A stretch of 64,000 bases of DNA, taken from assembly GCA_028704755.1 (NCBI GenBank), contig JAQWEU010000001.1, positions 1 through 64,000 of the forward strand, given 5' to 3'. Both the position numbers and the translations under genes were made by a program. The notes under the pieces are model-generated. The model did no database searches. It was not told where the DNA came from and was given only the letters and a program-made list of their open reading frames with translations. Positions 1-64,000 of this stretch are shown here, one piece after another. How positions within the stretch are numbered: position 1 is the first letter of the stretch; every line of letters starts with the position of its first letter. The stretch comes from Minisyncoccota bacterium. GTDB lineage: Bacteria; Patescibacteriota; Minisyncoccia; Minisyncoccales; Minisyncoccaceae.

Positions 1-1225
1 TGACCAACACGTACCAACTATCAACGGCGTAATATAGTAACGGAGAATCACACCTCCAGCAATGAGGATATTCATGCGTTATTAACTGCTCTTTATAGGA
101 GATGCCATTCTCTTTCAAGTAATTTATAATCTTTGGATCCGCATCTTTAACGAATAATCCTGCGAATTCAACGACATGATCGGTGAATGAGCCGCTCTCA
201 TCGACTAAGTGGAAAAATGGAATATTGTTCTGTCTAGATATCTGGAAGTCATCCTCTCCATGCATCGGGTTTATATGGACAATGCCTGTTCCGTCTTCAT
301 CCGTAACAAAGCTCCCTATGAGCACTTGATAACAATTCCTAGGATCGATCTCTTTCTCATCATTGAAAGCTTTTTCCAAGTAACCGAACATCGGCTGATA
401 TCTCATACCAGCCAAGTCCCTTCCTTTGAATTCGGAAATTACGGCATAATCCCCATCCAGAACAGATAACCTGTTCTTTGCTAGGACATATTTCTCGCCA
501 TTATTCTCAACGAGACAATAGTCCATATTCTCATTAACTGCTAAGGCAAGATTACCCGGCAGAGTCCAAGGAGTCGTCGTCCAGACAAGGAAAGAAGCGC
601 CTTCAAACCTATCAGATCCAATAATCTTGAATTTGACATACACTGACCTATCCCTCACTTCTTTATACCCCTGATTGACTTCAAAATTAGAAATAGTCGT
701 AGCACACCTAGGACAATATGGAGAAACCCTATAATTCTTTTCCACAAGTCCTTTATTCCATAAGTTCTTCAGTACCCACCAGACTGATTCAATATAATTA
801 TTGTCCATTGTCGAATATGCCTCTGAATAATCAGCCCATCTACCGACTCTTTTCAACGTCTCCTGGAAATCGCTGACACAAGCGAAAACAGAACTCTTGC
901 AGGCGTCATTGAACTTCCCTATCCCCAATTCCTCAATCTGTTTCTTGTTCTTGATGTCCAGCTCTTTTTCAATCAGATTCTCCACTGGCAGACCATGACA
1001 ATCCCAACCGACTCGACGAGGTATCTGATATCCTCGCATCGTCCAGTACCTAAGGACACTATCCTTGATAGTGGTCGCTAAAATATGGCCATAATGTGGT
1101 TTTCCAGTGGCAAAAGGAGGGCCATCATAAAAACTATAATACTGTGCCCCTTCCCTGTTCTTTATTGATTTGTGGAATATATCTTCCTTTTCCCAAAATT
1201 CTAGTATTTTTTCTTCTTTATTCAT
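1..1225 (-). CDS. ileS: Isoleucyl-tRNA synthetase, N-terminal part (cut by window edge)
   Basis: Charges tRNA-Ile with isoleucine in the cytoplasm. About 408 N-terminal residues are present; the C-terminal half, including KMSKS and the anticodon-binding region, lies outside the window. The class I HIGH motif is seen as PHYGHI within PPFATGKPHYGHIL, followed by RRVGWDCHGLPVE, and the start of the CP1 editing domain contains WTTTPWTLPGNLA. The PPFATG and GWDCHGLPVE style is that of the eukaryotic/archaeal-type (IleS2) enzymes, which are typically mupirocin-insensitive; that property is family knowledge, not seen here. The start ATG at 1225 overlaps the TGA of the upstream phosphatase gene (ATGA), so the two are probably translationally coupled. 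Confidence 0.96.
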   Translation of the reverse strand, partial: MNKEEKILEFWEKEDIFHKSIKNREGAQYYSFYDGPPFATGKPHYGHILATTIKDSVLRYWTMRGYQIPRRVGWDCHGLPVENLIEKELDIKNKKQIEELGIGKFNDACKSSVFACVSDFQETLKRVGRWADYSEAYSTMDNNYIESVWWVLKNLWNKGLVEKNYRVSPYCPRCATTISNFEVNQGYKEVRDRSVYVKFKIIGSDRFEGASFLVWTTTPWTLPGNLALAVNENMDYCLVENNGEKYVLAKNRLSVLDGDYAVISEFKGRDLAGMRYQPMFGYLEKAFNDEKEIDPRNCYQVLIGSFVTDEDGTGIVHINPMHGEDDFQISRQNNIPFFHLVDESGSFTDHVVEFAGLFVKDADPKIINYLKENGISYKEQLITHEYPHCWRCDSPLLYYAVDSWYVLV

Positions 1226-1809
1226 ATTTTTCTTACTTCCCCTGTTTTAATTATTTTACTGTAACCATCAAGTAGTTCCTGATCGCTCAAGCCGTTCAGA
1301 GTTCCTTCTAATAACCATAAAGGATTACTGTGAGAAACTATTAAAATCGTCTTATTATCATACTTTTTTTCCAGTTCATCAAGACATTCAATCACTCTAT
1401 TCCGGCAATCGTTCCAGCTTTCTCCTTCTGGTGGAGCGATTTCGAAGGCTCTTATCTTGTCATTGTCATAATAATTCCAGACTTCTTTCTTATCTTTCTG
1501 GCAGAAGACCCCCCAATTGCTGTCCCTTAACCTCGCATCGTAAATAATCTTTTCCTTATCATGGTTGATAACTGAAGCTACTTCTGCCGCTGTCTGCCTA
1601 GTCCTTAAGGTATCTGAGCATATGATCAGATCAATTCCCTTATCCTTTAGATATTGACCAGCTTCTTTGGACTCTTCAATTCCCTTCTCTATCAAGCAAC
1701 AAGGAGGAATATCGTCGGGGTATCCATAAACAATGTCTTTCTTTTCTGTCTGATGGATATTCTTTCCATGCCTGAGAAGGTAATATTCATTATTCAATGA
1801 TTTTTTCAT
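1222..1809 (-). CDS. Histidine phosphatase family protein (phosphoglycerate mutase-like)
   Basis: Single-domain histidine phosphatase of the PGAM/CobC/SixA type. The N-terminal catalytic motif LLRHGKN carries the phospho-accepting histidine, and the second histidine sits in IVSHSNP near the C-terminus; ICSDTLRTRQTA supplies the usual arginine. The substrate cannot be told. A start further upstream (TTG, 1845) is open, but ATG 1809 is preferred: TTGAAT (1845-1840), 17 bases, TATTTT (1822-1817) places transcription start about one base before this ATG, so the mRNA would be leaderless. It shares an ATGA overlap with ileS downstream. Confidence 0.85.
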   Translation of the reverse strand: MKKSLNNEYYLLRHGKNIHQTEKKDIVYGYPDDIPPCCLIEKGIEESKEAGQYLKDKGIDLIICSDTLRTRQTAAEVASVINHDKEKIIYDARLRDSNWGVFCQKDKKEVWNYYDNDKIRAFEIAPPEGESWNDCRNRVIECLDELEKKYDNKTILIVSHSNPLWLLEGTLNGLSDQELLDGYSKIIKTGEVRKI

Positions 1810-1815
1810 TGTCTT

Positions 1816-1845
1816 AAAAATAACATCTTTTATCTTTTTATTCAA
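1816..1845 (-). promoter_or_regulatory. Promoter of the phosphatase-ileS unit (leaderless)
   Basis: TTGAAT at 1845-1840, spacer of 17, TATTTT at 1822-1817, then 7 bases to ATG 1809. Seen directly; promoter activity is inferred. Confidence 0.5.
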
Positions 1846-1856
1846 TCTTTTGGAAT

Positions 1857-1881
1857 AAAAAACACTTGAAATTCAAGTGTT
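1857..1881 (-). terminator. Rho-independent terminator after the first REC-kinase gene
   Basis: AACACTTGAA/ATTCAAGTGTT stem on the minus strand followed by six U (1862-1857). It overlaps the stop codon of the REC-kinase gene and isolates it from the phosphatase-ileS unit. Confidence 0.8.
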
Positions 1882-2931
1882 AAAATGTTTTCTATATCTA
1901 TAGCGGATTTCGGGGACAGTAATGGTGAAATTTGCACCACTGCCATTCCCGTCTTCGCCTATGGATATATTTACCTTTCTCAGTATCTTTTTGCAAAAAG
2001 CAAGGCCGAAGCCAGTGTTCTTTCCATATCCTTCATCGAACATGATCTTTTTCTCATCTGTTGGTATGCCGCAACCATTGTCATGTATTTCGATAACTAG
2101 ATAGTCGTGCTCCCTGAAAGAGCTGAACTTTATACGGTTAGCCCTGCCATGCCTGACAGCATTCTCGCACAAGTTGTAAAAAACTTTTTCAATAAGGCGA
2201 TCGCTGAACAGCTCCAGGTCGTCGGGAATATCATTAATAACTTCTATCTTATACGATATCTGCCTCTTGATCTTCTCGATGATCGGATGGATTGCATTCC
2301 AATTCGGCTTTGAGTGTCCGAAATTGTAGTAATCTACCGCATAATTCAGGATATCAAGTGTCAATCTCTGACAATTAGAAATATTCCTTACCAATCCCCT
2401 GATCTCTGAATCCGATGTCGTGATATCAATAGCTTCTGCTGTCATTCCGATAACTGTCAGATTATTCTTGATATCGTGTACGCTGACACTGAACATCGCT
2501 CCGAAACTATCTATCATAGCCATCTCATTGAGAGCTCTTCTGTCTTCAACGATAGCTTGCAAGGACTGAAGAGTACTACCAGTCTTATCGCTAATGATAG
2601 CAGATTTTTCTAAATAGTAATCGGCTCCATTGTTGATTGCTTCGACAGCAATTACCCTATCATCAACTCCAGTGATTATCACGAAAGGAATGCAACTCTT
2701 TCTTACCTTCCTTACGTACTTAAGAAACGATATGCCATTGTCTCCGACAAGAGCGTAATCGCTAATTACAAGATCAAATGACTGGTTGTCAAATAATCTT
2801 ATTGCTTCCTCAACCGTTGCAGCATAAACAACTTCTATTGGGGCTTTATGCTCTTCAATAGAAAATATTGTTAGCTCGAAGAAATTCTTGTCATCGTCCA
2901 GGTAAAGGATCCTCATCTTATCAATAGTCAT
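1873..2931 (-). CDS. Cytosolic response regulator receiver-histidine kinase fusion (A)
   Basis: Reverse-order signalling protein: a receiver domain at the N-terminus (acidic pocket LDDD, phospho-acceptor Asp58 in ISDYAL, Lys109), a linker, then a kinase core with phospho-histidine His152 in SVHDIKNNL, N box NLCENAVRHG (about residue 255), G1 box DNGCGIP and G2 box GFGLAFC. No membrane segment or input domain is present, so it probably receives phosphate or a signal through its REC domain and acts as an intermediate. Start: the second ATG (2931) is chosen because TTGTAA-N16-TATAAT ends 10 bases before it, giving a nearly leaderless mRNA; GGAGG lies between the two ATGs. About 31% alike by eye to its upstream neighbour, so the pair looks like an old tandem duplication. 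Confidence 0.88.
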   Translation of the reverse strand: MTIDKMRILYLDDDKNFFELTIFSIEEHKAPIEVVYAATVEEAIRLFDNQSFDLVISDYALVGDNGISFLKYVRKVRKSCIPFVIITGVDDRVIAVEAINNGADYYLEKSAIISDKTGSTLQSLQAIVEDRRALNEMAMIDSFGAMFSVSVHDIKNNLTVIGMTAEAIDITTSDSEIRGLVRNISNCQRLTLDILNYAVDYYNFGHSKPNWNAIHPIIEKIKRQISYKIEVINDIPDDLELFSDRLIEKVFYNLCENAVRHGRANRIKFSSFREHDYLVIEIHDNGCGIPTDEKKIMFDEGYGKNTGFGLAFCKKILRKVNISIGEDGNGSGANFTITVPEIRYRYRKHFNT

Positions 2932-2941
2932 CACTGCCTCC

Positions 2942-2969
2942 ATTATAGGTACTATTTCCTAGCTTACAA
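2942..2969 (-). promoter_or_regulatory. Promoter of REC-kinase gene A
   Basis: TTGTAA, 16-base spacer, TATAAT on the minus strand, with the -10 box 10 bases from ATG 2931. The predicted transcript starts 2-4 bases before the start codon. Confidence 0.6.
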
Positions 2970-2989
2970 TCTTTTATGGAAAAGTCAAT

Positions 2990-3013
2990 AAAAAAAGAGC
3001 ACTAAATAGTGCT
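2990..3013 (-). terminator. Terminator after REC-kinase gene B
   Basis: Stem AGCACT/AGTGCT with a four-base loop, then CTTTTTTT on the minus strand. The stem contains the stop codon (TAG, 3004-3002) of the upstream gene. Confidence 0.8.
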
Positions 3014-4093
3014 TAATCTCCTATAGTTCCTCTCGGGAACGATCATCTCGAACCTAGCTCCTTTTCCACTAACTCCATTTTCAATTATCTTGATATTCGT
3101 CATGGATAATACTTCTGAACAAAAGAACAGTCCGTACCCAGTATTATTACCAAAGCCTTTATTGAAAATCAGGTTCTTGCATTCCATCGATATGCCTATA
3201 CCATCATCAACGATTGAGATCACAAGCGAACCTTCATGCAGATAGACTCTGAAACTAAGCATCGTAGCCTTTCCATGTGATAAGGAATTATCGATGATAT
3301 TGTAAAAAACCTTTTCCAATAATCTGTCGGCATATATAGAAAAATTCTCTTTGAGATCGTTAACTATGCCGATTTTCGGACTGAATTGATCCGCTAACTT
3401 ATCGATAATCGGACCAATTGGCTGCCAACAGAAATTGCAATTCTCCAGCTGCTGGTAATCGCCGAGAAAGCTTAGGAAATCCTCAATATTCTCAGTCGAA
3501 TAAAGAATATCATCTAATTTCTTACTCAAATCATTAGTTTCGCCTATCGCTAACTTTGCTGAATCAACAGAAAGATTTATGATGGTCAGACAGTTCTTGA
3601 TGTCATGTATAGTGATATCATAGGCCATACCTATCTTCTTCCTTATATCCGTCTCAGAATAGATCAGGCAATTATGCAACCTCTTCCTGATCACATTCTC
3701 TAGACGATAAAATAGATTATTGAAATTAGTATCCTCTCCTGAAAAGATATTCTGCTTTTCGAAATAGAAATTGGCTCCATTGTTCAAAGCCTCAATGGCA
3801 ACATCCTTGCTATCAACCCCGGTCAAGAAAATGACAGGGACAGTGTTGCACCTACTACGGACATATTTCAAAAATTCGATACCGTTTTCTCCTGGTAAAT
3901 AGTAATCGCATATTATAGCGTCGAAATGCTCAGCATTAAATACCTGCTTGGCACCACTAACATCTTTTGCGTTCACTATACTGAAATGAGGGAAATACAT
4001 CATGGCATGCTCTTTTACGATATTGTAAAAGAATTCCTCATCTTCTAGATACAAAACCTTGTAATCAATCCTTTTTGATTGCTCTTCATTCAT
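3002..4093 (-). CDS. Cytosolic response regulator receiver-histidine kinase fusion (B)
   Basis: Same architecture as its downstream neighbour: REC domain with acidic residues LEDEE and phospho-acceptor Asp63 in ICDYYLPG, Lys near FYFEK, then His163 in TIHDIKNCL, N box NIIDNSLSHG, G1 DDGIGIS and G2 GYGLFFC. No transmembrane or sensor domain. A GTG start at 4153 is open, but ATG 4093 has AAAGGTGG eight bases upstream and a promoter (TTGACT-N16-TATTTT, about 4151-4124) lies between the two candidates, so the shorter form is used. Unlike gene A it has an ordinary leader with a Shine-Dalgarno site. Confidence 0.88.
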   Translation of the reverse strand: MNEEQSKRIDYKVLYLEDEEFFYNIVKEHAMMYFPHFSIVNAKDVSGAKQVFNAEHFDAIICDYYLPGENGIEFLKYVRSRCNTVPVIFLTGVDSKDVAIEALNNGANFYFEKQNIFSGEDTNFNNLFYRLENVIRKRLHNCLIYSETDIRKKIGMAYDITIHDIKNCLTIINLSVDSAKLAIGETNDLSKKLDDILYSTENIEDFLSFLGDYQQLENCNFCWQPIGPIIDKLADQFSPKIGIVNDLKENFSIYADRLLEKVFYNIIDNSLSHGKATMLSFRVYLHEGSLVISIVDDGIGISMECKNLIFNKGFGNNTGYGLFFCSEVLSMTNIKIIENGVSGKGARFEMIVPERNYRRLSTI

Positions 4094-4123
4094 TTTTATC
4101 CACCTTTCAAAGTCCTTCCTTAA

Positions 4124-4151
4124 AAATACAGTTTTTCCTAGAAAAGTCAAC
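4124..4151 (-). promoter_or_regulatory. Promoter of REC-kinase gene B
   Basis: TTGACT, 16-base spacer, TATTTT on the minus strand, followed by a short leader with Shine-Dalgarno AAAGGTGG before ATG 4093. Confidence 0.5.
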
Positions 4152-4152
4152 A

Positions 4153-5295
4153 CTACTCTAATCCAAGTTTTTTTGCCATTTCGAATAGATTATTCCTAGC
4201 GTTATTATCTTTCTGACAATTTATCATGCCCATACAATCAGCTTCTGCTAAATAGACTAGATCCTTCACCTTGGCAGGAAAGATCCTTTTCGATAAATCA
4301 GTCACTTCCTTTTCAGTGAACTTGTCATTATGGGTGAACATATGCTCAGAAACAAGGATAACGACTTTCTTAGCGATGTCCTTGGGCACTCCGATAGAAC
4401 TTAAGAATACCTTTGTCGGAATCTTTCCTTCCTTGTCATGCCCTTTGGTAGTAATTACTCCATCAACCATCTTGGTGGCAATAGGCTTCCCCAAGTCATG
4501 GCAAAGGCAAGATAACATAAGGGTCAAAGCATCATCTTCGTCAAGGTTATGCCTCCTGCAAATTATCGCTCCCGCATCGATAACCATTTTCGTATGAGTC
4601 CAAGCATCACCTTCTTGATGCCATTTCGGGTTCTGCCCCACTCCTACTAAATCATCTATCTCTGTGTGTGCCTTTTTCAATATGCCCATCCCCCTTAAAT
4701 ATTCTATGCCGATACTTGGAACAGAGGAATTCAACAAAAGGTCTTTCCAATAGCTGAAACGGAAATCTTTTTTGAAATCGATCAGCAGCGATATGACATC
4801 TAGATCAGTAATATCCTTATCGATCCTAAATCCTAATTGACTAGCCAGTTGTATGGATCTGAAGATATTGAATATGTCTGATTTGAAAATAGCTTGGTCT
4901 GTATAACGTATAAAGCCTTGTTGGATATCAATAAGACCCTCGAAATAGTCCTTCAATTCCCCCGTATCAAGATCCAAGAAGAGCGAATCCAAGATAATGC
5001 CTTTGTTCCTTGCGGAATCCATCATTCCTATTTTCACAATAGATATTCCCACCCCTTCAAGATAGTAGATGCCCTTTTCTTTTTCATAGGCAATACCCAT
5101 GCTCTTAAGGATATCTTTAAAACCTTCTTCTGAAATATCATATATTTCGATATCTAAGTTATCTGAGAATGAATCATATCCAAATCTTCGCAGGGCTTCG
5201 GATAAGGCAAAATCCTTTACAGCAAAAACTCTTCCTTTCTTCTTGACTACTTGATTGATCAATTTCGATAAGTTCCTTGAGATGATGTCTTCCAT
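4153..5295 (-). CDS. HD-domain protein with CCA-nucleotidyltransferase-like architecture
   Basis: 380 residues. The N-terminal part follows the layout of class II tRNA nucleotidyltransferases/poly(A) polymerases, but the usual GGxVRD signature reads FAVKDFAL and the metal-binding DxD region reads NLDIEIYD, so catalysis is doubtful. The C-terminal half is an HD phosphohydrolase domain: His in AWTHTKM, then LSCLCHDLGKP with the HD pair, TKGHDKEG, and SEHM. The HD domain looks intact and could act on cyclic or 2',3'-phosphates. It may be a divergent CCA-adding enzyme or an HD hydrolase that retains a dead transferase domain. It ends next to REC-kinase gene B, with that gene's promoter at its 3' end. 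Confidence 0.65.
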   Translation of the reverse strand: MEDIISRNLSKLINQVVKKKGRVFAVKDFALSEALRRFGYDSFSDNLDIEIYDISEEGFKDILKSMGIAYEKEKGIYYLEGVGISIVKIGMMDSARNKGIILDSLFLDLDTGELKDYFEGLIDIQQGFIRYTDQAIFKSDIFNIFRSIQLASQLGFRIDKDITDLDVISLLIDFKKDFRFSYWKDLLLNSSVPSIGIEYLRGMGILKKAHTEIDDLVGVGQNPKWHQEGDAWTHTKMVIDAGAIICRRHNLDEDDALTLMLSCLCHDLGKPIATKMVDGVITTKGHDKEGKIPTKVFLSSIGVPKDIAKKVVILVSEHMFTHNDKFTEKEVTDLSKRIFPAKVKDLVYLAEADCMGMINCQKDNNARNNLFEMAKKLGLE

Positions 5296-5353
5296 TTTTA
5301 TATATGTTAATGATTATTGATTAAATCTTATCAAAATTAGGACTAAAAAACAA

Positions 5354-5377
5354 TAAAAAAAAGAGGTAAAACCTCTA
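5354..5377 (-). terminator. Terminator of the unknown gene at 5375-5950
   Basis: AGAGGT/ACCTCT stem with a short loop, then eight U on the minus strand. The stem overlaps the TAG stop. Confidence 0.8.
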
Positions 5378-5950
5378 TCTTCTGAAAGCATCGAAAAAGT
5401 CCAATGCTTTGGGGGCATAATAACATACCCCTTCCTGTCCACGAAGCTTCATCAGAGCTGCTTTAGCCGGAGGACAATACTGCCCTGCTTCTCCAGCATC
5501 CCCTTTAAATGGTGTTGTCGTCTTAAGACTGGCAAACCCATCACCTTCAAGGACCTCACAGAGAATAACCTCGATACCTGCTGAACTGGCATTCACGAAT
5601 GCCACACTCTTTGGCACATTGAAGTGTGCTGCAAATATCTGGTCATTAACCTGATCCTTCTGCAACCAATAAGGTCGCAGTGGTTTGGCGGACTTTGCTC
5701 CGCACACGACCGAAGCGATTCCTTCGTATGGCAACATCTCTTCTGTCTTCAACATGATCTCGTACGCCATCTCCTGGATCTGTTCTGGGATATAGAATGC
5801 ATCACTTCTCGTTATCCCTTTCGTCAGAGTAACAAAAACTGAGCTATCCCGCCTGCTCGTCTCAACGATATTTCCATCCTTCTTAAGGATAGAAATCATC
5901 TCTTGTCTCTCCTCAGGATCGGAGAGATTGATCTTTGCTCTTAGAATCAT
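5375..5950 (-). CDS. Hypothetical protein behind a structured leader
   Basis: 191 residues, not recognised. It is soluble, without signal peptide or membrane segment, with motifs such as SRRDSSVFV, FNVPKSVAFVNAS and DAGEAGQYCPPAKAAL, and scattered cysteines. ATG 5950 is chosen because GGTGGT lies just upstream and because a rho-independent terminator hairpin (5971-6028) sits in front of it. The frame stays open upstream to an ATG at 6058 and beyond, so an N-terminal extension translated through the hairpin (a leader-peptide type control) cannot be excluded. It is monocistronic: its own promoter at 6126-6154 and its own terminator. Confidence 0.6.
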   Translation of the reverse strand: MILRAKINLSDPEERQEMISILKKDGNIVETSRRDSSVFVTLTKGITRSDAFYIPEQIQEMAYEIMLKTEEMLPYEGIASVVCGAKSAKPLRPYWLQKDQVNDQIFAAHFNVPKSVAFVNASSAGIEVILCEVLEGDGFASLKTTTPFKGDAGEAGQYCPPAKAALMKLRGQEGVCYYAPKALDFFDAFRR

Positions 5951-5970
5951 CTTGACCACCTTGACTGCTT

Positions 5971-6118
5971 TTAAAAAAACAGCAGCCCTGCTGAAACTTA
6001 TGATCAAATAAATCTCAGCGGGGCTGCTCTTGAAAAAAATCAAAGAACTGCTCCGCATAATAATAAATAATAAGCAAAAAAACAAAATGCTTATTACAAG
6101 AACTGTTACCAATTCCTG
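5971..6118 (-). promoter_or_regulatory. Candidate transcription attenuator leader
   Basis: The transcript from the promoter at 6154-6126 would have a leader of about 170 bases. It contains AATAAGCA...TGCTTATT (6095-6069) and then a strong terminator: AGCAGCCCCGCTGA (6028-6015) pairing with TCAGCAGGGCTGCT (5994-5981), followed by GTTTTTTT. Upstream GCGG (6056-6053) plus TTCTTTGA/TCAAGA can form a competing hairpin that ties up the CCCCGC arm of the terminator. Mutually exclusive stems of this kind are typical of riboswitches, protein-binding leaders and peptide-controlled attenuators; the ligand is unknown. Confidence 0.55.
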
Positions 6119-6125
6119 CGATTAA

Positions 6126-6154
6126 TATATAACAACAATATCAAATTATGTCAA
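6126..6154 (-). promoter_or_regulatory. Promoter of the attenuated unknown gene
   Basis: TTGACA (6154-6149), 17-base spacer, TATATA (6131-6126) on the minus strand: a close match to the housekeeping consensus. Confidence 0.65.
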
Positions 6155-6169
6155 TACATTTTGAGTAAA

Positions 6170-6197
6170 AATAAAAGGCCTTTTGTTTTCGGCCTAT
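6170..6197 (-). terminator. Terminator of the small-ORF transcription unit
   Basis: TAGGCC and GGCCTT arms around an A-rich loop, followed by TTTATTTTTA on the minus strand. Confidence 0.75.
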
Positions 6198-6235
6198 TAA
6201 GAGTCTTAACGCCACTCTACGGCGATTTTGTAAGA

Positions 6236-6439
6236 CTAGGAAGTTGGAAATGGGAGCCCTTTATTCATGAGACTCCAAGTATTAATGTCGTATACCGGGA
6301 AAAATCGGCAAGGTTTATTAGTCACTTTGCAGATGACTGGCCTTGAGCCAAATTTTTCCTTTGGAATGATCCAAACGGTCTCGAGATCAACGTTGTCAAA
6401 TTCTTGACAGCACCTTTCATTTCGACAGACTTCTTCCAA
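6236..6439 (-). CDS. Small cysteine-containing protein, hypothetical
   Basis: 67 residues, unrecognised, with cysteines at 5, 10, 11, 37 and 44. No membrane segment. It begins at TTG with GAGG eight bases upstream, and no in-frame ATG is available. Its reality is supported by its being flanked by a good promoter (TTGACA-N17-TATAGC, 6509-6481) and a terminator (6197-6170) that fit a single transcript of about 300 bases. The transcript could instead be a structured RNA; it does not show the RNase P or SRP signatures I looked for. Confidence 0.45.
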   Translation of the reverse strand: MEEVCRNERCCQEFDNVDLETVWIIPKEKFGSRPVICKVTNKPCRFFPVYDINTWSLMNKGLPFPTS

Positions 6440-6480
6440 GTGTTTTCCTCTGGGACTTTTGACGGCCCCGCAGAATCTTA

Positions 6481-6509
6481 GCTATACAAAAACTCTGCGG
6501 GACTGTCAA
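6481..6509 (-). promoter_or_regulatory. Promoter of the small-ORF unit
   Basis: TTGACA (6509-6504), 17 bases, TATAGC (6486-6481). CCGCAGA (in the spacer) and TCTGCGG (about 6469-6463) form an inverted repeat around the -10 box, a possible operator. Confidence 0.6.
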
Positions 6510-6562
6510 TATCCCAAATATCAAGCTTTTAAGCTATTTTGTCAATGGGATATGACCCCTGA

Positions 6563-8182
6563 TCACATCTTTTCTGGAGCAGAGATACCCATGGTCGCCA
6601 AGACGCTAGCAAGAGCTATTTTCGTAGTAACAAGAAGGGATAATCTTGCATTTCTTAAATGCTCATCATCTACTAAGCAATGGCATTCGTTATAGAACTG
6701 ATGAAAAGCAGAGGCCAGCTCTAAGGAATATTGGGGCAATCTATGTACCTGATAATCAATAGCTGTATCCTCAATGATGTCTTCGAACTTCAGGATCTTC
6801 CTCATGAGGTCGATCTCTTTTCCGTTCGTCAGGATATCTCCTTCGATGTTCCTGATCCTGTCCTCATCCACGCCACTGGAATTAAGGATACTACAGATAC
6901 GTGCGTGTGCGTATTGGATATAAAAAACAGGATTCTTATCTGATTGCTCCTTAGCTAGATCCATGTCGAAATTAAGATGAGTGTTAGCTGACTTCTGCAA
7001 GAAGAAGAATCTTATGACATCAGGGGGCAATTCGTCCAATAGATCGTCCATAGTTACTACCGTACCCAATCTTTTCGATATCTTTACAGGCTTCCCATCC
7101 TTCATGACAGTTACGAACTGGAGAAGTATTATATCCAATCGACTCCCCCCATCACTTTTGAATCCTAGCATCTCGACACCAGCTTTCAATCCCGCAACAT
7201 CGCCAAAATGATCAGCTCCCCAGACATTGATCACCTTATCAAAACCCTTTTCAATAAATTTATACCTGTGATATGCCAAGTCACCAGCTAGATATGTCTT
7301 AGAACCATCAGACCTGACTATGACCCTATCCCTCTCATCACCATATTCACTAGTCTTCAGCCAAACAGCCCCCTCATCCTCATAGGTGAATCCGCCCTTT
7401 TCCAGACACATGACAACATCATCGACTAAACCTTTTTCATGAAGGATGGATTCTGAAAACCATTCATCATAATCGATCCCAAGATTATGTACTGTCTTCT
7501 TGATATAATCGTCAAGGACCAGCTTTGAAGCTTCCCTACCAATCTGATAAACGTCTGTAATATCTTTGAACCTACTATTGAGCTCATCTATATAATCCCC
7601 TGTATACTTCGCATCAGCATCTTTCAGGACTGAATGCCCAAGAGATAGTATCTGCTTACCATAATCATTGACGTAATATGCTTTTTCGACTTGGTATCCA
7701 GCTTTTTTAAGGACATTAGCAAGGACATCTCCGAAAGGTCCACCCCTTCCATTGCCTACGGTCAGAGGACCTGTAGGATTAGCAGAAACGAATTCTACCT
7801 GGATCTTTCTTCCGTTTCCAATATCTAATGACCCAAAATTCCCTCTATCATCCAAGATGGAATGCATTTTCCTGATTATATATTCATGACTTAGATAAAG
7901 ATTGATAAAACCTGGACTGATCGCATCTATCCTAGAAAAAATATCCTTGAAATCCTCGACTCCTTCTAATTTATTCTTGATCTCCTGAGCTATTTCTATC
8001 GGATCAGATTTTTCTATCCTTGCAATCTCCATCGCAATACTCAAGGAGTAATCACCGTTACTATCGTCTTTCGGTTTCAGGACTTGGATGTTCGGGATAG
8101 CAAAATCAGAAAGAATCGACTCTTCTTGGAGCTTAGAGACTGATAATGCTACGATTTCCTTGATTTTCTTTCGTAAATTCAT
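6563..8182 (-). CDS. argS: Arginyl-tRNA synthetase
   Basis: 539 residues, complete class I ArgRS. An N-terminal Add-1-like domain (about 1-100) is followed by the catalytic core with SANPTGPLTVGNGRGG, where the HIGH signature is TVGN and lacks both usual histidines, then AYYVNDYGKQ. The KMSKS-equivalent loop is KISKRLGT, with VTMDDLL after it, and the C-terminal DALR anticodon-binding domain has YAHARICSIL and RLPQYSLELASAFHQFYNEC. The HIGH variation resembles what I recall from other CPR ArgRS, so it is probably a lineage trait and not a defect. It stands alone, divergent from smpB. Confidence 0.95.
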   Translation of the reverse strand: MNLRKKIKEIVALSVSKLQEESILSDFAIPNIQVLKPKDDSNGDYSLSIAMEIARIEKSDPIEIAQEIKNKLEGVEDFKDIFSRIDAISPGFINLYLSHEYIIRKMHSILDDRGNFGSLDIGNGRKIQVEFVSANPTGPLTVGNGRGGPFGDVLANVLKKAGYQVEKAYYVNDYGKQILSLGHSVLKDADAKYTGDYIDELNSRFKDITDVYQIGREASKLVLDDYIKKTVHNLGIDYDEWFSESILHEKGLVDDVVMCLEKGGFTYEDEGAVWLKTSEYGDERDRVIVRSDGSKTYLAGDLAYHRYKFIEKGFDKVINVWGADHFGDVAGLKAGVEMLGFKSDGGSRLDIILLQFVTVMKDGKPVKISKRLGTVVTMDDLLDELPPDVIRFFFLQKSANTHLNFDMDLAKEQSDKNPVFYIQYAHARICSILNSSGVDEDRIRNIEGDILTNGKEIDLMRKILKFEDIIEDTAIDYQVHRLPQYSLELASAFHQFYNECHCLVDDEHLRNARLSLLVTTKIALASVLATMGISAPEKM

Positions 8183-8236
8183 AATACTTGTAATAAATTA
8201 ATTTCTGATACATTTCCATTTTAGCAGAAATTAGGA

Positions 8237-8249
8237 TAAAATAAAATAT
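8237..8249 (+). promoter_or_regulatory. -10 element of smpB (leaderless)
   Basis: TAAAAT at 8237-8242 lies 7 bases before the smpB ATG; only a weak -35 (TTCCAT around 8214) is visible. No Shine-Dalgarno site precedes the start. Confidence 0.35.
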
Positions 8250-8720
8250 ATGAAGATATTAGCAGAAAATCGAAAAGCAAGTTTTGACTATGAATTCCTT
8301 GAAAAAATGGAGGCTGGCTTATCCCTTCTCGGACAGGAGGTGAAATCCCTGAGGATCAGAGGAGCAAGCCTTGCGGGGAGCTATATAACGATCAGGACAA
8401 ATGAAAAAACTGAAAAGGCGGAACTATTCTGGATAGGAGGAGTAATCGCCCCATATCAAGTCACTAATCTTCATAATATAGCATATGATCCTAAAAGAGA
8501 TAGGAAACTTCTTTTAAAAAGAGAGGAAATCGCTTATTTAACAGGGAAAATCAAAGAAAGGGGCTTGACTTTAGTGCCAATAATGGTTTATACTAGGAAA
8601 CACAAAATCAAGATGGAATTGGCATTGGCAAGAGGTAAAAAAACTCATGACAAAAGAGAATCCATCAAGAAAAAGGATGTTGAGAGAAGAATGAGAGAAG
8701 AATTAAAAGCAAGGGGGTGA
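8250..8720 (+). CDS. smpB: SsrA-binding protein SmpB
   Basis: 156 residues. Binds the tRNA-like domain of tmRNA and brings it to stalled ribosomes for trans-translation. Family hallmarks seen: ENRKASFDYEFLEKMEAGL at the N-terminus, LGQEVKSLR, the DPKRDRKLLL stretch, and a basic C-terminal tail (GKKTHDKRESIKKKD) that mimics the codon-anticodon helix. The gene has no Shine-Dalgarno site and seems leaderless. Its last codons and TGA stop form part of the acceptor stem of the tmRNA gene immediately downstream. Confidence 0.97.
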   Translation: MKILAENRKASFDYEFLEKMEAGLSLLGQEVKSLRIRGASLAGSYITIRTNEKTEKAELFWIGGVIAPYQVTNLHNIAYDPKRDRKLLLKREEIAYLTGKIKERGLTLVPIMVYTRKHKIKMELALARGKKTHDKRESIKKKDVERRMREELKARG

Positions 8721-9067
8721 TTCGCTTCGACAGAAATTTGAAAATAATAATGCAAGCCGAGTATTCTCAAATCTCGCAAAACTTTGAGAAAAAACAATAA
8801 GTGCAAACTTATTCGAAAAAGAACCTGCATTAGCATACGCTTAATGCTGTCTCCTCTACGAACTCCCGCCTAGTAGAAAGGGGCATAATATTTGTGGGAT
8901 AGGTCATTCTCTTTGATTTAAGGATAACGATCGAAAATATATTAGATCCAGGTTATTCTAAATTTTGTTTGATTTTGCAAAATAGCCTGTAATCAAAATC
9001 AAAATAAGCTTGTAGATTTATTATTTAATACAATTTTTGGACGCGAGTTCATTACTCGCCACCTCCA
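8713..9067 (+). ncRNA. ssrA: Transfer-messenger RNA (tmRNA), tag ANLFEKEPALAYA
   Basis: The 5' end GGGGGTGATTCGCTTCGACAG and 3' end CACCTCC pair into a 7-bp acceptor stem with a G3-U70 wobble, the alanine identity element. The T arm is GCGAG-TTCATTA-CTCGC (9043-9059). CCA is not encoded. The resume codon GCA at 8803 opens a reading frame for ANLFEKEPALAYA that ends with TAA at 8842-8844; the ALA-type C-terminus is a typical proteolysis signal. The RNA 5' end (8713) lies inside smpB, overlapping its last codons and stop (8718-8720), so smpB mRNA and tmRNA must be processed from, or transcribed through, the same bases. Confidence 0.95.
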
Positions 9068-9091
9068 CATAAATATTACTTTTAAAATAAT

Positions 9092-9613
9092 TTGAATAAG
9101 AAACCATTATACAACAATCAAATAGCAGCCAAGGAAGTGCGCTTAGTCACTGAAGACGGAGAACAATTAGGAGTAATCTCAAAAGACGAAGCCCTTGCAA
9201 TGGCGAAAGAAAAGAATCTTGATCTTATTCAGGTGACTGAAAAAGTAGTTCCCCCCGTATGCAAGATAGGAGATTATGGAAAGTTCATCTATTCCCAACA
9301 GAAGAAGGAAAGGAAGATGGGCGGAGAAAAGAAACATTCTGGAGAATTGAAAATGATCAGACTGACTTATAACATTTCAGATAATGATATTGAGACAAGG
9401 GTTGCTGTCGCCGAAAAGTTCCTATTAAAAGGAGGAAAGATAAAGATTGACCTTATTTTAAGAGGAAGACAGAATGCGAGTGCGCTTTCAGACTTCGGAA
9501 AGCAGAAGATTAACAAACTTATTGATTCGCTCGGAAAGAAATTAGAGATAAAAATAGAAAAACCTCTAAGCAAGGAACCGAAAGGATTATCGATGATTAT
9601 TTCAAAAAAATAA
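9092..9613 (+). CDS. infC: Translation initiation factor IF-3
   Basis: 173 residues. Binds the 30S subunit, checks the start codon and prevents premature subunit joining. N-terminal domain: LYNNQIAAKEVRLV and the GEQLGVISKDEALAMA helix; linker KFIYSQQKKERK; C-terminal domain: LKMIRLTYNISDNDIETR through KGGKIKIDLILRGRQ to EKPLSKEPKGLSMIISKK. The start is TTG (9092), a rare codon as is usual for infC, where non-ATG starts allow autoregulation (AUU in E. coli). First gene of infC-rpmI-rplT, 25 bases after the tmRNA 3' end. Confidence 0.96.
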   Translation: MNKKPLYNNQIAAKEVRLVTEDGEQLGVISKDEALAMAKEKNLDLIQVTEKVVPPVCKIGDYGKFIYSQQKKERKMGGEKKHSGELKMIRLTYNISDNDIETRVAVAEKFLLKGGKIKIDLILRGRQNASALSDFGKQKINKLIDSLGKKLEIKIEKPLSKEPKGLSMIISKK

Positions 9614-9614
9614 T

Positions 9615-9821
9615 ATGAAAACAAAAGTTATAAAACCAAAAACAAGAAAATCTATAACCAAAAGATTCAAAGTGACGAAGAATGGAAAAGTTTTGAGAAG
9701 AGCAGTCGGACAAGACCATCTTTTAGCAAAACAGACTGGACACAAGAGAAGGAGATTGAAGAAGTTAGTCGAGATGTCTGTGCCAGAAGCAAAAAAGATT
9801 AAAAAATTATTAGCTAAATAA
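9615..9821 (+). CDS. rpmI: 50S ribosomal protein L35
   Basis: 68 residues, very basic; KPKTRKSITKRFKVT and the HLLAKQTGHKRRRLKKL core identify L35. It starts one base after the infC stop, in the conserved infC-rpmI-rplT order. Confidence 0.96.
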   Translation: MKTKVIKPKTRKSITKRFKVTKNGKVLRRAVGQDHLLAKQTGHKRRRLKKLVEMSVPEAKKIKKLLAK

Positions 9822-9841
9822 GGATATAAGATTACAAAAAA

Positions 9842-10189
9842 ATGGTAAGAGTCAAAAGAGGGGTTGCTGCCCATAAAAGAAGAAAAAATATCATCAGCCA
9901 AGCAAAAGGATTCAGATGGAGTAGAAAATCAAAGTATATCGCAGCTAAGCAAGCTCTGATGAAAGCTTGGGCATATGCATACAGGGATAGAAAAGTTAAA
10001 AAAAGAGAGAAAAGATCTCTTTGGCAGATCAGGATATCTTCTGTTTGCAAACAAAATGAGATATCATACAGCAAATTCATCGCTGGTATAAAGAAAAAGA
10101 ATATCGGACTAGATAGGAAGATATTAGCAGATCTTGCTACTAACAATCCAAGCATGTTCAAGATTGTCTTAGAGAAAGTCAAGGCCTAA
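9842..10189 (+). CDS. rplT: 50S ribosomal protein L20
   Basis: 115 residues; begins MVRVKRGVAAHKRRK, then AKGFRWSRKSKYIAAKQALMKAWAYAYRDRK, the long RNA-binding helix, and a globular C-terminal domain ending in MFKIVLEKVKA. Early 50S assembly protein, and translational repressor of its own operon in other bacteria. AGGATA precedes the ATG. The operon ends at the terminator at 10192-10218. Confidence 0.97.
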   Translation: MVRVKRGVAAHKRRKNIISQAKGFRWSRKSKYIAAKQALMKAWAYAYRDRKVKKREKRSLWQIRISSVCKQNEISYSKFIAGIKKKNIGLDRKILADLATNNPSMFKIVLEKVKA

Positions 10190-10191
10190 AT

Positions 10192-10218
10192 AAAAACCAC
10201 CATTCGGTGGTTTTTTAT
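10192..10218. terminator. Bidirectional terminator between rplT and the PP-loop gene
   Basis: AACCACC-ATTC-GGTGGTTTTTTATTTT on the plus strand; the minus strand reads the same stem followed by TTTTTATTT, so it can serve both convergent genes. Confidence 0.85.
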
Positions 10219-10219
10219 T

Positions 10220-11134
10220 TTATCTTATCTCTACTGTAAATTCTTCTGGAACTTTCTTCGAGTACTGTAAGATCAATCCTATTCCCCTGTCGATCAATAC
10301 ATCCTCTTCGACATCCCTAAATGGCCTCATGATAACAGTAGGTCCTGAGAAATCCTCAGGAATAAGGATCATGTCACCTTCTTTCTTACTATTCTCCAGC
10401 CACTCTGATTCTAGCTGATTCCTTCCGATAACCATCAAGCAATCATCACTCAATTGAACCCTTCCAAACCTCATAAGGACACAATCACTACCATCTGCTT
10501 CAGGTTTGAATTCAAATAGTTCAGCTAAGTTATTGCCATAATCTTTTTCTGTCAGAATACATCCACCAGCAGGAGTCGGGTAATCCTTGACACCAAGTTC
10601 TTCTGCCAGCTTGATCTGATCCTTCCTACCCCTCCCAGATATGGAATAAAAGCCATCCCTATTTATCAAACCCTTCTTTTCAGCTTCTGTCTCTGGTAAT
10701 AGCTTCAAGGATAACGGTCTCACTATCTTATCCACCAGATCCAGCTCTTTCTCAATGAGCATCAATGAATTGGCATTTTGCGACATAGGTCTCTGCCCTA
10801 AGACCTCTCCTGTGGCTAAAAAGTCATAGCCTTCGGCTTCCATTATCTTCTTTGCTTCCCTCAACATCATGAGATGACAATCTATACAAGGATTATGAGC
10901 GCTTCCATATCCGAACTTCGGACTCTTGGTCATTTCAAGATGGATATCCCCTATTTCAACTACCCTCAACGGAACATTGAGATTGTCACAAGCTTTTTGT
11001 GCCGCCTTGCAATTGAAAAAATATGAGTTGAAGCATATCGGCTGGACACTGACGCCATTATTCTGTAACACCTTTAAAGATAACATGGAATCCAACCCTC
11101 CTGAAATTAACAACAAACATTTTACTTTCTTCAT
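10220..11134 (-). CDS. PP-loop ATPase, ThiI/MnmA-like tRNA thiolation family
   Basis: 304 residues. The adenylating PP-loop SGGLDSM is at residues 11-17, followed by NPCIDCH (CxxC, about residue 85), FLATGEVLGQRPMSQN and a C-terminal domain with PTPAGGCILT. This matches the group of short proteins annotated as ThiI- or MnmA-like tRNA thiolation enzymes that lack the THUMP and rhodanese domains of E. coli ThiI. Likely role: ATP-dependent sulfur insertion in tRNA; position modified unknown. It follows polX with a one-base gap, so the two are probably cotranscribed. Confidence 0.75.
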   Translation of the reverse strand: MKKVKCLLLISGGLDSMLSLKVLQNNGVSVQPICFNSYFFNCKAAQKACDNLNVPLRVVEIGDIHLEMTKSPKFGYGSAHNPCIDCHLMMLREAKKIMEAEGYDFLATGEVLGQRPMSQNANSLMLIEKELDLVDKIVRPLSLKLLPETEAEKKGLINRDGFYSISGRGRKDQIKLAEELGVKDYPTPAGGCILTEKDYGNNLAELFEFKPEADGSDCVLMRFGRVQLSDDCLMVIGRNQLESEWLENSKKEGDMILIPEDFSGPTVIMRPFRDVEEDVLIDRGIGLILQYSKKVPEEFTVEIR

Positions 11135-11135
11135 A

Positions 11136-12884
11136 TTATATGATCTTTAATTTCCAATAATTTTTTAATCCAACCAGGTCCATACTATTAATAATATTCT
11201 TTTTCTCAGCACAGCCCCTTCTAGCCTGAAAGACTCCATAATCAATATCATCAAATTCATTCCTTGCATGGGAATCGCTTCCGATAGTCATCATGATTCC
11301 TAAATCCTTAACAGCCCTAACGTACTGACTGCTTAAGTCAGCACGATAAGAATTTATTTCCAAGGCAATGTTCCTTTCCTTTGCCTTGATAAAAATCTTC
11401 TCCAGGTCGACTTCAAAGCTATCTCTTTTCCCAAGTATCTTCCCTGTCGGATGGTTCAGTATCTTCACGTAAGGATTGTCCATGGCTTTCAGTATCCTAT
11501 CAGTCATCTCCTCCTTAGTCGTCTTGAATCCAGAATGAATACTTATGGAGACATAGTCAAGAGTCTTCAGGACTTCATCGGTTATGTCTAGAGAGCCGTC
11601 TTTCAGGATATCTACTTCCGAACCTTTCAGTAGCCTGAACTGAATATTACTATCTTTAAATCTTTTGTTAACCCTGTCGATCTCCTTACCTTGCTTCAAG
11701 AGATCGCCCTCGTCTAACCCATTCTCTATTTTTAGGACCTTAGTGTGGTCAGAGATGCCGAGATATTCATACCCCATACTGATTGCCGCCTCTGCCATCT
11801 CTTCCAAGGTCAATTCTCCTCCATCCCATCCACTATGGCAATGAAAATCACCTTTTATATCTTCCTTTTTTATCAATTCGGGGAGATTCTTATCCTGACT
11901 CAGTTCTATTTCTCCCTGGTTTTCTCTCAGTTCTGGATCAACCCATTCCAAGCCGAGTTTCTCATATATCCCCTCCTCGTCCTCTCCTCTTATCCTCGCA
12001 TCGTTCTTAAAGAGCCCATACTCATTAAGCTTGAATCCTTTCTTGATCGCTATCTTCCGCAAGATAATATTATGTTCTTTCGATCCAGTAAAATATTGAG
12101 AAGCAGCTCCGAATGAACTCAATCTCACGACTCTTAGATCCATATCAAGACCTTGGACGGTCTTAATAGATGATCTGGTATCTCCTTTGCTTACGACCTT
12201 AACGACTTCTTCCATGGAAACGAAAGTATTCATTATCGTTTCGATCGTATACCTATCAACATCATTACTGACTCCGATCAAGAAATCAACATCTCCAATA
12301 GTTTCTTTCCTCCTCCTCGTTGATCCAGTAACTAAGACTTTGACTACACCTTTAATACCCTTCAACCTATTCTCTATCTTATTAATGACTGGCAATATTT
12401 CTCTTAATAAGAATCTTCCTTTTGATTGCTTCAGAAATTCTATCGCCTCTTCGATATTCTTTTCAGTCTTTTCTCCGAACCTGAACATCGGAGCTATCTT
12501 ATGGCTCTTTATCGCCTCTTCCAAGCTCTTTATATCCCTTATCCCGAGCTCGTCATACAGTCTCTTGATCTTCCTAATCCCTAATCCTTCTACCTTAGTC
12601 AGACTCTCGAAATCAATAGGCGACTGTTTTTTCAGCTCATCATAATAGGCAATATTTCCTGTCTTGATATACTCTTCGATCTTTTCAGCAATACTATTCC
12701 CTACACTTGGAATATCTTCTAATCCTTTCAGCCCCTTTTCCTCATATATCTTATTGATACTTTCTTCCAGATTATCAATGACAATAGCTGCCTGTTGGTA
12801 GGCCTTAGGCTTGAACGGGACATCCTGCAACTCCAGGTAATCACCTATTTCAAATAATATCTTAGCTATGTCCTGATTAAGCAT
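11136..12884 (-). CDS. polX: DNA polymerase/3'-5' exonuclease PolX
   Basis: 582 residues, family X polymerase with a C-terminal PHP nuclease, as in Bacillus PolX. N-terminal helix-hairpin-helix region with ALQDVPF-like LELQDVPFKPKAYQQ and GLEDIPSVGNSIAEK; nucleotidyltransferase signature GSTRRRKETIGDVDFLIG (about 187-204) with the metal-binding DVD; PHP domain starting KGDFHCHSGWDGG (about 344) with ISDHT, KGSEVDI and a final GSDSHARNEFDD. Acts in gap-filling repair. Head of a minus-strand run with the ThiI-like gene. Confidence 0.93.
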   Translation of the reverse strand: MLNQDIAKILFEIGDYLELQDVPFKPKAYQQAAIVIDNLEESINKIYEEKGLKGLEDIPSVGNSIAEKIEEYIKTGNIAYYDELKKQSPIDFESLTKVEGLGIRKIKRLYDELGIRDIKSLEEAIKSHKIAPMFRFGEKTEKNIEEAIEFLKQSKGRFLLREILPVINKIENRLKGIKGVVKVLVTGSTRRRKETIGDVDFLIGVSNDVDRYTIETIMNTFVSMEEVVKVVSKGDTRSSIKTVQGLDMDLRVVRLSSFGAASQYFTGSKEHNIILRKIAIKKGFKLNEYGLFKNDARIRGEDEEGIYEKLGLEWVDPELRENQGEIELSQDKNLPELIKKEDIKGDFHCHSGWDGGELTLEEMAEAAISMGYEYLGISDHTKVLKIENGLDEGDLLKQGKEIDRVNKRFKDSNIQFRLLKGSEVDILKDGSLDITDEVLKTLDYVSISIHSGFKTTKEEMTDRILKAMDNPYVKILNHPTGKILGKRDSFEVDLEKIFIKAKERNIALEINSYRADLSSQYVRAVKDLGIMMTIGSDSHARNEFDDIDYGVFQARRGCAEKKNIINSMDLVGLKNYWKLKII

Positions 12885-12887
12885 AAA

Positions 12888-13517
12888 TTACTTTGAAAAT
12901 AATCCCTTTATAATATTGACTATCTTAATGCCCTTATCCTTGCCTATCTCATCCTTTAATTCCAATAAGGCAAGCACACTCATGACTCCAAGAAAGGAAC
13001 CGATGAAGAATGTGGTCTGGAATCCAAGGTAAAAGACCAATAAACCGCTTATCAAGCCGAAAAACCCTTGCCCAAAGCCTAATAATGCCTCATCTAAGCA
13101 CCATTCACTGCTTTCCATCCCTTTATCTATGTTCCTTGTGAATAAAGCCCTCCAGCCAGCTATAGCCATTGCCATTGATACTCCGTAAAAAAATTGGAGG
13201 ATATATATCTGCCAAGGATAAGTCGAAAGGGCATATCCTGCAGGGATCAATGCAGCCGTAAGGAATCCGAAAATCAGAAAGACATAATCATCCTTATCTC
13301 CTTTGTTATTATCCAAGAATAATCCGATGGGATACTGCAGCAATGATTTGACCGTCCAATATATTCCGAAAGCGATACCAGCGACTACCGCGCTACCGCC
13401 AATTATGTTCTTATCGATAAAGATAGCGAAGACAGGAGATACTAATCCACATCCGCTCCAAAAAGCTAAATCGGCCAGTATAAGATATTTAAGTATTTTT
13501 TTAAGTTTGATCGTCAT
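12888..13517 (-). CDS. MFS-like membrane protein, half size
   Basis: 209 residues with about six hydrophobic segments; features of the N-terminal half of a major facilitator: SPVFAIFI, LLQYPIGLFLDNNKGDKDD (motif A-like loop between helices 2 and 3). The usual 12-helix protein is about 400 residues, so this is half a transporter and may act as a dimer or be a degenerate remnant; the frame is intact. Its start overlaps the end of the upstream flippase-like gene by 17 bases. Confidence 0.6.
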   Translation of the reverse strand: MTIKLKKILKYLILADLAFWSGCGLVSPVFAIFIDKNIIGGSAVVAGIAFGIYWTVKSLLQYPIGLFLDNNKGDKDDYVFLIFGFLTAALIPAGYALSTYPWQIYILQFFYGVSMAMAIAGWRALFTRNIDKGMESSEWCLDEALLGFGQGFFGLISGLLVFYLGFQTTFFIGSFLGVMSVLALLELKDEIGKDKGIKIVNIIKGLFSK

Positions 13518-14547
13518 TTTTTAATTTATTATAATCTTCTGTTATTTCAAAAATATTCAGCTTATTCCCGATAAAACTGAATCCTGCCTTAAAGATATAG
13601 AACACTCCCAGTAAACATATGGTCACTTCTGTAAACCTTATCATAATCGACGAAGAAACTGCAGAAGAATGACTCAAGCCTATACTGCTGAAAACGACTA
13701 TTTGGGAAAGTTCATATGCTCCTAGTCCGGCAGGGATAGGTATCAAGGATGAGAGTTGGGAAAATCCTATAATCGGAAAAGTATGAAAAAATGGTATTGT
13801 TATCCCCGTAATGAACATGATGACAAGAGCGATCCTCAGCTGCATGAGAAATATCTTCAGCGCTGATAGGAAAATACTCTTGTACAATGACCAATTCCTA
13901 TAATCGAAATAATTATAAATATCTTTTTCTATCTCAAGCAATAAATGGTCATCGTCAATCTTCTTCCTGAGAAGTTTCTTAGCAATGTAAGCAATAATAC
14001 TATTCCTTCTTACGATATTCAAATAAAAGATAAATAGCAATGAGATCATTACGAATGATAAGAAGCTGCAAATGGCGACTATCTGACTTGGAAAATAGTT
14101 CAATCCGATGGAAAAAGTAATCATTCCCAGCAATATGATCGATAGATTGAATGTCCAGTCCATCACCCTTTCGATCAGAATGAAAGAAATAGATTTCTCC
14201 AATCCTATGCCCTCTCTCCTCAATCCATATACCTTGAACAGCTCTCCTGATAATATGGCTATCGGAAAAAGATATGCTATAGAGTAACTTCCTAAATATG
14301 TCTTAAAAATATTGTAAAAAGATTTCTTCTCTCCATAAGAAGAAGCGATCTCATTCAGTCTTAATGCTCCGGCTAAGACGATTGCTACGGTAATCAACAA
14401 AATAACAGCTAAGTAATACAGGTTGAACTGATTGAAAACATCATTAAAGATATTCCAACCCACGTAATGACCAAAACAAAAATAAATGATCAATCCTATG
14501 ATAAAGGATAAGAAAACCATTATCGTTATTTTTCCATATCTCTCCAT
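13501..14547 (-). CDS. Flippase-like membrane protein (LPG synthase TM domain family)
   Basis: 348 residues with about eight membrane segments, of the UPF0104/lysylphosphatidylglycerol synthase TM (AglD-like) family. Typical pieces are LRLNEIASSYGEKKSFYNIFKTYLGS near helix 3, GELFKVYGLRREG, FILIERVMDW and FSQLSSLIPIPAGLGAYE near the end. Family members modify or move lipid-linked sugars or lipids in the cell envelope; the substrate here is unknown. Confidence 0.75.
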   Translation of the reverse strand: MERYGKITIMVFLSFIIGLIIYFCFGHYVGWNIFNDVFNQFNLYYLAVILLITVAIVLAGALRLNEIASSYGEKKSFYNIFKTYLGSYSIAYLFPIAILSGELFKVYGLRREGIGLEKSISFILIERVMDWTFNLSIILLGMITFSIGLNYFPSQIVAICSFLSFVMISLLFIFYLNIVRRNSIIAYIAKKLLRKKIDDDHLLLEIEKDIYNYFDYRNWSLYKSIFLSALKIFLMQLRIALVIMFITGITIPFFHTFPIIGFSQLSSLIPIPAGLGAYELSQIVVFSSIGLSHSSAVSSSIMIRFTEVTICLLGVFYIFKAGFSFIGNKLNIFEITEDYNKLKNDDQT

Positions 14548-14590
14548 GCCTTAATTTTAATACAGAAAAGAAGATTTGTCATTATTATAA

Positions 14591-14619
14591 GCATAAAAGG
14601 AGTTCGACTCCTTTTATGC
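14591..14619 (-). terminator. Terminator of greA
   Basis: GCATAAAAGGAGT/ACTCCTTTTATGC with a three-base loop on the minus strand; it overlaps the greA stop codon. The U-tract is part of the stem. Confidence 0.65.
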
Positions 14620-15075
14620 ATCTTCGTAATTTATCTCCAGTATCTTATAAGTAGAATTTGATGGTCCTACAGAAATTATATCGCCGACAGTCTTCCCGAG
14701 GAAAGCTTTCCCCGCTGGAGACTCATCACTTATCTTTCCCTCAAAAGGGTTAGCCTCAAGAGTACCTACGATCCTGTAATCTGCCTTATGGTTATCGTTT
14801 TTCAAAACAACATGTGCCCCAAGACATATCTTATCCCTATCAGCAGCAGATGGCTTACCGATAAGCTTATAATTATTCAATATCATCTCCACCTCTTCCA
14901 ATCTCTGATTAATACTCTCGACCTCCTCCTCATAAGATGTAAATTCTGGATTAAGATCTCCGCCTTCTAAAAGCGCTGGACTCTGGCCAGATAGTTCAGT
15001 CTTGATGATATTCTTTAACTCTTCGTATTCTGCCTTCAATTCTTTTAATTTTCCTTTTGTTATGTAGTATTCCAT
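14614..15075 (-). CDS. greA: Transcription elongation factor GreA
   Basis: 153 residues. Rescues backtracked RNA polymerase by stimulating transcript cleavage. N-terminal coiled coil with the acidic tip (GGDLNPEFTSYEEE, where E. coli has GDLxENAEY), then C-terminal FKBP-like domain with YRIVGTLEANPFEGKISDESPAGKAFLGKTVGD. It is preceded by a long structured leader with an intrinsic terminator (see 15092-15268), so transcription of greA itself is probably controlled by elongation or termination. Confidence 0.93.
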   Translation of the reverse strand: MEYYITKGKLKELKAEYEELKNIIKTELSGQSPALLEGGDLNPEFTSYEEEVESINQRLEEVEMILNNYKLIGKPSAADRDKICLGAHVVLKNDNHKADYRIVGTLEANPFEGKISDESPAGKAFLGKTVGDIISVGPSNSTYKILEINYEDA

Positions 15076-15091
15076 ATATTTGTACTTAACT

Positions 15092-15268
15092 AAAAAACCT
15101 CCCTCTTTATATTAAGGGAGGCTTTGCTTATTATCCTTCTATGCTAAATGCCTCCCCACTTCCCATCTTGTGGCGACTTTTGAAATGTAAAACAAGCCGC
15201 TCATGCTCTGAGTGGTCAAAGATTTAATCAATATATTCTTTGTAGGTAAATATTGCATATTAGTTTAC
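15092..15268 (-). ncRNA. Structured greA leader / small RNA with terminator-antiterminator pair
   Basis: A minus-strand promoter (TTGACA-N16-TATAAT, 15302-15275) would start an RNA of about 177 bases ending at a canonical terminator, CCTCCCTT/AAGAGGGAGG followed by six U (15097-15092), only 17 bases before greA. An upstream GGGGAGGC (15157-15150) is fully complementary to the GCCTCCC arm (15122-15116), so an antiterminator competes with the terminator. In turn CCAC (about 15173-15170) can pair with GTGG next to GGGGAGGC. Other stems: CTCA/TGAG and GGCTT/AAGTC. No long ORF. It may yield a small RNA and a regulated greA mRNA. Confidence 0.65.
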
Positions 15269-15302
15269 ACGCTGATTATATATTATTATTATAAATTGTC
15301 AA
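15264..15302. promoter_or_regulatory. Overlapping divergent promoters, greA leader (-) and mltG (+)
   Basis: Minus strand: TTGACA (15302-15297), 16 bases, TATAAT (15280-15275), near consensus. Plus strand: TTTACA (15264-15269), 17 bases, TATTAT (15287-15292). The two elements share the same bases, so the promoters should exclude each other. Confidence 0.65.
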
Positions 15303-15372
15303 ATCAATTTATCCTATTGCCTTGAGATCAGGGTGATTTGACTTTAGATAATGAAATGATAAGATATTATGT

Positions 15373-16425
15373 ATGATTAAAAAAATACTGACTTTCATAA
15401 CAATAATAGTCATTCTCGCCATAGGATTTGCACTGTATCTAGCTAATGATTTCCAGTCAAGTCTCAACGCCATCAATCCAAACGATAATAATGAAAGGAT
15501 ATTCACGATAAGCGATGGACAAAGGGCTAAGGAAATTGCAGCAAGCCTAGAAAAGGAAGGACTGATAAAGAACGACCTATATCTCCTCATAAAATTATAC
15601 CTTGAGAGTAAAGAGAACAAGATACAGTCTGGAGATTATATCCTGAAGCCTGCGATGAGCGCTCAGGAAATAATTGATACGATAACGAATGGAAGGGCTA
15701 CTGCAAAGAAATTGACAGTAATAGAGGGGTGGAGTCTTAAGGACATAGCAGAAGAGGCTGAAAAGATGAATATCGCTAAAGTGCAAGACTTTTACGATAT
15801 CTCTGGCTTCCCCGCTACTGACTATAGGGAACGAGTCGATAAACCACAGACTTTCTACAGTGAAAAAGATTTTCCTTTCTTGAAGGATAAGCCGACTTGG
15901 GTGAGCATAGAAGGATATCTTTATCCTGATACATACTATCTTCCTATTTCAGCAAAACCAGAAACGATCATAAAAAAGGCTTTGAGCAATTTCGATAAGA
16001 AGTTGACTCCTGAGCTAAGGGAGGAGATAAAGAAGCAAGGAAAAACTATCTTCGAGATAGTGACGATGGCCTCAGTACTGGAAAAAGAAGTGAAGACCTT
16101 GGACGATAAGAAAACCGTTGCTGGCATATTATACAAAAGAATGGAAATGAATATGCCTCTCCAAGTGGACGCTACGACCCTATATTCCCAGATAAAGGAT
16201 GTTGGTGCTGATATCGACACAAAATACAATTCACCATATAACACATACGTCACAAGAGGATTACCACTCGGTCCGATATGCAGTCCGACCATAGAGAGCA
16301 TAGAAGCTGCTGTTTACCCGACAAAAAGCAATTTCCTATTCTATCTCTCAGCCAAGAAAGATGGAAAGACGATATTCAGTAAGACCTTTGAGGAACATAA
16401 GAAAGCCATCTTGAACCATCTATAA
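15373..16425 (+). CDS. mltG: Endolytic transglycosylase MltG (YceG-like)
   Basis: 350 residues. Cuts nascent peptidoglycan glycan strands at the membrane. An N-terminal membrane anchor (residues 3-24, ILTFITIIVILAIGFALYL) is followed by a LysM-like region (IFTISDGQRAKEIAASLEKEG) and the catalytic domain with TMASVLEKEV, where the conserved Glu acts, QVDATTLY, and YNTYVTRGLPLGPICSPTIES. Convergent with the EndoQ-like gene, sharing a bidirectional terminator. Confidence 0.93.
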   Translation: MIKKILTFITIIVILAIGFALYLANDFQSSLNAINPNDNNERIFTISDGQRAKEIAASLEKEGLIKNDLYLLIKLYLESKENKIQSGDYILKPAMSAQEIIDTITNGRATAKKLTVIEGWSLKDIAEEAEKMNIAKVQDFYDISGFPATDYRERVDKPQTFYSEKDFPFLKDKPTWVSIEGYLYPDTYYLPISAKPETIIKKALSNFDKKLTPELREEIKKQGKTIFEIVTMASVLEKEVKTLDDKKTVAGILYKRMEMNMPLQVDATTLYSQIKDVGADIDTKYNSPYNTYVTRGLPLGPICSPTIESIEAAVYPTKSNFLFYLSAKKDGKTIFSKTFEEHKKAILNHL

Positions 16426-16450
16426 AAAAAGAACCATCTGGTTCTTTTTT
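16424..16450. terminator. Bidirectional terminator, mltG and EndoQ-like gene
   Basis: AAAAAAAGAACC-ATCT-GGTTCTTTTTT, U-tract on both strands, between convergent stop codons. Confidence 0.85.
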
Positions 16451-17702
16451 AAATTAGCTTTGTCTGCCTTATATTATTCACTCTAGGCTTCGGCTCAGTG
16501 AAGATACTGACTGTTCCGAATTCTCCATCATAGCCGGGTACTATATTGATCTTCCCGTCCCTCATCCTTCTGACACCTTCTGCCATCTTTTCTCCAGAGA
16601 TAGAAGCTATATCCTCGATACTGGCATTGAGAAGGATATTGAATTCATTCTTAAAACTACTGATCATCTTCTCGTATTCAGCTAAAGCCTTCTTCGTTCC
16701 TTCACCGCACCCTAGCGCTTCAGCTATGATCTCCTTAAGCGGAACCAGGCTCTTGAAAGGAATAGCATCCTTAGGGACATACCCTTCTTTCTTATCGGCT
16801 AGTTTCGACACCCTATTGAGAACCCCTACTGTCATCTTCTTCCCGCATATCGGACAGATTTCTCCGTACTCGAAAGATTCTTGAGGACTTAGCGATAGTT
16901 CGCATGCTCGGTGCCCATCGAAATGATATTTCCCCTCCTCTGGATAAAATTCTATCGTATAAATCAAGCTTTTCTTATCCTTGTTCTTTATGGCATCATA
17001 TATCGCATCATAATTGAATCCTGTATCAAATACATTAGCTTCTCTTCCTATCTTTTCTCCACTATGAGCATCGCTATTCGATATTACGGTAAGCCTTTTA
17101 CCATCGGGAATACGCCAGATCATCGGAGGATCAGAAGATAGTCCAGATTCAACAGCAAAAACATTGGAAGACAGTTCCTCGAAACATTCTTCCAAGGAAT
17201 CAAATCCTGACTTTGATCCGAATATACCGAACCATGGAGTAAAGCAATGGGCTGGGATGAATAAACATTTAGGATCTGCCTCAAGACATAATCTTAATAG
17301 CTCTTTAGTATCCAATCCGATTATGGGGCGTCCATCAGACTTGAGATTGGCTCCTATATCAAGTAACAAGCCATTCAATCTTTCTGCAGATGCTATTGAG
17401 GGCATTATTATCAATATATGCACCTTGCGGACCTTATCATTCTTCTTATATATGCAACTGATCTCTCCAGTGACAACGAACCTAGTATCATTACTGCCAT
17501 CTTTCAATTTATAGAATCCTTGTTCTGCAGGTTCAAGCACCTCTTTCATATGGGCAAGCCATTGAAGATGAGTACAATCTCCAGTTCCTAACAAGTCAAC
17601 ACCTTTTATCTCAGCCCACTTTGCCAGATTGAAAATATCCGTCTTGGGACTAGTGGCTCTGGAATATTTAGAATGTATGTGGAAATCAGCGATGAATTGC
17701 AT
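16449..17702 (-). CDS. Endonuclease Q-like PHP-domain protein
   Basis: 417 residues. Begins with the metal-binding PHP signature FIADFHIHSKYSRATS, then GVDLLGTGDCTHLQWL, RFVVTGEISCIYKK, FIPAHCFTPWFGIFG and VISNSDAHSGEKIG, followed by a zinc-finger-like EICPICGKKMTVGV and a C-terminal region with helix-hairpin-helix flavour (IASISGEKMAEGVRRMRDGK). This order matches EndoQ, which nicks DNA 5' to deaminated bases (uracil, hypoxanthine); described chiefly in Thermococcales and some bacteria. It starts 2 bases after the gene for the EF-Tu-domain-like protein. Confidence 0.8.
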   Translation of the reverse strand: MQFIADFHIHSKYSRATSPKTDIFNLAKWAEIKGVDLLGTGDCTHLQWLAHMKEVLEPAEQGFYKLKDGSNDTRFVVTGEISCIYKKNDKVRKVHILIIMPSIASAERLNGLLLDIGANLKSDGRPIIGLDTKELLRLCLEADPKCLFIPAHCFTPWFGIFGSKSGFDSLEECFEELSSNVFAVESGLSSDPPMIWRIPDGKRLTVISNSDAHSGEKIGREANVFDTGFNYDAIYDAIKNKDKKSLIYTIEFYPEEGKYHFDGHRACELSLSPQESFEYGEICPICGKKMTVGVLNRVSKLADKKEGYVPKDAIPFKSLVPLKEIIAEALGCGEGTKKALAEYEKMISSFKNEFNILLNASIEDIASISGEKMAEGVRRMRDGKINIVPGYDGEFGTVSIFTEPKPRVNNIRQTKLI

Positions 17703-17703
17703 A

Positions 17704-18156
17704 TTATTTAATATCTTCCTCTATCTTATAGGCCCTGTAACCGACTCTGACTTTCTCTTTCACCTTTAGTCCTATTTCCTGGCCTTTTTTCGCCTTTTTT
17801 ATCCTTTCCCCTTTGATTTCCATAGATGCGACTTTCTGCTTGAAATCTGTCTCAAGACCTCCCTCGATCCTGATCTTGTCCCCGACTTCAAGCTCGCTTG
17901 AAAGTTTTAGGACAACTACTTTAGCCTTATCAAAATAATGAGTCACTAAGCCGAGCTTCTTCTCCTTCGGCTTCTTCATTACTTTTTTGACTATTTCCTT
18001 TTTTACTTCCTTCTTAGGTCTTACCGCCTTACTCGTTTTCTCAACCTTCTTCTTTGCAACGACTTTCTTGATCGGCAAAACAACCTTCTTAGCCGGCTTT
18101 TCGCTTTTTTTTGGACTGGTTTTAATTTCTTTCTTAAGAATTTTTTTAACAGCCAT
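17704..18156 (-). CDS. Translation elongation factor-like small protein (EF-Tu domain 2 fold)
   Basis: 150 residues. The first 75 or so are an extremely Lys-rich, low-complexity tail; the rest (KLGLVTHYFDKAKVVVLKLSSEL, VGDKIRIEGG, MEIKGERIKKAKKGQEIGLKV) has the beta-barrel pattern of EF-Tu domain 2 with the KKGQEIGLKV strand. Such short proteins occur in CPR bacteria and archaea and are annotated as translation elongation factor-like; no GTPase domain is present. The basic tail suggests nucleic-acid or ribosome binding. The function is unknown. Confidence 0.7.
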   Translation of the reverse strand: MAVKKILKKEIKTSPKKSEKPAKKVVLPIKKVVAKKKVEKTSKAVRPKKEVKKEIVKKVMKKPKEKKLGLVTHYFDKAKVVVLKLSSELEVGDKIRIEGGLETDFKQKVASMEIKGERIKKAKKGQEIGLKVKEKVRVGYRAYKIEEDIK

Positions 18157-18167
18157 ATTTTTATTAT

Positions 18168-18809
18168 TTATCTTTTTAATTTCTTGGCCTTATTCAGTAT
18201 CTTACTCGCCTTCATATCATCAGCCTCAGCTAATTCTAAGAGCTTCTCAACTAGGACCTTAGGATCCCTTTCGAAGACTATCGGAGCCTTTATCCTCCTA
18301 TTCTCATCCAAAATATATCTTATCTTATCAGCCATACCCCCTGACTTGTCTAAGATTCCTACTGGTTTTCCGCATTCGACAGCTGTCGTGAACTCATGCA
18401 AAGTCCCTATCCTTCCACATATTATTATCACTCCATCAGCTGACTTTGTCATAGTGACATCCCTGCCGACATAGTCTGACCCTGTATAGATGATGACATC
18501 GAATGGATCTACTGGCAGCCTATATCTCTTGACATGCTCCAACTTTGATTCAGCAGGAGAAAAACCGATATTCATGCCGCCTGCTTCGTGACAACCAAGA
18601 GCGGCAAAATATGGGACCCCTGACGTTGCCCCAGTGACCAAGGTGTGCCCTTTTTTCGCGATCTCTGCTCCGACTTCCTTTGATATTTCCTTGATATTAT
18701 CACAACATACATCCACGACTGCGGCTCCAGAGACAACTATATTATAATTCTTCTTCACGGTTTTCGAATTTTTCCTTATCTTCTTTGTTTTTTTCTCTTT
18801 TTCTGCCAT
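18168..18809 (-). CDS. SLOG/LOG-family Rossmann protein (TIGR00725-like)
   Basis: 213 residues. Basic N-terminal tail, then a Rossmann core: VVSGAAVVD, LVTGATSGVPYFAALGCHEAGG, and GRIGTLHEFTTAVECGKPVGIL, the nucleotide-binding GGxGTxxE-like motif (here GRIGTLHE). LOG relatives cleave nucleoside 5'-monophosphates (cytokinin activation) and SLOG proteins sense nucleotides; which applies is unknown. It is in a compact minus-strand group with the methyltransferase upstream. Confidence 0.75.
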   Translation of the reverse strand: MAEKEKKTKKIRKNSKTVKKNYNIVVSGAAVVDVCCDNIKEISKEVGAEIAKKGHTLVTGATSGVPYFAALGCHEAGGMNIGFSPAESKLEHVKRYRLPVDPFDVIIYTGSDYVGRDVTMTKSADGVIIICGRIGTLHEFTTAVECGKPVGILDKSGGMADKIRYILDENRRIKAPIVFERDPKVLVEKLLELAEADDMKASKILNKAKKLKR

Positions 18810-18827
18810 TTTGTTATTATTATATTA

Positions 18828-19523
18828 TTATATTTTCTTTGCTACTACATATAGATTATTATATGGTTTCTTCCCTATCAATATCTCCCCTTTCTCAATC
18901 ACCCTTAAACCACATTCCTCAACTAAAGCTACTAATTCCTCCATCCTAAATGAATAGAAATAGCAATCTTGAGCACCATACCAAGGAATGAACATATCTC
19001 CGCTGTCTAATCTTTGGGCAAATAAGCTGAATATATTGAACAGTCCCTTCTTCTCCCCCTGTTCTCTCTTCTCTGACATATCCCAAACCGTCAAGACTAG
19101 GTTACCTCCCTTCTTCAGGACTCTTTTCGCTTCTTCGATGAACCTGATCCTCATCTCCCTAGTCGGCATATGATGTAACACGGCTATACTATAGACATCA
19201 TCGAAAATATTCTCTTCGAACGGTATGTTAAGAGCCGAGGCTAGGACGAAGCTTCCCATAGGGTAATCATCTTTTGCGATCCTCAATAAGTTCCTCGAAT
19301 TATCAATTCCGATGTAATTCACATCATTCTTTGTAAAGGACTCGAAGAACCTCCCATTCCCACACCCGATATCAAGAACCTTATCTCCGCTCCTAAGGAA
19401 TTTCCCGAATAAGAATTCCATCTCCTTCCAAGGCTCTTTCCTGACCGATGCATACTTCTCAGCCACATCGTCGTAGATCTTCTTAGTCTGTTTCAATATT
19501 TTTTGCACTTCTTCATTTTTCAT
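18828..19523 (-). CDS. SAM-dependent methyltransferase, Trm9/ALKBH8-like
   Basis: 231 residues. Class I methyltransferase with motif I VLDIGCGNGRF (residues about 49-59), acidic GIDNS (motif II) and VYSIAVLHHMPTREMRIRFIEEAKRVLKKGGNLVLTVW. The order and wording, with IYDDVAEKYASVRKEPW near the N-terminus and FIPW ahead of YFYSFRMEELVALVEECG, are those of the Trm9/ALKBH8 methyltransferase domain, which converts cm5U34 to mcm5U34 in tRNA. It is divergent from elp3, whose product makes cm5U34, with only 17 bases between the two ATGs. Function is inferred from sequence resemblance plus context. Confidence 0.75.
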   Translation of the reverse strand: MKNEEVQKILKQTKKIYDDVAEKYASVRKEPWKEMEFLFGKFLRSGDKVLDIGCGNGRFFESFTKNDVNYIGIDNSRNLLRIAKDDYPMGSFVLASALNIPFEENIFDDVYSIAVLHHMPTREMRIRFIEEAKRVLKKGGNLVLTVWDMSEKREQGEKKGLFNIFSLFAQRLDSGDMFIPWYGAQDCYFYSFRMEELVALVEECGLRVIEKGEILIGKKPYNNLYVVAKKI

Positions 19524-19540
19524 TGTATAACAATATTATT
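19503..19540 (+). promoter_or_regulatory. elp3 promoter inside the methyltransferase start region
   Basis: TTGCAC (19503-19508), 16-base spacer, TATAAC (19525-19530), then 10 bases to ATG 19541. The intergenic space is only 17 bases, so the elp3 -35 lies within the first codons of the divergent gene. Confidence 0.5.
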
Positions 19541-21151
19541 ATGGAAATCAAAGAATTAATAATTGATGAACTCTTAAAGTCCGATAATATCTCTGACAAG
19601 ACCCTATCAGACATAAAGAGGAAATTTGCCAAGCAATTAAAGATATCTTGCCCTAGCAATATTGATCTGTTGCTATTTTATCATAAATTAAAAGATAAAA
19701 AAAGCATCACAGAAAATAAGAAGGTTGAAGAAATATTAAGGACACGCCCAATCAGGTCCTTGGCTGGTGTCGTAAATGTTTCCGTACTGACCAAACCATA
19801 CGACTGTCCCGGGAAATGCATATATTGTCCGAGCGAAATCAACCTCCCTAAGAGCTATCTCTCTGGAGAGCCTGCTGTCGAGAGAGCGAAGAGATTAGAC
19901 TTTGATCCATATCTACAAACTGCGAAAAGGATAGAAGTGTTGTCATTGAGCGGACACCCTACGGATAAGATCGAATTGAGAATGATCGGAGGAACTTGGT
20001 CGTTCTATGAGAAAAAATACAAAATATGGTTCGTTAAGAATTGTTTTAATGCCTGTAATGGAACGAGGAATGAAAGTTACGACCAGAACATTCCTATCGA
20101 AACGTTGTGGAAAAAGCTTAAGATTGCCCAGAAGAAGAATGAAAAAGCTGAGCATAGGATAGTAGGGCTTTCTTTCGAAACAAGGCCTGATTTCATCGAT
20201 CTCAAAGAAGCAGAAGAAATGAAAAGATTGGGAGCGACAAAGATCGAGTTAGGAGTCCAATCCATAGATGATGAAATATTGAAACTGACCAAGAGAGGCC
20301 ATCTTGTCGATAAGACAATAAAGGCAACTAAATTACTGAAGAATGCTGGATTCAAAGTCGCCTACCAGATAATGCTCGACCTCCCTGAATCAAACCCAGA
20401 AAAAGACATTGACACCTTCAAGGTACTTTTCACCAATCCTGATTTCCAACCAGACTACCTCAAGATATATCCATGCGCACTCATCAAGGAAACTCCTATG
20501 TTCAAGATGTACAAAAATGGGAGCTACAAACCATATGACAAGAGGACACTGATCGATACGATCAAGGCGATAAAAAGAATAATCCCCCATTACACCAGAG
20601 TAGAGAGGATAATACGTGATATCCCCGCCCCTTTGATAGTCGAAGGAGGAGCAAAGATATCCAACCTAAGGCAGATAATTGAGGCTGAGATGAAAGAAGA
20701 GGACTGGAGATGTCAATGTATAAGATGCCGAGAAGCAAAAAGCAATACAGTCAACGAAAAGACTAAGCTGTTCAGGATCGATTACGATGCTTCTGATGGA
20801 AAAGAAATATTCTTAAGCATAGAAGATGAGAACAGGAAAAACCTCTATAGCCTACTAAGGCTAAGGATCCCTGATCCGAAAGATAGGGCCAAGATGATTC
20901 CCATCCTAAGAGATAGGGCTATTATCAGAGAGCTGCATACTTACGGACAAGCTGTCTCTATCGCTAAAACTGATCCAGGAGTACAGCATCGTGGACTTGG
21001 GAAAAGATTGATAAAAGAAGCCGAAAGAATCATGGCCGAGGATTTCAAGATAAAAAAAGTCGCTATCATCTCAGGGGTCGGAGTAAGGAGCTATTATAGA
21101 GAAAAATTGGGATATAGGCTTAGGGATGAGTACATGATCAAAAGATTATAA
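19541..21151 (+). CDS. elp3: tRNA uridine(34) carboxymethyltransferase Elp3 (radical SAM-GNAT)
   Basis: 536 residues. Makes cm5U at wobble U34 using SAM and acetyl-CoA. Radical SAM part: YDCPGKCIYCPSE gives a CX3CX2C cluster motif (about residue 86-92) instead of the eukaryotic CX9CX2C, followed by DPYLQTAKRIEVL, MIGGTWSFYEKKY, VGLSFETRPDFID and the LGVQSIDDEIL strand. C-terminal acetyltransferase domain: AIIRELHTYGQAV, VQHRGLGKRLIKEAE and SGVGVRSYYREKLGY. ATG 19541 is chosen over TTG 19523, which coincides with the divergent gene's first codon. No Elp1/2/4-6 genes are seen, as expected for bacterial and archaeal Elp3. Confidence 0.93.
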   Translation: MEIKELIIDELLKSDNISDKTLSDIKRKFAKQLKISCPSNIDLLLFYHKLKDKKSITENKKVEEILRTRPIRSLAGVVNVSVLTKPYDCPGKCIYCPSEINLPKSYLSGEPAVERAKRLDFDPYLQTAKRIEVLSLSGHPTDKIELRMIGGTWSFYEKKYKIWFVKNCFNACNGTRNESYDQNIPIETLWKKLKIAQKKNEKAEHRIVGLSFETRPDFIDLKEAEEMKRLGATKIELGVQSIDDEILKLTKRGHLVDKTIKATKLLKNAGFKVAYQIMLDLPESNPEKDIDTFKVLFTNPDFQPDYLKIYPCALIKETPMFKMYKNGSYKPYDKRTLIDTIKAIKRIIPHYTRVERIIRDIPAPLIVEGGAKISNLRQIIEAEMKEEDWRCQCIRCREAKSNTVNEKTKLFRIDYDASDGKEIFLSIEDENRKNLYSLLRLRIPDPKDRAKMIPILRDRAIIRELHTYGQAVSIAKTDPGVQHRGLGKRLIKEAERIMAEDFKIKKVAIISGVGVRSYYREKLGYRLRDEYMIKRL

Positions 21152-21176
21152 CAGGATGATGAATCCTGTTTTTTTA
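21149..21176 (+). terminator. Terminator of elp3
   Basis: AACAGGAT-GATGA-ATCCTGTT followed by seven T; overlaps the elp3 stop codon. Confidence 0.85.
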
Positions 21177-21198
21177 TTGATCGGTCTGTAAAAAATCC

Positions 21199-21227
21199 TT
21201 TACTTTTATCAGAAAATATCATAATTT
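21199..21227 (+). promoter_or_regulatory. Promoter of the DHH-like gene
   Basis: TTTACT (21199-21204), 17-base spacer, TAATTT (21222-21227), 13 bases before ATG 21241, so the leader would be about 6 bases. Confidence 0.45.
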
Positions 21228-21240
21228 AGTAATCACCACT

Positions 21241-22329
21241 ATGGAAAGATTCGAAAACATAAAAACAAGCATTGATAATGCTGATAATATAAAGTTATTG
21301 TTTCCTGAAAACCCTGAAGCAGAGTGCTTGAGTAGTGTTTTGGCTCTATACTTCGCATTGAAAAAAATGGGTAAGAATGTTTTCATACCTATCGAAAGAT
21401 TGCCAAATAATATACTTTCCTCAATCGGGATAGAAAGAAAACAAATATCTATCACCTTTGGTAAAGAAACATCAGAAGTATATTACGACAAAGAGCCTAA
21501 CGGACTGAAGCTGACTATCATACCAAAGAATAGTGATTTCAGCCTTGATAACCTCTCAGTCAAGATCAATGTAGAAAAGACTAATTTCGACGTCAAAGAA
21601 CTTGACTCTTTTGAATTAGTGATATCTATCGGCATCCAGAAATTCGAACAAGTCGATAAATTATTAATGGCTAGCGAAGAAGAACTCTTCGATTGCACCA
21701 TAATCAATATCGATAACAACCTTACTAATGAAAATTATGGCGACATCAATATCGTAGAAAATAATGTTTCTATCTTAAAAATAATATCCTTGATAATAAA
21801 GCAAGTCGGTGAAAAATCTTACAATAAGGAATCAATGGATTTCCTGATCTATGGATTCTTTTCCCAAGAAAGATTGAAGCAGGAAAACATACCGATCATA
21901 AAGTGGTTGATAAAGAATAATGGAGATTTCGATCTTTATTACTCCCAAGAGAAATTAGTGAAGCCTGCCTGGATAAACGACTTCAAGGAAATAATCAGGA
22001 ACAGTGTCGCGTCTAAGGATAAGAAAAATATTTATTCTTACCTCAATCCAGATAAGGATATTATCGAAAATTTTGAAGAGAAGATAAGGAATATCCTTTC
22101 TGTAAGCAAAGTATTCCATGAGTGGATAAACCCTTCTTCATTCTTCATAGCCTTCTATGATCCAAAGGAAAATATGACAAAAGTAATATTCTACTCTTCT
22201 GAGCAATCGATAATTGAAACCATGAGAAATCAACATGCAGGAATGTATAAGGAAAGCGGTGGGATAATATATCTAAAAGAAACAACTCCTAAGGAATCGA
22301 TAGAGATAATAAAATCTTCTTTAGAATAA
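21241..22329 (+). CDS. DHH-phosphoesterase-like protein with altered active site
   Basis: 362 residues. The opening (ADNIKLLFPENPEAECLSSVLALYFALKKMGK) follows the start of NrnA/DHH-family nano-RNases, where a D-x-D-x-x-G/A-S motif binds metal; here the aspartates are missing or replaced by Glu (NPEAECLSS). Middle: FELVISIGIQKFEQ and TIINIDNNLTNENYG, corresponding to the second and third DHH motifs but again lacking a clean DHH triad. C-terminus ends in ESGGIIYLKETTP, like the GG motif of DHHA1. It looks like a DHH relative that has lost catalysis and may be regulatory. Alternatively an unrelated phosphoesterase; moderately sure of the fold only. Confidence 0.5.
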   Translation: MERFENIKTSIDNADNIKLLFPENPEAECLSSVLALYFALKKMGKNVFIPIERLPNNILSSIGIERKQISITFGKETSEVYYDKEPNGLKLTIIPKNSDFSLDNLSVKINVEKTNFDVKELDSFELVISIGIQKFEQVDKLLMASEEELFDCTIINIDNNLTNENYGDINIVENNVSILKIISLIIKQVGEKSYNKESMDFLIYGFFSQERLKQENIPIIKWLIKNNGDFDLYYSQEKLVKPAWINDFKEIIRNSVASKDKKNIYSYLNPDKDIIENFEEKIRNILSVSKVFHEWINPSSFFIAFYDPKENMTKVIFYSSEQSIIETMRNQHAGMYKESGGIIYLKETTPKESIEIIKSSLE

Positions 22330-22355
22330 AAAACTGGACCAAGGTCCAGTTTTTG
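22329..22355. terminator. Bidirectional terminator between convergent genes
   Basis: AAACTGGACC-AA-GGTCCAGTTTTT on the plus strand and the same stem with TTTTTTA on the minus strand. Confidence 0.85.
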
Positions 22356-23696
22356 CTACCTAGCACATCTGAAACCAGTAGCGTAATTCGAATAATCTGG
22401 AGAAAAAGCAAGATTTAAAGCATATAAACCAGAAGCTAATCCATTGTCAAGCAATCCCCCTCTTAAGAAAGCGTGCGTATCGCCACTAGGATTAGCCGTA
22501 TTATAGTCTGTATATATCTTACCAGTATTCTGCGCACTGTTATATGCCACATTAAGAGATCCTTGATTTCCTATAGTGCCCCATAAAGAAATAGCACTGA
22601 ATTCATTCCAATTCGAAGCGTATGGAGGCAAGTTATAGGTATTCTCGGTCGTACTAGTCCATTCCCAGATATTACCAGATAAATCCCAAACAACCTCCCC
22701 ATTAGCTAGATTGAAAGTCCTTCTATATTTATGAGCTCCTGTGGCAGCAACAGTATCGGTCGTCGTATTATATTCATAGCCAGTACCTGTGTGAGGAGCA
22801 AAGACACTATTCGTGAAGCCTTCGGAGATACTGGAAGAATATCCCCTAGCAAGAAATCCTGATCCAACAGAACCGTCGCTCCAATTACTTGGCTGAGCTT
22901 CGATGTGTCTAGCTAAGGCCATCCATTCGGCATTCGTTATCAAATGATAACCAGTTCCTAAACTAGCACAAGCGGTTATGGCAGCAGACTGAGTAGCCCC
23001 TCCTAATGGCGCACCGTCCGTCTGGGACACTGGAAACCCACCGACATCCCTTGCCTCATACTGCATGACATAAAAACCTAATCCCGTGTCGATAAATCCA
23101 GATAAGACCTTATCTGCACTGCAAGAAGCATTCGTCCCGCTATATTGGCCATTACAACTCCAAGTCCATGGCCCAGTTCCAGAAACTTCAGTAGCATCTC
23201 CAGCCGAGCAAAGATTCTCAGTAGGCGCGACGAGAGTAGCTGAATTATTCGCTGATCCGCAAGAACCATTGACAGGAAGGTTGAGGATCAATGAATAAAG
23301 ACCTGTGCAAGAATTAAAAGAGTATTCCCCATTGGCGGAAGTAGTAGCTGTAAAACTATAACAAGAGCCGTTCGATTTATAAATATAATATCGATCATCT
23401 GGGTCTCTCAATATAGAGGCGGAACCAAGGCTTGTCATGATCTCATTTGAGCAAGGATCAGAGACTCCTCCGATTTCACAACCAGCTATATCTATAGGAA
23501 GAGACGAATCAGGATTTTCGGTCGTACGTATCATCATAGCTTTCGCTAATTGATTTACATCCGCCATCCTTCTAGAGTCCTTAGCACTTCCACTCGCACT
23601 TCCAAGAGAGACGATAATAATTGATGTCAATATCCCAATTATCGCAATAACAACAAGAAGCTCAATCAGAGTAAAACCTCTTTTATTTGTTTTCAT
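22356..23696 (-). CDS. Type IV prepilin fused to an FGE/C-type-lectin-like domain
   Basis: 446 residues. Starts with a class III prepilin leader and pilin helix (KRGFTLIELLVVIAIIGIL), cleaved before Phe by PilD, and a pilin head to about 140. A linker carries the Cys-rich repeat seen in many surface proteins (VNGSCGSAN ... NLCSAG ... GPWTWSCNGQ ... ASCSA, about 146-202). The C-terminal 240 residues are FGE-sulfatase-like (C-type lectin fold): MQYEARDVGG, NAEWMALARHIEAQ, VWDLSGNIWEWTS, and a final FLRGGLLDNG ... TGFRCAR. That terminus has the layout of the variable region of diversity-generating retroelement targets (see findings). It would display a ligand-binding domain on a pilus. Own promoter at 23753-23725; divergent from a PilB-like ATPase. 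Confidence 0.85.
   Translation of the reverse strand: MKTNKRGFTLIELLVVIAIIGILTSIIIVSLGSASGSAKDSRRMADVNQLAKAMMIRTTENPDSSLPIDIAGCEIGGVSDPCSNEIMTSLGSASILRDPDDRYYIYKSNGSCYSFTATTSANGEYSFNSCTGLYSLILNLPVNGSCGSANNSATLVAPTENLCSAGDATEVSGTGPWTWSCNGQYSGTNASCSADKVLSGFIDTGLGFYVMQYEARDVGGFPVSQTDGAPLGGATQSAAITACASLGTGYHLITNAEWMALARHIEAQPSNWSDGSVGSGFLARGYSSSISEGFTNSVFAPHTGTGYEYNTTTDTVAATGAHKYRRTFNLANGEVVWDLSGNIWEWTSTTENTYNLPPYASNWNEFSAISLWGTIGNQGSLNVAYNSAQNTGKIYTDYNTANPSGDTHAFLRGGLLDNGLASGLYALNLAFSPDYSNYATGFRCAR
22359..22469 (-). other. Candidate DGR variable region (3' end of the FGE-prepilin gene)
   Basis: Codons 410-446. Compared with the pattern common in retroelement-diversified proteins (RGG, W/N-rich stretch, ALNL, N-rich stretch, GFRC/VR), the conserved scaffold RGG, ALNL and GFRCAR is kept, while positions that are AAC/Asn-rich in templates are occupied by Leu, Asp, Ala, Ser, Phe and Tyr. 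No template repeat or reverse transcriptase was found in this window. Confidence 0.45.
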
Positions 23697-23724
23697 ATTT
23701 TAAGTAAATATTTTAATATATATC

Positions 23725-23753
23725 ATTATAATTCAAATAGTATCTATTGTAAA
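23725..23753 (-). promoter_or_regulatory. Promoter of the FGE-prepilin gene
   Basis: TTTACA (23753-23748), 17-base spacer, TATAAT (23730-23725) on the minus strand; leader about 22 bases. Confidence 0.65.
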
Positions 23754-23813
23754 ATGATTATCCACAGATAGCTTTAAAAATAACTATTAATAGGCTATTA
23801 TGCATAATATGAA

Positions 23814-23842
23814 TTGGCTTAATGATGTTTTTGCCTTATAAT
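23814..23842 (+). promoter_or_regulatory. Promoter of the second PilB-like gene
   Basis: TTGGCT (23814-23819), 17-base spacer, TATAAT (23837-23842), 13 bases before ATG 23856; leader about 6 bases and no Shine-Dalgarno. Confidence 0.6.
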
Positions 23843-23855
23843 AAAAATAAAAAAT

Positions 23856-25172
23856 ATGGAGGATAAAATCACTGGTAAAATTGATGTCGATGAAGAGTTT
23901 TTCCAAAAACCGCTTTGTGAAAATTTTTTAAATCTACTAAACTACAGACTAGCAACAGAAAAAGCTGCTACTGAAGATATCTCCTTAGTCATGAAGAATA
24001 TGATGGGAGGAGCGATAATGCTGAGATTTTCTGATCTGCATCTAGAGATATCTGAAAAGGATTCCGCGTTGAGAGTCCGTCTTGATGGGTTATTGCAACA
24101 CGCCTGTTCTTTCGATCAGAATATTTACAAGAAAGTAGTCTCGAGAATAAAACTATTATCAGGATTGAAACTGAATGTTGAAAAGGTTCCACAAGATGGA
24201 CGTTTTACTGTTGCCCTACATAAACCAGAAGGATTATTAGAAATAGAGATCAGGGTCTCGACGATTCCTACCAACTTCGGAGAAAATATCGTGATGAGGG
24301 TCCTCAATCCTCAGAGCCTGATCGACCTCGAGCAACTCGGGCTTCGTAGTGACCTATATGAACTGTTCCAACAGCAGGCCCACAAGCCTAATGGAATGAT
24401 AATCGTAACAGGACCGACTGGTTCTGGTAAGACGACAACCCTCTACGCCTTCTTGAAGAAAATAAGGACTGCTTCGAACAAAGTCATAACGATCGAGGAT
24501 CCTGTCGAGTACCACCTTGATGGAATCACCCAGACGCAGATCGACCATGCTAGGGGTTATGATTTCGCCTCAGGACTGAGATCTATCGTAAGACAAGACC
24601 CTGATGCTATCCTTGTCGGAGAGATCAGAGACTTAGAAACTGCAAGTATCGCACTGCAAGCCGCTCTTACAGGACACTTGGTATTGAGTACATTACATAC
24701 GAACAATGCAGCAGGAACAATTGCCCGTTTGCAGGCCTTGGGAGAGATTCCTGTAAATATAGCTCCATCGTTGAATATGGTAGTCGCCCAAAGACTCGTA
24801 AGAAAAGTGTGCAAGAATTGCTCTTCTAGGCAAAAGATTCCGACTGAATTATATGAAGAGATGAAAGAAGGATTCAAGAATGTCTCAAGCAGTGTTCCAA
24901 TACCTCACTTCGATGAGAATACGGAAATATTAATCCCTAAAGAAGAGGGCTGTGAATTTTGTAATTACACTGGATTCTATGGAAGAATAGCCTTATTCGA
25001 AGCGATAGAAATAGATGATGAAATGGAAGATTTCATCCTCACCTCTCCATCGATTCCTGCCCTTGAAAGATTAGCCATCCAAAAAGGAGCTACTCTGATG
25101 AAACAAGATGGATATATGAAAATAATCGATGGGATCACTACTATAGAAGAAGTAAGGGCCGTTGCTGGATAA
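23856..25172 (+). CDS. GspE/PilB-family type II/IV secretion ATPase (second copy)
   Basis: 438 residues. Hexameric ATPase that powers pilus or secretion assembly at the inner membrane. Seen: N2-type domain with DGLLQHAC and VPQDGRFTV, Walker A GPTGSGKTTTLYAF, Asp box TIEDPVEYHLDGITQTQI, Walker B DPDAILVGEIRD, His box GHLVLSTLHTNNA, and a tetracysteine zinc site CKNC ... CEFC. It lacks the N1 (MshEN) domain of the main PilB at 42452-44212. It is 159 bases from, and divergent to, the FGE-prepilin, so the pair may form a dedicated pilus variant, but that is inference. Confidence 0.9.
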   Translation: MEDKITGKIDVDEEFFQKPLCENFLNLLNYRLATEKAATEDISLVMKNMMGGAIMLRFSDLHLEISEKDSALRVRLDGLLQHACSFDQNIYKKVVSRIKLLSGLKLNVEKVPQDGRFTVALHKPEGLLEIEIRVSTIPTNFGENIVMRVLNPQSLIDLEQLGLRSDLYELFQQQAHKPNGMIIVTGPTGSGKTTTLYAFLKKIRTASNKVITIEDPVEYHLDGITQTQIDHARGYDFASGLRSIVRQDPDAILVGEIRDLETASIALQAALTGHLVLSTLHTNNAAGTIARLQALGEIPVNIAPSLNMVVAQRLVRKVCKNCSSRQKIPTELYEEMKEGFKNVSSSVPIPHFDENTEILIPKEEGCEFCNYTGFYGRIALFEAIEIDDEMEDFILTSPSIPALERLAIQKGATLMKQDGYMKIIDGITTIEEVRAVAG

Positions 25173-25347
25173 AATAAAAACCACCCTATTGGGTGGCAAC
25201 AAAACAATCCCTGACTTGGGGGGGTGAAAACTTTAGGCATTCGGGCTTAAAGCTAAGAACTTCCCTGAGGAGCAGCCCCGTCGAAACCGAACAGTCCATT
25301 GACTAAGAGAAAATCCCATTTCCCCCAAGTCAAAAATTGTTTTATTA
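25172..25347 (-). ncRNA. 6S-like noncoding RNA candidate
   Basis: A near-consensus minus-strand promoter (TTGACA-N17-TATACA, 25381-25354) and a terminator (CCACCC/GGGTGG then TTTTTATTTT, 25196-25172) enclose about 175 bases without an ORF. The ends pair over a long distance: GACTTGGGGG with CCCCCAAGTC (10 bp) plus AAACAAT with ATTGTTT. Inside are a large bubble containing the small hairpin AGTC-AATG-GACT and an apical stem CGGGGCT/AGCCCG. A rod with closing stem, central bubble and apical stem is the plan of 6S RNA, the RNA polymerase decoy. No sequence match was tested; a lineage-specific RNA is the alternative. Confidence 0.6.
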
Positions 25348-25353
25348 ATCATT

Positions 25354-25381
25354 GTATAACACACTTTAAAATGTTTGTCAA
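25354..25381 (-). promoter_or_regulatory. Promoter of the 6S-like RNA
   Basis: TTGACA, 17-base spacer, TATACA on the minus strand; it overlaps the start of ruvB and the ruvB -10 (TATAAC, 25354-25359, plus strand), so the two transcripts may interfere. Confidence 0.65.
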
Positions 25382-26369
25382 TAGCAAATCAGAAAAACTA
25401 AAAGAATCTCCAGATTCCCTACGACCTCAAGGGTGGGATAATTATATTGGACAAGAAAGGATCAAGAAACACTTGAGGATCATTATCGAAGCTGCAAAGA
25501 GAAGGAATGAAACTCCTGACCACATACTCTTCTATGGTCCTCCTGGACTAGGAAAGACAACCATATCGCATATAATAGCGCAAGAGACTGGATCCAACCT
25601 AAGATCAACTACAGGGCCAGTGATTGAAAAGTCTGGCGACTTAGTAGCCCTCCTAACTAATCTAAATGAAGGAGATATTCTTTTCATTGACGAATGCCAC
25701 AGGATTAACAGATTCGTTGAGGAGTATCTGTATTCGGCTATGGAAGACTTCAAGATAAATCTTATCCTTGGAAAAGGCCCCATGGCAAAGACTATTGATA
25801 TAAAGATACCTCATTTTACCCTGATTGGAGCAACTACCAGGATTGATATGATATCCTCTCCCTTACGAAGCCGATTCGGATCGATACTGCAACTGAATTA
25901 CTACTCCCAAGAAGAAATTGAAAGAATAATCGAAAGATCTGCCCAGATATTAGGGATAAAGATCACAAAAGAAGCAAAATCTCAAATTGCAAAAAGATCG
26001 AGATTCACTCCAAGGATTGCCAATAAGTTATTAAAAAGAGTCAGGGATTTTTCCCAAGTCGAAGACGATGAAGAGTCTATTGATGAAAAGATAGCCGTAA
26101 AAGCCCTTGAATTCCTTGAAGTCGATAACCTAGGACTAGAACCTAGTGACAGGAAGATCATTGAGACTATCATCAATAAATTCAATGGTGGTCCAGCAGG
26201 ATTACAAGCCCTATCAGCTGCGACATCGGAAGAGAAGAATGCTATTCTTGAAATATATGAGCCATATCTGATGCAAATGGGGCTCATCAAAAGAACTAAT
26301 AAAGGAAGGGCCGCTACGAAGTTAGCCTATGAGCATCTAAATCTGAAATGGAAAAATAAGGAAGGATAA
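25371..26369 (+). CDS. ruvB: Holliday junction branch migration helicase RuvB
   Basis: 332 residues. AAA+ motor that drives branch migration with RuvA. Seen: SLRPQGWDNYIGQ at the N-terminus, Walker A YGPPGLGKTTISH, Walker B FIDECHR (the usual DEIHR), sensor 1 TLIGATTR, arginine finger SPLRSRFG, and the winged helix with GPAGLQALSAATSEEK. ATG 25371 is preferred over upstream starts because family alignment begins just after it; TATAAC lies 11 bases before it. First gene of ruvB-LTD-yebC-ruvC; ruvA is not in the window. Confidence 0.95.
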   Translation: MFVNSKSEKLKESPDSLRPQGWDNYIGQERIKKHLRIIIEAAKRRNETPDHILFYGPPGLGKTTISHIIAQETGSNLRSTTGPVIEKSGDLVALLTNLNEGDILFIDECHRINRFVEEYLYSAMEDFKINLILGKGPMAKTIDIKIPHFTLIGATTRIDMISSPLRSRFGSILQLNYYSQEEIERIIERSAQILGIKITKEAKSQIAKRSRFTPRIANKLLKRVRDFSQVEDDEESIDEKIAVKALEFLEVDNLGLEPSDRKIIETIINKFNGGPAGLQALSAATSEEKNAILEIYEPYLMQMGLIKRTNKGRAATKLAYEHLNLKWKNKEG

Positions 26370-26370
26370 T

Positions 26371-27030
26371 ATGGATAATAGAGTATTCTTCGTCGCATCA
26401 TTGATGGTCCTGGTTCCAATGAAAGTATTTGGCGCCAATGTTGTCATAAACGAAATTGCATGGATGGGACAGAAAGACGGGACAGGAAAAGAATGGATCG
26501 AGATATATAACCCTACTGAAGAAGAAGTGAGCCTTGAGAACTGGACGATAAGGATAACGAAAACGGAAGTAAGCCTACAAGGACTACTCAGTCCTCAGTC
26601 ATACTACCTACTCGAAAGGACCGATGACTTTACTGTAAGTGAAGTAAGTGCTGACCTCATATTCAAGAAAGCCTTAAGCAATAAAGGTGAAGATATCGAA
26701 CTACTTGACCCAGACAATAATAGTGTCGATCACGTCGACTGCTCGAAAGGATGGTTTGCGGGAGACAACAAATCTAAGAAGACGATGGAAAGGATCGATC
26801 CATCGATAAGCAGCAACACGAAAAGCAATTGGCAGACAAGCCAGACTCCAGGAGGAACTCCTAAGGAAAAGAATCTGATAAGGCAAAAGGAGAAGAGTGT
26901 AGCCAGTAATAATATGAATAAGGAGAATATAGTAGGAATGCCTTCTTTTTCAACTTATCTAACAGCTCTTCTTATAGCTATTTCTTCTGCTTTTTCTGTG
27001 CTCGCTGTAAGAATATTAGGTAAAAACTGA
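26371..27030 (+). CDS. Lamin-tail-domain (LTD) surface protein
   Basis: 219 residues. N-terminal signal peptide (VFFVASLMVLVPMKVFGA), then an LTD beta-sandwich: VVINEIAWMGQKDGTGKEWIEIYNPTEEEVSLENWTI, LSPQSYYLLERTD, LSNKGEDIELLDPDNNSVD; a Ser/Thr/Asn/Lys-rich spacer; and a C-terminal hydrophobic helix with KN at the end. Probably exported and anchored in the membrane. LTD domains in CPR proteins are common and often linked to DNA or surface functions; the role here is unknown. It starts one base after the ruvB stop. Confidence 0.8.
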   Translation: MDNRVFFVASLMVLVPMKVFGANVVINEIAWMGQKDGTGKEWIEIYNPTEEEVSLENWTIRITKTEVSLQGLLSPQSYYLLERTDDFTVSEVSADLIFKKALSNKGEDIELLDPDNNSVDHVDCSKGWFAGDNKSKKTMERIDPSISSNTKSNWQTSQTPGGTPKEKNLIRQKEKSVASNNMNKENIVGMPSFSTYLTALLIAISSAFSVLAVRILGKN

Positions 27031-27048
27031 TAATCATCATATCAAATA

Positions 27049-27077
27049 TTGAATTTTTATCCCTTTCATTGTATTAT
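27049..27077 (+). promoter_or_regulatory. Promoter of yebC-ruvC
   Basis: TTGAAT (27049-27054), 17-base spacer, TATTAT (27072-27077), about 33 bases before ATG 27111. Confidence 0.5.
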
Positions 27078-27110
27078 CAAATCAATAATCCGTTTAAAAT
27101 AAATAAAAAT

Positions 27111-27827
27111 ATGAGTGGTCATTCCCATTGGAGTACAATTAAATATAAGAAGGAAATGATGGATTCTAAGAGAAGTAAGATCTTCTCTAAGTTAGCCAAA
27201 GAAATCGCCATTGCCGCAAGGGACGGAGGTTCTGATCTAACTTTCAATCCAAGATTAAGAACTGTCGTCGACAAGGCCAGAGATGCGAACATGCCTTCTG
27301 ACAACATCGAAAAGGCTATCAAGAAAGGAGCTGGAGAGCTTGAGGGTTGCACATATGAAGAATTCAGTCTCGAGGCTTACGGTCCAGACGGAACAGCTCT
27401 GATCATCGATGGAATCACTGATAATAAGAATAGGTCATTCGGAGAAATAAAGCTCATCCTCAATCAGAGAGGAGGAAAAATGGTTGAAGGAGGTGGAATA
27501 AAATGGATGTTCGATAAAAAGGGCGTCATAATGATTGGTAAGACCGCTAAGGATAAGGAAGATCTAGAACTTCTTGCCATCGAATCAGGTGCTGATAATT
27601 TCGATTGGGGTGAAGAGTGTATGACTGTATACACAAAACCTGAGGATCTGGATAAGGTAAAACACTTCTTCATCGAGAATTCTATCAAACCTAACGAGGC
27701 TAATCTTGAGTGGGTAGCAAAAGAACTTATTGAAGGAACAGAATCCACACAAGAAAAATTCCAAAGACTATATGAAGCTCTTGATGACCACGATGATGTC
27801 CAGAACATCTATACAAACCTAAACTAG
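27111..27827 (+). CDS. yebC: YebC/PmpR-family protein
   Basis: 238 residues. The signature MSGHSHWSTIKYKKE at the N-terminus fixes the start at 27111 in place of an upstream in-frame start. Further family features: KIFSKLAKEIAIAAR, NPRLRTVVDKARDANMPSDNIEKAIKKGAGE, FGEIKLILNQRGGKMVEGGGIKWMFDKKG. YebC proteins were first described as transcription regulators and later linked to relief of ribosome stalling; in many genomes yebC lies next to ruvC, as here (5-base gap). Confidence 0.95.
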   Translation: MSGHSHWSTIKYKKEMMDSKRSKIFSKLAKEIAIAARDGGSDLTFNPRLRTVVDKARDANMPSDNIEKAIKKGAGELEGCTYEEFSLEAYGPDGTALIIDGITDNKNRSFGEIKLILNQRGGKMVEGGGIKWMFDKKGVIMIGKTAKDKEDLELLAIESGADNFDWGEECMTVYTKPEDLDKVKHFFIENSIKPNEANLEWVAKELIEGTESTQEKFQRLYEALDDHDDVQNIYTNLN

Positions 27828-27832
27828 TAAAT

Positions 27833-28321
27833 ATGATTATTTTTGGCATTGACCCAGGAACAGCTACAACGGGTTTTGGGGTAATAAACTATGATGAAAC
27901 AGCTCAGCAACAACTGAGCTGTTTGAAATATGGCGTAATAGAGACTCCGGCAGGAATGGAAACAGCGGAAAGATTGAATATAATAAATTTTGATCTCAAG
28001 GAAGTGGTAAAAGAATTCAAGCCAGGAATAGTCGCTATCGAAAGCCTATACTTCTTCAAGAATATGAAGACTGTAATGCCAGTAAGCCAAGCCCGAGGAG
28101 TGATACTCCTGACGATGTACCAAGCAAAAGTCCCTATCGTCGAATATACCCCACTACAAGCTAAGACTGCTGTAACTGGTTATGGAAGGGCTACGAAAAA
28201 TCAAGTCCAACAAATGGTGAAAAATCTCTTATCATTAGAAAAGATACCAAAACCTGATGATGCGGCTGATGCTTTAGCTCTCGCCATATGCTGTGCGAAT
28301 CACACGAGATTCAAGATATAA
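27833..28321 (+). CDS. ruvC: Crossover junction endodeoxyribonuclease RuvC
   Basis: 162 residues. Resolves Holliday junctions. RNase H-like core with Asp in FGIDPGTATTGFG, Glu in AIESLYFFKN, and the acidic pair in KPDDAADALALAI; the KTAVTGYGRATKNQVQ loop is typical. Last gene of the ruvB-LTD-yebC-ruvC run, closed by a perfect palindromic terminator. Confidence 0.96.
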   Translation: MIIFGIDPGTATTGFGVINYDETAQQQLSCLKYGVIETPAGMETAERLNIINFDLKEVVKEFKPGIVAIESLYFFKNMKTVMPVSQARGVILLTMYQAKVPIVEYTPLQAKTAVTGYGRATKNQVQQMVKNLLSLEKIPKPDDAADALALAICCANHTRFKI

Positions 28322-28348
28322 AAATCAAGGGAATTCCCTTGATTTTTA
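28319..28348. terminator. Bidirectional terminator between ruvC and tyrS
   Basis: AAAAATCAAGGGAA/TTCCCTTGATTTTT, a perfect palindrome between convergent genes. Confidence 0.85.
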
Positions 28349-28349
28349 A

Positions 28350-29567
28350 TTAGACAATCTTCTTGTAATACCTCTTGCCCGACTGGACGATCATCCCCTT
28401 CTTTATCTGCACGACTTCCTGCCAATCACTTTTCAGTTCAGAGCTATTCGGGTCATTATCGTAAATGATCTTTATACCTCCTTGCTCAAGTACCCTTCTT
28501 GCTTCTCCCTTTGACTTTGACAAACCCAGTAGGACTACTAGATCCAGAATATTCATCTCCCCTGCCTCGATCAGCACTTCCTCGATCTCGCTCGGGAGCT
28601 CCTTATTCTCGAACTGATTCTCCCATTCCCTTTCTGCAGAATCAGCTTCTTCTTCCGAGTAGAAATTACAGATGATTTCCTTGGCCAATATTTTTTTGAT
28701 CATCTTAGGGTTAATACCTTCTTTTTCCATTTGTTCCTTGTACTCATTGACCTTTTCCATCTCTATCCTTGTGCAGCATATGAAATAATCATTTATGAGT
28801 TCATCCTTGAGAGACATAAGCTTTCCAAACATATCATTCGGCGTATCGGATATATTGATAACGTTGCCCCAGCTGGTCGACATCTTCCTTCCGTCAAGCC
28901 CATAGATCATCTTCAAGGTCATTATGTTCTGCGGCTCCTGCCCATATACCCTCTGCAAGTCCCTGCCAGTTTTCAGATTGAAAAGCTGATCGAATCCACC
29001 TATCTCGACATCTGAATTGATCTTAACAGAATCATAACCTTGAAGCATGGGATATAATATCTCATGGATTCCTATCGGCTTATCAGTATCCCATCTTTCC
29101 TTGAAATTACGGCGATTGATCATCTGCTGTGCAGTAAAATTCATCGATATCCTTATAATATCCTCTAGCTTCATCTCCCCGAACCAATCCTTATTGTAAT
29201 GGACCTCGACCTCAGATAGGTCGATTATCTTCCCTATATAGTTCAGATAATCCTTAAGATTATCTTCGATTGATTCCTTGGTCAAAACCGGTCTCATTGA
29301 TTCCTTATCAGAAGCATCCCCTATCAAAGCAGTAAAATTTCCGATTATCAGGACGATCTTATGCCCTAACCTTTGAAAATCCCTGAGCTTGAATAGGATA
29401 CTGGCTCTCCCTAAGTGGATCTTTGACCCAGTGGGGTCAATTCCTAATTTAATCCTCAGCTGCCTTCCAGAGGAAAGAGCTTTACTCAAATCTTTCCTAT
29501 CTATGATATCTTCTGTACCTCTTGTAAGAAGCTCTTCAATTTTTTTAAAATCTGTATCTATTTGCAT
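28350..29567 (-). CDS. tyrS: Tyrosyl-tRNA synthetase
   Basis: 405 residues. Class I enzyme: LRIKLGIDPTGSKIHLGRA contains the HIGH equivalent (HLGR), PMLQGYDSVKI and GGFDQLFNL form the tyrosine pocket region, and GRKMSTSWGN is the KMSKS equivalent. The C-terminal end has an S4 RNA-binding domain (SKSKGEARRVLEQGGIKI). ATG 29567 is used; an upstream in-frame codon at 29597 is less likely because the family starts near here. Confidence 0.95.
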   Translation of the reverse strand: MQIDTDFKKIEELLTRGTEDIIDRKDLSKALSSGRQLRIKLGIDPTGSKIHLGRASILFKLRDFQRLGHKIVLIIGNFTALIGDASDKESMRPVLTKESIEDNLKDYLNYIGKIIDLSEVEVHYNKDWFGEMKLEDIIRISMNFTAQQMINRRNFKERWDTDKPIGIHEILYPMLQGYDSVKINSDVEIGGFDQLFNLKTGRDLQRVYGQEPQNIMTLKMIYGLDGRKMSTSWGNVINISDTPNDMFGKLMSLKDELINDYFICCTRIEMEKVNEYKEQMEKEGINPKMIKKILAKEIICNFYSEEEADSAEREWENQFENKELPSEIEEVLIEAGEMNILDLVVLLGLSKSKGEARRVLEQGGIKIIYDNDPNSSELKSDWQEVVQIKKGMIVQSGKRYYKKIV

Positions 29568-29696
29568 ATTTTTAATTCTTAAAATCTTTATACACATATT
29601 AAAGTCAAATCCGAAAAAAGTCTAGCCTTAGCCTGATAATCAGTAGACATATTTAAAAAAATGATCTTTTGTGATAGTATTTATTTATCAAAAAAT

Positions 29697-31874
29697 ATGA
29701 AAAAAAGTTTAGAAAAAATAAAAATAAAGGTTTTTGAAAGAAAAACCGAAAAAGAGAAGATCAATAAGCCTGAATCAATCGAAAAAGAACCAGTCATTCC
29801 ATCTTTCAATAAGGAAGATGTAATGATTCCAAAAAAGAGGAAGAAGAAGAAAATCAATTGGTTCTTCAAGCTGACGGGACTCGTCTTCTCGGTAGTATTC
29901 ATCGGAATAGTGCTAGGAATAATAAGCTTCTTCTATATAACAAAAGACTTGCCGAGACCAAAGGATTTTGCTGATACAGAATTCAACCAATCGACAAAAA
30001 TATATGATAGGAATGGTGAAATACTCCTTTCCAGCGTATATGGAGAAGAAAAAAGGACTTATGTAGAATTATCAAAGATACCGATACTAATGCAAAAGGC
30101 GGTCATCTCCACTGAAGATGCAAAATTCTATAAACATGGAGGATTCGATATGATGGGTATCATAAGAGCCATAAAAGTGGATTTGGAGACTGGAACCAAG
30201 AGCCAAGGAGCTTCGACCATCACACAACAATTAATAAGAGCTACTTTCCTTACCGCAGAAAAGACTGTTACTAGGAAAATCAAAGAAATATTACTATCCA
30301 TCGAACTGGAAAGGAAATATTCAAAAGACCAGATACTTGAATGGTATCTGAATAAGGTTCCTTTCGGAATAAACATCTATGGGATAGAAGAAGCCTCTTT
30401 GACATATTTTGAAAAACCAGCACAGGAACTGAACTTAGCTGAATCTGCCATGCTTGCGGCAAGCATCCAGGCTCCAAGCTACTACTCTCCTTATGGAGAC
30501 CATGTCAAAGACCTGATGGATAGAAAGAATTATGTATTAAAGAGAATGTTTGACGAAGGGTATATCAATGAAGAACAAAAGACAGAAGCTGAGAAATATG
30601 AGTTCAAGTTTGCAAAAGTACAGAAGAACCAAGCTCACCATTTCGTTGAATACGTAAAAAGCATATTGAAAGAGAAATATGGTCCAGATGCACTGGAGAC
30701 AGAGGGATTGAAAATATACACAACTCTTGACTGGACCCTACAAAAATCAGTTGAAAAAATCGTGAAAGACGGAGTTGCAAAGAACAGAAAAGCTTATGGT
30801 GCATACAACGGAGCAATGGTAGTGATGAATCCGAAAAACGGAGAGATATTAGCACTAGTAGGTTCTGCTGATCCATGGGCAGACCCAGCGCCTGAAGGTT
30901 GTACCTCGGGAAAGAATTGTCGATTCGAACCATGGATGAATATCCCCGTACAAGCCGAAAGGCAGCCTGGATCCTCTTTCAAGCCTATAATCTATGCCTC
31001 TGCTTTTGAGAAAGGGGCGACTGATCAGACCATAGTAATTGATGAACCTACTAATTTCGGAGGATACTCACCGAAGAACTTCGATCTCTCGTACAGAGGA
31101 GCAATAACTATGCGAAATTCCCTAGCACAATCATTGAATATTCCTGCGGTCAAGACATTAAGAGATTACGGCGGACTGAATGATACGGTAGAATTAGCAA
31201 AGAAAATGGGAATCTCTACATTAACCAGGGATCCAGACTTCTATGGACTTCCATTCGCCCTAGGGGCAGCTGATGTAAAGATGGTAGACATGGCTAGTGC
31301 TTTCAGCGTATTCTCGAATGGAGGATATTCAATGCCTCACTCGGCAATCATAAAGATAGTAGATGCAAAAGGAGAGACAATATACAAGAATGAAAATACT
31401 CCTAGAAAAGTATTGAACAAGAAGACTTGTGACATGATAACCAGCATATTATCTGATAATGCTGCCAGAACTCCAGTATTCGGAGCAAACTCGCACTTAA
31501 GATTCGATGACTATCAAGTGTCTGTAAAGACCGGAACAACTCAGAACAGTGTGGACGGATGGACAATCGGATACACTTCTGATGCTGTAGTAGTAGTCTG
31601 GTCAGGAAACAACGACAGGACTCCTATTGATGGAACTGTCGGAGAAATGACTGCGGCTCCTATGTGGAAACAAGCAATAGAGAAGACCATCCAGCTATAC
31701 AATACGAAACCGACCAGAGAAGCAAATCCTTGGGATGGAATGACTGAAGAGGAGAAAATGCAGAAAACGAAAGAGATACTAGAATTAATAAGAGATAAAA
31801 GGGTTGAGAAAAAGCAACTCGAGGAAAATTCAACTGAACAAGTACCGAATACAGAAATGCAACCTACTCCATAA
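29697..31874 (+). CDS. Class A penicillin-binding protein (PBP1A-like)
   Basis: 725 residues. Basic cytoplasmic tail to about 55, one membrane helix (LTGLVFSVVFIGIVLGIISFFY), a GT51 glycosyltransferase (ISTEDAKFYKHGGFD with the catalytic Glu, QGASTITQQL, ELERKYSKDQILEWYLN) and a transpeptidase with the serine motif PGSSFKP, SLN, and KTGTT. The Pro/Thr-rich C-terminal tail carries charged residues. Polymerises and cross-links peptidoglycan. ATG 29697 is chosen, with an extended -10 (TGATAGTAT, about 29671-29679) upstream. It is convergent with rodA-ligA, whose products also act in wall synthesis and replication. Confidence 0.93.
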   Translation: MKKSLEKIKIKVFERKTEKEKINKPESIEKEPVIPSFNKEDVMIPKKRKKKKINWFFKLTGLVFSVVFIGIVLGIISFFYITKDLPRPKDFADTEFNQSTKIYDRNGEILLSSVYGEEKRTYVELSKIPILMQKAVISTEDAKFYKHGGFDMMGIIRAIKVDLETGTKSQGASTITQQLIRATFLTAEKTVTRKIKEILLSIELERKYSKDQILEWYLNKVPFGINIYGIEEASLTYFEKPAQELNLAESAMLAASIQAPSYYSPYGDHVKDLMDRKNYVLKRMFDEGYINEEQKTEAEKYEFKFAKVQKNQAHHFVEYVKSILKEKYGPDALETEGLKIYTTLDWTLQKSVEKIVKDGVAKNRKAYGAYNGAMVVMNPKNGEILALVGSADPWADPAPEGCTSGKNCRFEPWMNIPVQAERQPGSSFKPIIYASAFEKGATDQTIVIDEPTNFGGYSPKNFDLSYRGAITMRNSLAQSLNIPAVKTLRDYGGLNDTVELAKKMGISTLTRDPDFYGLPFALGAADVKMVDMASAFSVFSNGGYSMPHSAIIKIVDAKGETIYKNENTPRKVLNKKTCDMITSILSDNAARTPVFGANSHLRFDDYQVSVKTGTTQNSVDGWTIGYTSDAVVVVWSGNNDRTPIDGTVGEMTAAPMWKQAIEKTIQLYNTKPTREANPWDGMTEEEKMQKTKEILELIRDKRVEKKQLEENSTEQVPNTEMQPTP

Positions 31875-31875
31875 A

Positions 31876-31904
31876 TAAAGGCTCTCATATCGAGAGCCTT
31901 TATT
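31876..31904 (+). terminator. Terminator of the PBP gene
   Basis: AAAGGCTCTC-ATATC-GAGAGCCTTTATT just after the stop codon. The same stem can serve rodA from the other side. Confidence 0.8.
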
Positions 31905-31921
31905 GTCCTTTAAAATCCATT

Positions 31922-31968
31922 CTAAGGGGGGTTAGCACTGAGACTAGCAGAACTACTCTTAACCCTGA
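31922..31968 (-). other. Stem-loop in the 3' region of rodA
   Basis: On the minus strand GGGTTA and TAACCC enclose GAG-TAG-TTCTG-CTA-GT-CTC, a nested hairpin of about 40 bases in the otherwise empty 100 bases between the PBP terminator and the rodA stop. No U-tract follows it. Purpose unknown. Confidence 0.35.
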
Positions 31969-32004
31969 ATGATGGCTAAAATGGTTGTTTTCTTGCCAAT
32001 CCTA

Positions 32005-33108
32005 TTAAGCTTCAGTGATACTCATATTCTGGAGTATTCCTAAGGCAATGAAATTGAATAAAAGATTACTACCACCATAACTCACTAGGGGTAATGGAAT
32101 GCCTATTACGGGAAGGATTCCTAGGTTCATACCTATATTGATGAACATCTGGGAAAAAATGGAAACTGCTATTCCTGAGGCGAATAATCTACAGAAATTA
32201 GATTTAGCATTAAGAGCAATCTTCAATATGCGATAGTATAGGAGCATGAAAAAGCCTAATAAGAGAAAGACTCCTAAAAATCCCATCTCCTCTGCAATGG
32301 CAGAAAAGATGAAATCAGTATGAGGTTCTGGCAAGAAACCGTATTGAGTCTGAGTCCCCTTACCTACCCCTGTACCAAATAAGCCACCACTACCAATACT
32401 TATCTTTGACTGATTCTGATTCCATCCTTTTCCGAGAGGGTCTTCTTGTGGCGCGATAAAACTTATCAACCTATTCTTCTGATAATCCTTCAAGGCAACA
32501 TTCCAACCTATCGCTACTGTAACAATAAAGGCTAATACTAATAGCAGGAAATGTCTTAGTCTTATGCCAGAGATAAAAAGGATAGATATCCATATCATGA
32601 GCAATATAGCCACAGAACCAAGTTCGGGATGGAGGAAGATCAAGATCGCAGGCAAAGCGACATATAGCCCGGAGAAAAAAATATGCTTGAGGCTATAGAG
32701 CTCGATATGTCTCTTTGAGAAATACTTTGCCAATATCAATACTAATATCAGCTTCGTCGGCTCTATAGGGTCGAACGATATGAACCCTATCTTATACCAA
32801 GACCTTATACCTTTTATCTCAGGAGTAAAGAAAAAGACTCCTACCAGAAGGATTATGCAGAGGAAATAGAAGACCATCATCAACGCGGGATTCTCCCTGA
32901 TAGTCCTATTATCGATAAAGCTGACTCCCACCATCGCCAAGAGACTGACTGCGAAAAAAAGTAGCTGCTTATAGATATTCCCATAATCACTGCTCGTGAA
33001 CTGGCTGGAAGAGGAACTCCAAATCGAAACTAGCCCGAATATTACAAGGGCGATCATTGATCCGAACAATATCCAATCAAATTTTTTAATATGGCTCCAA
33101 ATAGACAT
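32005..33108 (-). CDS. rodA: Rod-shape/cell-division SEDS glycosyltransferase (RodA/FtsW)
   Basis: 367 residues with about ten membrane helices. SEDS family: FIDNRTIRENP, EPTKLILVLILAKYFS, HPELGSVAILLMIW, the loop GKGWNQNQSKISIGSGGLFGTGVGKGTQTQYGFLPEPHTDFIFSAIAEE (positions about 232-280) with the catalytic Asp in HTDF, and GIPLPLVSYGGSNL. RodA is preferred over FtsW because of its position beside PBP1A and short N-terminus, but this is not certain. It starts 5 bases after ligA. Confidence 0.88.
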   Translation of the reverse strand: MSIWSHIKKFDWILFGSMIALVIFGLVSIWSSSSSQFTSSDYGNIYKQLLFFAVSLLAMVGVSFIDNRTIRENPALMMVFYFLCIILLVGVFFFTPEIKGIRSWYKIGFISFDPIEPTKLILVLILAKYFSKRHIELYSLKHIFFSGLYVALPAILIFLHPELGSVAILLMIWISILFISGIRLRHFLLLVLAFIVTVAIGWNVALKDYQKNRLISFIAPQEDPLGKGWNQNQSKISIGSGGLFGTGVGKGTQTQYGFLPEPHTDFIFSAIAEEMGFLGVFLLLGFFMLLYYRILKIALNAKSNFCRLFASGIAVSIFSQMFINIGMNLGILPVIGIPLPLVSYGGSNLLFNFIALGILQNMSITEA

Positions 33109-33112
33109 ACTA

Positions 33113-35179
33113 TTATTTTGTTAATTCCAAAAATTCTTCTTCTTTCAATATCTTTATTCCTAGTTCTTTCGCCTTATCATATTTTGATCCAGGGTTTTCT
33201 CCGACAATCACATAGCTTGTCTTGCTTGAGACAGAAGAAGAAAATTCTCCCCCAAGCATGGTTATCTTCTGTTCTGCGTCCTCTCTTGATAGGGACTTGA
33301 GAGAACCCGTAATAACGAACCTCAATCCTTGCAATCTATTGTCCTTTCTTTTCTCATTAATATACCAAATTCCTTTTTCTTTCAATTTATCCAAATAATC
33401 CAAGTTACCAGCATCGCTGAACCAATCCTTGATCGATTTAGAGACTATGGGTCCGATATCATTGATTTCTTCCATTTCAGACAAGCTCAATGACTTGATC
33501 TTTTCGATATTATCGAATCTTTCTGCCAAGTCAGATGCTGTCTTCTGTCCGACATTCCTGATGCCTAATGCATAAATAAATTTCGAGAAAGAGACCTGTT
33601 TCTTATCCTGAATCGCAGCAATCAACTTCTTAGCTGACTTTTCCCCGAACCGCTCAAGCGGCAATAAATCTCCTTCGGTCAGATCGAAAATATCAGCTGG
33701 ATCCTTGACCATTCCTTCCTCTAATAATCTTTCGACTACCCTACCTCCTAATCCTTCTATATTGAAAGCTCCTCTAGAAATGAAATGGTTGAAATATTTA
33801 TTCTTCCTAGCAAAACAATTATTATTAGGGCATCTCCAGACTACCTCTTCTTCGCTCTTGATCAACAACGTATTGCATGATGGACAGTGCAAGGGCATTT
33901 CGAAGTCCTTTTCACTACCATTCCTCAATTCTGGAAAAGCTCTTACTATTTCCGGAATAACATCACCAGCTCTACCGATTACGACACTGTCGCCTATCTT
34001 CAATCCTAATCTCTCTATCTCTCTTTCATTATGCAATGTTGCCCGACTGACAATAACCCCTCCAACACTGACTGGTTCCAATATCGCTACTGGAGTCATC
34101 GCTCCAGTCCTACCGACTTGGACAGTTATATCCCTCACCTTAGTCACTACTTCCAATAAGGGAAATTTCAAGGCTATTCCTGCTCTAGGAGCCTTGCCGA
34201 TGATACCCAATTTCTTAAAGATATCATTATCGTTGATCAGGATAGTTACTCCATCCACTTCATATGGCAGAGACTCTCTATTCTTCTCCCAATAATGATA
34301 ATACTCAAAGACTTCTTCCATATTCTTACAGAACCTGTTAAACCTGTTATTCGTCTTGAACCCCATTGCCCCCAAGATAATATGCTCCTCCTGATGAGTC
34401 CTCTGTCCTAAATAAGTTATCAAGGAGTAAACATTCGAATCCAGCTTACGAGCAGCTGTGACCTTTGGATCGAGCTGCCTGATCGAACCAGAAGCAAGAT
34501 TACGTGGATTAGCATACAACGGTAGTTCTTTTACCTTTCTTTCCTCATTCACCCTTATGAAATCTTTTTTTGTCAGGATAGCCTCACCTCTGACAATTAC
34601 CTCATCTAATCCTTTTTCTTCTATATTATCAATAACATGCAAGAGATTATTTTTTTTCAAACTGTCAATGATTTCTTCCTTGCTCTTGATCTTCAAGGGT
34701 ATCGCTTCGATCGTCTTGATATTGCTCGTCACATTCTCTCCGACCTTACCATCTCCTCTTGTCGAACCAATAGATAATAATCCATTGATATACACCAATT
34801 CTATGGCTAAGCCATCAAGTTTCGGTTCACAATAGTAATCAATCCTTCCGATCTCATCAAGGCTTAGTAATTTCTTATTCCTATCTTCCCAATCATCCAT
34901 ATCCTGACGATTAAAAGCATCATAGAATGAAGTCATGGGTACCTTATGCTCGATCTTCTTAAAACAATCTAAGGGTTTTCCTCCTACTCTTTGATTTGGA
35001 GAATCAGGAGTAATGAATTCTGGATACTCCATCTCTAAATCAAAAAGCTCCTTTTTCAAGGAGTCTAAAGCTGCATCTGATAATTCCTGCTTATCCAAGA
35101 CATGATAAAGATATCTATGATACTCGATCAGTTCTTTCAGCTTATTTATCTTATCTTTTATTTCTTCTTTATTCTCCAT
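33113..35179 (-). CDS. ligA: NAD+-dependent DNA ligase
   Basis: 688 residues, full length. Ia domain with YHRYLYHV; adenylation domain with the active-site lysine in CEPKLDGLAIELVY, STRGDGKVGENVT and RGEA; OB-fold; zinc finger with CPSC and CPNNNC; helix-hairpin-helix repeats (ALGIRNVGQKTASDLA, INDIGPIVSKSI); C-terminal BRCT domain (GLRFVITGSL ... SSVSSKTSYVIVGENPGSKYDKAKELGI). Seals nicks in replication and repair. It lies in a minus-strand run behind the minor pilin genes and ahead of rodA. Confidence 0.97.
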   Translation of the reverse strand: MENKEEIKDKINKLKELIEYHRYLYHVLDKQELSDAALDSLKKELFDLEMEYPEFITPDSPNQRVGGKPLDCFKKIEHKVPMTSFYDAFNRQDMDDWEDRNKKLLSLDEIGRIDYYCEPKLDGLAIELVYINGLLSIGSTRGDGKVGENVTSNIKTIEAIPLKIKSKEEIIDSLKKNNLLHVIDNIEEKGLDEVIVRGEAILTKKDFIRVNEERKVKELPLYANPRNLASGSIRQLDPKVTAARKLDSNVYSLITYLGQRTHQEEHIILGAMGFKTNNRFNRFCKNMEEVFEYYHYWEKNRESLPYEVDGVTILINDNDIFKKLGIIGKAPRAGIALKFPLLEVVTKVRDITVQVGRTGAMTPVAILEPVSVGGVIVSRATLHNEREIERLGLKIGDSVVIGRAGDVIPEIVRAFPELRNGSEKDFEMPLHCPSCNTLLIKSEEEVVWRCPNNNCFARKNKYFNHFISRGAFNIEGLGGRVVERLLEEGMVKDPADIFDLTEGDLLPLERFGEKSAKKLIAAIQDKKQVSFSKFIYALGIRNVGQKTASDLAERFDNIEKIKSLSLSEMEEINDIGPIVSKSIKDWFSDAGNLDYLDKLKEKGIWYINEKRKDNRLQGLRFVITGSLKSLSREDAEQKITMLGGEFSSSVSSKTSYVIVGENPGSKYDKAKELGIKILKEEEFLELTK

Positions 35180-35183
35180 AATA

Positions 35184-35564
35184 TTAATAACTGACTTCTA
35201 TAATTCTCTTAGTCGTTGATTTATAGCTTCCTGTAGAAGTGATAGTGGTACCAGTATTCGCACAATCGATATTTGGATTGACAGTGAACGTATATTTATA
35301 TGCGGTATCATTCAAAGGGATTCCTCCTCCATCACTCTCTCCCATTCCAGTACATACTGGAGTCGTTCGCGTGACATGATACAAGGCGTGCTCAATACCC
35401 GAATCTGCACAATGAAAGGCTCTGATACCATCACTAAGATTGCCTGACATCTTAGCAGAATTAATGATTACTGTTCCAATATTCAAAGAAACTGATAATA
35501 ACATCGCAACTATTATCATTACTAAATATATTGAAAAACCTTTTTGATATGTGTTATTTTTCAT
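35184..35564 (-). CDS. PilX-like minor pilin/pilus assembly protein
   Basis: 126 residues. N-terminal basic leader and hydrophobic helix (QKGFSIYLVMIIVAMLLSVSLNIG), then FHCADSGIEHALYHV, a motif typical of PilX N-terminal-like proteins. The small Cys-containing head includes CTGMGESDGG and DCANTGTTI. Cleavage by PilD at G-F is likely though the +5 Glu is absent. Fourth of four minor-pilin-type genes downstream of pilD. Confidence 0.75.
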   Translation of the reverse strand: MKNNTYQKGFSIYLVMIIVAMLLSVSLNIGTVIINSAKMSGNLSDGIRAFHCADSGIEHALYHVTRTTPVCTGMGESDGGGIPLNDTAYKYTFTVNPNIDCANTGTTITSTGSYKSTTKRIIEVSY

Positions 35565-35575
35565 AATTAATAATA

Positions 35576-36181
35576 TTAAGGAGTATCTGCATCCAGGTTC
35601 CTCTGCGAAAGAGATGTCTGTATCGTTATCTCAGGTACTGGCTGAATCCTTCTCCCCATAGGAGTCAACTTGAAATTGATCGTTACCTTTGGCTGGATAG
35701 TATCCCCTGCTCTTGGATTCCCAGTGACATTGAAATTCAAGCTTTCTACCTTTACCTGTGAGGATGTCAGCTCAATCCCTCCTCGTGAAAAATCTGGATC
35801 TCCAGAAGGTGAAAACGCTTCCATTATCTTATTACTCGACAAATAGAACTTTCTACATACATAAGCACCTGAAGCTCCTGCGGTCTGATCCCAGCTCAGG
35901 AATTGGATGCTCCCACTAGAAAGATAATAATTATTTCCAGATCCCATATTACAAGCCCCTGTCTCGTCATATTTTGCCAATCTTATGACCCTGCCCATAT
36001 AATCAAGCACATAATTCGTCTCATTCATGATGGCTTGATTCTGGAGAATAACTGTTTGAGTATTGACACTAGCAGTAAAGATTGACATCAATGAAACAGA
36101 AATAATACCAAAAACAGCAAAAGCTGTCAGTACTTCTACTAAAGATAAGCCATATTGATATTTATTCTTATTGTTATTCAT
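35576..36181 (-). CDS. PilW/GspJ-like minor prepilin
   Basis: 201 residues. Class III leader and pilin helix with the Glu5 equivalent: YGLSLVEVLTAFAVFGIISVSLMSIF. VLDYMGRVIRLAKYDETGACN follows, as in PilW/GspJ-type proteins, where an early helix carries the family motif. Head is beta-rich. Probably part of the pilus tip or priming complex. Confidence 0.78.
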   Translation of the reverse strand: MNNNKNKYQYGLSLVEVLTAFAVFGIISVSLMSIFTASVNTQTVILQNQAIMNETNYVLDYMGRVIRLAKYDETGACNMGSGNNYYLSSGSIQFLSWDQTAGASGAYVCRKFYLSSNKIMEAFSPSGDPDFSRGGIELTSSQVKVESLNFNVTGNPRAGDTIQPKVTINFKLTPMGRRIQPVPEITIQTSLSQRNLDADTP

Positions 36182-36192
36182 CTTATTTTTTA

Positions 36193-36834
36193 TTAAACAG
36201 GATCACCTCTCCAATTATATATCTGCTGCCTTACCTCTACACGCTTTCCTTTCCAGTAAACAATAACTCTTATATCCAACCTGTTAATAGAGTCAGTATC
36301 TCCAGCAGACGGATAACTGACGATTATCCTCCTTCTATAAGGAGTCCAGGTAGCATTACTCGTATCATATCCATAAAAACCATTCTTCAAATAAAGAAAA
36401 TGTCCATCAGCTGGATCTGTCTCACTATCTACAAAAGCACTTCCCCAATCGGTCAATCCAGCATCAGCAGTACCAGTTCCTCCCCTATTCGCATAATCCA
36501 CCTCGCAGCCATCATTGACACATGTAGGAATATGGGCTTGCGGGGCTCCTAGGACAATCGTGACTTCGCACGGGTCACCAGGATTAGCATCCTCAGTCAC
36601 ACCCTTCAACCAACATGCATTGCTCAAGGAATTAGTATCCCTTAGATTCTTAACGATTTCTATCCCCTCCTGAGCGATCAATGTCGCCACAAAAGATTCT
36701 TTCTCTTGGAGTGTCTGCTGATTATACTTACTGTTTATATTGAAAATCGAAATCAAGGAAAAGGAAATTATAAAAACTGAAACCAACATTTCCACTAATG
36801 TAAATCCTTTTTGATTTTGATTCCTTTTATTCAT
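36193..36834 (-). CDS. PilV/GspI-like minor prepilin
   Basis: 213 residues. Leader and helix KGFTLVEMLVSVFIISFSLISIF, then EKESFVATLIAQEGIEIVKNLRDTNS, the typical PilV-type second helix (QEGIE...RD). Cys pairs in the head (ANACWLKG, CEVTIV, CVNDGCEV). Part of the minor pilin cluster. Confidence 0.8.
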   Translation of the reverse strand: MNKRNQNQKGFTLVEMLVSVFIISFSLISIFNINSKYNQQTLQEKESFVATLIAQEGIEIVKNLRDTNSLSNACWLKGVTEDANPGDPCEVTIVLGAPQAHIPTCVNDGCEVDYANRGGTGTADAGLTDWGSAFVDSETDPADGHFLYLKNGFYGYDTSNATWTPYRRRIIVSYPSAGDTDSINRLDIRVIVYWKGKRVEVRQQIYNWRGDPV

Positions 36835-36838
36835 TTGA

Positions 36839-37429
36839 TTATTGTATTATATTTACCATCCCAGAACTATTAACAACAACTGTTCTTTTCTTGGAAGCAT
36901 TATCAATCATGCATAATTCAACGGAAAGAGTCTGAGATGTCCTGAATATCCCCTGTGTCTCATATCCAGAACCGCTTCTTGGATTCAAAAAGGTCGTCGG
37001 GTATGGAGATTTGAAAAAGACACCGTAGTAATTCCCAGTAACATCCCCATCGTAATTAGGCACTGATGCACTTTTAGAAAAATTACATATCTTCACCCCT
37101 TCTTCGATATTGATAGTATTAGCTAAGTCAACACCAGAATCATATACCCTATTGCCATTTATATCCTTAAAGATTATGTATTTCCTATCAGCCGTACTAT
37201 TTGACTTATCAAAGTAAATACCAACGCCTGAATACGTAGTGGATCCAGCCATAGATGTATTTATTGCGAGCCTGAAATCCTGATAAAGCTTTTGGCCAGC
37301 TCTTTCGAGTGCCATACTATTCTTACCCACTCCATAATTAGAAAAAACAATACCAGTCACAATGACTATCATTGCAATCACTGCCATCAACTCGATAAGC
37401 GTTAGACCTTTTTGAAAATTATTTTCCAT
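36839..37429 (-). CDS. FimT/GspH-like minor prepilin
   Basis: 196 residues. Leader and helix QKGLTLIELMAVIAMIVIVTGIVFSNYG, with a GspH/FimT-like head: LAINTSMAGSTTYSGVGIYFDKS and IFKDINGNRVYDSGVD, ending in VVNSSGMVNI. Starts just after pilD; in GspH/FimT systems the protein primes pilus assembly. Confidence 0.8.
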   Translation of the reverse strand: MENNFQKGLTLIELMAVIAMIVIVTGIVFSNYGVGKNSMALERAGQKLYQDFRLAINTSMAGSTTYSGVGIYFDKSNSTADRKYIIFKDINGNRVYDSGVDLANTINIEEGVKICNFSKSASVPNYDGDVTGNYYGVFFKSPYPTTFLNPRSGSGYETQGIFRTSQTLSVELCMIDNASKKRTVVVNSSGMVNIIQ

Positions 37430-37438
37430 ATTATATTA

Positions 37439-38242
37439 TTATCTTACACCAAGAGACCAATACCAATCAATAGCCTGGCTTCCACACATCAAAGCGAATA
37501 GGGCTCCAGCTATCAGGAATGGACCGAATGGTACTTGAGACTTCATCTTCTTACCTCCTGAAGATATCATTATCAGACCGATTCCGGCTCCTACAGTAAA
37601 GGCAAAGAATAGAGCGACAAGCATGTTCGGATAACCCAATAGCAATCCAAGGAAAAATACTAATTTCACATCACCGAACCCCATAGCCCGCCCCCTTGAA
37701 AATAGCCATATCGAAAAGAAGAAGAGTGAAGAAAAGAATGCGGAATAGACATATCCAACACCCATTTCTGGGGTAATGGAATTGTTGTAAAGAGAAAAGA
37801 TGATCCAAACCGATGATATCACTATTCCTAGGAAGGTGACCTTATCAGGGATTATATAATGCTTCGCATCATAGATGAAAGCGATTATCAATAGAGAGAA
37901 AGCTATCCATAGATAGATGAGATTCCAGACCTGGTAACCAGAAAAATATTCGAGCAGATTAAAACCAAGGTGAGAATAGATCAGGACAAAAATCAATCCT
38001 GTGGCAATTTCTGCCAATGGGTATTGCCATGATATCTTTTCCTTACAATACCTACATTTCCCTTTCAGTAGTAAAAAGCTGAATACTGGAACGAGATCCA
38101 TAGCAGATAATTTATGATTGCAATTTGGGCAATGAGAGTTCTTTAAAACAAAATCTTCTTCTAAAAAAATCCTGCAAGAAACACAATTTATGAAACTTCC
38201 GATGAACAGGCCTATCGTAAAGACAAAAATGAAATCTATCAT
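37439..38242 (-). CDS. pilD: Prepilin peptidase/N-methyltransferase PilD
   Basis: 267 residues with about seven membrane helices, A24A family. Cytoplasmic zinc-binding CPNC and CRYC pairs (SHCPNCNHKLS, KGKCRYCKEK); catalytic aspartates in YDAKHYIIPD and GFGDVK. It removes prepilin leaders at G-F and methylates the new N-terminus, so it serves all the pilins in this window. Heads the run pilD - four minor pilins - ligA - rodA. Confidence 0.95.
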   Translation of the reverse strand: MIDFIFVFTIGLFIGSFINCVSCRIFLEEDFVLKNSHCPNCNHKLSAMDLVPVFSFLLLKGKCRYCKEKISWQYPLAEIATGLIFVLIYSHLGFNLLEYFSGYQVWNLIYLWIAFSLLIIAFIYDAKHYIIPDKVTFLGIVISSVWIIFSLYNNSITPEMGVGYVYSAFFSSLFFFSIWLFSRGRAMGFGDVKLVFFLGLLLGYPNMLVALFFAFTVGAGIGLIMISSGGKKMKSQVPFGPFLIAGALFALMCGSQAIDWYWSLGVR

Positions 38243-38297
38243 ATATTATTCATTACTTATTATTCTCAATGCAGATATTATATCATATCAGAGGAAA

Positions 38298-38322
38298 ATA
38301 AAAAACTCCCCGAAGGGAGTCT
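38298..38322 (-). terminator. Terminator of the first pilin gene (171 aa)
   Basis: ACTCCC-TTCG-GGGAGT followed by TTTTTTATTTT on the minus strand. Confidence 0.85.
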
Positions 38323-38335
38323 TATATAGCAAGTA

Positions 38336-38851
38336 TTATAAACACTTTGGGTGACCTGCTGCACAGTTATTGGTAGCTCCAGCGTATCCGTCAGAATCTA
38401 CACACCATGCTCCTGTTGTAAGAGTCTTGAAAGCGCACCAGTTTGCTGCGTTAGAAATATCTCCAACTACAGTTGCTCCAGTCTCTGTACAAAGAGTCTT
38501 GAAATCGCCTGAGTCAAGGATGTTGTGACCATTAGGGTTAGTTGTCACATTGTAAATGATATTTACATCAGTAGTCGTTACTCCTGAGAATGCACATGAT
38601 GCACTGACCAACTCAGCAGCTGTTGCAGGAGCGGAAACTCCAGCAGCGTTACCATCTTTCCATACAGAGTAGTTGTGATTAGTGCCGTATAGAGCAGCTG
38701 CGGCTCTCATCTGATCCATGGTAGCCTTGACCTTTGCATCCCTAGCAGAGCCTTGTGCTCCACCCATTGATACTACGATAATACCAGCCAAGATACCGAT
38801 AATTGCGATAACTACTAACAGCTCGATTAAAGTAAAACCTTTATTTTGCAT
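38336..38851 (-). CDS. pilA: Major type IV prepilin, 171 aa
   Basis: Short leader MQNKG then FTLIELLVVIAIIGILAG, the canonical class III prepilin helix with Glu5. The following KVKATMDQMRAAAALY continues the helix into a C-terminal head with Cys residues (ASCAFSG, TLCTETG, NWCAFKT, AWCVDSDGYAGA). The DNA of the first 40 or so codons is nearly identical to the two neighbouring pilin genes; heads differ. It has its own promoter (38968-38940) and terminator. Confidence 0.93.
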   Translation of the reverse strand: MQNKGFTLIELLVVIAIIGILAGIIVVSMGGAQGSARDAKVKATMDQMRAAAALYGTNHNYSVWKDGNAAGVSAPATAAELVSASCAFSGVTTTDVNIIYNVTTNPNGHNILDSGDFKTLCTETGATVVGDISNAANWCAFKTLTTGAWCVDSDGYAGATNNCAAGHPKCL

Positions 38852-38939
38852 TTTATTTTTTTATTATTATTTATTTATTATTAACCTTTTTATTCTTTCA
38901 AAATTATTATGTTACGACCTTTTTAATTTTGATAATTAC

Positions 38940-38968
38940 ATTTTACCAAATAATGATAAATTTTGCAA
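38940..38968 (-). promoter_or_regulatory. Promoter and leader of pilin 1
   Basis: TTGCAA (38968-38963), 17-base spacer, TAAAAT (38945-38940); about 80-base AT-rich leader that carries AAAGGTCG (38922-38915), shared with the other two pilin leaders. Confidence 0.65.
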
Positions 38969-38970
38969 AT

Positions 38971-38999
38971 AAAAAAACTCTCACAAAAAGTGAGAGTTT
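38971..38999 (-). terminator. Terminator of the second pilin gene
   Basis: AACTCTCAC/GTGAGAGTT with a U-rich loop, then TTTTTTT on the minus strand. It lies directly upstream of the pilin 1 promoter. Confidence 0.85.
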
Positions 39000-39011
39000 C
39001 CAAGAATTAAA

Positions 39012-39431
39012 TTATCTACAAGCACCAGTTGTCGTTGAACATGTAGTTGATGCTGTTGGAGCTCCTGCATAACCGTTTGAATCAACACACCAATATGTTC
39101 CAGAAGTACCAAGCAATTCAACACTGTAGCACCATTTTGAACTTGTTGCAGTATCAAGAATTACAGCGTAACTTCCGTCTGTGATATCATTAACAGCTGC
39201 TGAAAGAGTAGCAAATTCTGTGCTAGCACCAAGCCCTGTATAAACCTCAGTATTATTCTTGATCTTGAACAATTCTGCTGTAGACCTCATTTGGTCTAGG
39301 GTAGCCTTGATCTTTGCATCCTTAGCAGAGTTTTGTGCTCCACCCATTGATACTACGATAATACCAGCCAAGATACCGATAATTGCGATAACTACTAATA
39401 GCTCGATTAAAGTAAAACCTTTATTTTGCAT
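39012..39431 (-). CDS. pilA: Major type IV prepilin, 139 aa
   Basis: Leader and helix identical to the neighbours (MQNKG, FTLIELLVVIAIIGILAG, IIVVSMGGAQNSA), then KATLDQMRSTAELFKIKN and a head with SKWCYSVELLGTSG, YWCVDSNGYAGAP and two final Cys. Promoter and upstream leader are almost the same sequence as for pilin 1, evidence for tandem duplication including the regulatory region. Confidence 0.93.
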   Translation of the reverse strand: MQNKGFTLIELLVVIAIIGILAGIIVVSMGGAQNSAKDAKIKATLDQMRSTAELFKIKNNTEVYTGLGASTEFATLSAAVNDITDGSYAVILDTATSSKWCYSVELLGTSGTYWCVDSNGYAGAPTASTTCSTTTGACR

Positions 39432-39515
39432 TTTGATTTTATTATTATTATTTATTATTAACCTTTTTATTTTTCAAAATTATTATGTTACGACCTTTTT
39501 AATTTTGATATGTAC

Positions 39516-39544
39516 ATTTTACCAAATAATGATAAATTTTGCAA
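39516..39544 (-). promoter_or_regulatory. Promoter of pilin 2
   Basis: TTGCAA (39544-39539), 17-base spacer, TAAAAT (39521-39516); leader with AAAGGTCG at 39498-39491. Confidence 0.65.
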
Positions 39545-39588
39545 ATAGATAAATTACTAAATCAATATTAATTACGATGTCAGATAAT

Positions 39589-39619
39589 AAAAGAGCCTCC
39601 TTTGAAAAAGGAGACTCTT
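39589..39619 (-). terminator. Terminator of the third pilin gene
   Basis: AAGAGTCTCCTT/AAGGAGGCTCTT with one mismatch, followed by TTATT on the minus strand. Confidence 0.75.
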
Positions 39620-39628
39620 GATAAATCA

Positions 39629-40057
39629 CTAAGGGACTACGCAATACCCTGTTCCCACTGCACAAGTTCCAACCGCTGTAGGGGTTCCGATAAAACCAGT
39701 TGAATCAACGCATAGGTTACCAGCAGTACCTAATAAGGTAAGAGAATAACACCATTTTGAATAATCGGCTGTCATAGTAACTGCATCAGGAGCAGCATCA
39801 ATAACGTTATTTATTCCGGTAATCAATTTATCAACCTCTCCATTAGCTGGAAAAGCATTCTGATATGTAGATGAAGTTGCTGAATTGATCTTTGCTAATT
39901 CAGCTGCAGATCTTAATTGCGATAATGTTGCCTTAACTTTAGCATTATTGGCACTCTGTTGTGCCCCACCCATTGATACTACGATAATACCAGCCAAGAT
40001 ACCGATAATTGCGATAACTACTAATAGCTCGATTAAAGTAAAACCTTTATTTTGCAT
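39629..40057 (-). CDS. pilA: Major type IV prepilin, 142 aa
   Basis: Same leader and helix as the two other pilins, then KVKATLSQLRSAAELAKINS and a head with SKWCYSLTLLGTAGNLCVDSTGFIG and a CAVGTGYC end. First in the series after pilC in the direction of transcription. Promoter core identical to the others, but the leader is more diverged and only the AAAGGTCG segment is kept. Confidence 0.93.
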   Translation of the reverse strand: MQNKGFTLIELLVVIAIIGILAGIIVVSMGGAQQSANNAKVKATLSQLRSAAELAKINSATSSTYQNAFPANGEVDKLITGINNVIDAAPDAVTMTADYSKWCYSLTLLGTAGNLCVDSTGFIGTPTAVGTCAVGTGYCVVP

Positions 40058-40117
40058 TTTGTTTTATGCTTATCTTCAAATAATTAATTAATGCGACCTT
40101 TGAATATTTCCAGTTAT

Positions 40118-40146
40118 ATTTTACCAACAATCGGATTTTTTTGCAA
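40118..40146 (-). promoter_or_regulatory. Promoter of pilin 3
   Basis: TTGCAA (40146-40141), 17-base spacer, TAAAAT (40123-40118), AAAGGTCG at 40101-40094 in the leader. Confidence 0.65.
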
Positions 40147-40156
40147 ATACCATGTT

Positions 40157-41377
40157 TTACTGCTGGATAGTGGTACTGATCTGATAAATAGGAAGCAAGA
40201 CAGCGGCGACTAGGAATCCGACCATCAAAGCCAATCCCACGATCATGATCGGCTCGATCAAGCTCGATATGGAGTTCACAAAGTTCTCTGATTCACGATT
40301 ATAGAAACGGACTACGTTCGTCAAAGAAGAATCAAGTTTTCCAGTCCTTTCTCCTACTGCTGCCATCTGAGTAAATAAAGGAGATATTTCCTTTGGGTAT
40401 TGAGACAAGATATAACTGAAGCTATCCCCCTTCATGACCCTTTCCTTAGTCTGAAGAATGATCTTCTTATAAACATTATTACCGACGATGCTCGCTACAA
40501 TATCAAGAGCTTCGTTTATCTGGATTCCAGCAGCAACCAAAGTGGATAAGTTCTCAGCAAATCTCGCTAAATAAATGTTCCTAAGGAAATCACCGAATAA
40601 AGGCACCTTAAGCAAACTCCTATCAATGACATCCCTCCCTTCTTTTGTCTGAGGGTAGTAAAATGCAAAAGCAGCAAAGATCGAGGCGCCCAATAATACA
40701 ATATACCAATAATTGACAAAGAAATTAGAAGTGTAAATAATGATCTTCGTTGCAAAAGGAAGCTCCTGTCCAGTCCCCTCAAGGATGGTTACAAGATTCG
40801 GAATGACGAAAATCATTATCACTACGAATATCAAGGTAAAGATTACTAAAATCATTACTGGATAGATCATTGCAGAAATAGTTTTCTGTCTCATAGCATA
40901 CTCACTTTCAAGATGGTCAGCAATTCTTTCCAATATCCTCGGTAACTCTCCTGAGACTTCTCCCGATTTAAGCATGTTTACATAGAATATAGAAAATAAT
41001 TCTGGAAATTTTGAAAAAGCTTTAGACATCAACGTACCGCCCCTGATATCGCTTGAGACTTTCAATATCTTCTCTCTAAAACTTTTATTCCTAGTCTGCC
41101 CAGCTAAAGCGTCCAGAGCATCAGAAGGAGATATGTTCGATTCGATCATTATAGCCAACTCTCTTGAGAAGATGACGACTTCCTTAATGGAAACCCTATT
41201 GAGTAATTTGATAGATATATCCTTATTCACGCCTACGCCTCCAGCCTTTTCCTCAAGGGAAAGTAGATATATATCCCTCTTGCTCAAAATATCAAGAGCT
41301 TCTTCTCTTGTCTTAGCTTCTACGAAACCAGTCTCAGTCCTTCCTGTTTGATCTTTTGCTTGAAAAACAAATTTCAT
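40157..41377 (-). CDS. pilC: Type IV pilus inner-membrane platform protein PilC
   Basis: 406 residues with the duplicated GspF/PilC domain: first repeat IFSRELAIMIESNISPSDALDALAGQTRNKSFREKI, second FAENLSTLVAAGIQINEALDIVASIVGNNVYKK, and three membrane helices per family plan (MILVIFTLIFVVIMIFV; IVLLGASIFAAFAFYYP; IMIVGLALMVGFLVAAVLL). N-terminus FVFQAKDQTGRTETGFVEA. ATG 41377 is preferred over a TTG at 41392 that overlaps pilT. It transmits ATPase rotation to pilin polymerisation. Confidence 0.95.
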   Translation of the reverse strand: MKFVFQAKDQTGRTETGFVEAKTREEALDILSKRDIYLLSLEEKAGGVGVNKDISIKLLNRVSIKEVVIFSRELAIMIESNISPSDALDALAGQTRNKSFREKILKVSSDIRGGTLMSKAFSKFPELFSIFYVNMLKSGEVSGELPRILERIADHLESEYAMRQKTISAMIYPVMILVIFTLIFVVIMIFVIPNLVTILEGTGQELPFATKIIIYTSNFFVNYWYIVLLGASIFAAFAFYYPQTKEGRDVIDRSLLKVPLFGDFLRNIYLARFAENLSTLVAAGIQINEALDIVASIVGNNVYKKIILQTKERVMKGDSFSYILSQYPKEISPLFTQMAAVGERTGKLDSSLTNVVRFYNRESENFVNSISSLIEPIMIVGLALMVGFLVAAVLLPIYQISTTIQQ

Positions 41378-41381
41378 ATTT

Positions 41382-42449
41382 TTACATTGCAATTAATTTT
41401 TTAAGTTCCCTGATGTTAGTAGAATAATTAACAGCATCTTCTATCCTAACAACTCCTGCTTTTACCTTTTGAGCTAAGCTCCTATTGAAAGAAAACATCC
41501 CTTGCTCATAAGAAGTATCGATAACCAATGGAATCTCATACACCTTATTGTCCCTGATCAAATTAGAAATAGCTTGATTGTTGAACATCAATTCACATAC
41601 AGGAATCACTGATCCATCTACAGAAGGGACTAATCTCTGGGAAATGATAGCAAGGAGAGATCCAGCTAGCTGGGTCCTGATCTGATTCTGCTGATCGCCA
41701 GAAAAAGCATCAACTACCCTGTTTATAGTCTGTCCTGAAGAATTAGTATGGAGAGTTGCAAAAACTAAATGGCCTGTTTCTGCCGCAGTGATGGCCGTAG
41801 CAATCGTCTCCTGATCCCTCATCTCTCCGACCATAATAACATCAGGATCCTCTCTGAAGGTCGCTTTCAAGGCTTTTGCAAAAGAAAAAGTATCACTGTT
41901 CAATTCTCTCTGACTGATTATCGACTTATCGTCTTCAAAAATATATTCGATAGGATCTTCGATGGTGATAATATTACAATATCGATTAGCGTTTATCTCG
42001 TTCACCATAGCAGCCAAAGTGGTACTTTTCCCATGGCTCGATGGTCCCACCACTAAAACAAATCCTTGCAGAGCGGTTGTCAGCTTGTGCAATTCAGGGG
42101 GGAGATTCAATTGCTCGATGGATCTTATCTTACTAGGAACAACCCTAAGTGCACCAGCTACATTCCCTAATTCGTAATAGATATTGATCCTGAATCTGGA
42201 AATACCTTGGAAATCAAAAGAAAAATCTATCTCTTTCTCTTTCTCAAATAACTTCTGCTGCTCCTCAGACATCAAAGAAAAGCAAAGATTCTTAACCTCT
42301 TCGCTAGCAAGCTTCTTTTCTTTCTCCAAGGGAACCAACTTCCTATTGATCCTTAGAACAGGCGGATGCCCGTTCATCAGATGCAAATCAGAAGCTCCTA
42401 ATTTGATTGTGAACAATAAAAGTTCTTTTAAATATTGAAAATAATTCAT
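41382..42449 (-). CDS. pilT: Pilus retraction ATPase PilT
   Basis: 355 residues. ASDLHLMNGHPPVLRI at the N-terminus, RFRINIY, Walker A VGPSSHGKSTTLAAM (an unusual SSHGKS loop where most have TGSGKS), Asp box TIEDPIEYIF, Walker B DPDVIMVGEMRDQETIATAITAAETGHLVFATLHTNSS, and the C-terminal IRELKKLI end. The retraction signature AIRNLIRE reads AISNLIRDNK. Sits between pilB and pilC in the operon; its ATG lies 3 bases before the pilB stop region. Confidence 0.93.
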   Translation of the reverse strand: MNYFQYLKELLLFTIKLGASDLHLMNGHPPVLRINRKLVPLEKEKKLASEEVKNLCFSLMSEEQQKLFEKEKEIDFSFDFQGISRFRINIYYELGNVAGALRVVPSKIRSIEQLNLPPELHKLTTALQGFVLVVGPSSHGKSTTLAAMVNEINANRYCNIITIEDPIEYIFEDDKSIISQRELNSDTFSFAKALKATFREDPDVIMVGEMRDQETIATAITAAETGHLVFATLHTNSSGQTINRVVDAFSGDQQNQIRTQLAGSLLAIISQRLVPSVDGSVIPVCELMFNNQAISNLIRDNKVYEIPLVIDTSYEQGMFSFNRSLAQKVKAGVVRIEDAVNYSTNIRELKKLIAM

Positions 42450-42451
42450 TT

Positions 42452-44212
42452 TTAAAAACAAAGATCATCTGATATTCTAAATACTTCCTCGATGGAAATT
42501 TCTCCTATTAAGGACTTTAAAATTCCATCTTGTCTCATACTGATCATGCCCTGCCTCTTAGCTTCTACTATTATATTATTATCATTAGGATTATCAATAA
42601 TAATTTCTTCGAGCTGAGGAGTCATTTTCAATATTTCAAAAATTCCTATCCTACCTCTCTCCCCTTTCATGTTACATTTTGGACATCCTTTTGGTTTGAA
42701 TACATACAGCTGATCAGGAGAAACTGGAACATTGAAAAGTTTCTTATCTTCTTCTGGAACAGTAGAAAGTGCTTTCCACATCTCTTTCTCTATTGCCTTA
42801 TTCGGTCTTACCTTTTCCTTGCAAAACGGACATAGTCGATGTGCCAATCTTTGCCCGATAGAAATATTAAGAGTTGATGGTAATAGGAATGGCTTGATCT
42901 TCATATCGATCAAACGAGGTATCACACCGATAGCGTTGTTAGTGTGCAGAGTAGATAACACAATATGACCAGTCAATGCAGCGTGAGCTACAAGAGAGGC
43001 AGATTCTTCATCTCTGACCTCTCCCACCATGATAATATCAGGGTCTTGCCTAACAACATGCCTTAATCCTTGGCCGAAATTATATCCGATATCTTCCCTT
43101 ACTTGGGATTGGTTAACGCCTTCTATAAAATACTCAATAGGATCTTCCAAAGTGATGATATTCACTTCTGGCTGATTCAGTTCTCTTAAGACAGAATACA
43201 GGGTCGTTGTCTTACCAGATCCAGTCGGTCCTGTTACCAAGATGAGACCAAAAGGTTTCTGGACTGATTCCCTTAGGATCCTAAGATTCCTACCCATAAG
43301 ACCGATCTCCTCATAATTCCTCAATCCTTCAGTCGAATCAAGTACCCTGATCACAACCTTTTCACCTATTTTAGTCGGTAATGTGGAGACCCTGAAATCG
43401 ACGTTCCTTGAATCGATTTTCGCTGAAAACCTTCCATCCTGAGGAATCCTTGTCTCATCCAGCCTGAGGTTCGATAATATTTTTATTCTCGCAACAATCG
43501 AGGGATGAGCTTGGGCTGGCAGGAATAAAGAAGAATACAACACCCCGTCCATCCTGAAACGAACCCTTGTCTGCTTTTCTTCTGGTTCGATGTGAATATC
43601 AGAAGCACTACCTTCCACGGCATGCCTTAAGATCACTGCTACCATTTTTATAATCGGAGCCTCTTCAGTCAATCTCTCAGTACTAAGCTTTTCATTAGCA
43701 CTATATAACTCAATACCGTCTTCTGCCTTCACTTCAGTCTCCCATGCAGTCAGAGCTTTCCCAACCTCTTCGGTAAGATTCCTATACTGCTTTGACATGT
43801 CCTCAAAGTATCTTCTACTGATGAGATATAATCTAAAATCAATCTTATTCTGATGGCTTAAAAATTTAAGAGCCTCTTTTGCTTTTATATTTTCAGGATC
43901 TACGATCCCGACCTGGACAACGTTCCCTTCTCTCGTCAATGGAAGCACCTTATAATACTTAGCTGATTCTTCCGGGACCAATGTCAATGCCTCTCCAGGA
44001 ATCTGCAGAGAAGCATCCTCCTCAAAAACATCAATATTATAAATTTCACCTTTTATTGCATTCAAGGTCTTACTATCAACAGCTTTTTCTATAAGCAAAA
44101 AATCTTCCTCTGTTTCAGCTCCCCCCTTTTCTTGGAATTTTTTCTTAAGATCTTCTGCCTGGCTGAGGGTTATTATCTTTTTTTCTAATAATTTTGGAAT
44201 TAATAATAACAT
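42452..44212 (-). CDS. pilB: Type IV pilus assembly ATPase PilB
   Basis: 586 residues. N1 (MshEN-like) domain (about 1-160: LTLSQAEDLKK-like, EEDASLQIPGEALTLVPEESAKYYKVLPLTREGN), N2 with ASDIHIEPEEKQTRVRFRMDG and RIPQDGRFSAKI, Walker A TGPTGSGKTTTLYSVL, TLEDPIEYF, Walker B DPDIIMVGEVRDEESASL, GHIVLSTLHTNNA, and zinc site CPFC ... CPKC. Extension motor of the pilus. The N1 domain may bind cyclic di-GMP in relatives; no cyclic di-GMP enzyme is visible here. Confidence 0.95.
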   Translation of the reverse strand: MLLLIPKLLEKKIITLSQAEDLKKKFQEKGGAETEEDFLLIEKAVDSKTLNAIKGEIYNIDVFEEDASLQIPGEALTLVPEESAKYYKVLPLTREGNVVQVGIVDPENIKAKEALKFLSHQNKIDFRLYLISRRYFEDMSKQYRNLTEEVGKALTAWETEVKAEDGIELYSANEKLSTERLTEEAPIIKMVAVILRHAVEGSASDIHIEPEEKQTRVRFRMDGVLYSSLFLPAQAHPSIVARIKILSNLRLDETRIPQDGRFSAKIDSRNVDFRVSTLPTKIGEKVVIRVLDSTEGLRNYEEIGLMGRNLRILRESVQKPFGLILVTGPTGSGKTTTLYSVLRELNQPEVNIITLEDPIEYFIEGVNQSQVREDIGYNFGQGLRHVVRQDPDIIMVGEVRDEESASLVAHAALTGHIVLSTLHTNNAIGVIPRLIDMKIKPFLLPSTLNISIGQRLAHRLCPFCKEKVRPNKAIEKEMWKALSTVPEEDKKLFNVPVSPDQLYVFKPKGCPKCNMKGERGRIGIFEILKMTPQLEEIIIDNPNDNNIIVEAKRQGMISMRQDGILKSLIGEISIEEVFRISDDLCF

Positions 44213-44234
44213 TCTAATTTTGATTAGCTTTTAT

Positions 44235-44645
44235 TTATTGGTTAACCGGAGCAGTCGGAACTGATGCTTCTGGAGCAGCCTGAGGACCTTCCTGAACTTG
44301 TGGAACCTGTTCTTCTGCAGGAGTTGCATATCCACCATATGGTACAAAAGGATTTGATCTTCCGATCTTGATCTCTATCTTTTCACTAGCTTGGAATGAA
44401 GAATATACTGGGAATGATTCCAAATTCTTGAAATCGTCTGATTTCAAAAAATCAAAATTAATCTTTGGCTCGGGAGGGATTTGAAAAGTTACCTCTGAGT
44501 TGTTAAGCATATTACTAATAGATTGCTTTATGGTCTGACTAAAGTAATAAAAACAACCCCCACTCAAGGCAATGATCAAGATCATCACAAAAATAGGTTG
44601 ATTAGAAGATGTACTGACTTCTGTTGTTTCTTTTTCAAAATTCAT
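44235..44645 (-). CDS. PilP-like pilus assembly protein (tentative)
   Basis: 136 residues. One N-terminal membrane helix (IFVMILIIALSGGCFYYFSQ), a short periplasmic region with IEIKIGRSNPFVPYGG, reminiscent of the RxDPFxP motif of PilP, and a Pro/Ala/Gln-rich tail. Its place in the order PilM-PilN-PilO-X-PilB is that of PilP. Sequence alone would not identify it. Confidence 0.55.
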   Translation of the reverse strand: MNFEKETTEVSTSSNQPIFVMILIIALSGGCFYYFSQTIKQSISNMLNNSEVTFQIPPEPKINFDFLKSDDFKNLESFPVYSSFQASEKIEIKIGRSNPFVPYGGYATPAEEQVPQVQEGPQAAPEASVPTAPVNQ

Positions 44646-44654
44646 ATTTTTATT

Positions 44655-45329
44655 TTAATAAGAATAAATATCTCCTACGATCGTAAAATTAAACTGATTG
44701 CCCTTACCTTCACTAAAACTCACACTTCTCACTGATATTAAGTATGCTTGTTTCTCGAAAATTGATAATAAATTCTTCATGTCTTCGTATTTTCCTGAGG
44801 CACTCAAATTAAATGTATTCTTCTTTACCGGTCCCTTTATCCCTATGACTCCAGATTGATTTCTAGGAGTAGCCAAGGACTCATCCCCAACTGGATTGAC
44901 GTTCGCATTTTTTGCGCCAGCAGTCTCAGTCGTAACTCCTGTAGTAGGAGCTGGAGTTGCGGCGGGAGCTGCATCAACCGTAGCCGATCCACTAGACTGA
45001 AAAGTAACAGAAACTAATACCATATTACTACGAGCAACTAAATCCTTGAAGAATACCTCCATCTTAGGAATAAAAAATGGGCTGGAAACAAAATTTGGCT
45101 CTATTTTTTTCTTCTTCTCTTCCCAATCAAGATTCTTCAAATTAATTCCGATTTGAGCTATCTTTTTCGTATGTTCCTCCTTAAGCCTTTTCTGTTCAAT
45201 GAAATTAGCTATCTTTTCCTTTTGAGCCTTATCTCTATCGTATTGAGGCAAATCAAGAAAATAAAATATACCTACCCCCAATATGAGTAAAATGGTTGTT
45301 GTGATTAAACTTGGTTGTTTGAAGTCCAT
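44655..45329 (-). CDS. PilO-like alignment-complex protein
   Basis: 224 residues. One N-terminal membrane helix (SLITTTILLILGVGIFYFL), a coiled coil (YDRDKAQKEKIANFIEQKRLKEEHTKK) and a ferredoxin-like domain with an Ala/Pro/Thr-rich insertion (about 117-160). This is the PilO/GspM layout. It begins one base after the PilN-like gene. Confidence 0.75.
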   Translation of the reverse strand: MDFKQPSLITTTILLILGVGIFYFLDLPQYDRDKAQKEKIANFIEQKRLKEEHTKKIAQIGINLKNLDWEEKKKKIEPNFVSSPFFIPKMEVFFKDLVARSNMVLVSVTFQSSGSATVDAAPAATPAPTTGVTTETAGAKNANVNPVGDESLATPRNQSGVIGIKGPVKKNTFNLSASGKYEDMKNLLSIFEKQAYLISVRSVSFSEGKGNQFNFTIVGDIYSY

Positions 45330-45330
45330 A

Positions 45331-45864
45331 TTATTTTATTGTTTCAGATTTAGCTGTTATTGTTAAAGAAAAACTAACTCCGCCTTTTTCAGCCATTTTT
45401 ATATCAGAAACTTGATACCTTTCAACTGTCGGTTCCTTTTTTATTATCTCTAATTGATCAATCAATGGCTTAAAATCAGAGGAAAATCCTTTTAGATTTA
45501 CCGTTCTCGTCCCTGCATCAATGGAAAAACTAGAAAAGTATACCTCGGGATGGATCCAGCCTTCGAAGAAACCGAAGAACTTAGTCAGTTTCGCTCTTTG
45601 ATTATAAAGAATAAAATAATCATCTACCATATTCTGAATAGCAAGACCTTCAATCTCTGTCCTCTTCTGCTCCTCAGGTTTTTGGACGGTCAGAAATTCA
45701 TAGAGATTAGCCATCTCCTCAGTATTTTTCGGATTTACAATAAACTGGTAGTACACAAAGATTGCAGATGATACTAAGAATACAATGATCGAGATTATGA
45801 AAAGTAGCTGCAATAGTAATCCAAGTACTGGGATATTTTTTTCTTCGTTTATTTCAATTGACAT
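45331..45864 (-). CDS. PilN-like alignment-complex protein
   Basis: 177 residues. Short cytoplasmic N-terminus (EINEEKNIPVLG, resembling the INLLP motif of PilN that binds PilM), membrane helix LLLQLLFIISIIVFLVSSAIFVYYQF, then a coil and small domain including FSIDAGTRTVNLKGFSSDFKPLIDQLE. Weakly conserved family; called by position and topology. Confidence 0.7.
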   Translation of the reverse strand: MSIEINEEKNIPVLGLLLQLLFIISIIVFLVSSAIFVYYQFIVNPKNTEEMANLYEFLTVQKPEEQKRTEIEGLAIQNMVDDYFILYNQRAKLTKFFGFFEGWIHPEVYFSSFSIDAGTRTVNLKGFSSDFKPLIDQLEIIKKEPTVERYQVSDIKMAEKGGVSFSLTITAKSETIK

Positions 45865-45913
45865 ATTAAGCCAATAAATTATTATTTATTATAATATTAT
45901 AAGTTATTATCCG

Positions 45914-47005
45914 CTATTTTTCAAATCGTCTTAAGCCTTCCCCGATAGCAACTGAAAAATATGCATTAATATCCCTTATCTTTGATTCCAGCTTTGGGTA
46001 GTATGATGCCTTGTAGAATGCATCCCCTATCAATATCTGAGTACCCTTGAAGTATTCATCTTCGCCGAATATGACCCTGAAGAAATTCAATATGCCATTC
46101 ATTCTTGATCCCCCTCCGCTTAGCAATATCTTCTCAACCCTTTTCCCTTCCTTCGCCTCAAATTCCTTAATAATCTTTTTTACCTTATCGCACATAATAG
46201 CGAGCACGGGGACTAATGCATCAACCACCTCTGGATTCTTATTCGAGTCTAAACCATACTCCTTCTTCATATCCTCTGCCTCTGAGATATCGACTCCTAA
46301 TGTTTCTGAAATTGCGAATGTCAAATCCTTTCCTGCCATGTCGTAACTAATGCTGCTCTTAACATATCCATCATCAACCATGCTTATGTTCGTACTCTGA
46401 TAACCGATCTCAACAAGGCAGCTAACAGGATCACCTGGCTTAATAAGGGCTCTTTTCAACCCCAAAACTTCTGCTTCCAAGGCAGTCAACTCAAGTCCGC
46501 ATGACTCAGCTATCATCTTGTACTGATTGATTACGGTCTTCGGGATAGCCATGACTAAGATACTATTATTCCCTCTCGTCGTCTCCTTATTACTCATCAG
46601 CTCCCAATCGATGACGATATCATTCATTGGCATGGGGATATATTTCCTTGCTTCGAACAAGACTGCGCTTTCCATGTCTTTCTTGTTCATCGGAGGCAAT
46701 TCAAAGTTTATGAAGAAAGTCGAAAAATCTGGCAAAGAAAAAACTGCCTTCTCAGAGGTGATTCCCGCTTCTTCTAGAATTACGGCAATGGCAGTAGAGA
46801 TGTTTTTAATATCAGGATTCAAGGTGTTCTGATCAAACCATCGGAATGTCTTTGTCCCTGTGACGTCTAGATTCATTTCTCCATAATTCTCTAAAAAATT
46901 CTTTTCACTCTTCCTAGAAAACTCGGTAATCCTTATCGATTTAGTACCAATATCTATGCCTAGACTATTTGGGTTTTTTTTACTAAGGTTTAAAAAAGAA
47001 AACAT
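45914..47005 (-). CDS. pilM: Type IV pilus actin-like ATPase PilM
   Basis: 363 residues. Actin/FtsA fold: phosphate 1 motif LGIDIGTKSIRITEF, middle LPDFSTFFINFELPPM and MDSAVLFEARKYIPMPMNDIVIDW, phosphate 2 CLVEIGYQSTNISMVDDG, adenosine motif KILLSGGGSRMNG. Cytoplasmic, it binds PilN and docks to the PilB/PilC motor. First gene of the operon pilM-N-O-P-B-T-C, divergent from comFC. Confidence 0.92.
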   Translation of the reverse strand: MFSFLNLSKKNPNSLGIDIGTKSIRITEFSRKSEKNFLENYGEMNLDVTGTKTFRWFDQNTLNPDIKNISTAIAVILEEAGITSEKAVFSLPDFSTFFINFELPPMNKKDMESAVLFEARKYIPMPMNDIVIDWELMSNKETTRGNNSILVMAIPKTVINQYKMIAESCGLELTALEAEVLGLKRALIKPGDPVSCLVEIGYQSTNISMVDDGYVKSSISYDMAGKDLTFAISETLGVDISEAEDMKKEYGLDSNKNPEVVDALVPVLAIMCDKVKKIIKEFEAKEGKRVEKILLSGGGSRMNGILNFFRVIFGEDEYFKGTQILIGDAFYKASYYPKLESKIRDINAYFSVAIGEGLRRFEK

Positions 47006-47070
47006 TTTTTTATTGATATTTTTGATATGGAAGTCTGCTTTAAATAATCATACCATTATTTTCTACAAAA

Positions 47071-47760
47071 ATGAAATATTGCAAAAAAATAATAAATTAC
47101 CTATTGGATATCATTTTACCAAAGTTTTGTGTTGGTTGCAATAGGAAAGATTGCTTCTTCTGCGACGACTGTTTCTCGATGATCGATATAAGTCCATATA
47201 GATACTGCTGCTGTGCTCATCCTACAAGATTGTCCCTTGATCAATCATGTAGTAAATGTGCTCATCGCTCACTGGATAGAATATATTCTGCCTCGAGCCT
47301 TGAAGATAAGTTTGCAAAAAAATTAATATATGAGACAAGGTCGCATTTCCAAATAAAAGAACTATGCCTCCCTATTTCTGCCATGATATTGACACATTTA
47401 AAATATATTGATTTTGAATTCGATGAAAGTATGATGTTCATCCCGGTCCCCATCCATAAGAAAGAAGAAAGGGTCCGTGGCTTTAGCCAGTCAAAAGAAA
47501 TAGTAAGAATAATAAGCAATACGATTCCAATGCCCTGCTCTTTCGATAACTTAGTAAGGATCAGAGACTCTGGAGATATAAAAGGATGCTTTTCTGTTAA
47601 TACCCCCGATACTATCAAAGATAAGATTATCCTCCTCATAGATGATGTCTTCATGACTGGCTCAACCATGGAAGAATGCGCAAAGGTACTTAAAGATAAT
47701 GGAGCTAAATCTGTCTATGGGATAACGGCATTGAGGAAGCCGCCAGAGAGGTTGACCTAA
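47071..47760 (+). CDS. comFC: ComF-family phosphoribosyltransferase-like protein
   Basis: 229 residues. N-terminal zinc-finger-like Cys pairs (PKFCVGCNRKDCFFCDDC, then CSKC) and a C-terminal PRTase domain with IPVPIHKKEERVRGFSQSK and the PRPP loop LLIDDVFMTGSTMEEC. ComFC/GntX proteins take part in natural transformation; together with the adjacent pilus locus this suggests DNA uptake, which is inference. Its last codons contain the promoter of the tRNA gene. Confidence 0.9.
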   Translation: MKYCKKIINYLLDIILPKFCVGCNRKDCFFCDDCFSMIDISPYRYCCCAHPTRLSLDQSCSKCAHRSLDRIYSASSLEDKFAKKLIYETRSHFQIKELCLPISAMILTHLKYIDFEFDESMMFIPVPIHKKEERVRGFSQSKEIVRIISNTIPMPCSFDNLVRIRDSGDIKGCFSVNTPDTIKDKIILLIDDVFMTGSTMEECAKVLKDNGAKSVYGITALRKPPERLT

Positions 47761-47780
47761 AGGAGTTTTTTGTATAGTAT
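47752..47780 (+). promoter_or_regulatory. Promoter of tRNA-Ser
   Basis: TTGACC (47752-47757), 17-base spacer, TAGTAT (47775-47780), about 18 bases before the tRNA 5' end. Confidence 0.55.
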
Positions 47781-47798
47781 GTGTATTGTAAGTCAAAT

Positions 47799-47886
47799 GG
47801 AGAGGTGCCAGAGTGGCCGAATGGGGCATCCTGCTAAGATGTTAACTGGAAACGGTTCGAGGGTTCGAATCCCTCCCTCTCCGCCA
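47799..47886 (+). tRNA. tRNA-Ser (anticodon GCU)
   Basis: 88 bases including an encoded CCA. Acceptor stem GGAGAGG/CCTCTCC, G73 discriminator; D arm with GAGTGGCCGAATGGGG; anticodon stem CATC/GATG around loop CTGCTAA, anticodon GCU reading AGC/AGU; long variable arm AACTGG-AAAC-GGTT type as in class II tRNAs; T arm GAGGG-TTCGAAT-CCCTC. Serine identity is clear from the anticodon and variable arm. Confidence 0.97.
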
Positions 47887-47982
47887 ATAGTTTTGGAAAA
47901 TAGCGATAAAATACCCTTATTTTATACCCTATCTTAAAATCAAATTTTCTAAAATAAATAACTTTAAAGGAGCTCAATCTGT

Positions 47983-48486
47983 ATGAATAATTTACAAAAA
48001 ATTTTCATAGAAATCAGAGATATACCTTATAGTATACCTCTTGCTTACGAAGCTGAAGATAGATGTTGTACTGGCAAGCATAAAAAGTTTTTCGAAATCT
48101 TAAAGAAAGATAATTACGAAGTACGTTGGAAAGTCTGCACCTTCAAATGGAGTTCTATGTCTTTGCCCGAAAATCTTTTAACTATTCCCCATGACGATAA
48201 CTCCACGCATGCGTATCTTGAAGTCCTGATTAATGAAGAATGGAAAAAAGTTGATGCAACGTGGGATAAATTCCTTGAAAAAATATTACCGATAAATGAG
48301 TGGGACGGTGTTTCTGATACAAGGATCGCCATTCCGGTTATTTCGACCTATTCCCCAGAAGAAAGCTTATTAATTATGGAAAGTGAAAGCAGGAAAATTG
48401 TAGAGGCTGACCTTGAGGTTAATGGTAGCTTTTATAAGGCTTTCAATGCTTGGCTTGAAGAAGTCCGTTTGAGATACCCACTATAA
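47983..48486 (+). CDS. Transglutaminase-like fold protein
   Basis: 167 residues, soluble. A Cys-His-Asp arrangement is visible: CCTGKHKKFFEIL (Cys29 or Cys30), THAYLEVLI with the His, and KVDATWD with the Asp, in the order and spacing of the transglutaminase-like core (such proteins are often annotated so). The substrate is unknown; family members include proteases and acyltransferases. AAAGGAG precedes the ATG, a good Shine-Dalgarno. The frame stays open for 30 codons beyond the TAA stop. Confidence 0.6.
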   Translation: MNNLQKIFIEIRDIPYSIPLAYEAEDRCCTGKHKKFFEILKKDNYEVRWKVCTFKWSSMSLPENLLTIPHDDNSTHAYLEVLINEEWKKVDATWDKFLEKILPINEWDGVSDTRIAIPVISTYSPEESLLIMESESRKIVEADLEVNGSFYKAFNAWLEEVRLRYPL

Positions 48487-48594
48487 AACCTTATCGATAT
48501 TCCTCACATTGAGCCACTTAGCTTCGAGGATATCGTCATCACCAAGAAAACTTATTATCAGAGCAATCCAAACACCTAATTGACTAATGCCTAT

Positions 48595-48846
48595 ATGAAT
48601 TATTTAAAAAAATTTATCCCGATAGTTGGAGTAGTACTGAGTACAATTGTTTTTCAATTGGCAAATTCGGCAAAAACCTTTGGAGTCTTCGTGAATTCTT
48701 TCTTTACTTGTATCCAAGACCCAACTGATTCCTTTCCCTGCTATGGATGGATCGATGTAGGGGCAATGATAGCCGCTTCAGCAGTCTTTCTCGTCTGTGT
48801 ATTTTTTATCCTGGTAGAATTTATGAAATTCATAAAAAACAAATAA
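48595..48846 (+). CDS. Small two-helix membrane protein, hypothetical
   Basis: 83 residues from ATG 48595 (an ATG-less start at 48580 would add five). Two hydrophobic segments (FIPIVGVVLSTIVFQLA and VGAMIAASAVFLVCVFFILVEF) flank a short loop with CIQDP and CYGW. Not recognised. No clear promoter or Shine-Dalgarno. Confidence 0.55.
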   Translation: MNYLKKFIPIVGVVLSTIVFQLANSAKTFGVFVNSFFTCIQDPTDSFPCYGWIDVGAMIAASAVFLVCVFFILVEFMKFIKNK

Positions 48847-48892
48847 TCAGAATATTCCAAAAGTAGTTAAGTATCCATTTTCCTATCCGTGA

Positions 48893-48929
48893 TTGACCCT
48901 TTTAAAGAAGCCGTGGTAGAATTACCTAT
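48893..48929 (+). promoter_or_regulatory. Promoter of the SRPBCC gene (leaderless)
   Basis: TTGACC (48893-48898), 18-base spacer, TAGAAT (48917-48922), 7 bases to ATG 48930. Confidence 0.6.
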
Positions 48930-49376
48930 ATGAAAGAAATTACACTTCATAAACAATGGCTTATCAAAGCACCTATTGAGGATGTCTTTGGAATGATGAC
49001 TGATTTCGAGAAACTTCCAGAACACTTCCCTAAGGTCGCTGAATCGGTAAAGGTGAAAAAACGAGAAGGAAATTATCTAGAAATGGAGGCTATTGTCAAA
49101 TCTTTCGGCAAAGAATTTCCAGTAGAAATGAAGACCCGTATTCTCCCAGGAGAAGGTTTTATTTCAGACAACGACAATCAGAAATTCGGAACTTCCGGGC
49201 ACGAAGAGATGATGTTTTCTAAATGCCCCGAAGGGACCATAATTGATTATACTTATCGCGTTTTGATCCATAAGACATGGCTACGCATAGTTGCAACGCC
49301 ACTTATCCGCTGGTATTCGATGAAATACTGGGAAAAAGCGGTCATAGACGAACTAAAGAAGGCTCTTGAAAAGTAA
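48930..49376 (+). CDS. SRPBCC/START-like ligand-binding protein
   Basis: 148 residues with the layout of the polyketide cyclase/COQ10-like family: LHKQWLIKAPIEDVFGMMTDFEKLPEHFPKVAESVKV, a beta-rich middle and a C-terminal helix MKYWEKAVIDELKKALE. The family binds hydrophobic ligands. Transcript predicted leaderless. Confidence 0.75.
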   Translation: MKEITLHKQWLIKAPIEDVFGMMTDFEKLPEHFPKVAESVKVKKREGNYLEMEAIVKSFGKEFPVEMKTRILPGEGFISDNDNQKFGTSGHEEMMFSKCPEGTIIDYTYRVLIHKTWLRIVATPLIRWYSMKYWEKAVIDELKKALEK

Positions 49377-49401
49377 CTGTTATAACAATAAATGTCTATT
49401 A

Positions 49402-49431
49402 TAAAAAAGCAAATTTCTTTGCTTTTTTTAT
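49402..49431 (+). terminator. Terminator of the SRPBCC gene
   Basis: AAAAGCAAA-TTTC-TTTGCTTTTTTTA after the stop; it can also terminate the convergent membrane gene. Confidence 0.8.
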
Positions 49432-49456
49432 TGACTAATCATCCTCTATTAACACC

Positions 49457-50443
49457 TTACTCCGCGGAAAGATATTTCTTCTTGATGGAGATAAACATGT
49501 ATCCAGCTCCAATCATGAATAATCCAGCGATAACAAGAGCAAGCGGCCAACCTAGACCTGTCGAGAAATATTCGGATGTTATCTTAAAGATATAAACCAT
49601 GAGAAAGAATGTGCCCCATACTAAGAAGGCTTTACTCTTAAGGTGAACACTAAGAAATAGAGCGGCGAAGACGAGTCCAGGATATATCAATTCCCAAAAC
49701 GGATTCTGGCCTGGATACCACTTACCAAGAGCAAGGGCTGCCCCAAGAACTCCAAAAATACCAAAGCCATAAAGAAATCCACAGAGCGAATCGCGTTTAT
49801 CTTTTGAAAAAGAATACCCCATTAGTATATAAGTAACTCCAACGACAAAGATACGATACATGTAGAATTCCCAGTCATCAGAAGATAGAGCACTTTCAAC
49901 CATCAAGCTTGTCAGGCTAAAGAATAGCCAAGTTCCGAATAAGATACTAAATAAGATAAAAAAGTTCTTTCGGAATATAGTAAGAGAGAGCAATAAAGAA
50001 ACTAGCATTATACCGGATATCAGACTCTGCACCCCATAGCTACCGGCATCAAATCCTGCATTATCAAAAATAACGGAAAGGCCGATCGGCGTTACTAGAG
50101 AGAAAATAAGATAAAAAGCAGGACTAGCTTTTTCTGTCTTTTCATTACGACTAAAAAGTAATCCTATGAAATACGCTGCAATACCTGCGCCAAAAGTTGC
50201 TATGACCTTTGTTCCGAACATAAGCGATGACCAGTTCTGCCAAATCAGAATAAAAATCCCTAAAAAGACTATTCCTCCTCCGATATAATACAATATCTGC
50301 GCCATATCAAGTCTTTTTCTTGAAATAGCCTCCTTCTTTGCTCCGCTCCCCATATCATATGTGTCAATGAGCTCATCTCTTGAAACAATCTTTTGCTCAG
50401 CAATCGTCTTAATATATTGTAGAACCTCTTCTTTATTTTCCAT
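49457..50443 (-). CDS. DUF2157-like multi-helix membrane protein
   Basis: 328 residues. Soluble N-terminal 45 residues with EEVLQYIKTIAEQKIVSRDELI, then about nine membrane helices beginning with QILYYIGGGIVFLGIFILIW, the typical DUF2157-type opening. Function unknown. Its ATG overlaps the end of the upstream gene by 11 bases. Confidence 0.6.
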   Translation of the reverse strand: MENKEEVLQYIKTIAEQKIVSRDELIDTYDMGSGAKKEAISRKRLDMAQILYYIGGGIVFLGIFILIWQNWSSLMFGTKVIATFGAGIAAYFIGLLFSRNEKTEKASPAFYLIFSLVTPIGLSVIFDNAGFDAGSYGVQSLISGIMLVSLLLSLTIFRKNFFILFSILFGTWLFFSLTSLMVESALSSDDWEFYMYRIFVVGVTYILMGYSFSKDKRDSLCGFLYGFGIFGVLGAALALGKWYPGQNPFWELIYPGLVFAALFLSVHLKSKAFLVWGTFFLMVYIFKITSEYFSTGLGWPLALVIAGLFMIGAGYMFISIKKKYLSAE

Positions 50444-50960
50444 ATGTTTGATTTATCCAGCCAATGAAACGAAAACTATTATAATAGGATCCGATTAGCT
50501 GAAGATTTAATTTCTTACTTATGTTATGACCTGTCAGGTAACGAGTATTGTAGTCTGTATTAGAATAAAAAAAGAAAGGAAAAATGCCACTGCCATGACT
50601 CCCATAAGCAATCTCAAACCCATCAGGAGATACATCTGACGGATCAATACCTAGGTTTTGTGCCTCCTCAAAAGTGACTTCCCTACTCTTGTCCTTAATG
50701 ACATCGTAAAGGAATAATCTTGCATAGGTGTAAGCCTTACCTTCTGAATCCTTCATTTCATTCCTTATGAGCTTTCCATCCTGAACGGAATACTGATGTC
50801 TTTCATTGTAATAGCTATCATCACCATTCACATAAAGGAAGTTGTACTGAGGCTTAATAAAAAACCCTGGTAGATAAATACTAGCAGCGACAAGAATTAT
50901 CATTAATATCGGTATTGATATACCTACGATCATAGTTATATTCTTCTTGATAAAATCCAT
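50433..50960 (-). CDS. Membrane-anchored hypothetical protein
   Basis: 175 residues. N-terminal helix ITMIVGISIPILMIILVAASIYL, then an extracellular domain rich in Tyr and Asp (FLYVNGDDSYYNERHQYSVQDG, FDVI-type loops, YGSHGSGIFPFFFYSN). Such short anchored proteins paired with DUF2157 genes occur in other bacteria; role unknown. Overlaps the DUF2157-like gene and is probably cotranscribed. Confidence 0.6.
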   Translation of the reverse strand: MDFIKKNITMIVGISIPILMIILVAASIYLPGFFIKPQYNFLYVNGDDSYYNERHQYSVQDGKLIRNEMKDSEGKAYTYARLFLYDVIKDKSREVTFEEAQNLGIDPSDVSPDGFEIAYGSHGSGIFPFFFYSNTDYNTRYLTGHNISKKLNLQLIGSYYNSFRFIGWINQTYGK

Positions 50961-51038
50961 ATCTACATTTTACAATACTTATGTAACTATGACAACATTA
51001 TTTGATAAGCATATGATAAAAATCGTGCTCCACTTTGA

Positions 51039-52436
51039 TCAGCCAAGATACTTTTCTTCCTCTGGTTCGACATGAATGACTACCCTTCTTACCTCTTTAA
51101 TCCTTTCCTTGATAAGGTATTCGAACCTATTAGTTGCATCGTGTACTGTTTCTAGGTCAAGTTCGCTTGAACATATGCAATGGAAGGAAATGAAAAAACC
51201 TCCATCGATCTTCCTTATCAATATATTATGCAAGTTCTTTATCTCTTCTATCTCTCCATCGAGACTATTCATCATTGATAATATACTGTCGATGTCTTTC
51301 TGATCAGCTTTTTCACTGAGAGTAGAATTATTCTTCAATGGCTCAATATGAGAATTGAGCTCAATACTTTCATCGCCAAATCCTTCTCTTATGCTGTCTT
51401 CAAGCTCAGTAGCGATAAGATGAGCCTCTTTCATGGATAGATCTTCGGGAAGTTCCAGGTGATAGCTGATATATTTCTTCTCCCCTAATCTATCTACTAC
51501 TACGCTATGGATCAGCAGATTCTTCTTTGCGGCCAAGACCTGGACAGATTCTACTATGGTCTCATCGCTCAACTGGACAGCTTGGGTGTGGACGACAATA
51601 TCTGACTGAGGTATTATTTCTTTTATCCTTCTTTCTATCTCCTTGACGACTTCCTGGCTCTTGATAGCTGAAAACTTCCTATCGATTGAAACTAATAGAT
51701 CAATAAAGATATTCGGACCAAGTGGTCTTACTCTTATCCTACTAACTTCGATAACCCCTTCGATATCGCTAGTAACGGACCTGATACTATCTACTACTCC
51801 TTCAGGAGCGGCATCAATCAGGACATCTATAGTCCTTTTTCCTAAATGATATCCAGCATTGGCAACGAATAATGCTACGCCGATAGCTGCAAAAGAATCA
51901 GCACCCTTGACCCCGAATAGCGTAAGAATTAGTCCTAACAATACAACTACAGAGCTCCAGATATCAGAAGTAAAATGCAAGGCATCTGCCTCTAGTGCCT
52001 GGCTATTAGTCGCTTTTGCAACTTTCATCAAGGCCCTCGATCTTGAGATGTCTATTATGATCGATAAGATAACTACAGCAAAAGCATACCATGCAACCTC
52101 AACTTCAACCCCTCCATAAATTAACCTATGAGTAGCTTCATATATTATCCATATACTAGTGAAGAACAGCAATCCAGTGGTAATAAGAGCGGAAACGCTC
52201 TCGATTTTTCCATGTCCATACGGATGAGAATCGTCGGCAGGCTTGTCTCCGAACCTAACAGCAAAAAAGGTCATGATTGCAGAAGCAAAATCAAGCAATG
52301 AATGTATTGCTTCAGATATTATTCCGATACTATTAGTCAGAAGTCCGACTATGAACTTTGCACCTGTCAGGGTGAGTCCAGCTAGGACCGATGACATAGC
52401 TACTGCTTCTTTTTCTTTTTTAAGATCTTTGTCCAT
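51039..52436 (-). CDS. Cation diffusion facilitator with extended cytoplasmic tail
   Basis: 465 residues. N-terminal six-helix CDF transporter with metal-site motifs SEAIHSLLDF (HxxxD, helix 2) and ADALHFTSDIW (HxxxD, helix 5), and DDSHPYGHGKIES. The C-terminal 250 residues appear to hold three successive ZT_dimer-like domains (about 212-285, 290-365, 385-460), each alpha-beta-beta with VRPLGPNIFIDLLVSID, KYISYHLELPEDLS and GFFISFHCICSSELD strands; usual CDFs have one. Exports Zn, Fe or similar in exchange for protons; the extra domains may sense metal. Confidence 0.9.
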   Translation of the reverse strand: MDKDLKKEKEAVAMSSVLAGLTLTGAKFIVGLLTNSIGIISEAIHSLLDFASAIMTFFAVRFGDKPADDSHPYGHGKIESVSALITTGLLFFTSIWIIYEATHRLIYGGVEVEVAWYAFAVVILSIIIDISRSRALMKVAKATNSQALEADALHFTSDIWSSVVVLLGLILTLFGVKGADSFAAIGVALFVANAGYHLGKRTIDVLIDAAPEGVVDSIRSVTSDIEGVIEVSRIRVRPLGPNIFIDLLVSIDRKFSAIKSQEVVKEIERRIKEIIPQSDIVVHTQAVQLSDETIVESVQVLAAKKNLLIHSVVVDRLGEKKYISYHLELPEDLSMKEAHLIATELEDSIREGFGDESIELNSHIEPLKNNSTLSEKADQKDIDSILSMMNSLDGEIEEIKNLHNILIRKIDGGFFISFHCICSSELDLETVHDATNRFEYLIKERIKEVRRVVIHVEPEEEKYLG

Positions 52437-52473
52437 ATCTAAATATTTATATCACGATTAAAATGAAAAGTCT

Positions 52474-52500
52474 AAAAAAATAAAGAGGGTCACTCTTTAT
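52474..52500 (-). terminator. Terminator of the 190-aa hypothetical gene
   Basis: AAAGAG-TGAC-CCTCTTTATTTTTTT-like stem and U-tract on the minus strand. Confidence 0.65.
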
Positions 52501-53062
52501 TATTCCTTAATTCATCTAGATAAGAATTTATCTCCTCCTTTGATACTGATTCGCTTACGAATTCTACTCCAGTGTCCACATTCATGTGAAATGGTTCGTT
52601 AATGAAACGATAAGCAATGAAATCTATGATATCTTGCTTTCTCAGAAAAAAGACATAGCCTAGATAATCGTGAGGATTATAATAATCGTTCTTAACCCTC
52701 CAGATACCTGACTCTTCCCTGGTGTAAATCCCCAAGCAGATCAATAAGAAAATGAAGTTGTTATAACGGTCTATTGATTCATCGTTATAATCCATCCTTG
52801 GAAAGATGATCTTAAAATTCTTCCAATAGCTATTCCAATCGACTTCGAAATCATCTTCTTTGCAGATGATCAGGTCGAGAAAAATTGGCTCAAGCCTAAG
52901 GATGTCCTCGATAATCCTCTGATTGCATCTATTGCAAAAGGATATGCCCTCTGAGAAATGAGGACTTATAGCATACTTCTGTCCATTCAAGGAGCATGTA
53001 TACTTCTCTTCTTGTTTGATAACTTCCCCGCAACCGAATGTTGTAAAACACGTTTCCGTCAT
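52490..53062 (-). CDS. Hypothetical protein with CxxC pairs
   Basis: 190 residues, not recognised. Cys residues early (CFTTFGCGEV, YTCSLNG, FCNRCNQR) could form a zinc site; the remainder is acidic and aromatic, and no membrane segment is seen. AGGAGG five bases before ATG is the strongest Shine-Dalgarno in the window. Confidence 0.65.
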   Translation of the reverse strand: MTETCFTTFGCGEVIKQEEKYTCSLNGQKYAISPHFSEGISFCNRCNQRIIEDILRLEPIFLDLIICKEDDFEVDWNSYWKNFKIIFPRMDYNDESIDRYNNFIFLLICLGIYTREESGIWRVKNDYYNPHDYLGYVFFLRKQDIIDFIAYRFINEPFHMNVDTGVEFVSESVSKEEINSYLDELRNNKE

Positions 53063-53110
53063 TGTTCCTCCTAAAGGACTGAGAAAATATTAGCATCTAA
53101 TGGATAAAAA

Positions 53111-53311
53111 TCAATCCTTTTCCTCAAAGATGAACAAATCATCTATCTTCACTCCTAATCTTTTTGCAATGCAATAGGCTAGATTCAACGATGGATTATA
53201 CTTCCCTTGCTCCAAGAATACTATCGTTTCACGCCTAACACCCGCCTCCTTGGCCAATTCTTCCTGCGTGATACCAAGCTTTGTTCTTATTTCCTTGATC
53301 TTATTCTTCAT
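53111..53311 (-). CDS. XRE-family HTH regulator, small
   Basis: 66 residues, a single Cro/C1 helix-turn-helix: [56 protein letters not shown]. Such short YozG-like regulators are often paired with DUF2178 membrane proteins, as here (5 bases downstream of the DUF2178 gene). The intergenic region upstream of the operon has two dyads that could be its operator. Confidence 0.88.
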
Positions 53312-53316
53312 AATAT

Positions 53317-53775
53317 TTAGAACTTTAAAATGCCTAAGAAGCCCATGATGATAAAAAATAATAAGACTACTAGGGAAAAGATTACATACCCATCAAAGAG
53401 TTTACCCTTGCTCCTTATCCTGAATATGAAACCATACAATAACATAAGTATACAGACCGAGAAAGCTATCGTAGTCGCTATGGGGTCATACTTAGGATTA
53501 GTTACTGCTTGAGATTTCAAGATGAACATCACAATAACTCCTATCCAAGAATATATCTGGATAGCTTGCAGAGCAGCTCTCCCTCCCACCTCAAAATCTC
53601 TCTCATCCTGTATGACCTCCTTAACCCTCTTCCCCATCGAAGCGATAACTAAAGAGCCGATAATAAGGACTCCTATTGAAAGAAAGAAGTTCTGATATAT
53701 CAATGATTGAGAAAAGATTATTGATAGAATGATAACTATTACTAATTTAATATTCCTATATGATTTTGCTGTCAT
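53317..53775 (-). CDS. DUF2178-like membrane protein
   Basis: 152 residues with about four membrane helices; [28 protein letters not shown] is the cytoplasmic loop that marks DUF2178 proteins, which occur next to small XRE regulators. Function unknown. First gene of the two-gene operon; its ATG lies just below the dyad operators. Confidence 0.75.
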
Positions 53776-53785
53776 GATTTTATAA

Positions 53786-53828
53786 TGTTAGATTTTTATA
53801 ACATCTTCATTGTTATTTATTTCTAACA
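53786..53828. promoter_or_regulatory. Two dyad operators TGTTA-N8-TAACA
   Basis: Identical half sites at 53786-53803 and 53811-53828, centres 25 bases apart, in the region between the DUF2178-XRE operon and the SpoIIM gene and next to the -35 of the latter. Likely binding sites of the adjacent XRE protein; autoregulation is inferred. Confidence 0.6.
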
Positions 53829-53830
53829 TT

Positions 53831-53859
53831 TTGTCAATACCCTTTTTGTGTGATAAGTA
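53831..53859 (+). promoter_or_regulatory. Promoter of the SpoIIM-like gene
   Basis: TTGTCA (53831-53836), 17-base spacer, TAAGTA (53854-53859), 9 bases before ATG 53869, so the mRNA is probably leaderless. Confidence 0.55.
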
Positions 53860-53868
53860 ATTATTAAT

Positions 53869-54489
53869 ATGAATATCTTAGAAAGAGCCAGAAATTATTA
53901 TGGAAATGAATTAAAGTATTTCAGTAAAGACCTATTGAAGTATTTCTATATCTCGATAGCCGTCTTTTTATTTGGAATCGTAGTCTCTTTAGTGGTCTTC
54001 CATAACAACAGTGACCTAGCAATAGATATATTCAAACAAATAGCTCAATCCCTTAAGGAAAAGGGGTTAGATGACCTAAATGCAGGCTCCCTTTCCTTAA
54101 AGATATTCATGAACAACGTTGAGGTGGCCATAATGATCCTTTTCCTGAGCCTGATACCATTGATTCCGTTCGGAATATTAATATGCTTCCTAAACGGGCT
54201 AATAGTCGGATTGATCGCTTTCGTATTCTACCTAAAGATATCTAATCTATATCTATTGATCATATCAATACTTCCTCATGGCATAATTGAATTACCAGTA
54301 ATATTCTACACTACTGCTATGAGCTTACTAATCTGGAAGAAAGTGAACCTGTCGATAATGAATAAAAAATCAAGCCCGGAGATCAACCTTCTAAAAATAG
54401 TAAAATCTCTCTTATTCATAATAATACCTTTTCTCATCATAGCTTCTCTCATTGAATCTTTCATAACTCCGATATTCCTTCCAAAATAA
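53869..54489 (+). CDS. SpoIIM-family (DUF95) membrane protein
   Basis: 206 residues with about five membrane segments; NNVEVAIMILFLSLIPLIPFGILICFLNGLIVGL and ILPHGIIELPVIFYTTAM (HGIIELP) are the family hallmarks. In sporulators SpoIIM directs peptidoglycan remodelling; in non-sporulators the role is unknown. Divergent from DUF2178-XRE across the dyads, so possibly under the same regulator. Confidence 0.85.
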   Translation: MNILERARNYYGNELKYFSKDLLKYFYISIAVFLFGIVVSLVVFHNNSDLAIDIFKQIAQSLKEKGLDDLNAGSLSLKIFMNNVEVAIMILFLSLIPLIPFGILICFLNGLIVGLIAFVFYLKISNLYLLIISILPHGIIELPVIFYTTAMSLLIWKKVNLSIMNKKSSPEINLLKIVKSLLFIIIPFLIIASLIESFITPIFLPK

Positions 54490-54515
54490 AAAATAGCCTT
54501 TAGGCTATTCTTTTA
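54488..54515. terminator. Bidirectional terminator, SpoIIM-like and ndk
   Basis: AATAGCCTTTAGGCTATT with U-rich flanks on both sides; it contains the ndk stop codon. Confidence 0.8.
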
Positions 54516-55104
54516 TTCCATCAAGATTGATGTCGTATAGTATCTCTTCACTAACTAGTCTGTATTTCAATATCTCATCCTCACTGAACCATACCTTTAT
54601 CTCTCTCTCAGCTTCTTCCACCTGATCAGAACAATGGATGAGGTTCCTTACTGCCCTTCCATCAACATTTGCTAATTCATATGAATCAAGAGTCAGATCA
54701 CCTCTTATGGTACCTACGTCCGATGTCAAAGGTTCTGTCCCTCCAACAATCTTCTTGACTATACCGACTGCCTTATTGCCTTGCCAGATCATCATCAATA
54801 ATGGACCAGCTGTCATGAATGAGACATTGCCCCTCATTATATCCTTACCATATTCGATAGCTGGCTTATCGACTGACAAACCCATAGCTGTCCTATTCTT
54901 TACAGTAATCTGTCCTTTTGCCTCGAACCATGCTTCATCCTTATTGTAGTGGGTCCAACACTGATCCTCTGTTGCAAAAGCGAACTTCATAGCAACTAAT
55001 TTCAATCCTGTCCTTTCTACCCTACTAATAATCTCACCTATCAAAGACCTCTGGACTCCATCTGGCTTTATAATGACAAAGGTTCTTTCTTTATGAACTT
55101 CCAT
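54505..55104 (-). CDS. ndk: Nucleoside diphosphate kinase, long form
   Basis: 199 residues (typical Ndk about 140-150). ERTFVIIKPDGVQRSLIGEII at the N-terminus, MIWQGNKAVGIVKKIVGGTEP, GTIRGDL, and the phospho-histidine region NLIHCSDQVEEAEREIKVWF. The extra length is an insertion after about residue 45 (WTHYNKDEAWFEAKG and on) and a C-terminal tail. Balances NTP pools. The Ser usually in NxxHxSDS is present as CSDQ. Confidence 0.9.
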   Translation of the reverse strand: MEVHKERTFVIIKPDGVQRSLIGEIISRVERTGLKLVAMKFAFATEDQCWTHYNKDEAWFEAKGQITVKNRTAMGLSVDKPAIEYGKDIMRGNVSFMTAGPLLMMIWQGNKAVGIVKKIVGGTEPLTSDVGTIRGDLTLDSYELANVDGRAVRNLIHCSDQVEEAEREIKVWFSEDEILKYRLVSEEILYDINLDGIKE

Positions 55105-55200
55105 TTTTTTATTTTAATTAAATTTATTATCTGATAATTGGCTTTCGCCTTTTATAAATCAAGTTTGCATTATTGTTCAAAAAAAGTCAAAGCCGTACCC

Positions 55201-56184
55201 CTATTCATCAAAGCTTATATAGTAATCCTTCGGTCCTGAATATTTATCGAATAAATCCTTCCACTCTCCGTCGATATCAGAAACCTTCATAATCCTACCA
55301 TCTTTCATAAAGGATGGGTCAACTACTCTGGATTTACAAGAAACCTTTGAATAGTACCCTGTCGGGTCCTCGCTGAAACCGATCCTCCTATCCATCCTAT
55401 CAAAGAACAACTGCAAGTCGGCGTCTTGATCATGGAACTTCCTTATCTTATTCAATAATTCCATATCTGTCAGATAAAGATCATTTTCAGTTATATATCC
55501 TCGCTTCAAGGAATGTTTCAAATAATCGCCGACTGTCAGGAACATGACTCCAGAAGTAACGCCTGAATAATATTTATTATTCATCTGTAGGAATATTTCT
55601 GCATATCTTCTTGCAGTATCAAAACTATTAAAGACCCACTGATTATCCTTTACTACTAGGTCTTTCATGATATTCCTGACCTCTTCCTGTTCCGATTCCT
55701 TGAAAACGATCGCTGTCCTCAGTGAATAATCTATCCTATCTGCACATAAGTCTGGCAGATTCCTTTCTTGCAGAGGGAAATTTTTCTCATCAAGTATATA
55801 ATCGACATCAAAATCGTACTTCCTCAATATCGAAGGTATTTCTGTCTTAAGGACGAAGTCAACGAATATATTATCCTGCAGATCATGATCCTTCTGGGAT
55901 CCAGACGCTAATACATAATCAATGCAATGCGAGAATGCGGAATGAGAGACATCGTGGATCAATCCATTTATCTGTTCCTCTATCGGGGCTCCATACTTCT
56001 TCAAGAGCAAGTAATCTCCCATGGAGTGTTCAAACCTATTATGTTTAGTATTCGGAAAATATGGCTCCGAGTAACCAGCCTGATCAATTCCTTTCAGTCT
56101 TTGGATGGATGGTGAATCTATCAGTTCCAGGATGACTGGCTCGGATATTTCCACTTCTCCATGTATTATGTCTTTATAAATCAT
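55201..56184 (-). CDS. HD-superfamily phosphohydrolase (dGTPase-like)
   Basis: 327 residues. Opens DIIHGEVEISEPVILELIDSPSIQRLKGIDQAG, the typical start of SAMHD1/YdhJ-like proteins, then HNRFEHSMG (His), LIHDVSHSAFSH (the HD pair) and PDLCADRIDYSLR (final Asp). The HD metal ligands are intact, so it is probably an active hydrolase on dNTPs or related phosphates. TTTACT-N17-TATAAT (56219-56191) lies 6 bases from the ATG. Confidence 0.85.
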   Translation of the reverse strand: MIYKDIIHGEVEISEPVILELIDSPSIQRLKGIDQAGYSEPYFPNTKHNRFEHSMGDYLLLKKYGAPIEEQINGLIHDVSHSAFSHCIDYVLASGSQKDHDLQDNIFVDFVLKTEIPSILRKYDFDVDYILDEKNFPLQERNLPDLCADRIDYSLRTAIVFKESEQEEVRNIMKDLVVKDNQWVFNSFDTARRYAEIFLQMNNKYYSGVTSGVMFLTVGDYLKHSLKRGYITENDLYLTDMELLNKIRKFHDQDADLQLFFDRMDRRIGFSEDPTGYYSKVSCKSRVVDPSFMKDGRIMKVSDIDGEWKDLFDKYSGPKDYYISFDE

Positions 56185-56190
56185 GGATAT

Positions 56191-56219
56191 ATTATAAATG
56201 ATTAAAATAAAAAAGTAAA
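56191..56219 (-). promoter_or_regulatory. Promoter of the HD-hydrolase gene (leaderless)
   Basis: TTTACT (56219-56214), 17-base spacer, TATAAT (56196-56191) on the minus strand, 6 bases before ATG 56184. Confidence 0.55.
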
Positions 56220-56238
56220 AACTTTCGTCTTTACTTTT
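56206..56238 (-). terminator. Terminator of the small Ser/Thr-rich protein gene
   Basis: AAAAGTAAAGACG ... TTTTTACTTTTTTATTTT on the minus strand; it partly overlaps the next gene's promoter. Confidence 0.55.
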
Positions 56239-56247
56239 CCTGAAAAA

Positions 56248-56481
56248 CTAATTAGCAGGAGGAGCTCCTCCCATATCAGGAGGCCCACCAGCATCTGTAT
56301 TGCTGTTCGTCGTCTTATTGGTAGTACTCGTACTACTTTTAGAAGAATTCACTTCTTGCTTGGTACTGCTCTGCTGCGTTCCATTAGAGCCGAAAGCCTT
56401 AAAACCTGCTATGATTGCAAGCGTTATAGCAATAGCTCCAAGTATGTAATTTATTATTTTCAACTTTTTATCATCTTGCAT
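56248..56481 (-). CDS. Small membrane-anchored Ser/Thr/Asn-rich protein
   Basis: 77 residues. Cytoplasmic charged start (MQDDKKLK), one membrane helix (IINYILGAIAITLAIIAGF), a low-complexity stretch of Ser, Thr and Asn, and a Gly-Pro-rich C-terminus (GGPPDMGGAPPAN). Not recognised; similar short anchored proteins are common in CPR genomes. Confidence 0.6.
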   Translation of the reverse strand: MQDDKKLKIINYILGAIAITLAIIAGFKAFGSNGTQQSSTKQEVNSSKSSTSTTNKTTNSNTDAGGPPDMGGAPPAN

Positions 56482-56563
56482 ATTATTTTTTTTGGTTAAA
56501 TGATCATTTAAACCTGATTACTTATACCTATAATACGCCACTACTGATAAAAATATTTCACAA

Positions 56564-57160
56564 TTAACCCTTATGAAATCCTAAATCCGCAGGATTCTTT
56601 CCTCCTGAGATATGGCTTATAACTCCTCCTTTGGTCTCGAAATCGTATCTCAATCTCTTCACTTGACCTGCTAGGTCGATAGTATCTTGTGGTAAATCCT
56701 TCTTGATGAAACCCTTTGACCAATAGTCCAGGACTAATTTACTATCGCCGAATATCTTCTTCTCGTTCTTTTCTAAGGCGATTTGCAAGGCATATTTGCA
56801 TGCCATCAGTTCTCCGAAATTATTCGTCTTTCCTGGAAGAGCGTAGTGACCCTTATCATTCATTATCTCTTCAGGAAAACGCCCCTTCAATAGGCTTTCT
56901 CCATTCTCATCAGTGACATTGATCTCTGTGCCGTTTCCACCACCAGTCCCAGCATCAAAATATATTCCTTTTTCCCTATTAACATGCTTAACTGAATAAT
57001 CAGCTCCTGAATCAAGCCACTTCCTGGCATCTTGTTCGTCTTCAAAACTCTTATACTTCGCTCCTTGCTTGCCTGAGACTATAGATTGGCACTCCGGCCA
57101 ACTATTGACCACTCCTTTCACTCCCCCTATTTGATATGCGTAAAACTTGCTTTTCTTCAT
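56564..57160 (-). CDS. rnhA: Ribonuclease HI with N-terminal hybrid-binding (viroplasmin) domain
   Basis: 198 residues. N-terminal domain of about 50 residues (FYAYQIGGVKGVVNSWPECQSIVSGKQGAKYKSFEDEQDARKWL) is the RNA/DNA hybrid-binding fold of eukaryotic RNase H1. The RNase H core has Asp in IYFDAGTGG, Glu in NNFGELMACKYAL, Asp in FGDSKLVLDYW and a final Asp in NPADLGFHKG. Removes RNA from RNA-DNA hybrids. A hybrid-binding domain is less usual in bacterial RNase HI. Confidence 0.88.
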   Translation of the reverse strand: MKKSKFYAYQIGGVKGVVNSWPECQSIVSGKQGAKYKSFEDEQDARKWLDSGADYSVKHVNREKGIYFDAGTGGGNGTEINVTDENGESLLKGRFPEEIMNDKGHYALPGKTNNFGELMACKYALQIALEKNEKKIFGDSKLVLDYWSKGFIKKDLPQDTIDLAGQVKRLRYDFETKGGVISHISGGKNPADLGFHKG

Positions 57161-57290
57161 ACGTGGATTATTTAATATTATCTTCTATATAATTTCCCTT
57201 ATTTTAACATATTTATCCAGAATAAAAAATGGGGATAATAAAAACACCTGAATAGGTTCATTATAATACAATAACCTCCTCATTGTGGTT

Positions 57291-59555
57291 TTATATTAGC
57301 TTTAAACAATCGAAGAAATCTTTAATAATTGATTCCTTATCGCCACTAGAATTATATGCACCATTATCGTGTAATTCTATATTAAGGTCATCACAAAGAC
57401 GAATAAACTTTTTCGACTTATCCGAATCTTCGAAACTGCCAACTTTGACTTCAATTAATTTATTAGTAAAAGTTCTAATACTTTTTTTATTTTCGATTAG
57501 ATCTCTTAACTCGAGATAATATTTTCGCTTAAAAATGTGCTCCAATACAATCCTACAATCTTCTTCAAAAGGAGTTGTAAATATTCTCGTATCTAAAATC
57601 TTCTTAATTTTTTCAGTGCGATATGAAATATCATCATCTGGAAAATCTCGGTCAAAATTTGCATGAGAAATCATGCTCCTTTTATTTACACCATCCAGAT
57701 ATTCTTCGATTTTTAACGTACATGCCCCTGGCATGAGACGTTTAAGACTCTTTGCAAAACGCTCCTCATGAGTTAGTATGATTTTTTGTCTAGGGGAAAT
57801 AGTTACCTCTACCCCTTTTGCGTCTTTATATTTACAAGCGATATCAGTAATACAATGCACAGTTTTGCGGCTGCGCTCACTATCAAAACTTGACACTGGG
57901 TCATCAAAAATAACTATCTTATTATCTAATTCATGATCATGCATAAGAAGTGATATAAAGAATGCGAATGCCAAAAGTCGTTTATCGCTTTCGCTTAATG
58001 TATTTTTAAAATTGGGGGCTTTTTCGTCTTCACTATCAATACTTACCTTATGTTTGCCAAAGAATTTAATTGTAAAGATTCGCTCATCCTTACCAACAAT
58101 CTTCTTTAAGGCCTTGAAATCTTCTATTTCAAAGCTAGCCCCCATTTTTGTACAAAGCGAATTAATTGTTTCTTTGTGAGTATCAAAAATTGATGTGGAA
58201 TATATTTCAAGCTCCTTTCTTTTTTTCTCTCGTTCAGCTCTGACCTTATCGGCATCGGCCTCTATCGTATCCCAATCAAAACAAAACTTAATCCAAGTAT
58301 TTTCATGCCTTTTCTTTATAATTTCTAAATATTTTTTTTCACTTTCTAATTGAAGAATTGTCTTAGGCGATGCAATATTAAGTTTATCTTGCTCTAGTTT
58401 CCCTAAATCTGTTTTTATTTCTTCTATGTAAGATTTTAATTTATTAAATGAATCAAAATCAATGATATAATTCAAATCTCGTTTTTTATCTATCTCTTTC
58501 TCAAAATCTACCTTTAAATTTACGAGATCATCAATTTTTGTATCAGTTAAACCAATATCTAAGTCGTTTGTTTTAAGGTCAAATGCAATTTTTTCAAGAA
58601 TTGCCCCAATACCCACACTTTTAAAATAATCAATTGCTTTGGCAATTTCATTTTGGAGGTCTTTATATCCACCCTTAAAGTATGTTGCATAAGTACTAAT
58701 AAGTTGCTCTGCTTCCACTTCAAGCTTTTGACCGCAAAATACGCATGACCTTAAAGAACCATCTATCGGTTTTTTCTTAAGAAATCCTAACCCCTCACTA
58801 AGAAAGCTTTGTGCATTATTATCAGTTGCAAAATGAGATTTAATATGACGTTCAATCTCTTCTTGTTTAGCGTCTAATGTCCTAATAAGAGTATCTTTAA
58901 TATTAAATCTTATACTTGATAAGCTTATTATGTGTGATTTTATTAATTTCTTAATTTCTTCTTTTCCTTGCTCAAACTTAATCTCTTTTTCTTTATCTTT
59001 GATTTTATTATCGATATCATCATCTTTTAAATAAGATTTAAATTTTGCAAAATCTATTCCAGGAAAATATCGAAAAAATTCTTTCGTCATCTCAGTTTTC
59101 TTATTTGCAAAATACTCACTTTTTTCCTGAAGGGCAATTATCTCATTATTAAGTTCTTGTCCTTTTTTACCAATAATAATAGTATTCAAATTCTTTTGCT
59201 GATCAAAAGTTATGCTTTCACCATTAAAAACATTATCTGCAATAAACTTGGAATCAAAAATATGAATGTTTTGATTCGTTTTATTCCAGGCGCAATTTTG
59301 AAATACATATTTATCAATAACTCCTTCTTGCTCAAAATCTATTTCGATATTTTGTGTGCCAGCCACACCAAAGGTTTTTCGCCCAATAAGAATATCGTTA
59401 TTATTAGTTTGAATTGATCTTAAAATAGCAGTGATTGTGCTTTTTCCTTGAGTATTAAGGCCAAAAATAATTGTTTCATTTTTAAACTCGCATCCAGGTG
59501 CTAAACAATTTGAAAACCGACCAATATTTATAATCTTTTTAATTCTCTTAATCAT
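57291..59555 (-). CDS. RloC-like AAA_13 ATPase with zinc hook, candidate anticodon nuclease
   Basis: 754 residues. Walker A GLNTQGKST (32-40), long charged coiled-coil region with a CVFC pair (Cys271, Cys274) in SLRSCVFCGQKLEV, the position and form of a Rad50-type zinc hook, second coil, then ABC-type signature LSESDKRLLAFAF and Walker B KIVIFDDPVSSFD, followed by ILTHEERFAKSL. The C-terminal part has CRIVLEHIF, an R-x3-E (Arg668, Glu672), and LHDN with His729, which could form the Arg-Glu-His triad of PrrC/RloC. RloC cleaves tRNA anticodon loops upon DNA-restriction stress. It begins 3 bases after hsdR. Confidence 0.78.
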   Translation of the reverse strand: MIKRIKKIINIGRFSNCLAPGCEFKNETIIFGLNTQGKSTITAILRSIQTNNNDILIGRKTFGVAGTQNIEIDFEQEGVIDKYVFQNCAWNKTNQNIHIFDSKFIADNVFNGESITFDQQKNLNTIIIGKKGQELNNEIIALQEKSEYFANKKTEMTKEFFRYFPGIDFAKFKSYLKDDDIDNKIKDKEKEIKFEQGKEEIKKLIKSHIISLSSIRFNIKDTLIRTLDAKQEEIERHIKSHFATDNNAQSFLSEGLGFLKKKPIDGSLRSCVFCGQKLEVEAEQLISTYATYFKGGYKDLQNEIAKAIDYFKSVGIGAILEKIAFDLKTNDLDIGLTDTKIDDLVNLKVDFEKEIDKKRDLNYIIDFDSFNKLKSYIEEIKTDLGKLEQDKLNIASPKTILQLESEKKYLEIIKKRHENTWIKFCFDWDTIEADADKVRAEREKKRKELEIYSTSIFDTHKETINSLCTKMGASFEIEDFKALKKIVGKDERIFTIKFFGKHKVSIDSEDEKAPNFKNTLSESDKRLLAFAFFISLLMHDHELDNKIVIFDDPVSSFDSERSRKTVHCITDIACKYKDAKGVEVTISPRQKIILTHEERFAKSLKRLMPGACTLKIEEYLDGVNKRSMISHANFDRDFPDDDISYRTEKIKKILDTRIFTTPFEEDCRIVLEHIFKRKYYLELRDLIENKKSIRTFTNKLIEVKVGSFEDSDKSKKFIRLCDDLNIELHDNGAYNSSGDKESIIKDFFDCLKLI

Positions 59556-59558
59556 AGG

Positions 59559-62500
59559 CTATATAGGTAAATATTCTCTATACACACGTACAGTTTCCTG
59601 ATATATCGACTCTATCAGTCGCTCGGTTTGCACAAGTTCAATAAATCCTTTTTGAAGCAGAAGCAAACGAACATTTTGACGAATACGTGCTTTTATTGTT
59701 TCATTATTAGTCCAATCAATAGCAAGATCGCGACGAATACGCTTTGTGAGCTCCTTTACAAACTCCTTAATATCAATACCTGCTTTTTTAAGATCTGGAT
59801 CAGAAGAAAGAGTATCGTAAAAAACTATCTCTTCCTCTGAAAGACCGAGTTGATGGCTTTCAGCATCCAGTCTTTTTATTTCATCAACAACGTCCAGTAA
59901 GTGCTTAATAATTTCCGCTGAACTAATAACGTTATTTTCATATCTCTCAATTAGATCAGTTAAAAGAGTTAACATAGTTTCATAACGAGCTTTATTATTT
60001 TTTGATCGAACTTTTATTTCTTGATCAAGTATTTTGCGAATAGCATCAATGGCAAGATTCTTATACTTAATTTTCTTGATTTCCTCTGAAAAATGTTCAT
60101 CAAAAATTGAAATACTTTTCTTTCCTCCATTTTCACTGGCAAATAGATCAATAACCCCCTCGGCACGAATAGAATCCTGAATAAGGCTCTTAATCGCACT
60201 CTCTTTGGCTTCTGGAAAAATAATGTGAGGAATTAAAGTCTGTTTACTTATTGCTTCTTTAATTGATTGAAAAAATTGGACATCAGAAATAATTTTCATT
60301 GCCTCTTCTTCAGGCATAACAAGCGCATGTAAGCTTGAAAGTTTGGAAACTTGGCTAATATATGCCATTTTTTTGTCGTCAGACAAGTGCCCATCTTTCG
60401 TAATAACCTCATTCATTGCGGATTGAAATAATTCAACCAACTTAATTCCTTTTTTGTTTTTCCATCCTGAAAAATCGCTATTTGAAAAATAATTAGATAT
60501 TTCGCTATGTACTAGCATCATTTCAGATATTATTTCCTCGAGTGAAATCATGGCCTCTTTTTGAACATCGTTTTCATATATAGCTAAAGCTTTTTTTAAA
60601 TTTTCTGCCACGCCGACATAATCAACAATTAAGCCTCCTGGTTTATCTTTATATACCCTATTTACACGGGCAATTGCTTGCATTAAACCATGATTTCTTA
60701 ACGGCTTGTCTAAATACATCGTATGTAGATTTGGTACATCAAAACCTGTAAGCCACATATCGCAAACTATTACAAGACGAAGTGGATCATTCACTTTCTT
60801 GAATCTTTTTTCTAATTTTTTGACATCGTGCTCATCTTGAACTTTACCAGAGAAATCATTCAATCCAGAAATGACTACTGCACACTCTGGTGCTTTCGCA
60901 ATATTTTTAATAGCGTTATACATCGCAACGGCGATAGGGCGACTCATTGTTACAATCATTGCCTTACCATCAATAGGTCTGCTATTAAAATGACTCACCA
61001 CATCTTTTGCAATCTGCTCAATACGACTTGATGACCCAATAATCTCTTCAAGGTCCACCCATTCCTTTCTAGCTTGAGATTTTTCGTCAATTACAGTTTC
61101 TCCTAAAATATCATCAAATTTGCTATCAATAAATTGGTCGACTAAGTGTAATGGAATTAAACGTCCTTCATAATAAATCGGTACGGTTGCCTTATCCTTT
61201 ACTGCCTGCCCAATCTTATAAGAACTTACAATATCACCAAAAACACGCATTGTGTCTTTTTGTACAGTAGAAATTGGCGTTCCAGTTACACCCAAAAAAC
61301 TAGCTTGAGGTAAAGCACTTCTTACGTTACCTGCAAGTACACTATATTGAGTGCGATGTGCTTCATCAGCAAGAATAATAACATTTTCTCTTTCTGAGAG
61401 AATGTTCATTGCATCTGGATCGTCTTGAAATTTTTGAATAGTTGTAAAAATCAACTCACTACCAAGATGAGTAAGTCGATCTTTAAGATCTTTTATGCTT
61501 GTTGCCCTTTTCGCAAGCGCACCATAACCAGTTCTACTGAATACTTTAAATAACTGATCATCCAAATCTTCACGATCGGTTAGAAAAATATATGCTGGAC
61601 TTTTGAGTTCTGAGATTTTTTTTGTTTTATTTACATAAAAAACCATTGATAATGACTTACCAGATCCTTGAGTGTGCCAAAATACTCCGATTTTTCTATC
61701 TTGTTTACCTAGAACTGAGCTTATTGTACTTTCGATTGTTTTATTAACGCCATAATATTGATGATAAAGAGCCATTTTCTTTGTATAAGTAACAGCATCT
61801 CCATCGCCATCCGCTTCGAAAACTATGAAATTTTGAATAATGTCTAGTAATCGTTGTTTATTAAAAAGTCCTTTTGCTAATAATTCCAATTCAGTTACCC
61901 CCCTTGGAATATTACTATCTGATTCTATACCCTTCCAAGTACCATATCTTTCCCATGAAGAGGAAACAGTACCGTGTCTTGCCTTAGTTAAATCTGATAA
62001 ACAAAGAATTTGGGCATACAAAAAAATTCTTGGAATTTCTTTCTTATAATATTCCATATCACGATAAGCTTGACCAATTGTTGCCTCTTCACGAACCGGA
62101 CTTTTTAATTCAAATACACCAATAGGTAAACCATTTATAAATACTACACCATCAAGACGGCAAACATTATTAATGCCTTGAACGGTAAATTGATTTACAA
62201 ATAAAAATTCATTTGCTTCAATATTTTTAAAATCTACCACTTTTACAATTTCTGTTTTATCAGTCCCATTTTCACGCCAAGTTTTTTTAACTCCCTCAGT
62301 AATTAAAATAAACATTTCCTTATTACCAAGTATTAGGTCAGGATTATGAAATTTAACAACACCATCTACAACTTGTTCTGCTTGAATAGCAGGAAGTTGC
62401 GGGTTAAATCTGCGCACAGCAGAAAGTAGTTTATCTTTAAGGACAATCGTATTGAAATTTTCGCGCAAAGAATTCGCCTGATTTGGCGCTATATCTGGAC

Positions 62501-62582
62501 CATAAGCATACTCATATCCTTGACCTTTTAACCATTCAATTAGAGCCTGTTCTGTTAGGTTATTTTCATTTAAATTGTTCAT
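59559..62582 (-). CDS. hsdR: Type I restriction enzyme R subunit
   Basis: 1007 residues. N-terminal PD-(D/E)xK nuclease: Asp144 in CRLDGVVF and Glu158-x-Lys160 in VFELKSP; Q motif-like QAYRDMEYY follows. Motor: Walker A TQGSGKS (303-310), LADEAHRTQYS (DEAH), GVTGTP, YEGRLIPLHL, and helicase motif VI MQAIARVNRVYKDKPGG. Helical C-terminal region. Translocates and cleaves foreign DNA with HsdM/HsdS. It is packed 7 bases after the protease gene and 3 bases before the RloC-like gene. Confidence 0.95.
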   Translation of the reverse strand: MNNLNENNLTEQALIEWLKGQGYEYAYGPDIAPNQANSLRENFNTIVLKDKLLSAVRRFNPQLPAIQAEQVVDGVVKFHNPDLILGNKEMFILITEGVKKTWRENGTDKTEIVKVVDFKNIEANEFLFVNQFTVQGINNVCRLDGVVFINGLPIGVFELKSPVREEATIGQAYRDMEYYKKEIPRIFLYAQILCLSDLTKARHGTVSSSWERYGTWKGIESDSNIPRGVTELELLAKGLFNKQRLLDIIQNFIVFEADGDGDAVTYTKKMALYHQYYGVNKTIESTISSVLGKQDRKIGVFWHTQGSGKSLSMVFYVNKTKKISELKSPAYIFLTDREDLDDQLFKVFSRTGYGALAKRATSIKDLKDRLTHLGSELIFTTIQKFQDDPDAMNILSERENVIILADEAHRTQYSVLAGNVRSALPQASFLGVTGTPISTVQKDTMRVFGDIVSSYKIGQAVKDKATVPIYYEGRLIPLHLVDQFIDSKFDDILGETVIDEKSQARKEWVDLEEIIGSSSRIEQIAKDVVSHFNSRPIDGKAMIVTMSRPIAVAMYNAIKNIAKAPECAVVISGLNDFSGKVQDEHDVKKLEKRFKKVNDPLRLVIVCDMWLTGFDVPNLHTMYLDKPLRNHGLMQAIARVNRVYKDKPGGLIVDYVGVAENLKKALAIYENDVQKEAMISLEEIISEMMLVHSEISNYFSNSDFSGWKNKKGIKLVELFQSAMNEVITKDGHLSDDKKMAYISQVSKLSSLHALVMPEEEAMKIISDVQFFQSIKEAISKQTLIPHIIFPEAKESAIKSLIQDSIRAEGVIDLFASENGGKKSISIFDEHFSEEIKKIKYKNLAIDAIRKILDQEIKVRSKNNKARYETMLTLLTDLIERYENNVISSAEIIKHLLDVVDEIKRLDAESHQLGLSEEEIVFYDTLSSDPDLKKAGIDIKEFVKELTKRIRRDLAIDWTNNETIKARIRQNVRLLLLQKGFIELVQTERLIESIYQETVRVYREYLPI

Positions 62583-62589
62583 ATATTTT

Positions 62590-63534
62590 TTACCTTTTAG
62601 GTTTCTTTTCTAAAAAAATTGAATCTATCATCAATTCACCAATAAACGAAAATTTATAATCAATAAGATTTGTCAAATTTTCTATTCTAGAGAGCAAGCT
62701 GTAAATACAGTCACCGATCTTATACTCATCGGTGTCTTTTTTAAGGACCTTATCACCGAAAATCGTTTCTGCCTCTTCCTGATCAATCACAAAACTATGA
62801 TCTTTATAACCGTACACTAACCTAGTCGCTATCTCACCCGGATCTTTTATTAATAGATCTTTTTTCTTTTCCAATAATCTTATTGCATACTGTGCAGCTG
62901 ATTCAGCAACTCTTTCATAGTGCCCTATTGAAATAGGTTCAATTGTTAAAGCCAAATATCTTGCGAACATTTCTGACGATTTTGGATTATTTCCAACGAG
63001 CTCAGCAATATGTTCAACAGAATTTTTCAAGCCAAGAGTAGGCATATTATTTATCTGTGGATCAATTGGGCCAAGTTCGCTTAATTTACCCATATGAATC
63101 TCATCTGCTCCGCAAGATAAAAGCGTTGCTGCAGATTTTGCATACCTAGGTACCACTGCAATAAATTTCTTGTCAGAAAATTGTTTGCATAACTTACCAA
63201 TAAGATATGCTGGTCCAGGATAACCACCCCCAGAATGAATTACTAATATCAATGGTTTTGTCCTATCGAGCTTATTTAATGACCTATATATTTTATCGGA
63301 ATGAGTATTAGATAAGGATGCATTGTCGAATAAAACTAATATGTTATACTCGTTTGATTTTGCTTGTTTTTTAACTTCCTGATTTAAATATTCGTTAAAT
63401 TTTTCTAAAAATAGCTTTTTATTTTCATCAGAAGAATCTTTTATATACAATATGAAAATATTTAAAACATCGTTCCAGATAATTTCCTTTTTTAGTTCTT
63501 TTTTATCTTGAGTATTATTACTTCTCTTTGTCAT
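62590..63534 (-). CDS. ClpP-fold serine protease, SDH/SppA-like, inside the hsd operon
   Basis: 314 residues. Serine dehydrogenase-proteinase-type (PF01972-like) fold: LVLFDNASLSN, oxyanion loop IHSGGGYPGPAYL (99-111), nucleophile Ser134 in RYAKSAATLLSCGADEIHMG, and KLSELGPIDPQINNMP (about 151-165). No signal peptide or membrane helix, so it acts in the cytoplasm. Position between hsdS and hsdR with gaps of 4 and 7 bases shows it belongs to the operon. The partner or substrate is unknown; control of restriction subunits by proteolysis is possible but inferred. Confidence 0.8.
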   Translation of the reverse strand: MTKRSNNTQDKKELKKEIIWNDVLNIFILYIKDSSDENKKLFLEKFNEYLNQEVKKQAKSNEYNILVLFDNASLSNTHSDKIYRSLNKLDRTKPLILVIHSGGGYPGPAYLIGKLCKQFSDKKFIAVVPRYAKSAATLLSCGADEIHMGKLSELGPIDPQINNMPTLGLKNSVEHIAELVGNNPKSSEMFARYLALTIEPISIGHYERVAESAAQYAIRLLEKKKDLLIKDPGEIATRLVYGYKDHSFVIDQEEAETIFGDKVLKKDTDEYKIGDCIYSLLSRIENLTNLIDYKFSFIGELMIDSIFLEKKPKR

Positions 63535-63538
63535 ATAT

Positions 63539-64000
63539 TTAGATTAGTTTTACTAATAATTGATCCCTTTGTGAGTTTAAAGAAGTATTTTCTTTCCTCA
63601 AGACTAGAACTTCTTTAGTGATATTTTCAAAAACTTGTAATAATGATATTTCTTTTGGAATTAAAATCCTAAAACCTCTAATGTCACCATTTGATAGATG
63701 GCCAACAGTTGCACCAATAATTGTCTTTTGTAAAAAATTCAATTGCTCCTTTATTGCTTCGTAGATAAAATAGCCTGGTAAATCCGACCTTACTCGCGCG
63801 ACCCTCTGATTAAGGAAAGCACCTTCACTATACCAAAAAGCATAATGAAATATTCCGTCCATACCAATGAGTAAATCGCCTGATTTAATTTCATATTCTG
63901 CTTCAGGAATTTCTGGTGAAAAAGTTTTTGTTACTCCAGACAAAATATCTCTGATACGAACAACAGGAACGCCTAAACCACTCTCATTAAAAAGATTTGA
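63539..64000 (-). CDS. hsdS: Type I restriction specificity subunit HsdS, C-terminal part (cut by window edge)
   Basis: The visible 153 residues run from the window edge: LGVPVVRIRDI, typical of a TRD opening, then KSGDLLIGMDGIFH, RVARVRSD, QKTIIGATVGHLSNGDIRGFRILIPKEISL and a C-terminal coil. This is the end of a target-recognition domain and its conserved dimer helix; the start lies beyond 64000. Reads into the SDH protease gene with a 4-base gap. No hsdM is visible in the window. Confidence 0.9.
   Translation of the reverse strand, partial: SNLFNESGLGVPVVRIRDILSGVTKTFSPEIPEAEYEIKSGDLLIGMDGIFHYAFWYSEGAFLNQRVARVRSDLPGYFIYEAIKEQLNFLQKTIIGATVGHLSNGDIRGFRILIPKEISLLQVFENITKEVLVLRKENTSLNSQRDQLLVKLI

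Follow-up and report, generated by a model that had tools for sequence, protein, structure and literature searches.

The genes smpB and ssrA run into each other in the stretch of 64,000 nt analysed here (contig JAQWEU010000001.1, positions 1 to 64,000; hereafter, the window), and the locus raises the question of how its tmRNA is supplied. A sequence-only reading had proposed that the tmRNA is cut from the smpB message, which would leave that message without a stop codon and might couple the levels of the two partners in trans-translation. Alternatively, ssrA may have a promoter of its own. We therefore examined the overlap, its distribution among relatives, and the transcription signals in and around the two genes.

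The smpB-ssrA locus and its 8-nt overlap

The smpB gene (positions 8250 to 8720, plus strand) is an ORF of 156 aa with the C terminus ...ELKARG and a TGA stop at 8718 to 8720. Its product matched PF01668 (E value of 3.5e-46, 157.1 bits; cut-off 27) and, at full length, the NCBIfam SmpB model TIGR00086 (150.7 bits; cut-off 119.1), and it shared 64% and 61% identity with the SmpB proteins of two Candidatus Paceibacterota bacterium records, which points to a genome of the Patescibacteria (CPR). The tmRNA gene, ssrA, on the same strand, was placed at 8713 to 9068 by ARAGORN and at 8713 to 9070 by Rfam (RF00023), the two programs agreeing on the first base. The Rfam match was complete (model positions 1 to 374; 133.6 bits, cut-off 47), the tag peptide given by ARAGORN was ANLFEKEPALAYA, and the acceptor stem formed as expected when the predicted precursor was folded. 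The 3' CCA was not encoded at positions 9068 to 9070, the gene ending in ...CACCTCCACAT; part of the family members encode it, and it is absent in others.

Downstream lies infC (IF-3; 9092 to 9613, plus strand), which starts with TTG about 22 nt 3' of the tmRNA, in a gene order kept in relatives. It is followed by rplT, and argS lies upstream of smpB in divergent orientation. Among the 78 loci of more than 2500 bases within L001 to L088, infC came next after the tmRNA in 14/14 family loci, in 37 of the 39 other loci of the order with enough flank, and in 2/25 loci outside the order. Across the order, the tmRNA is embedded in a conserved smpB-ssrA-infC-rplT row of translation genes.

The two genes share 8 nt, GGGGGTGA (8713 to 8720, plus strand), which form the 5' strand of the tmRNA acceptor stem plus A8 and, at the same time, the final bases and stop of smpB. 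That this overlap is real is virtually certain; the sequence-only reading had recognized it at a size of seven bases, to which A8 has to be added. The last two sense codons of smpB are AGG (8712 to 8714) and GGG (8715 to 8717), and its stop coincides with nucleotides 6 to 8 of the tmRNA, inside the mature molecule, which makes this an overlap of the Carsonella type. Processing of the tmRNA 5' end by RNase P is established (PMC3985003). A cut before G8713 would leave an smpB message that ends at GCA (Ala154) plus one nucleotide, and the earlier claim that RNase P cleavage at G1 of the tmRNA would strip the smpB stop holds for any transcript that carries smpB; the same logic is set out for Carsonella in PMC4131195.

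Distribution and origin of the overlap

How far base 1 of the tmRNA lies from the smpB stop was measured at 244 tmRNA loci gathered across the phylum, of which the 94 outside the order were drawn from the better-scoring matches. A distance of exactly -8, as in the window, was found at 51/244 loci, 50 of them within the order. The overlap proved to be conserved in relatives, a point that the sequence-only reading had suggested checking, with -8 found at 18 of the 19 loci of the window's family (the remaining locus being at -19) and at 32 of the 131 loci in the rest of the order. These 131 loci included 5 with other overlaps beyond -3 and 26 with gaps of 16 to 100 nt; a gap of 0 to 15 nt was the commonest class (50/131), and the remainder were farther apart, lay at -1 to -3, or lacked smpB. 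The rest of the class had -8 at 0/9 loci and the rest of the phylum at 1/85, where 45/85 had no same-strand smpB just upstream. Locus L176 was counted at -3 owing to a late Rfam tmRNA start; its sequence reads -8, which was used for the tree only. A gap of -8 was also given by ARAGORN for the named record L252 (Candidatus Nealsonbacteria), and the same junction was seen by eye in L250 and L251 (Paceibacterota), where ARAGORN called no tmRNA.

The overlap exceeds chance, given the recurrence of exactly -8 at 51/244 loci and the low share of TGA among the stops of large ORFs in the window (7/62). The window, taken together with sequence from three relatives in its family, served as a background set and held 42 t(m)RNA genes; for 24 of these an ORF on the same strand ended close upstream, and 2 overlapped, including the window tmRNA. 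By a published estimate, about 1 in 15000 of the mRNAs tested overlaps a co-oriented t(m)RNA gene (PMC4131195). As a separate observation, a tRNA-Ala gene in a relative (L269:16159-16232, G007, minus strand) shares 10 nt with the ORF upstream of it and has a TAG close to where its acceptor strand ends, which makes it a candidate for producing another non-stop message.

The codons within the overlap look to be translated up to the UGA and selected. The penultimate smpB codon in -8 loci is N-G-G, where N is the base at -1, and a T at this base, giving Trp, was found at 2/50 -8 loci versus 39/89 non-overlapping loci, in which the same base is part of the spacer. The proteins encoded at -8 loci ended in Arg-Gly in 46 of 50 cases. 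The rarity of T and the Arg-Gly ends are as expected if the frame is translated up to the UGA. A sense-codon role for UGA was considered and rejected, because TGA closes 7 of the 62 large ORFs in the window and RF2 is present in most relatives (over the cut-off in 29/40 genomes of the relatives set). The window's own genome, a 1.12-Mb draft in 79 contigs that is 91.6% complete, yielded an RF1-like gene only, with RF2 not found; RNase P RNA, found in 32/40 genomes of the relatives set, was not found there either. Both absences are most likely assembly gaps. A further bias was observed at codon -5 of smpB (8703 to 8705 in the window), where Leu is encoded by TTA in 29/35 cases among -8 loci compared with 34% gene-wide; non-overlapping loci had a weaker TTA bias (33/75 Leu among the final 7 codons). 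This bias could be a nucleotide-level signal.

On an SmpB tree of 142 rows, from which rows of less than 120 aa were left out, the -8 state changed 29 times, with at least 8 changes forced by well-supported (starred) branches, indicating that the state was gained or lost repeatedly. Three close relatives depart from it: the frame of the overlap is shifted in L032, L132 has regained its own TAA stop with the ELKARG tail unchanged, and L142 has lost the UGA, with SmpB extending into the tmRNA. The overlap may have arisen by neutral compaction, in which the spacer of a small genome shrank and smpB lost its own stop and borrowed the UGA present at nucleotides 6 to 8 in many tmRNAs of this group, with no regulatory meaning. 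We lean toward this account, which concerns the overlap alone and is compatible with a promoter embedded in smpB. It fits the predominance of 0- to 15-nt gaps in the rest of the order, the occurrence of other overlaps (-17 to -30), and the changes seen in L132 and L142; in addition, the tmRNA had TGA at nucleotides 6 to 8 in only 17/50 loci with a gap of 0 to 15 nt, such that this stop appears to be used mostly where it is available. It fits less well with the near-fixation of the overlap in the family despite much sequence divergence, and with the -8 frame being far above other frames (51 loci versus 8 with other overlaps beyond -3 nt among the 244), although the latter could also be explained if short tails are preferred.

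The overlaps of -17 to -30 occur in L032, L142, L023, L006, L102, and L181, where SmpB runs further into the tmRNA and has odd C-terminal tails. In L127, the closest relatives of which overlap, smpB and ssrA are separated by a 52-nt spacer with a 13-bp hairpin (ATCATCAAATCGC/GCGATTTGATGAT) just before the tmRNA.

A candidate ssrA promoter within smpB

A search for an ssrA promoter inside smpB, as the sequence-only reading had advised, revealed a conserved sigma-70-like element about 112 nt upstream of the tmRNA. In the window it consists of a -35-like TTGACT (8565 to 8570, plus strand; SmpB codons L106-T107) and a -10-like TATACT (8589 to 8594, plus strand; codons Y114-T115), which agree with the sigma-70 hexamers at 10/12 positions and are separated by a spacer of 18 nt, within the range of 16 to 18 nt. 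The pattern TTGACW-18-TATAMT occurred once in the 64-kb window versus 0.06 occurrences expected. Judged from the position of the -10, the predicted tmRNA precursor would have a 5' leader of about 112 nt (8601 to 8712, plus strand), the final ~45 nt of which, before the acceptor stem, were unpaired in the fold.

Sigma-70-like pairs with a -10 ending 60 to 120 nt before the tmRNA were found at 47/50 -8 loci, while shuffles of synonymous codons gave 23.4 +- 3.4 and none of 100 shuffles was as high. Nearly all of these pairs were one and the same element, in which the Leu-Thr of GLTLxPxxxYT is written TTG-ACN and its Tyr-Thr is written TAT-ACT, with a spacer of 18. When the element was defined as TTGAC at the L-T codons together with TANNNT at the Y-T codons, it was present within smpB at 48/50 -8 loci; at one -8 locus, L157, no promoter-like pair was found at all. 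A strict -10 just upstream of the tmRNA was found at 0/50 -8 loci (two nearest windows). For ssrA genes outside the order that stand alone or are distant, the corresponding figure was 22/70 (dinucleotide shuffles, 8.1 +- 2.4). A pair noted by eye directly before the window tmRNA, TTGAGA-17-TTAAAA (8680 to 8708), was rejected as a promoter on account of its poor -10 and the 0/50 result.

The element lies in the conserved SmpB motif GLTLxPxxxY, and about half of the synonymous shuffles already hold a pair, so that its codons might reflect a constraint on the SmpB protein or its codon usage and no promoter. The distribution of the element bears on this point. It was present at 172/191 loci with ssrA no more than 400 nt after smpB (136/146 in the order and 36/45 in others) and in 0/35 smpB genes without a close ssrA, namely, 0/5 with ssrA more than 400 nt off and 0/30 non-adjacent genes (the best 30 of 41, from 45 genomes, all outside the order); most of the loci come from one order, a single clade, and the counts are not independent. 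TTG was used for the motif Leu in 169/172 adjacent genes versus 750/3271 Leu codons overall, ACT for the motif Thr in 140/143 versus 458/1060 Thr codons overall, and TAT for the motif Tyr in 173/180, above its gene-wide use. The residue after this Tyr was T, N, S, or D in 175/187 adjacent genes and L, F, I, or V in 24/30 non-adjacent genes. The resulting hexamers, TATACT, TATAAT, TATAGT, and TATGAT, keep T1, A2, and T6 constant in all, like a -10 element. A T occupied the wobble place in 176/184 adjacent loci with a codon starting AC, AA, AG, GA, GC, or TC, compared with 2852/6374 among the corresponding Thr, Asn, Ser, Asp, and Ala codons of these genes. The synonymous positions are thus fixed only where ssrA adjoins, with other codons and residues used elsewhere, and a promoter before the tmRNA is more frequent at loci without the element. 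This dependence on adjacency largely refutes the protein or codon constraint, which we now consider most improbable, and the conserved TTGACT-18-TATACT is very probably an ssrA promoter inside smpB. No report of such a promoter was seen among the papers listed by full-text searches of PMC, restricted to open-licence papers.

The 19/191 adjacent loci without the element were of several kinds. Three loci of family f10 had TTGACT-17-TATATT ending 11 to 20 nt before the tmRNA, and in f181 (four loci) and f11 (one locus) TTGAAA-17-TAGGAT/TAGAAT/TATAAT was found elsewhere in smpB, single 9/12 pairs being weak. Pairs of at least 10/12 in the 70 nt before the tmRNA were at chance level where the element was present (2/172; shuffle mean, 1.7), and they were in excess at 4/19 loci without it (shuffle mean, 0.2) and at 18/53 stand-alone ssrA genes (shuffle mean, 0.9). 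The two promoter positions, in smpB and directly before the tmRNA, seem to replace one another. Adjacency was also compared with the presence of the promoter on SmpB trees from which rows of less than 110 aa were left out. On the best (unsupported) tree there were 10 disjoint pairs that differ in adjacency, and over 100 pairings the promoter went the same way in 4 to 8 of them and the opposite way in 0; a strict sign test had only 1 pair on starred branches.

A weaker promoter-like pair, TTTCCA-18-TAAAAT (8213 to 8242, plus strand), precedes the smpB ATG at 8250, its -10-like TAAAAT (8237 to 8242) lying 7 nt before the ATG. The starts of smpB were surveyed at 91 of the 191 adjacent loci, the rest lacking an unambiguous start or sufficient upstream sequence. 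A -10-like hexamer of the form T-A---T ended 3 to 12 nt before the ATG at 67/91 of these starts (shuffles, 27.8 +- 4.0), most commonly at a distance of 6 nt. This suggests that the smpB mRNA is leaderless or nearly so.

A probable nested gene pair and its known counterparts

We consider it likely, at a probability of about 0.8, that the two genes are a nested pair, with ssrA transcribed mainly from the promoter in smpB codons 106 to 115 and smpB from its own, weaker promoter. The sequence itself shows the overlap, its conservation, and the promoter motif with its codon and residue bias and its tie to an adjacent ssrA; that the motif is active, where transcription starts, how the precursor is processed, and whether feedback occurs are what we infer. 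Under the nested arrangement, smpB would be read from the promoter directly before its ATG, and ssrA chiefly from the strong sigma-70-type promoter, which would probably provide most of the tmRNA with the ~112-nt leader. This leader would consist of 3'-terminal smpB sequence, lack a start codon, and be unable to make SmpB, and RNase P would remove it at G8713. Polymerases from the smpB promoter would continue into ssrA, since no terminator-like site lies between the genes. On these full-length transcripts SmpB would end at the UGA that is also tmRNA nucleotides 6 to 8, and ribosomes completing SmpB would occupy the RNase P site. If RNase P acted first, the result would be a non-stop message, extending one nucleotide past codon 154, and the ribosomes stalled on it would be substrates of trans-translation. 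Only full-length smpB-ssrA transcripts would lose the smpB stop in this way.

A stricter arrangement would have the tmRNA cut solely from the smpB message, such that each tmRNA costs one message and trans-translation of the non-stop product couples the partners. The conservation of the 8-nt overlap in the family, the lack of a terminator-like site between smpB and ssrA and of a strict -10 directly before the tmRNA in the 50 -8 loci, and the logic published for Carsonella (PMC4131195) all favour it. However, at 48 of these 50 loci the promoter element lies within smpB, past its start, and the overlap comes and goes inside families and can shift its frame, changes that would not easily be tolerated if the feedback were vital. 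We therefore regard exclusive production from the smpB message as improbable.

The coupling proposed by the sequence-only reading thus has partial support only. The overlap exists and is conserved, but the embedded promoter would separate tmRNA supply from smpB supply, because transcripts that begin there lack the smpB start and would yield tmRNA without sacrificing smpB messages. The situation that this reading had named as refuting its proposal, with a tmRNA start exactly at 8713 and no shared transcript, was not seen either. Since there was no terminator-like site in 8150 to 9200 and no strict -10 at the tmRNA, a shared transcript is expected as a minor product. Feedback through non-stop smpB mRNA is possible but would be minor, and we rather doubt that the coupling is physiologically meaningful. 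Equally tentative is a view reaching across the Patescibacteria, in which the ssrA promoter overrode the residue preference of SmpB (from hydrophobic to Thr, Asn, Ser, or Asp for the fit to the -10) and, together with the Paceibacterota-like overlap, built a brake into SmpB production; each full-length transcript would then give either finished SmpB or tmRNA plus a non-stop message.

Several known systems resemble parts of this arrangement. In Carsonella ruddii, smpB runs into the tmRNA gene, and maturation was proposed to create a non-stop smpB mRNA and a feedback (Hudson, Lau & Williams 2014, PMC4131195). As described in that paper, the overlap is present in half the strains and none elsewhere, is called unique, and goes with an SmpB without its C-terminal tail. 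The smpB frame of the window likewise enters the tmRNA gene, but it differs from that description in the exact -8 distance, in the full SmpB tail, and in its recurrence through an order of Patescibacteria. For arfA of Escherichia coli, it was shown experimentally that an RNase III cut at a hairpin/terminator inside the ORF gives a non-stop mRNA, restrained by trans-translation (PMC10107115). Both cases would have the mRNA of a rescue factor made non-stop by RNA processing, here as read from the sequence; unlike the RNase III and the backup factor of that account, ours would involve RNase P and the main rescue factor.

The E. coli ssrA promoter, TGGTCA-18-TATACT, is located in the smpB-ssrA spacer and gave the highest RpoD-binding peak of a SELEX study (PMC3946193). 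The gene order, the -10, and the spacer length of 18 are as in the window, whereas the E. coli promoter, as reported there, lies outside the coding sequence. The smpB-ssrA spacer measured 214 nt in the E. coli locus (L313), and the element was not found in the smpB motif codons of that locus. Co-transcription of rnr and smpB is reported for Streptococcus pneumoniae (PMC3534368); there too smpB is tied to a partner by shared transcription, the partner in that report being RNase R, not ssrA.

The known range of the overlap, in print for Carsonella as unique, is greatly widened by its frequent occurrence in an order whose members are ultra-small. Loci with and without the overlap, sometimes in one family, are many natural replicates with which to test whether rescue systems control themselves through non-stop mRNA. 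In the embedded promoter we see a clear candidate for a regulatory sequence that dictates which codons, and even which residues, a conserved protein uses; it also predicts the start of ssrA in organisms seldom amenable to culture.

Follow-up and report, generated by a model that had tools for sequence, protein, structure and literature searches.

An SDH-type, ClpP-fold protease in the hsdS-hsdR junction of a type I restriction-modification operon from a Minisyncoccota bacterium

Background

What does a protease with a ClpP-like fold do between the specificity and restriction genes of a type I restriction-modification operon? The question arises from a window of 64,000 nucleotides, which covers positions 1-64000 of a contig of 101.7 kb (JAQWEU010000001.1) in the 1.12-Mb genome of a Minisyncoccota bacterium (GCA_028704755.1). 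A preliminary description of the window reported four closely packed genes on one strand, called the presence of an SDH protease next to hsd genes unusual, and suggested that the protease controls the release or turnover of the restriction subunit HsdR, followed by anticodon cleavage. An SDH gene beside hsd genes is undescribed in the literature that we searched, where we found no SDH protease reported to act in defence or to lie in an hsd locus. To our knowledge, no anti-phage activity is known for any SDH protease.

Results and discussion

The operon

Re-reading of the window confirmed all four genes on the minus strand, with gaps of 3, 7 and 4 bases between them: an RloC-like ABC-ATPase of 754 aa (57291..59555), hsdR (59559..62582, 1007 aa), an SDH-type serine protease of 314 aa (62590..63534) and hsdS, of which 63539..64000 fall in the window (full gene 64732-63539 on the contig, 397 aa). 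The operon extends past the window, to a minus-strand membrane ORF of 112 aa with two hydrophobic stretches (65078-64740, ATG at 65078) and to hsdM on the same strand (66915-65080, 611 aa), the gene that the preliminary description had proposed to look for on an extended contig. The full order is hsdM, small membrane ORF, hsdS, protease, hsdR, RloC-like ATPase, and the gaps from hsdM onward, checked base by base, are 1, 7, 4, 7 and 3 bases. No intrinsic-terminator signal inside the operon rose above those of shuffled sequences, and the GC content of the operon (30-36%) makes it AT-richer than the contig (37%). The short gaps make a single transcript of six genes likely, in agreement with the operon-like unit first described.

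The profiles that match the three hsd genes point to a type I system. HsdR matches TIGR00348 with 588 bits, the HSDR_N nuclease domain (PF04313) with 134 bits and the SWI2/SNF2 motor (PF18766) with 241 bits; HsdM matches N6_Mtase (338 bits) and HsdM_N (89 bits) and carries a helix-turn-helix at its N terminus; and the Methylase_S match of HsdS is weak in Pfam and strong in PADLOC. With all three subunits in one locus, the earlier assignment to type I holds, and by its domain content the locus contains the full gene set of a type I restriction-modification operon, with guest genes in its junctions.

The protease

The protease scores 52.1 bits against the SDH family (PF01972), above the Pfam cut-off of 31.3. 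A profile made for its own family aligns Ser134, which lies in the motif AKSAAT, with the catalytic Ser of ClpP. In an alignment of about 55 relatives, Ser134 and the C-terminal His246 line up in almost every row, which is not so for Lys133 and His147; the motif around the His is YKDHSFVID in the window protease and SHxYPI or similar in relatives. Judged by this conservation across relatives, Ser134 and His246 are likely to be the catalytic pair. A structural model built from nine sequences is of medium confidence (pLDDT 72.7, low around His246), and its best match among solved structures is ClpP (4jcq, TM 0.62 normalized by target length, E 5.7e-4), while its best viral match is a giant-virus "serine dehydrogenase proteinase". 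The family score, the alignment of the Ser and the match of the model all favour the SDH/ClpP-fold label that the protein had been given. No hydrophobic or transmembrane stretch was seen in it, which makes a cytosolic location probable.

Within the SDH family of Clp-fold serine proteinases (PF01972, NF047768) the protein shares the ClpP-like core, the SDH signature, the nucleophile Ser and the C-terminal His. It differs from the NCBIfam equivalog NF047768, which it matches with 64.2 bits against a cut-off of 250, in belonging to a distinct clade with its own YKDH and AKSAAT motifs, and it is a relative of that equivalog rather than a member. We rejected a canonical ClpP because there was no match to the Clp protease family (PF00574) at 0.01 and no partner unfoldase gene in the operon; the likeness is limited to the fold. 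A phage head-maturation protease was rejected as well, since the PHROG matches are weak and the prophage copies lie in accessory regions. The protein resembles phrog_11747, a phage family without an assigned function. No PADLOC model matches the window protease, and one of nine clade members weakly matches PDC-S26 (E 0.007).

Distribution and mobility of the clade

The search for relatives covered plasmids, phages, IMG/VR, GTDB contigs and some 1,000 genomes. The window protease falls in a monophyletic clade of 11 distinct sequences (100/100 support), outside which the next best scores drop from 355 to 101 bits. The other members come from a second genome of the source phylum (G288, 51% identical to the window protease), one Acidobacteriaceae genome (G473), a 4.1-kb ColRNAI plasmid of Klebsiella and seven viral contigs of IMG/VR. 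Strong matches occur in 2 of 380 genomes of the source phylum, and no other of 297 genomes in the phylum of the Acidobacteriaceae member has a clade protease; this near absence from relatives led us to reject a housekeeping gene that landed in the operon by chance. The Klebsiella copy, used as a DNA query against E. coli genomes, gave no match. The contig scan, run with a single protein query, returned one relative, and it under-samples recurrence beyond the source phylum.

The surroundings of the clade members indicate that the clade protease is an accessory, mobile gene. It adjoins an integrase at two loci (L018, L019), comes after a lysis and Dam-type region in three tailed prophages (L057, L058, L060), lies 49 bases downstream of a candidate defence gene of the RelA/SpoT type at another locus (L055) and, in one more prophage (L056), lies 67 bases before an HSDR_N-AAA-S1 gene. 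Of the 11 members, a single one lies within a type I operon, and another has an HSDR_N gene after it. Neither G288 (96% complete) nor G473 has a match to HsdR (TIGR00348). Since the clade is mobile and present without HsdR, it does not represent an HsdR-dedicated protease.

Two observations were made in passing on the prophage loci. The neighbour in L056 (8854-11514), of 886 aa, combines HSDR_N, AAA-like and S1 RNA-binding domains and has the look of a nuclease-ATPase that has yet to be described. A divergently oriented ORF of 87-91 aa, Cas2/SinR-like by eye and a possible partner or regulator, lies upstream of prophage SDH genes (L019, 1249-1512; L057, 6511-6786; L058, 5010-5282; L060, 6534-6803).

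The RloC-like ATPase

The second guest occupies the slot after hsdR. It matches AAA_13 (PF13166) in Pfam with 64 bits and the candidate defence family PDC-S06 in PADLOC with 217 bits; a sequence search of the PDB returned no match. When it is aligned with five relatives of 23-45% identity, all six sequences share an invariant Walker A, CXXC zinc hook (C271/C274), ABC signature, Walker B and switch His, as well as the C-terminal triad R668-x3-E672...H729. The published RloC motif is R-x3-E-x36-52-H plus a CXXC zinc hook (PMC2610378). The E-to-H spacing is x56 here and x47-56 in the family, so that the anatomy fits but the last spacing is slightly beyond the published range, and we use the label "RloC-like" for this reason. 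The protein shares with the PrrC/RloC anticodon nucleases (PMC2610378, PMC3874168) the location in a type I locus, the ABC motifs, the zinc hook and the R-x3-E...H triad, and differs in the longer spacing; it is a probable anticodon nuclease. The triad and the zinc hook put the earlier identification as an RloC-like ATPase on firmer ground.

The two guests of this one operon could be imagined as a captured two-component pair, in which the protease activates or restrains the nuclease. The relatives make this very improbable. The five RloC-like relatives lie in hsdM-hsdS junctions (L120, L122), in an hsdS-hsdR junction (L123) or apart from hsd genes (L119, L121), none of them with an adjoining SDH gene, and no other member of the SDH clade was seen with an AAA_13 neighbour.

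The hsdS-hsdR slot across the phylum

To see what the junction normally contains, we picked the top HsdR matches from 380 genomes of the phylum, whatever genes lay next to them, and read the loci. In each of the 15 operons whose hsdS and hsdR share a contig (L002, L123, L124, L126-L134 and L136-L138), at least one ORF lies between the two genes on the same strand, usually with gaps of -20 to +30 bases and mostly of less than 30. The occupants vary widely. Among them are a CBASS cyclase (390 bits) with a 2TM effector (L129, 3724-5583), Shedu SduA (L137), an AAA_13/PDC-S06 protein (L126) and an AAA_13 relative (L123), the metallo-beta-lactamase-fold PDC-M48B (L128), PIN_12 (L133), HATPase with HSDR_N_2 (L136), DUF4062 (L130) and a KAP-like NTPase (L124); the remaining occupants belong to no named family and are candidates for defence genes. 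The window protease, a same-strand gene unrelated to hsd with gaps of 4 and 7 bases and with clade members elsewhere in the absence of HsdR, is an embedded guest of this kind. The 14 other operons, which carry the same HsdR family, hold unrelated guests and no SDH protease in the slot. In two of the loci read, hsd genes are broken, hsdM into two frames (L123, 12839-14390) and hsdR into three pieces (L134, 7334-10477); decay, phase variation or assembly errors are possible.

Similar embedding has been described in other bacteria. DarTG2 sits in the hsdS-hsdR junction of an E. coli type I operon, the EPEC RRDM island, a junction that the authors regarded as a potential recombination hotspot (PMC12255303). 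The junction is identical to that of the window protease and the guest is likewise a foreign defence gene, though an ADP-ribosylating toxin-antitoxin pair rather than an SDH protease, and the EPEC operon has a regulator, RptR. Genes embedded in the type I locus of V. cholerae protect independently (PMC11411939): TgvAB of VPI-2 is protective alone and is mostly found outside type I loci, but it consists of GmrSD-like nucleases, not proteases, and its protection was shown by experiment. RloF has also been documented within type I operons. Embedding as such is already known; what is new is the SDH protease as an occupant and the regularity of the slot.

Recurrence near restriction and methylation genes

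A second junction between hsdS and an SDH gene was found in genome G212 (L143), where hsdM, a membrane ORF and hsdS are followed 12 bases on by an SDH gene before the contig ends. In the tree this SDH branches as sister to the clade (97/94, with long branches), and it is 27% identical to the window protease over 271 positions. The hsdM and hsdS of L143 are unrelated to those of the window operon. As the hsdM genes of the two operons are only 26% identical, and the SDH proteins 27%, the pairing in L143 is likely to have arisen in another type I lineage.

The pairing has a bearing on the proposal that the protease is a built-in restriction controller, which degrades or releases HsdR, spares self DNA and perhaps then lets the RloC-like nuclease act. 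The two independent hsdS-SDH junctions favour this proposal, as do the gap of just 7 bases between the protease and hsdR and the control of type IA and IB HsdR by ClpXP, described in E. coli (PMC12707154). The control of EcoKI HsdR by ClpXP likewise involves a ClpP-fold protease and a type I restriction enzyme, but ClpXP is a housekeeping protease of the host with an ATPase unfoldase, whereas the window protease is encoded in the operon, which has no unfoldase gene, and its relatives occur without HsdR. The closest homologues belong to genomes in which no HsdR was detected, or stand by themselves in prophages or on a plasmid, and the slot holds unrelated guests in the 14 operons with the same HsdR family. 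We consider control of HsdR by the protease quite unlikely, and the sequence of events in the preliminary description, from HsdR release or turnover to anticodon cleavage, finds no support in these data.

Beyond the hsd operons, SDH genes of the phylum lie near DNA methyltransferases more often than expected. Seven of 27 are within 2.5 kb of a methyltransferase (PF02384 or PF01555), against 0.67 expected from uniform placement (Poisson 7e-6), and 8 are within 5 kb, against 1.21 expected; some of these SDHs are mutually related, defence genes cluster in islands, and PF01555 is not always restriction. Examples are a type IIG-like gene and an SDH gene 101 bases apart (L053) and an SDH gene near a methyltransferase with DUF6996/6997 (L050). 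The recurrence that the preliminary description had proposed to count is present to a modest degree, as one further independent hsdS-SDH junction and as this excess near methyltransferases.

In other clades, a recurrent two-gene module consists of an SDH gene and, 1-7 bases after it, the gene of a small membrane protein (L049, 8502-9930; L050, 8275-9724; L051, 6660-8282; L141, 7210-8949). We considered the small membrane ORF of the operon as a partner of the protease in the light of these pairs, but membrane-like guests also occur in the hsdM-hsdS junction of loci without an SDH gene. A separate observation concerns a 470-aa protein in L054 (11557-12969), in which a LexA DNA-binding domain and an S24 peptidase are fused to an N6/N4 DNA methyltransferase, an unusual joining of an SOS-type repressor to a DNA methylase; a protein in L121 (5464-7044) starts alike.

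The carriage of clade members on a ColRNAI plasmid and in prophages, together with the similarity to phrog_11747, also fits a gene that looks after itself. The protease might be a selfish or anti-restriction passenger, which blunts host defence or secures its own maintenance and came to the operon by chance. Three observations argue against this and make it unlikely: the slot is otherwise full of defence genes, SDH genes are enriched near DNA methyltransferases, and the precise, short gaps leave the operon intact.

Role of the protease

On balance the protease is rather probably an independent, defensive proteolytic guest of the type I operon that shares the hsd transcript. An independent effector role is the most likely because the clade is mobile and occurs without HsdR. 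The hsdS-hsdR junction is a slot whose passenger varies between the operons of the phylum and is often a recognised defence gene; in this operon it is a soluble ClpP-fold SDH protease, and the RloC-like nuclease takes the slot after hsdR. On sensing infection, the protease would cut a protein of the phage or of the host, and proteolysis would act alongside restriction and tRNA cleavage. Weighing against a defensive role are the lack of a meaningful PADLOC match in the clade and the location of most members outside restriction loci.

More tentatively, and with somewhat less than even confidence, the clade and its sister SDH proteases may form an unrecognised family of antiviral effectors that is spread by prophages and plasmids and has been recruited repeatedly by restriction systems, in the type I hsdS-hsdR slot and in type IIG and type II loci.

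Conclusions

If it is defensive, the protease adds a proteolytic mode to the riders of type I operons, which include nucleases, ADP-ribosyltransferases and CBASS-type modules. The varied passengers in every comparable operon examined, in a phylum of very small genomes, supply candidate defence genes ready for study, and guilt by embedding becomes testable in organisms that are hard to culture.
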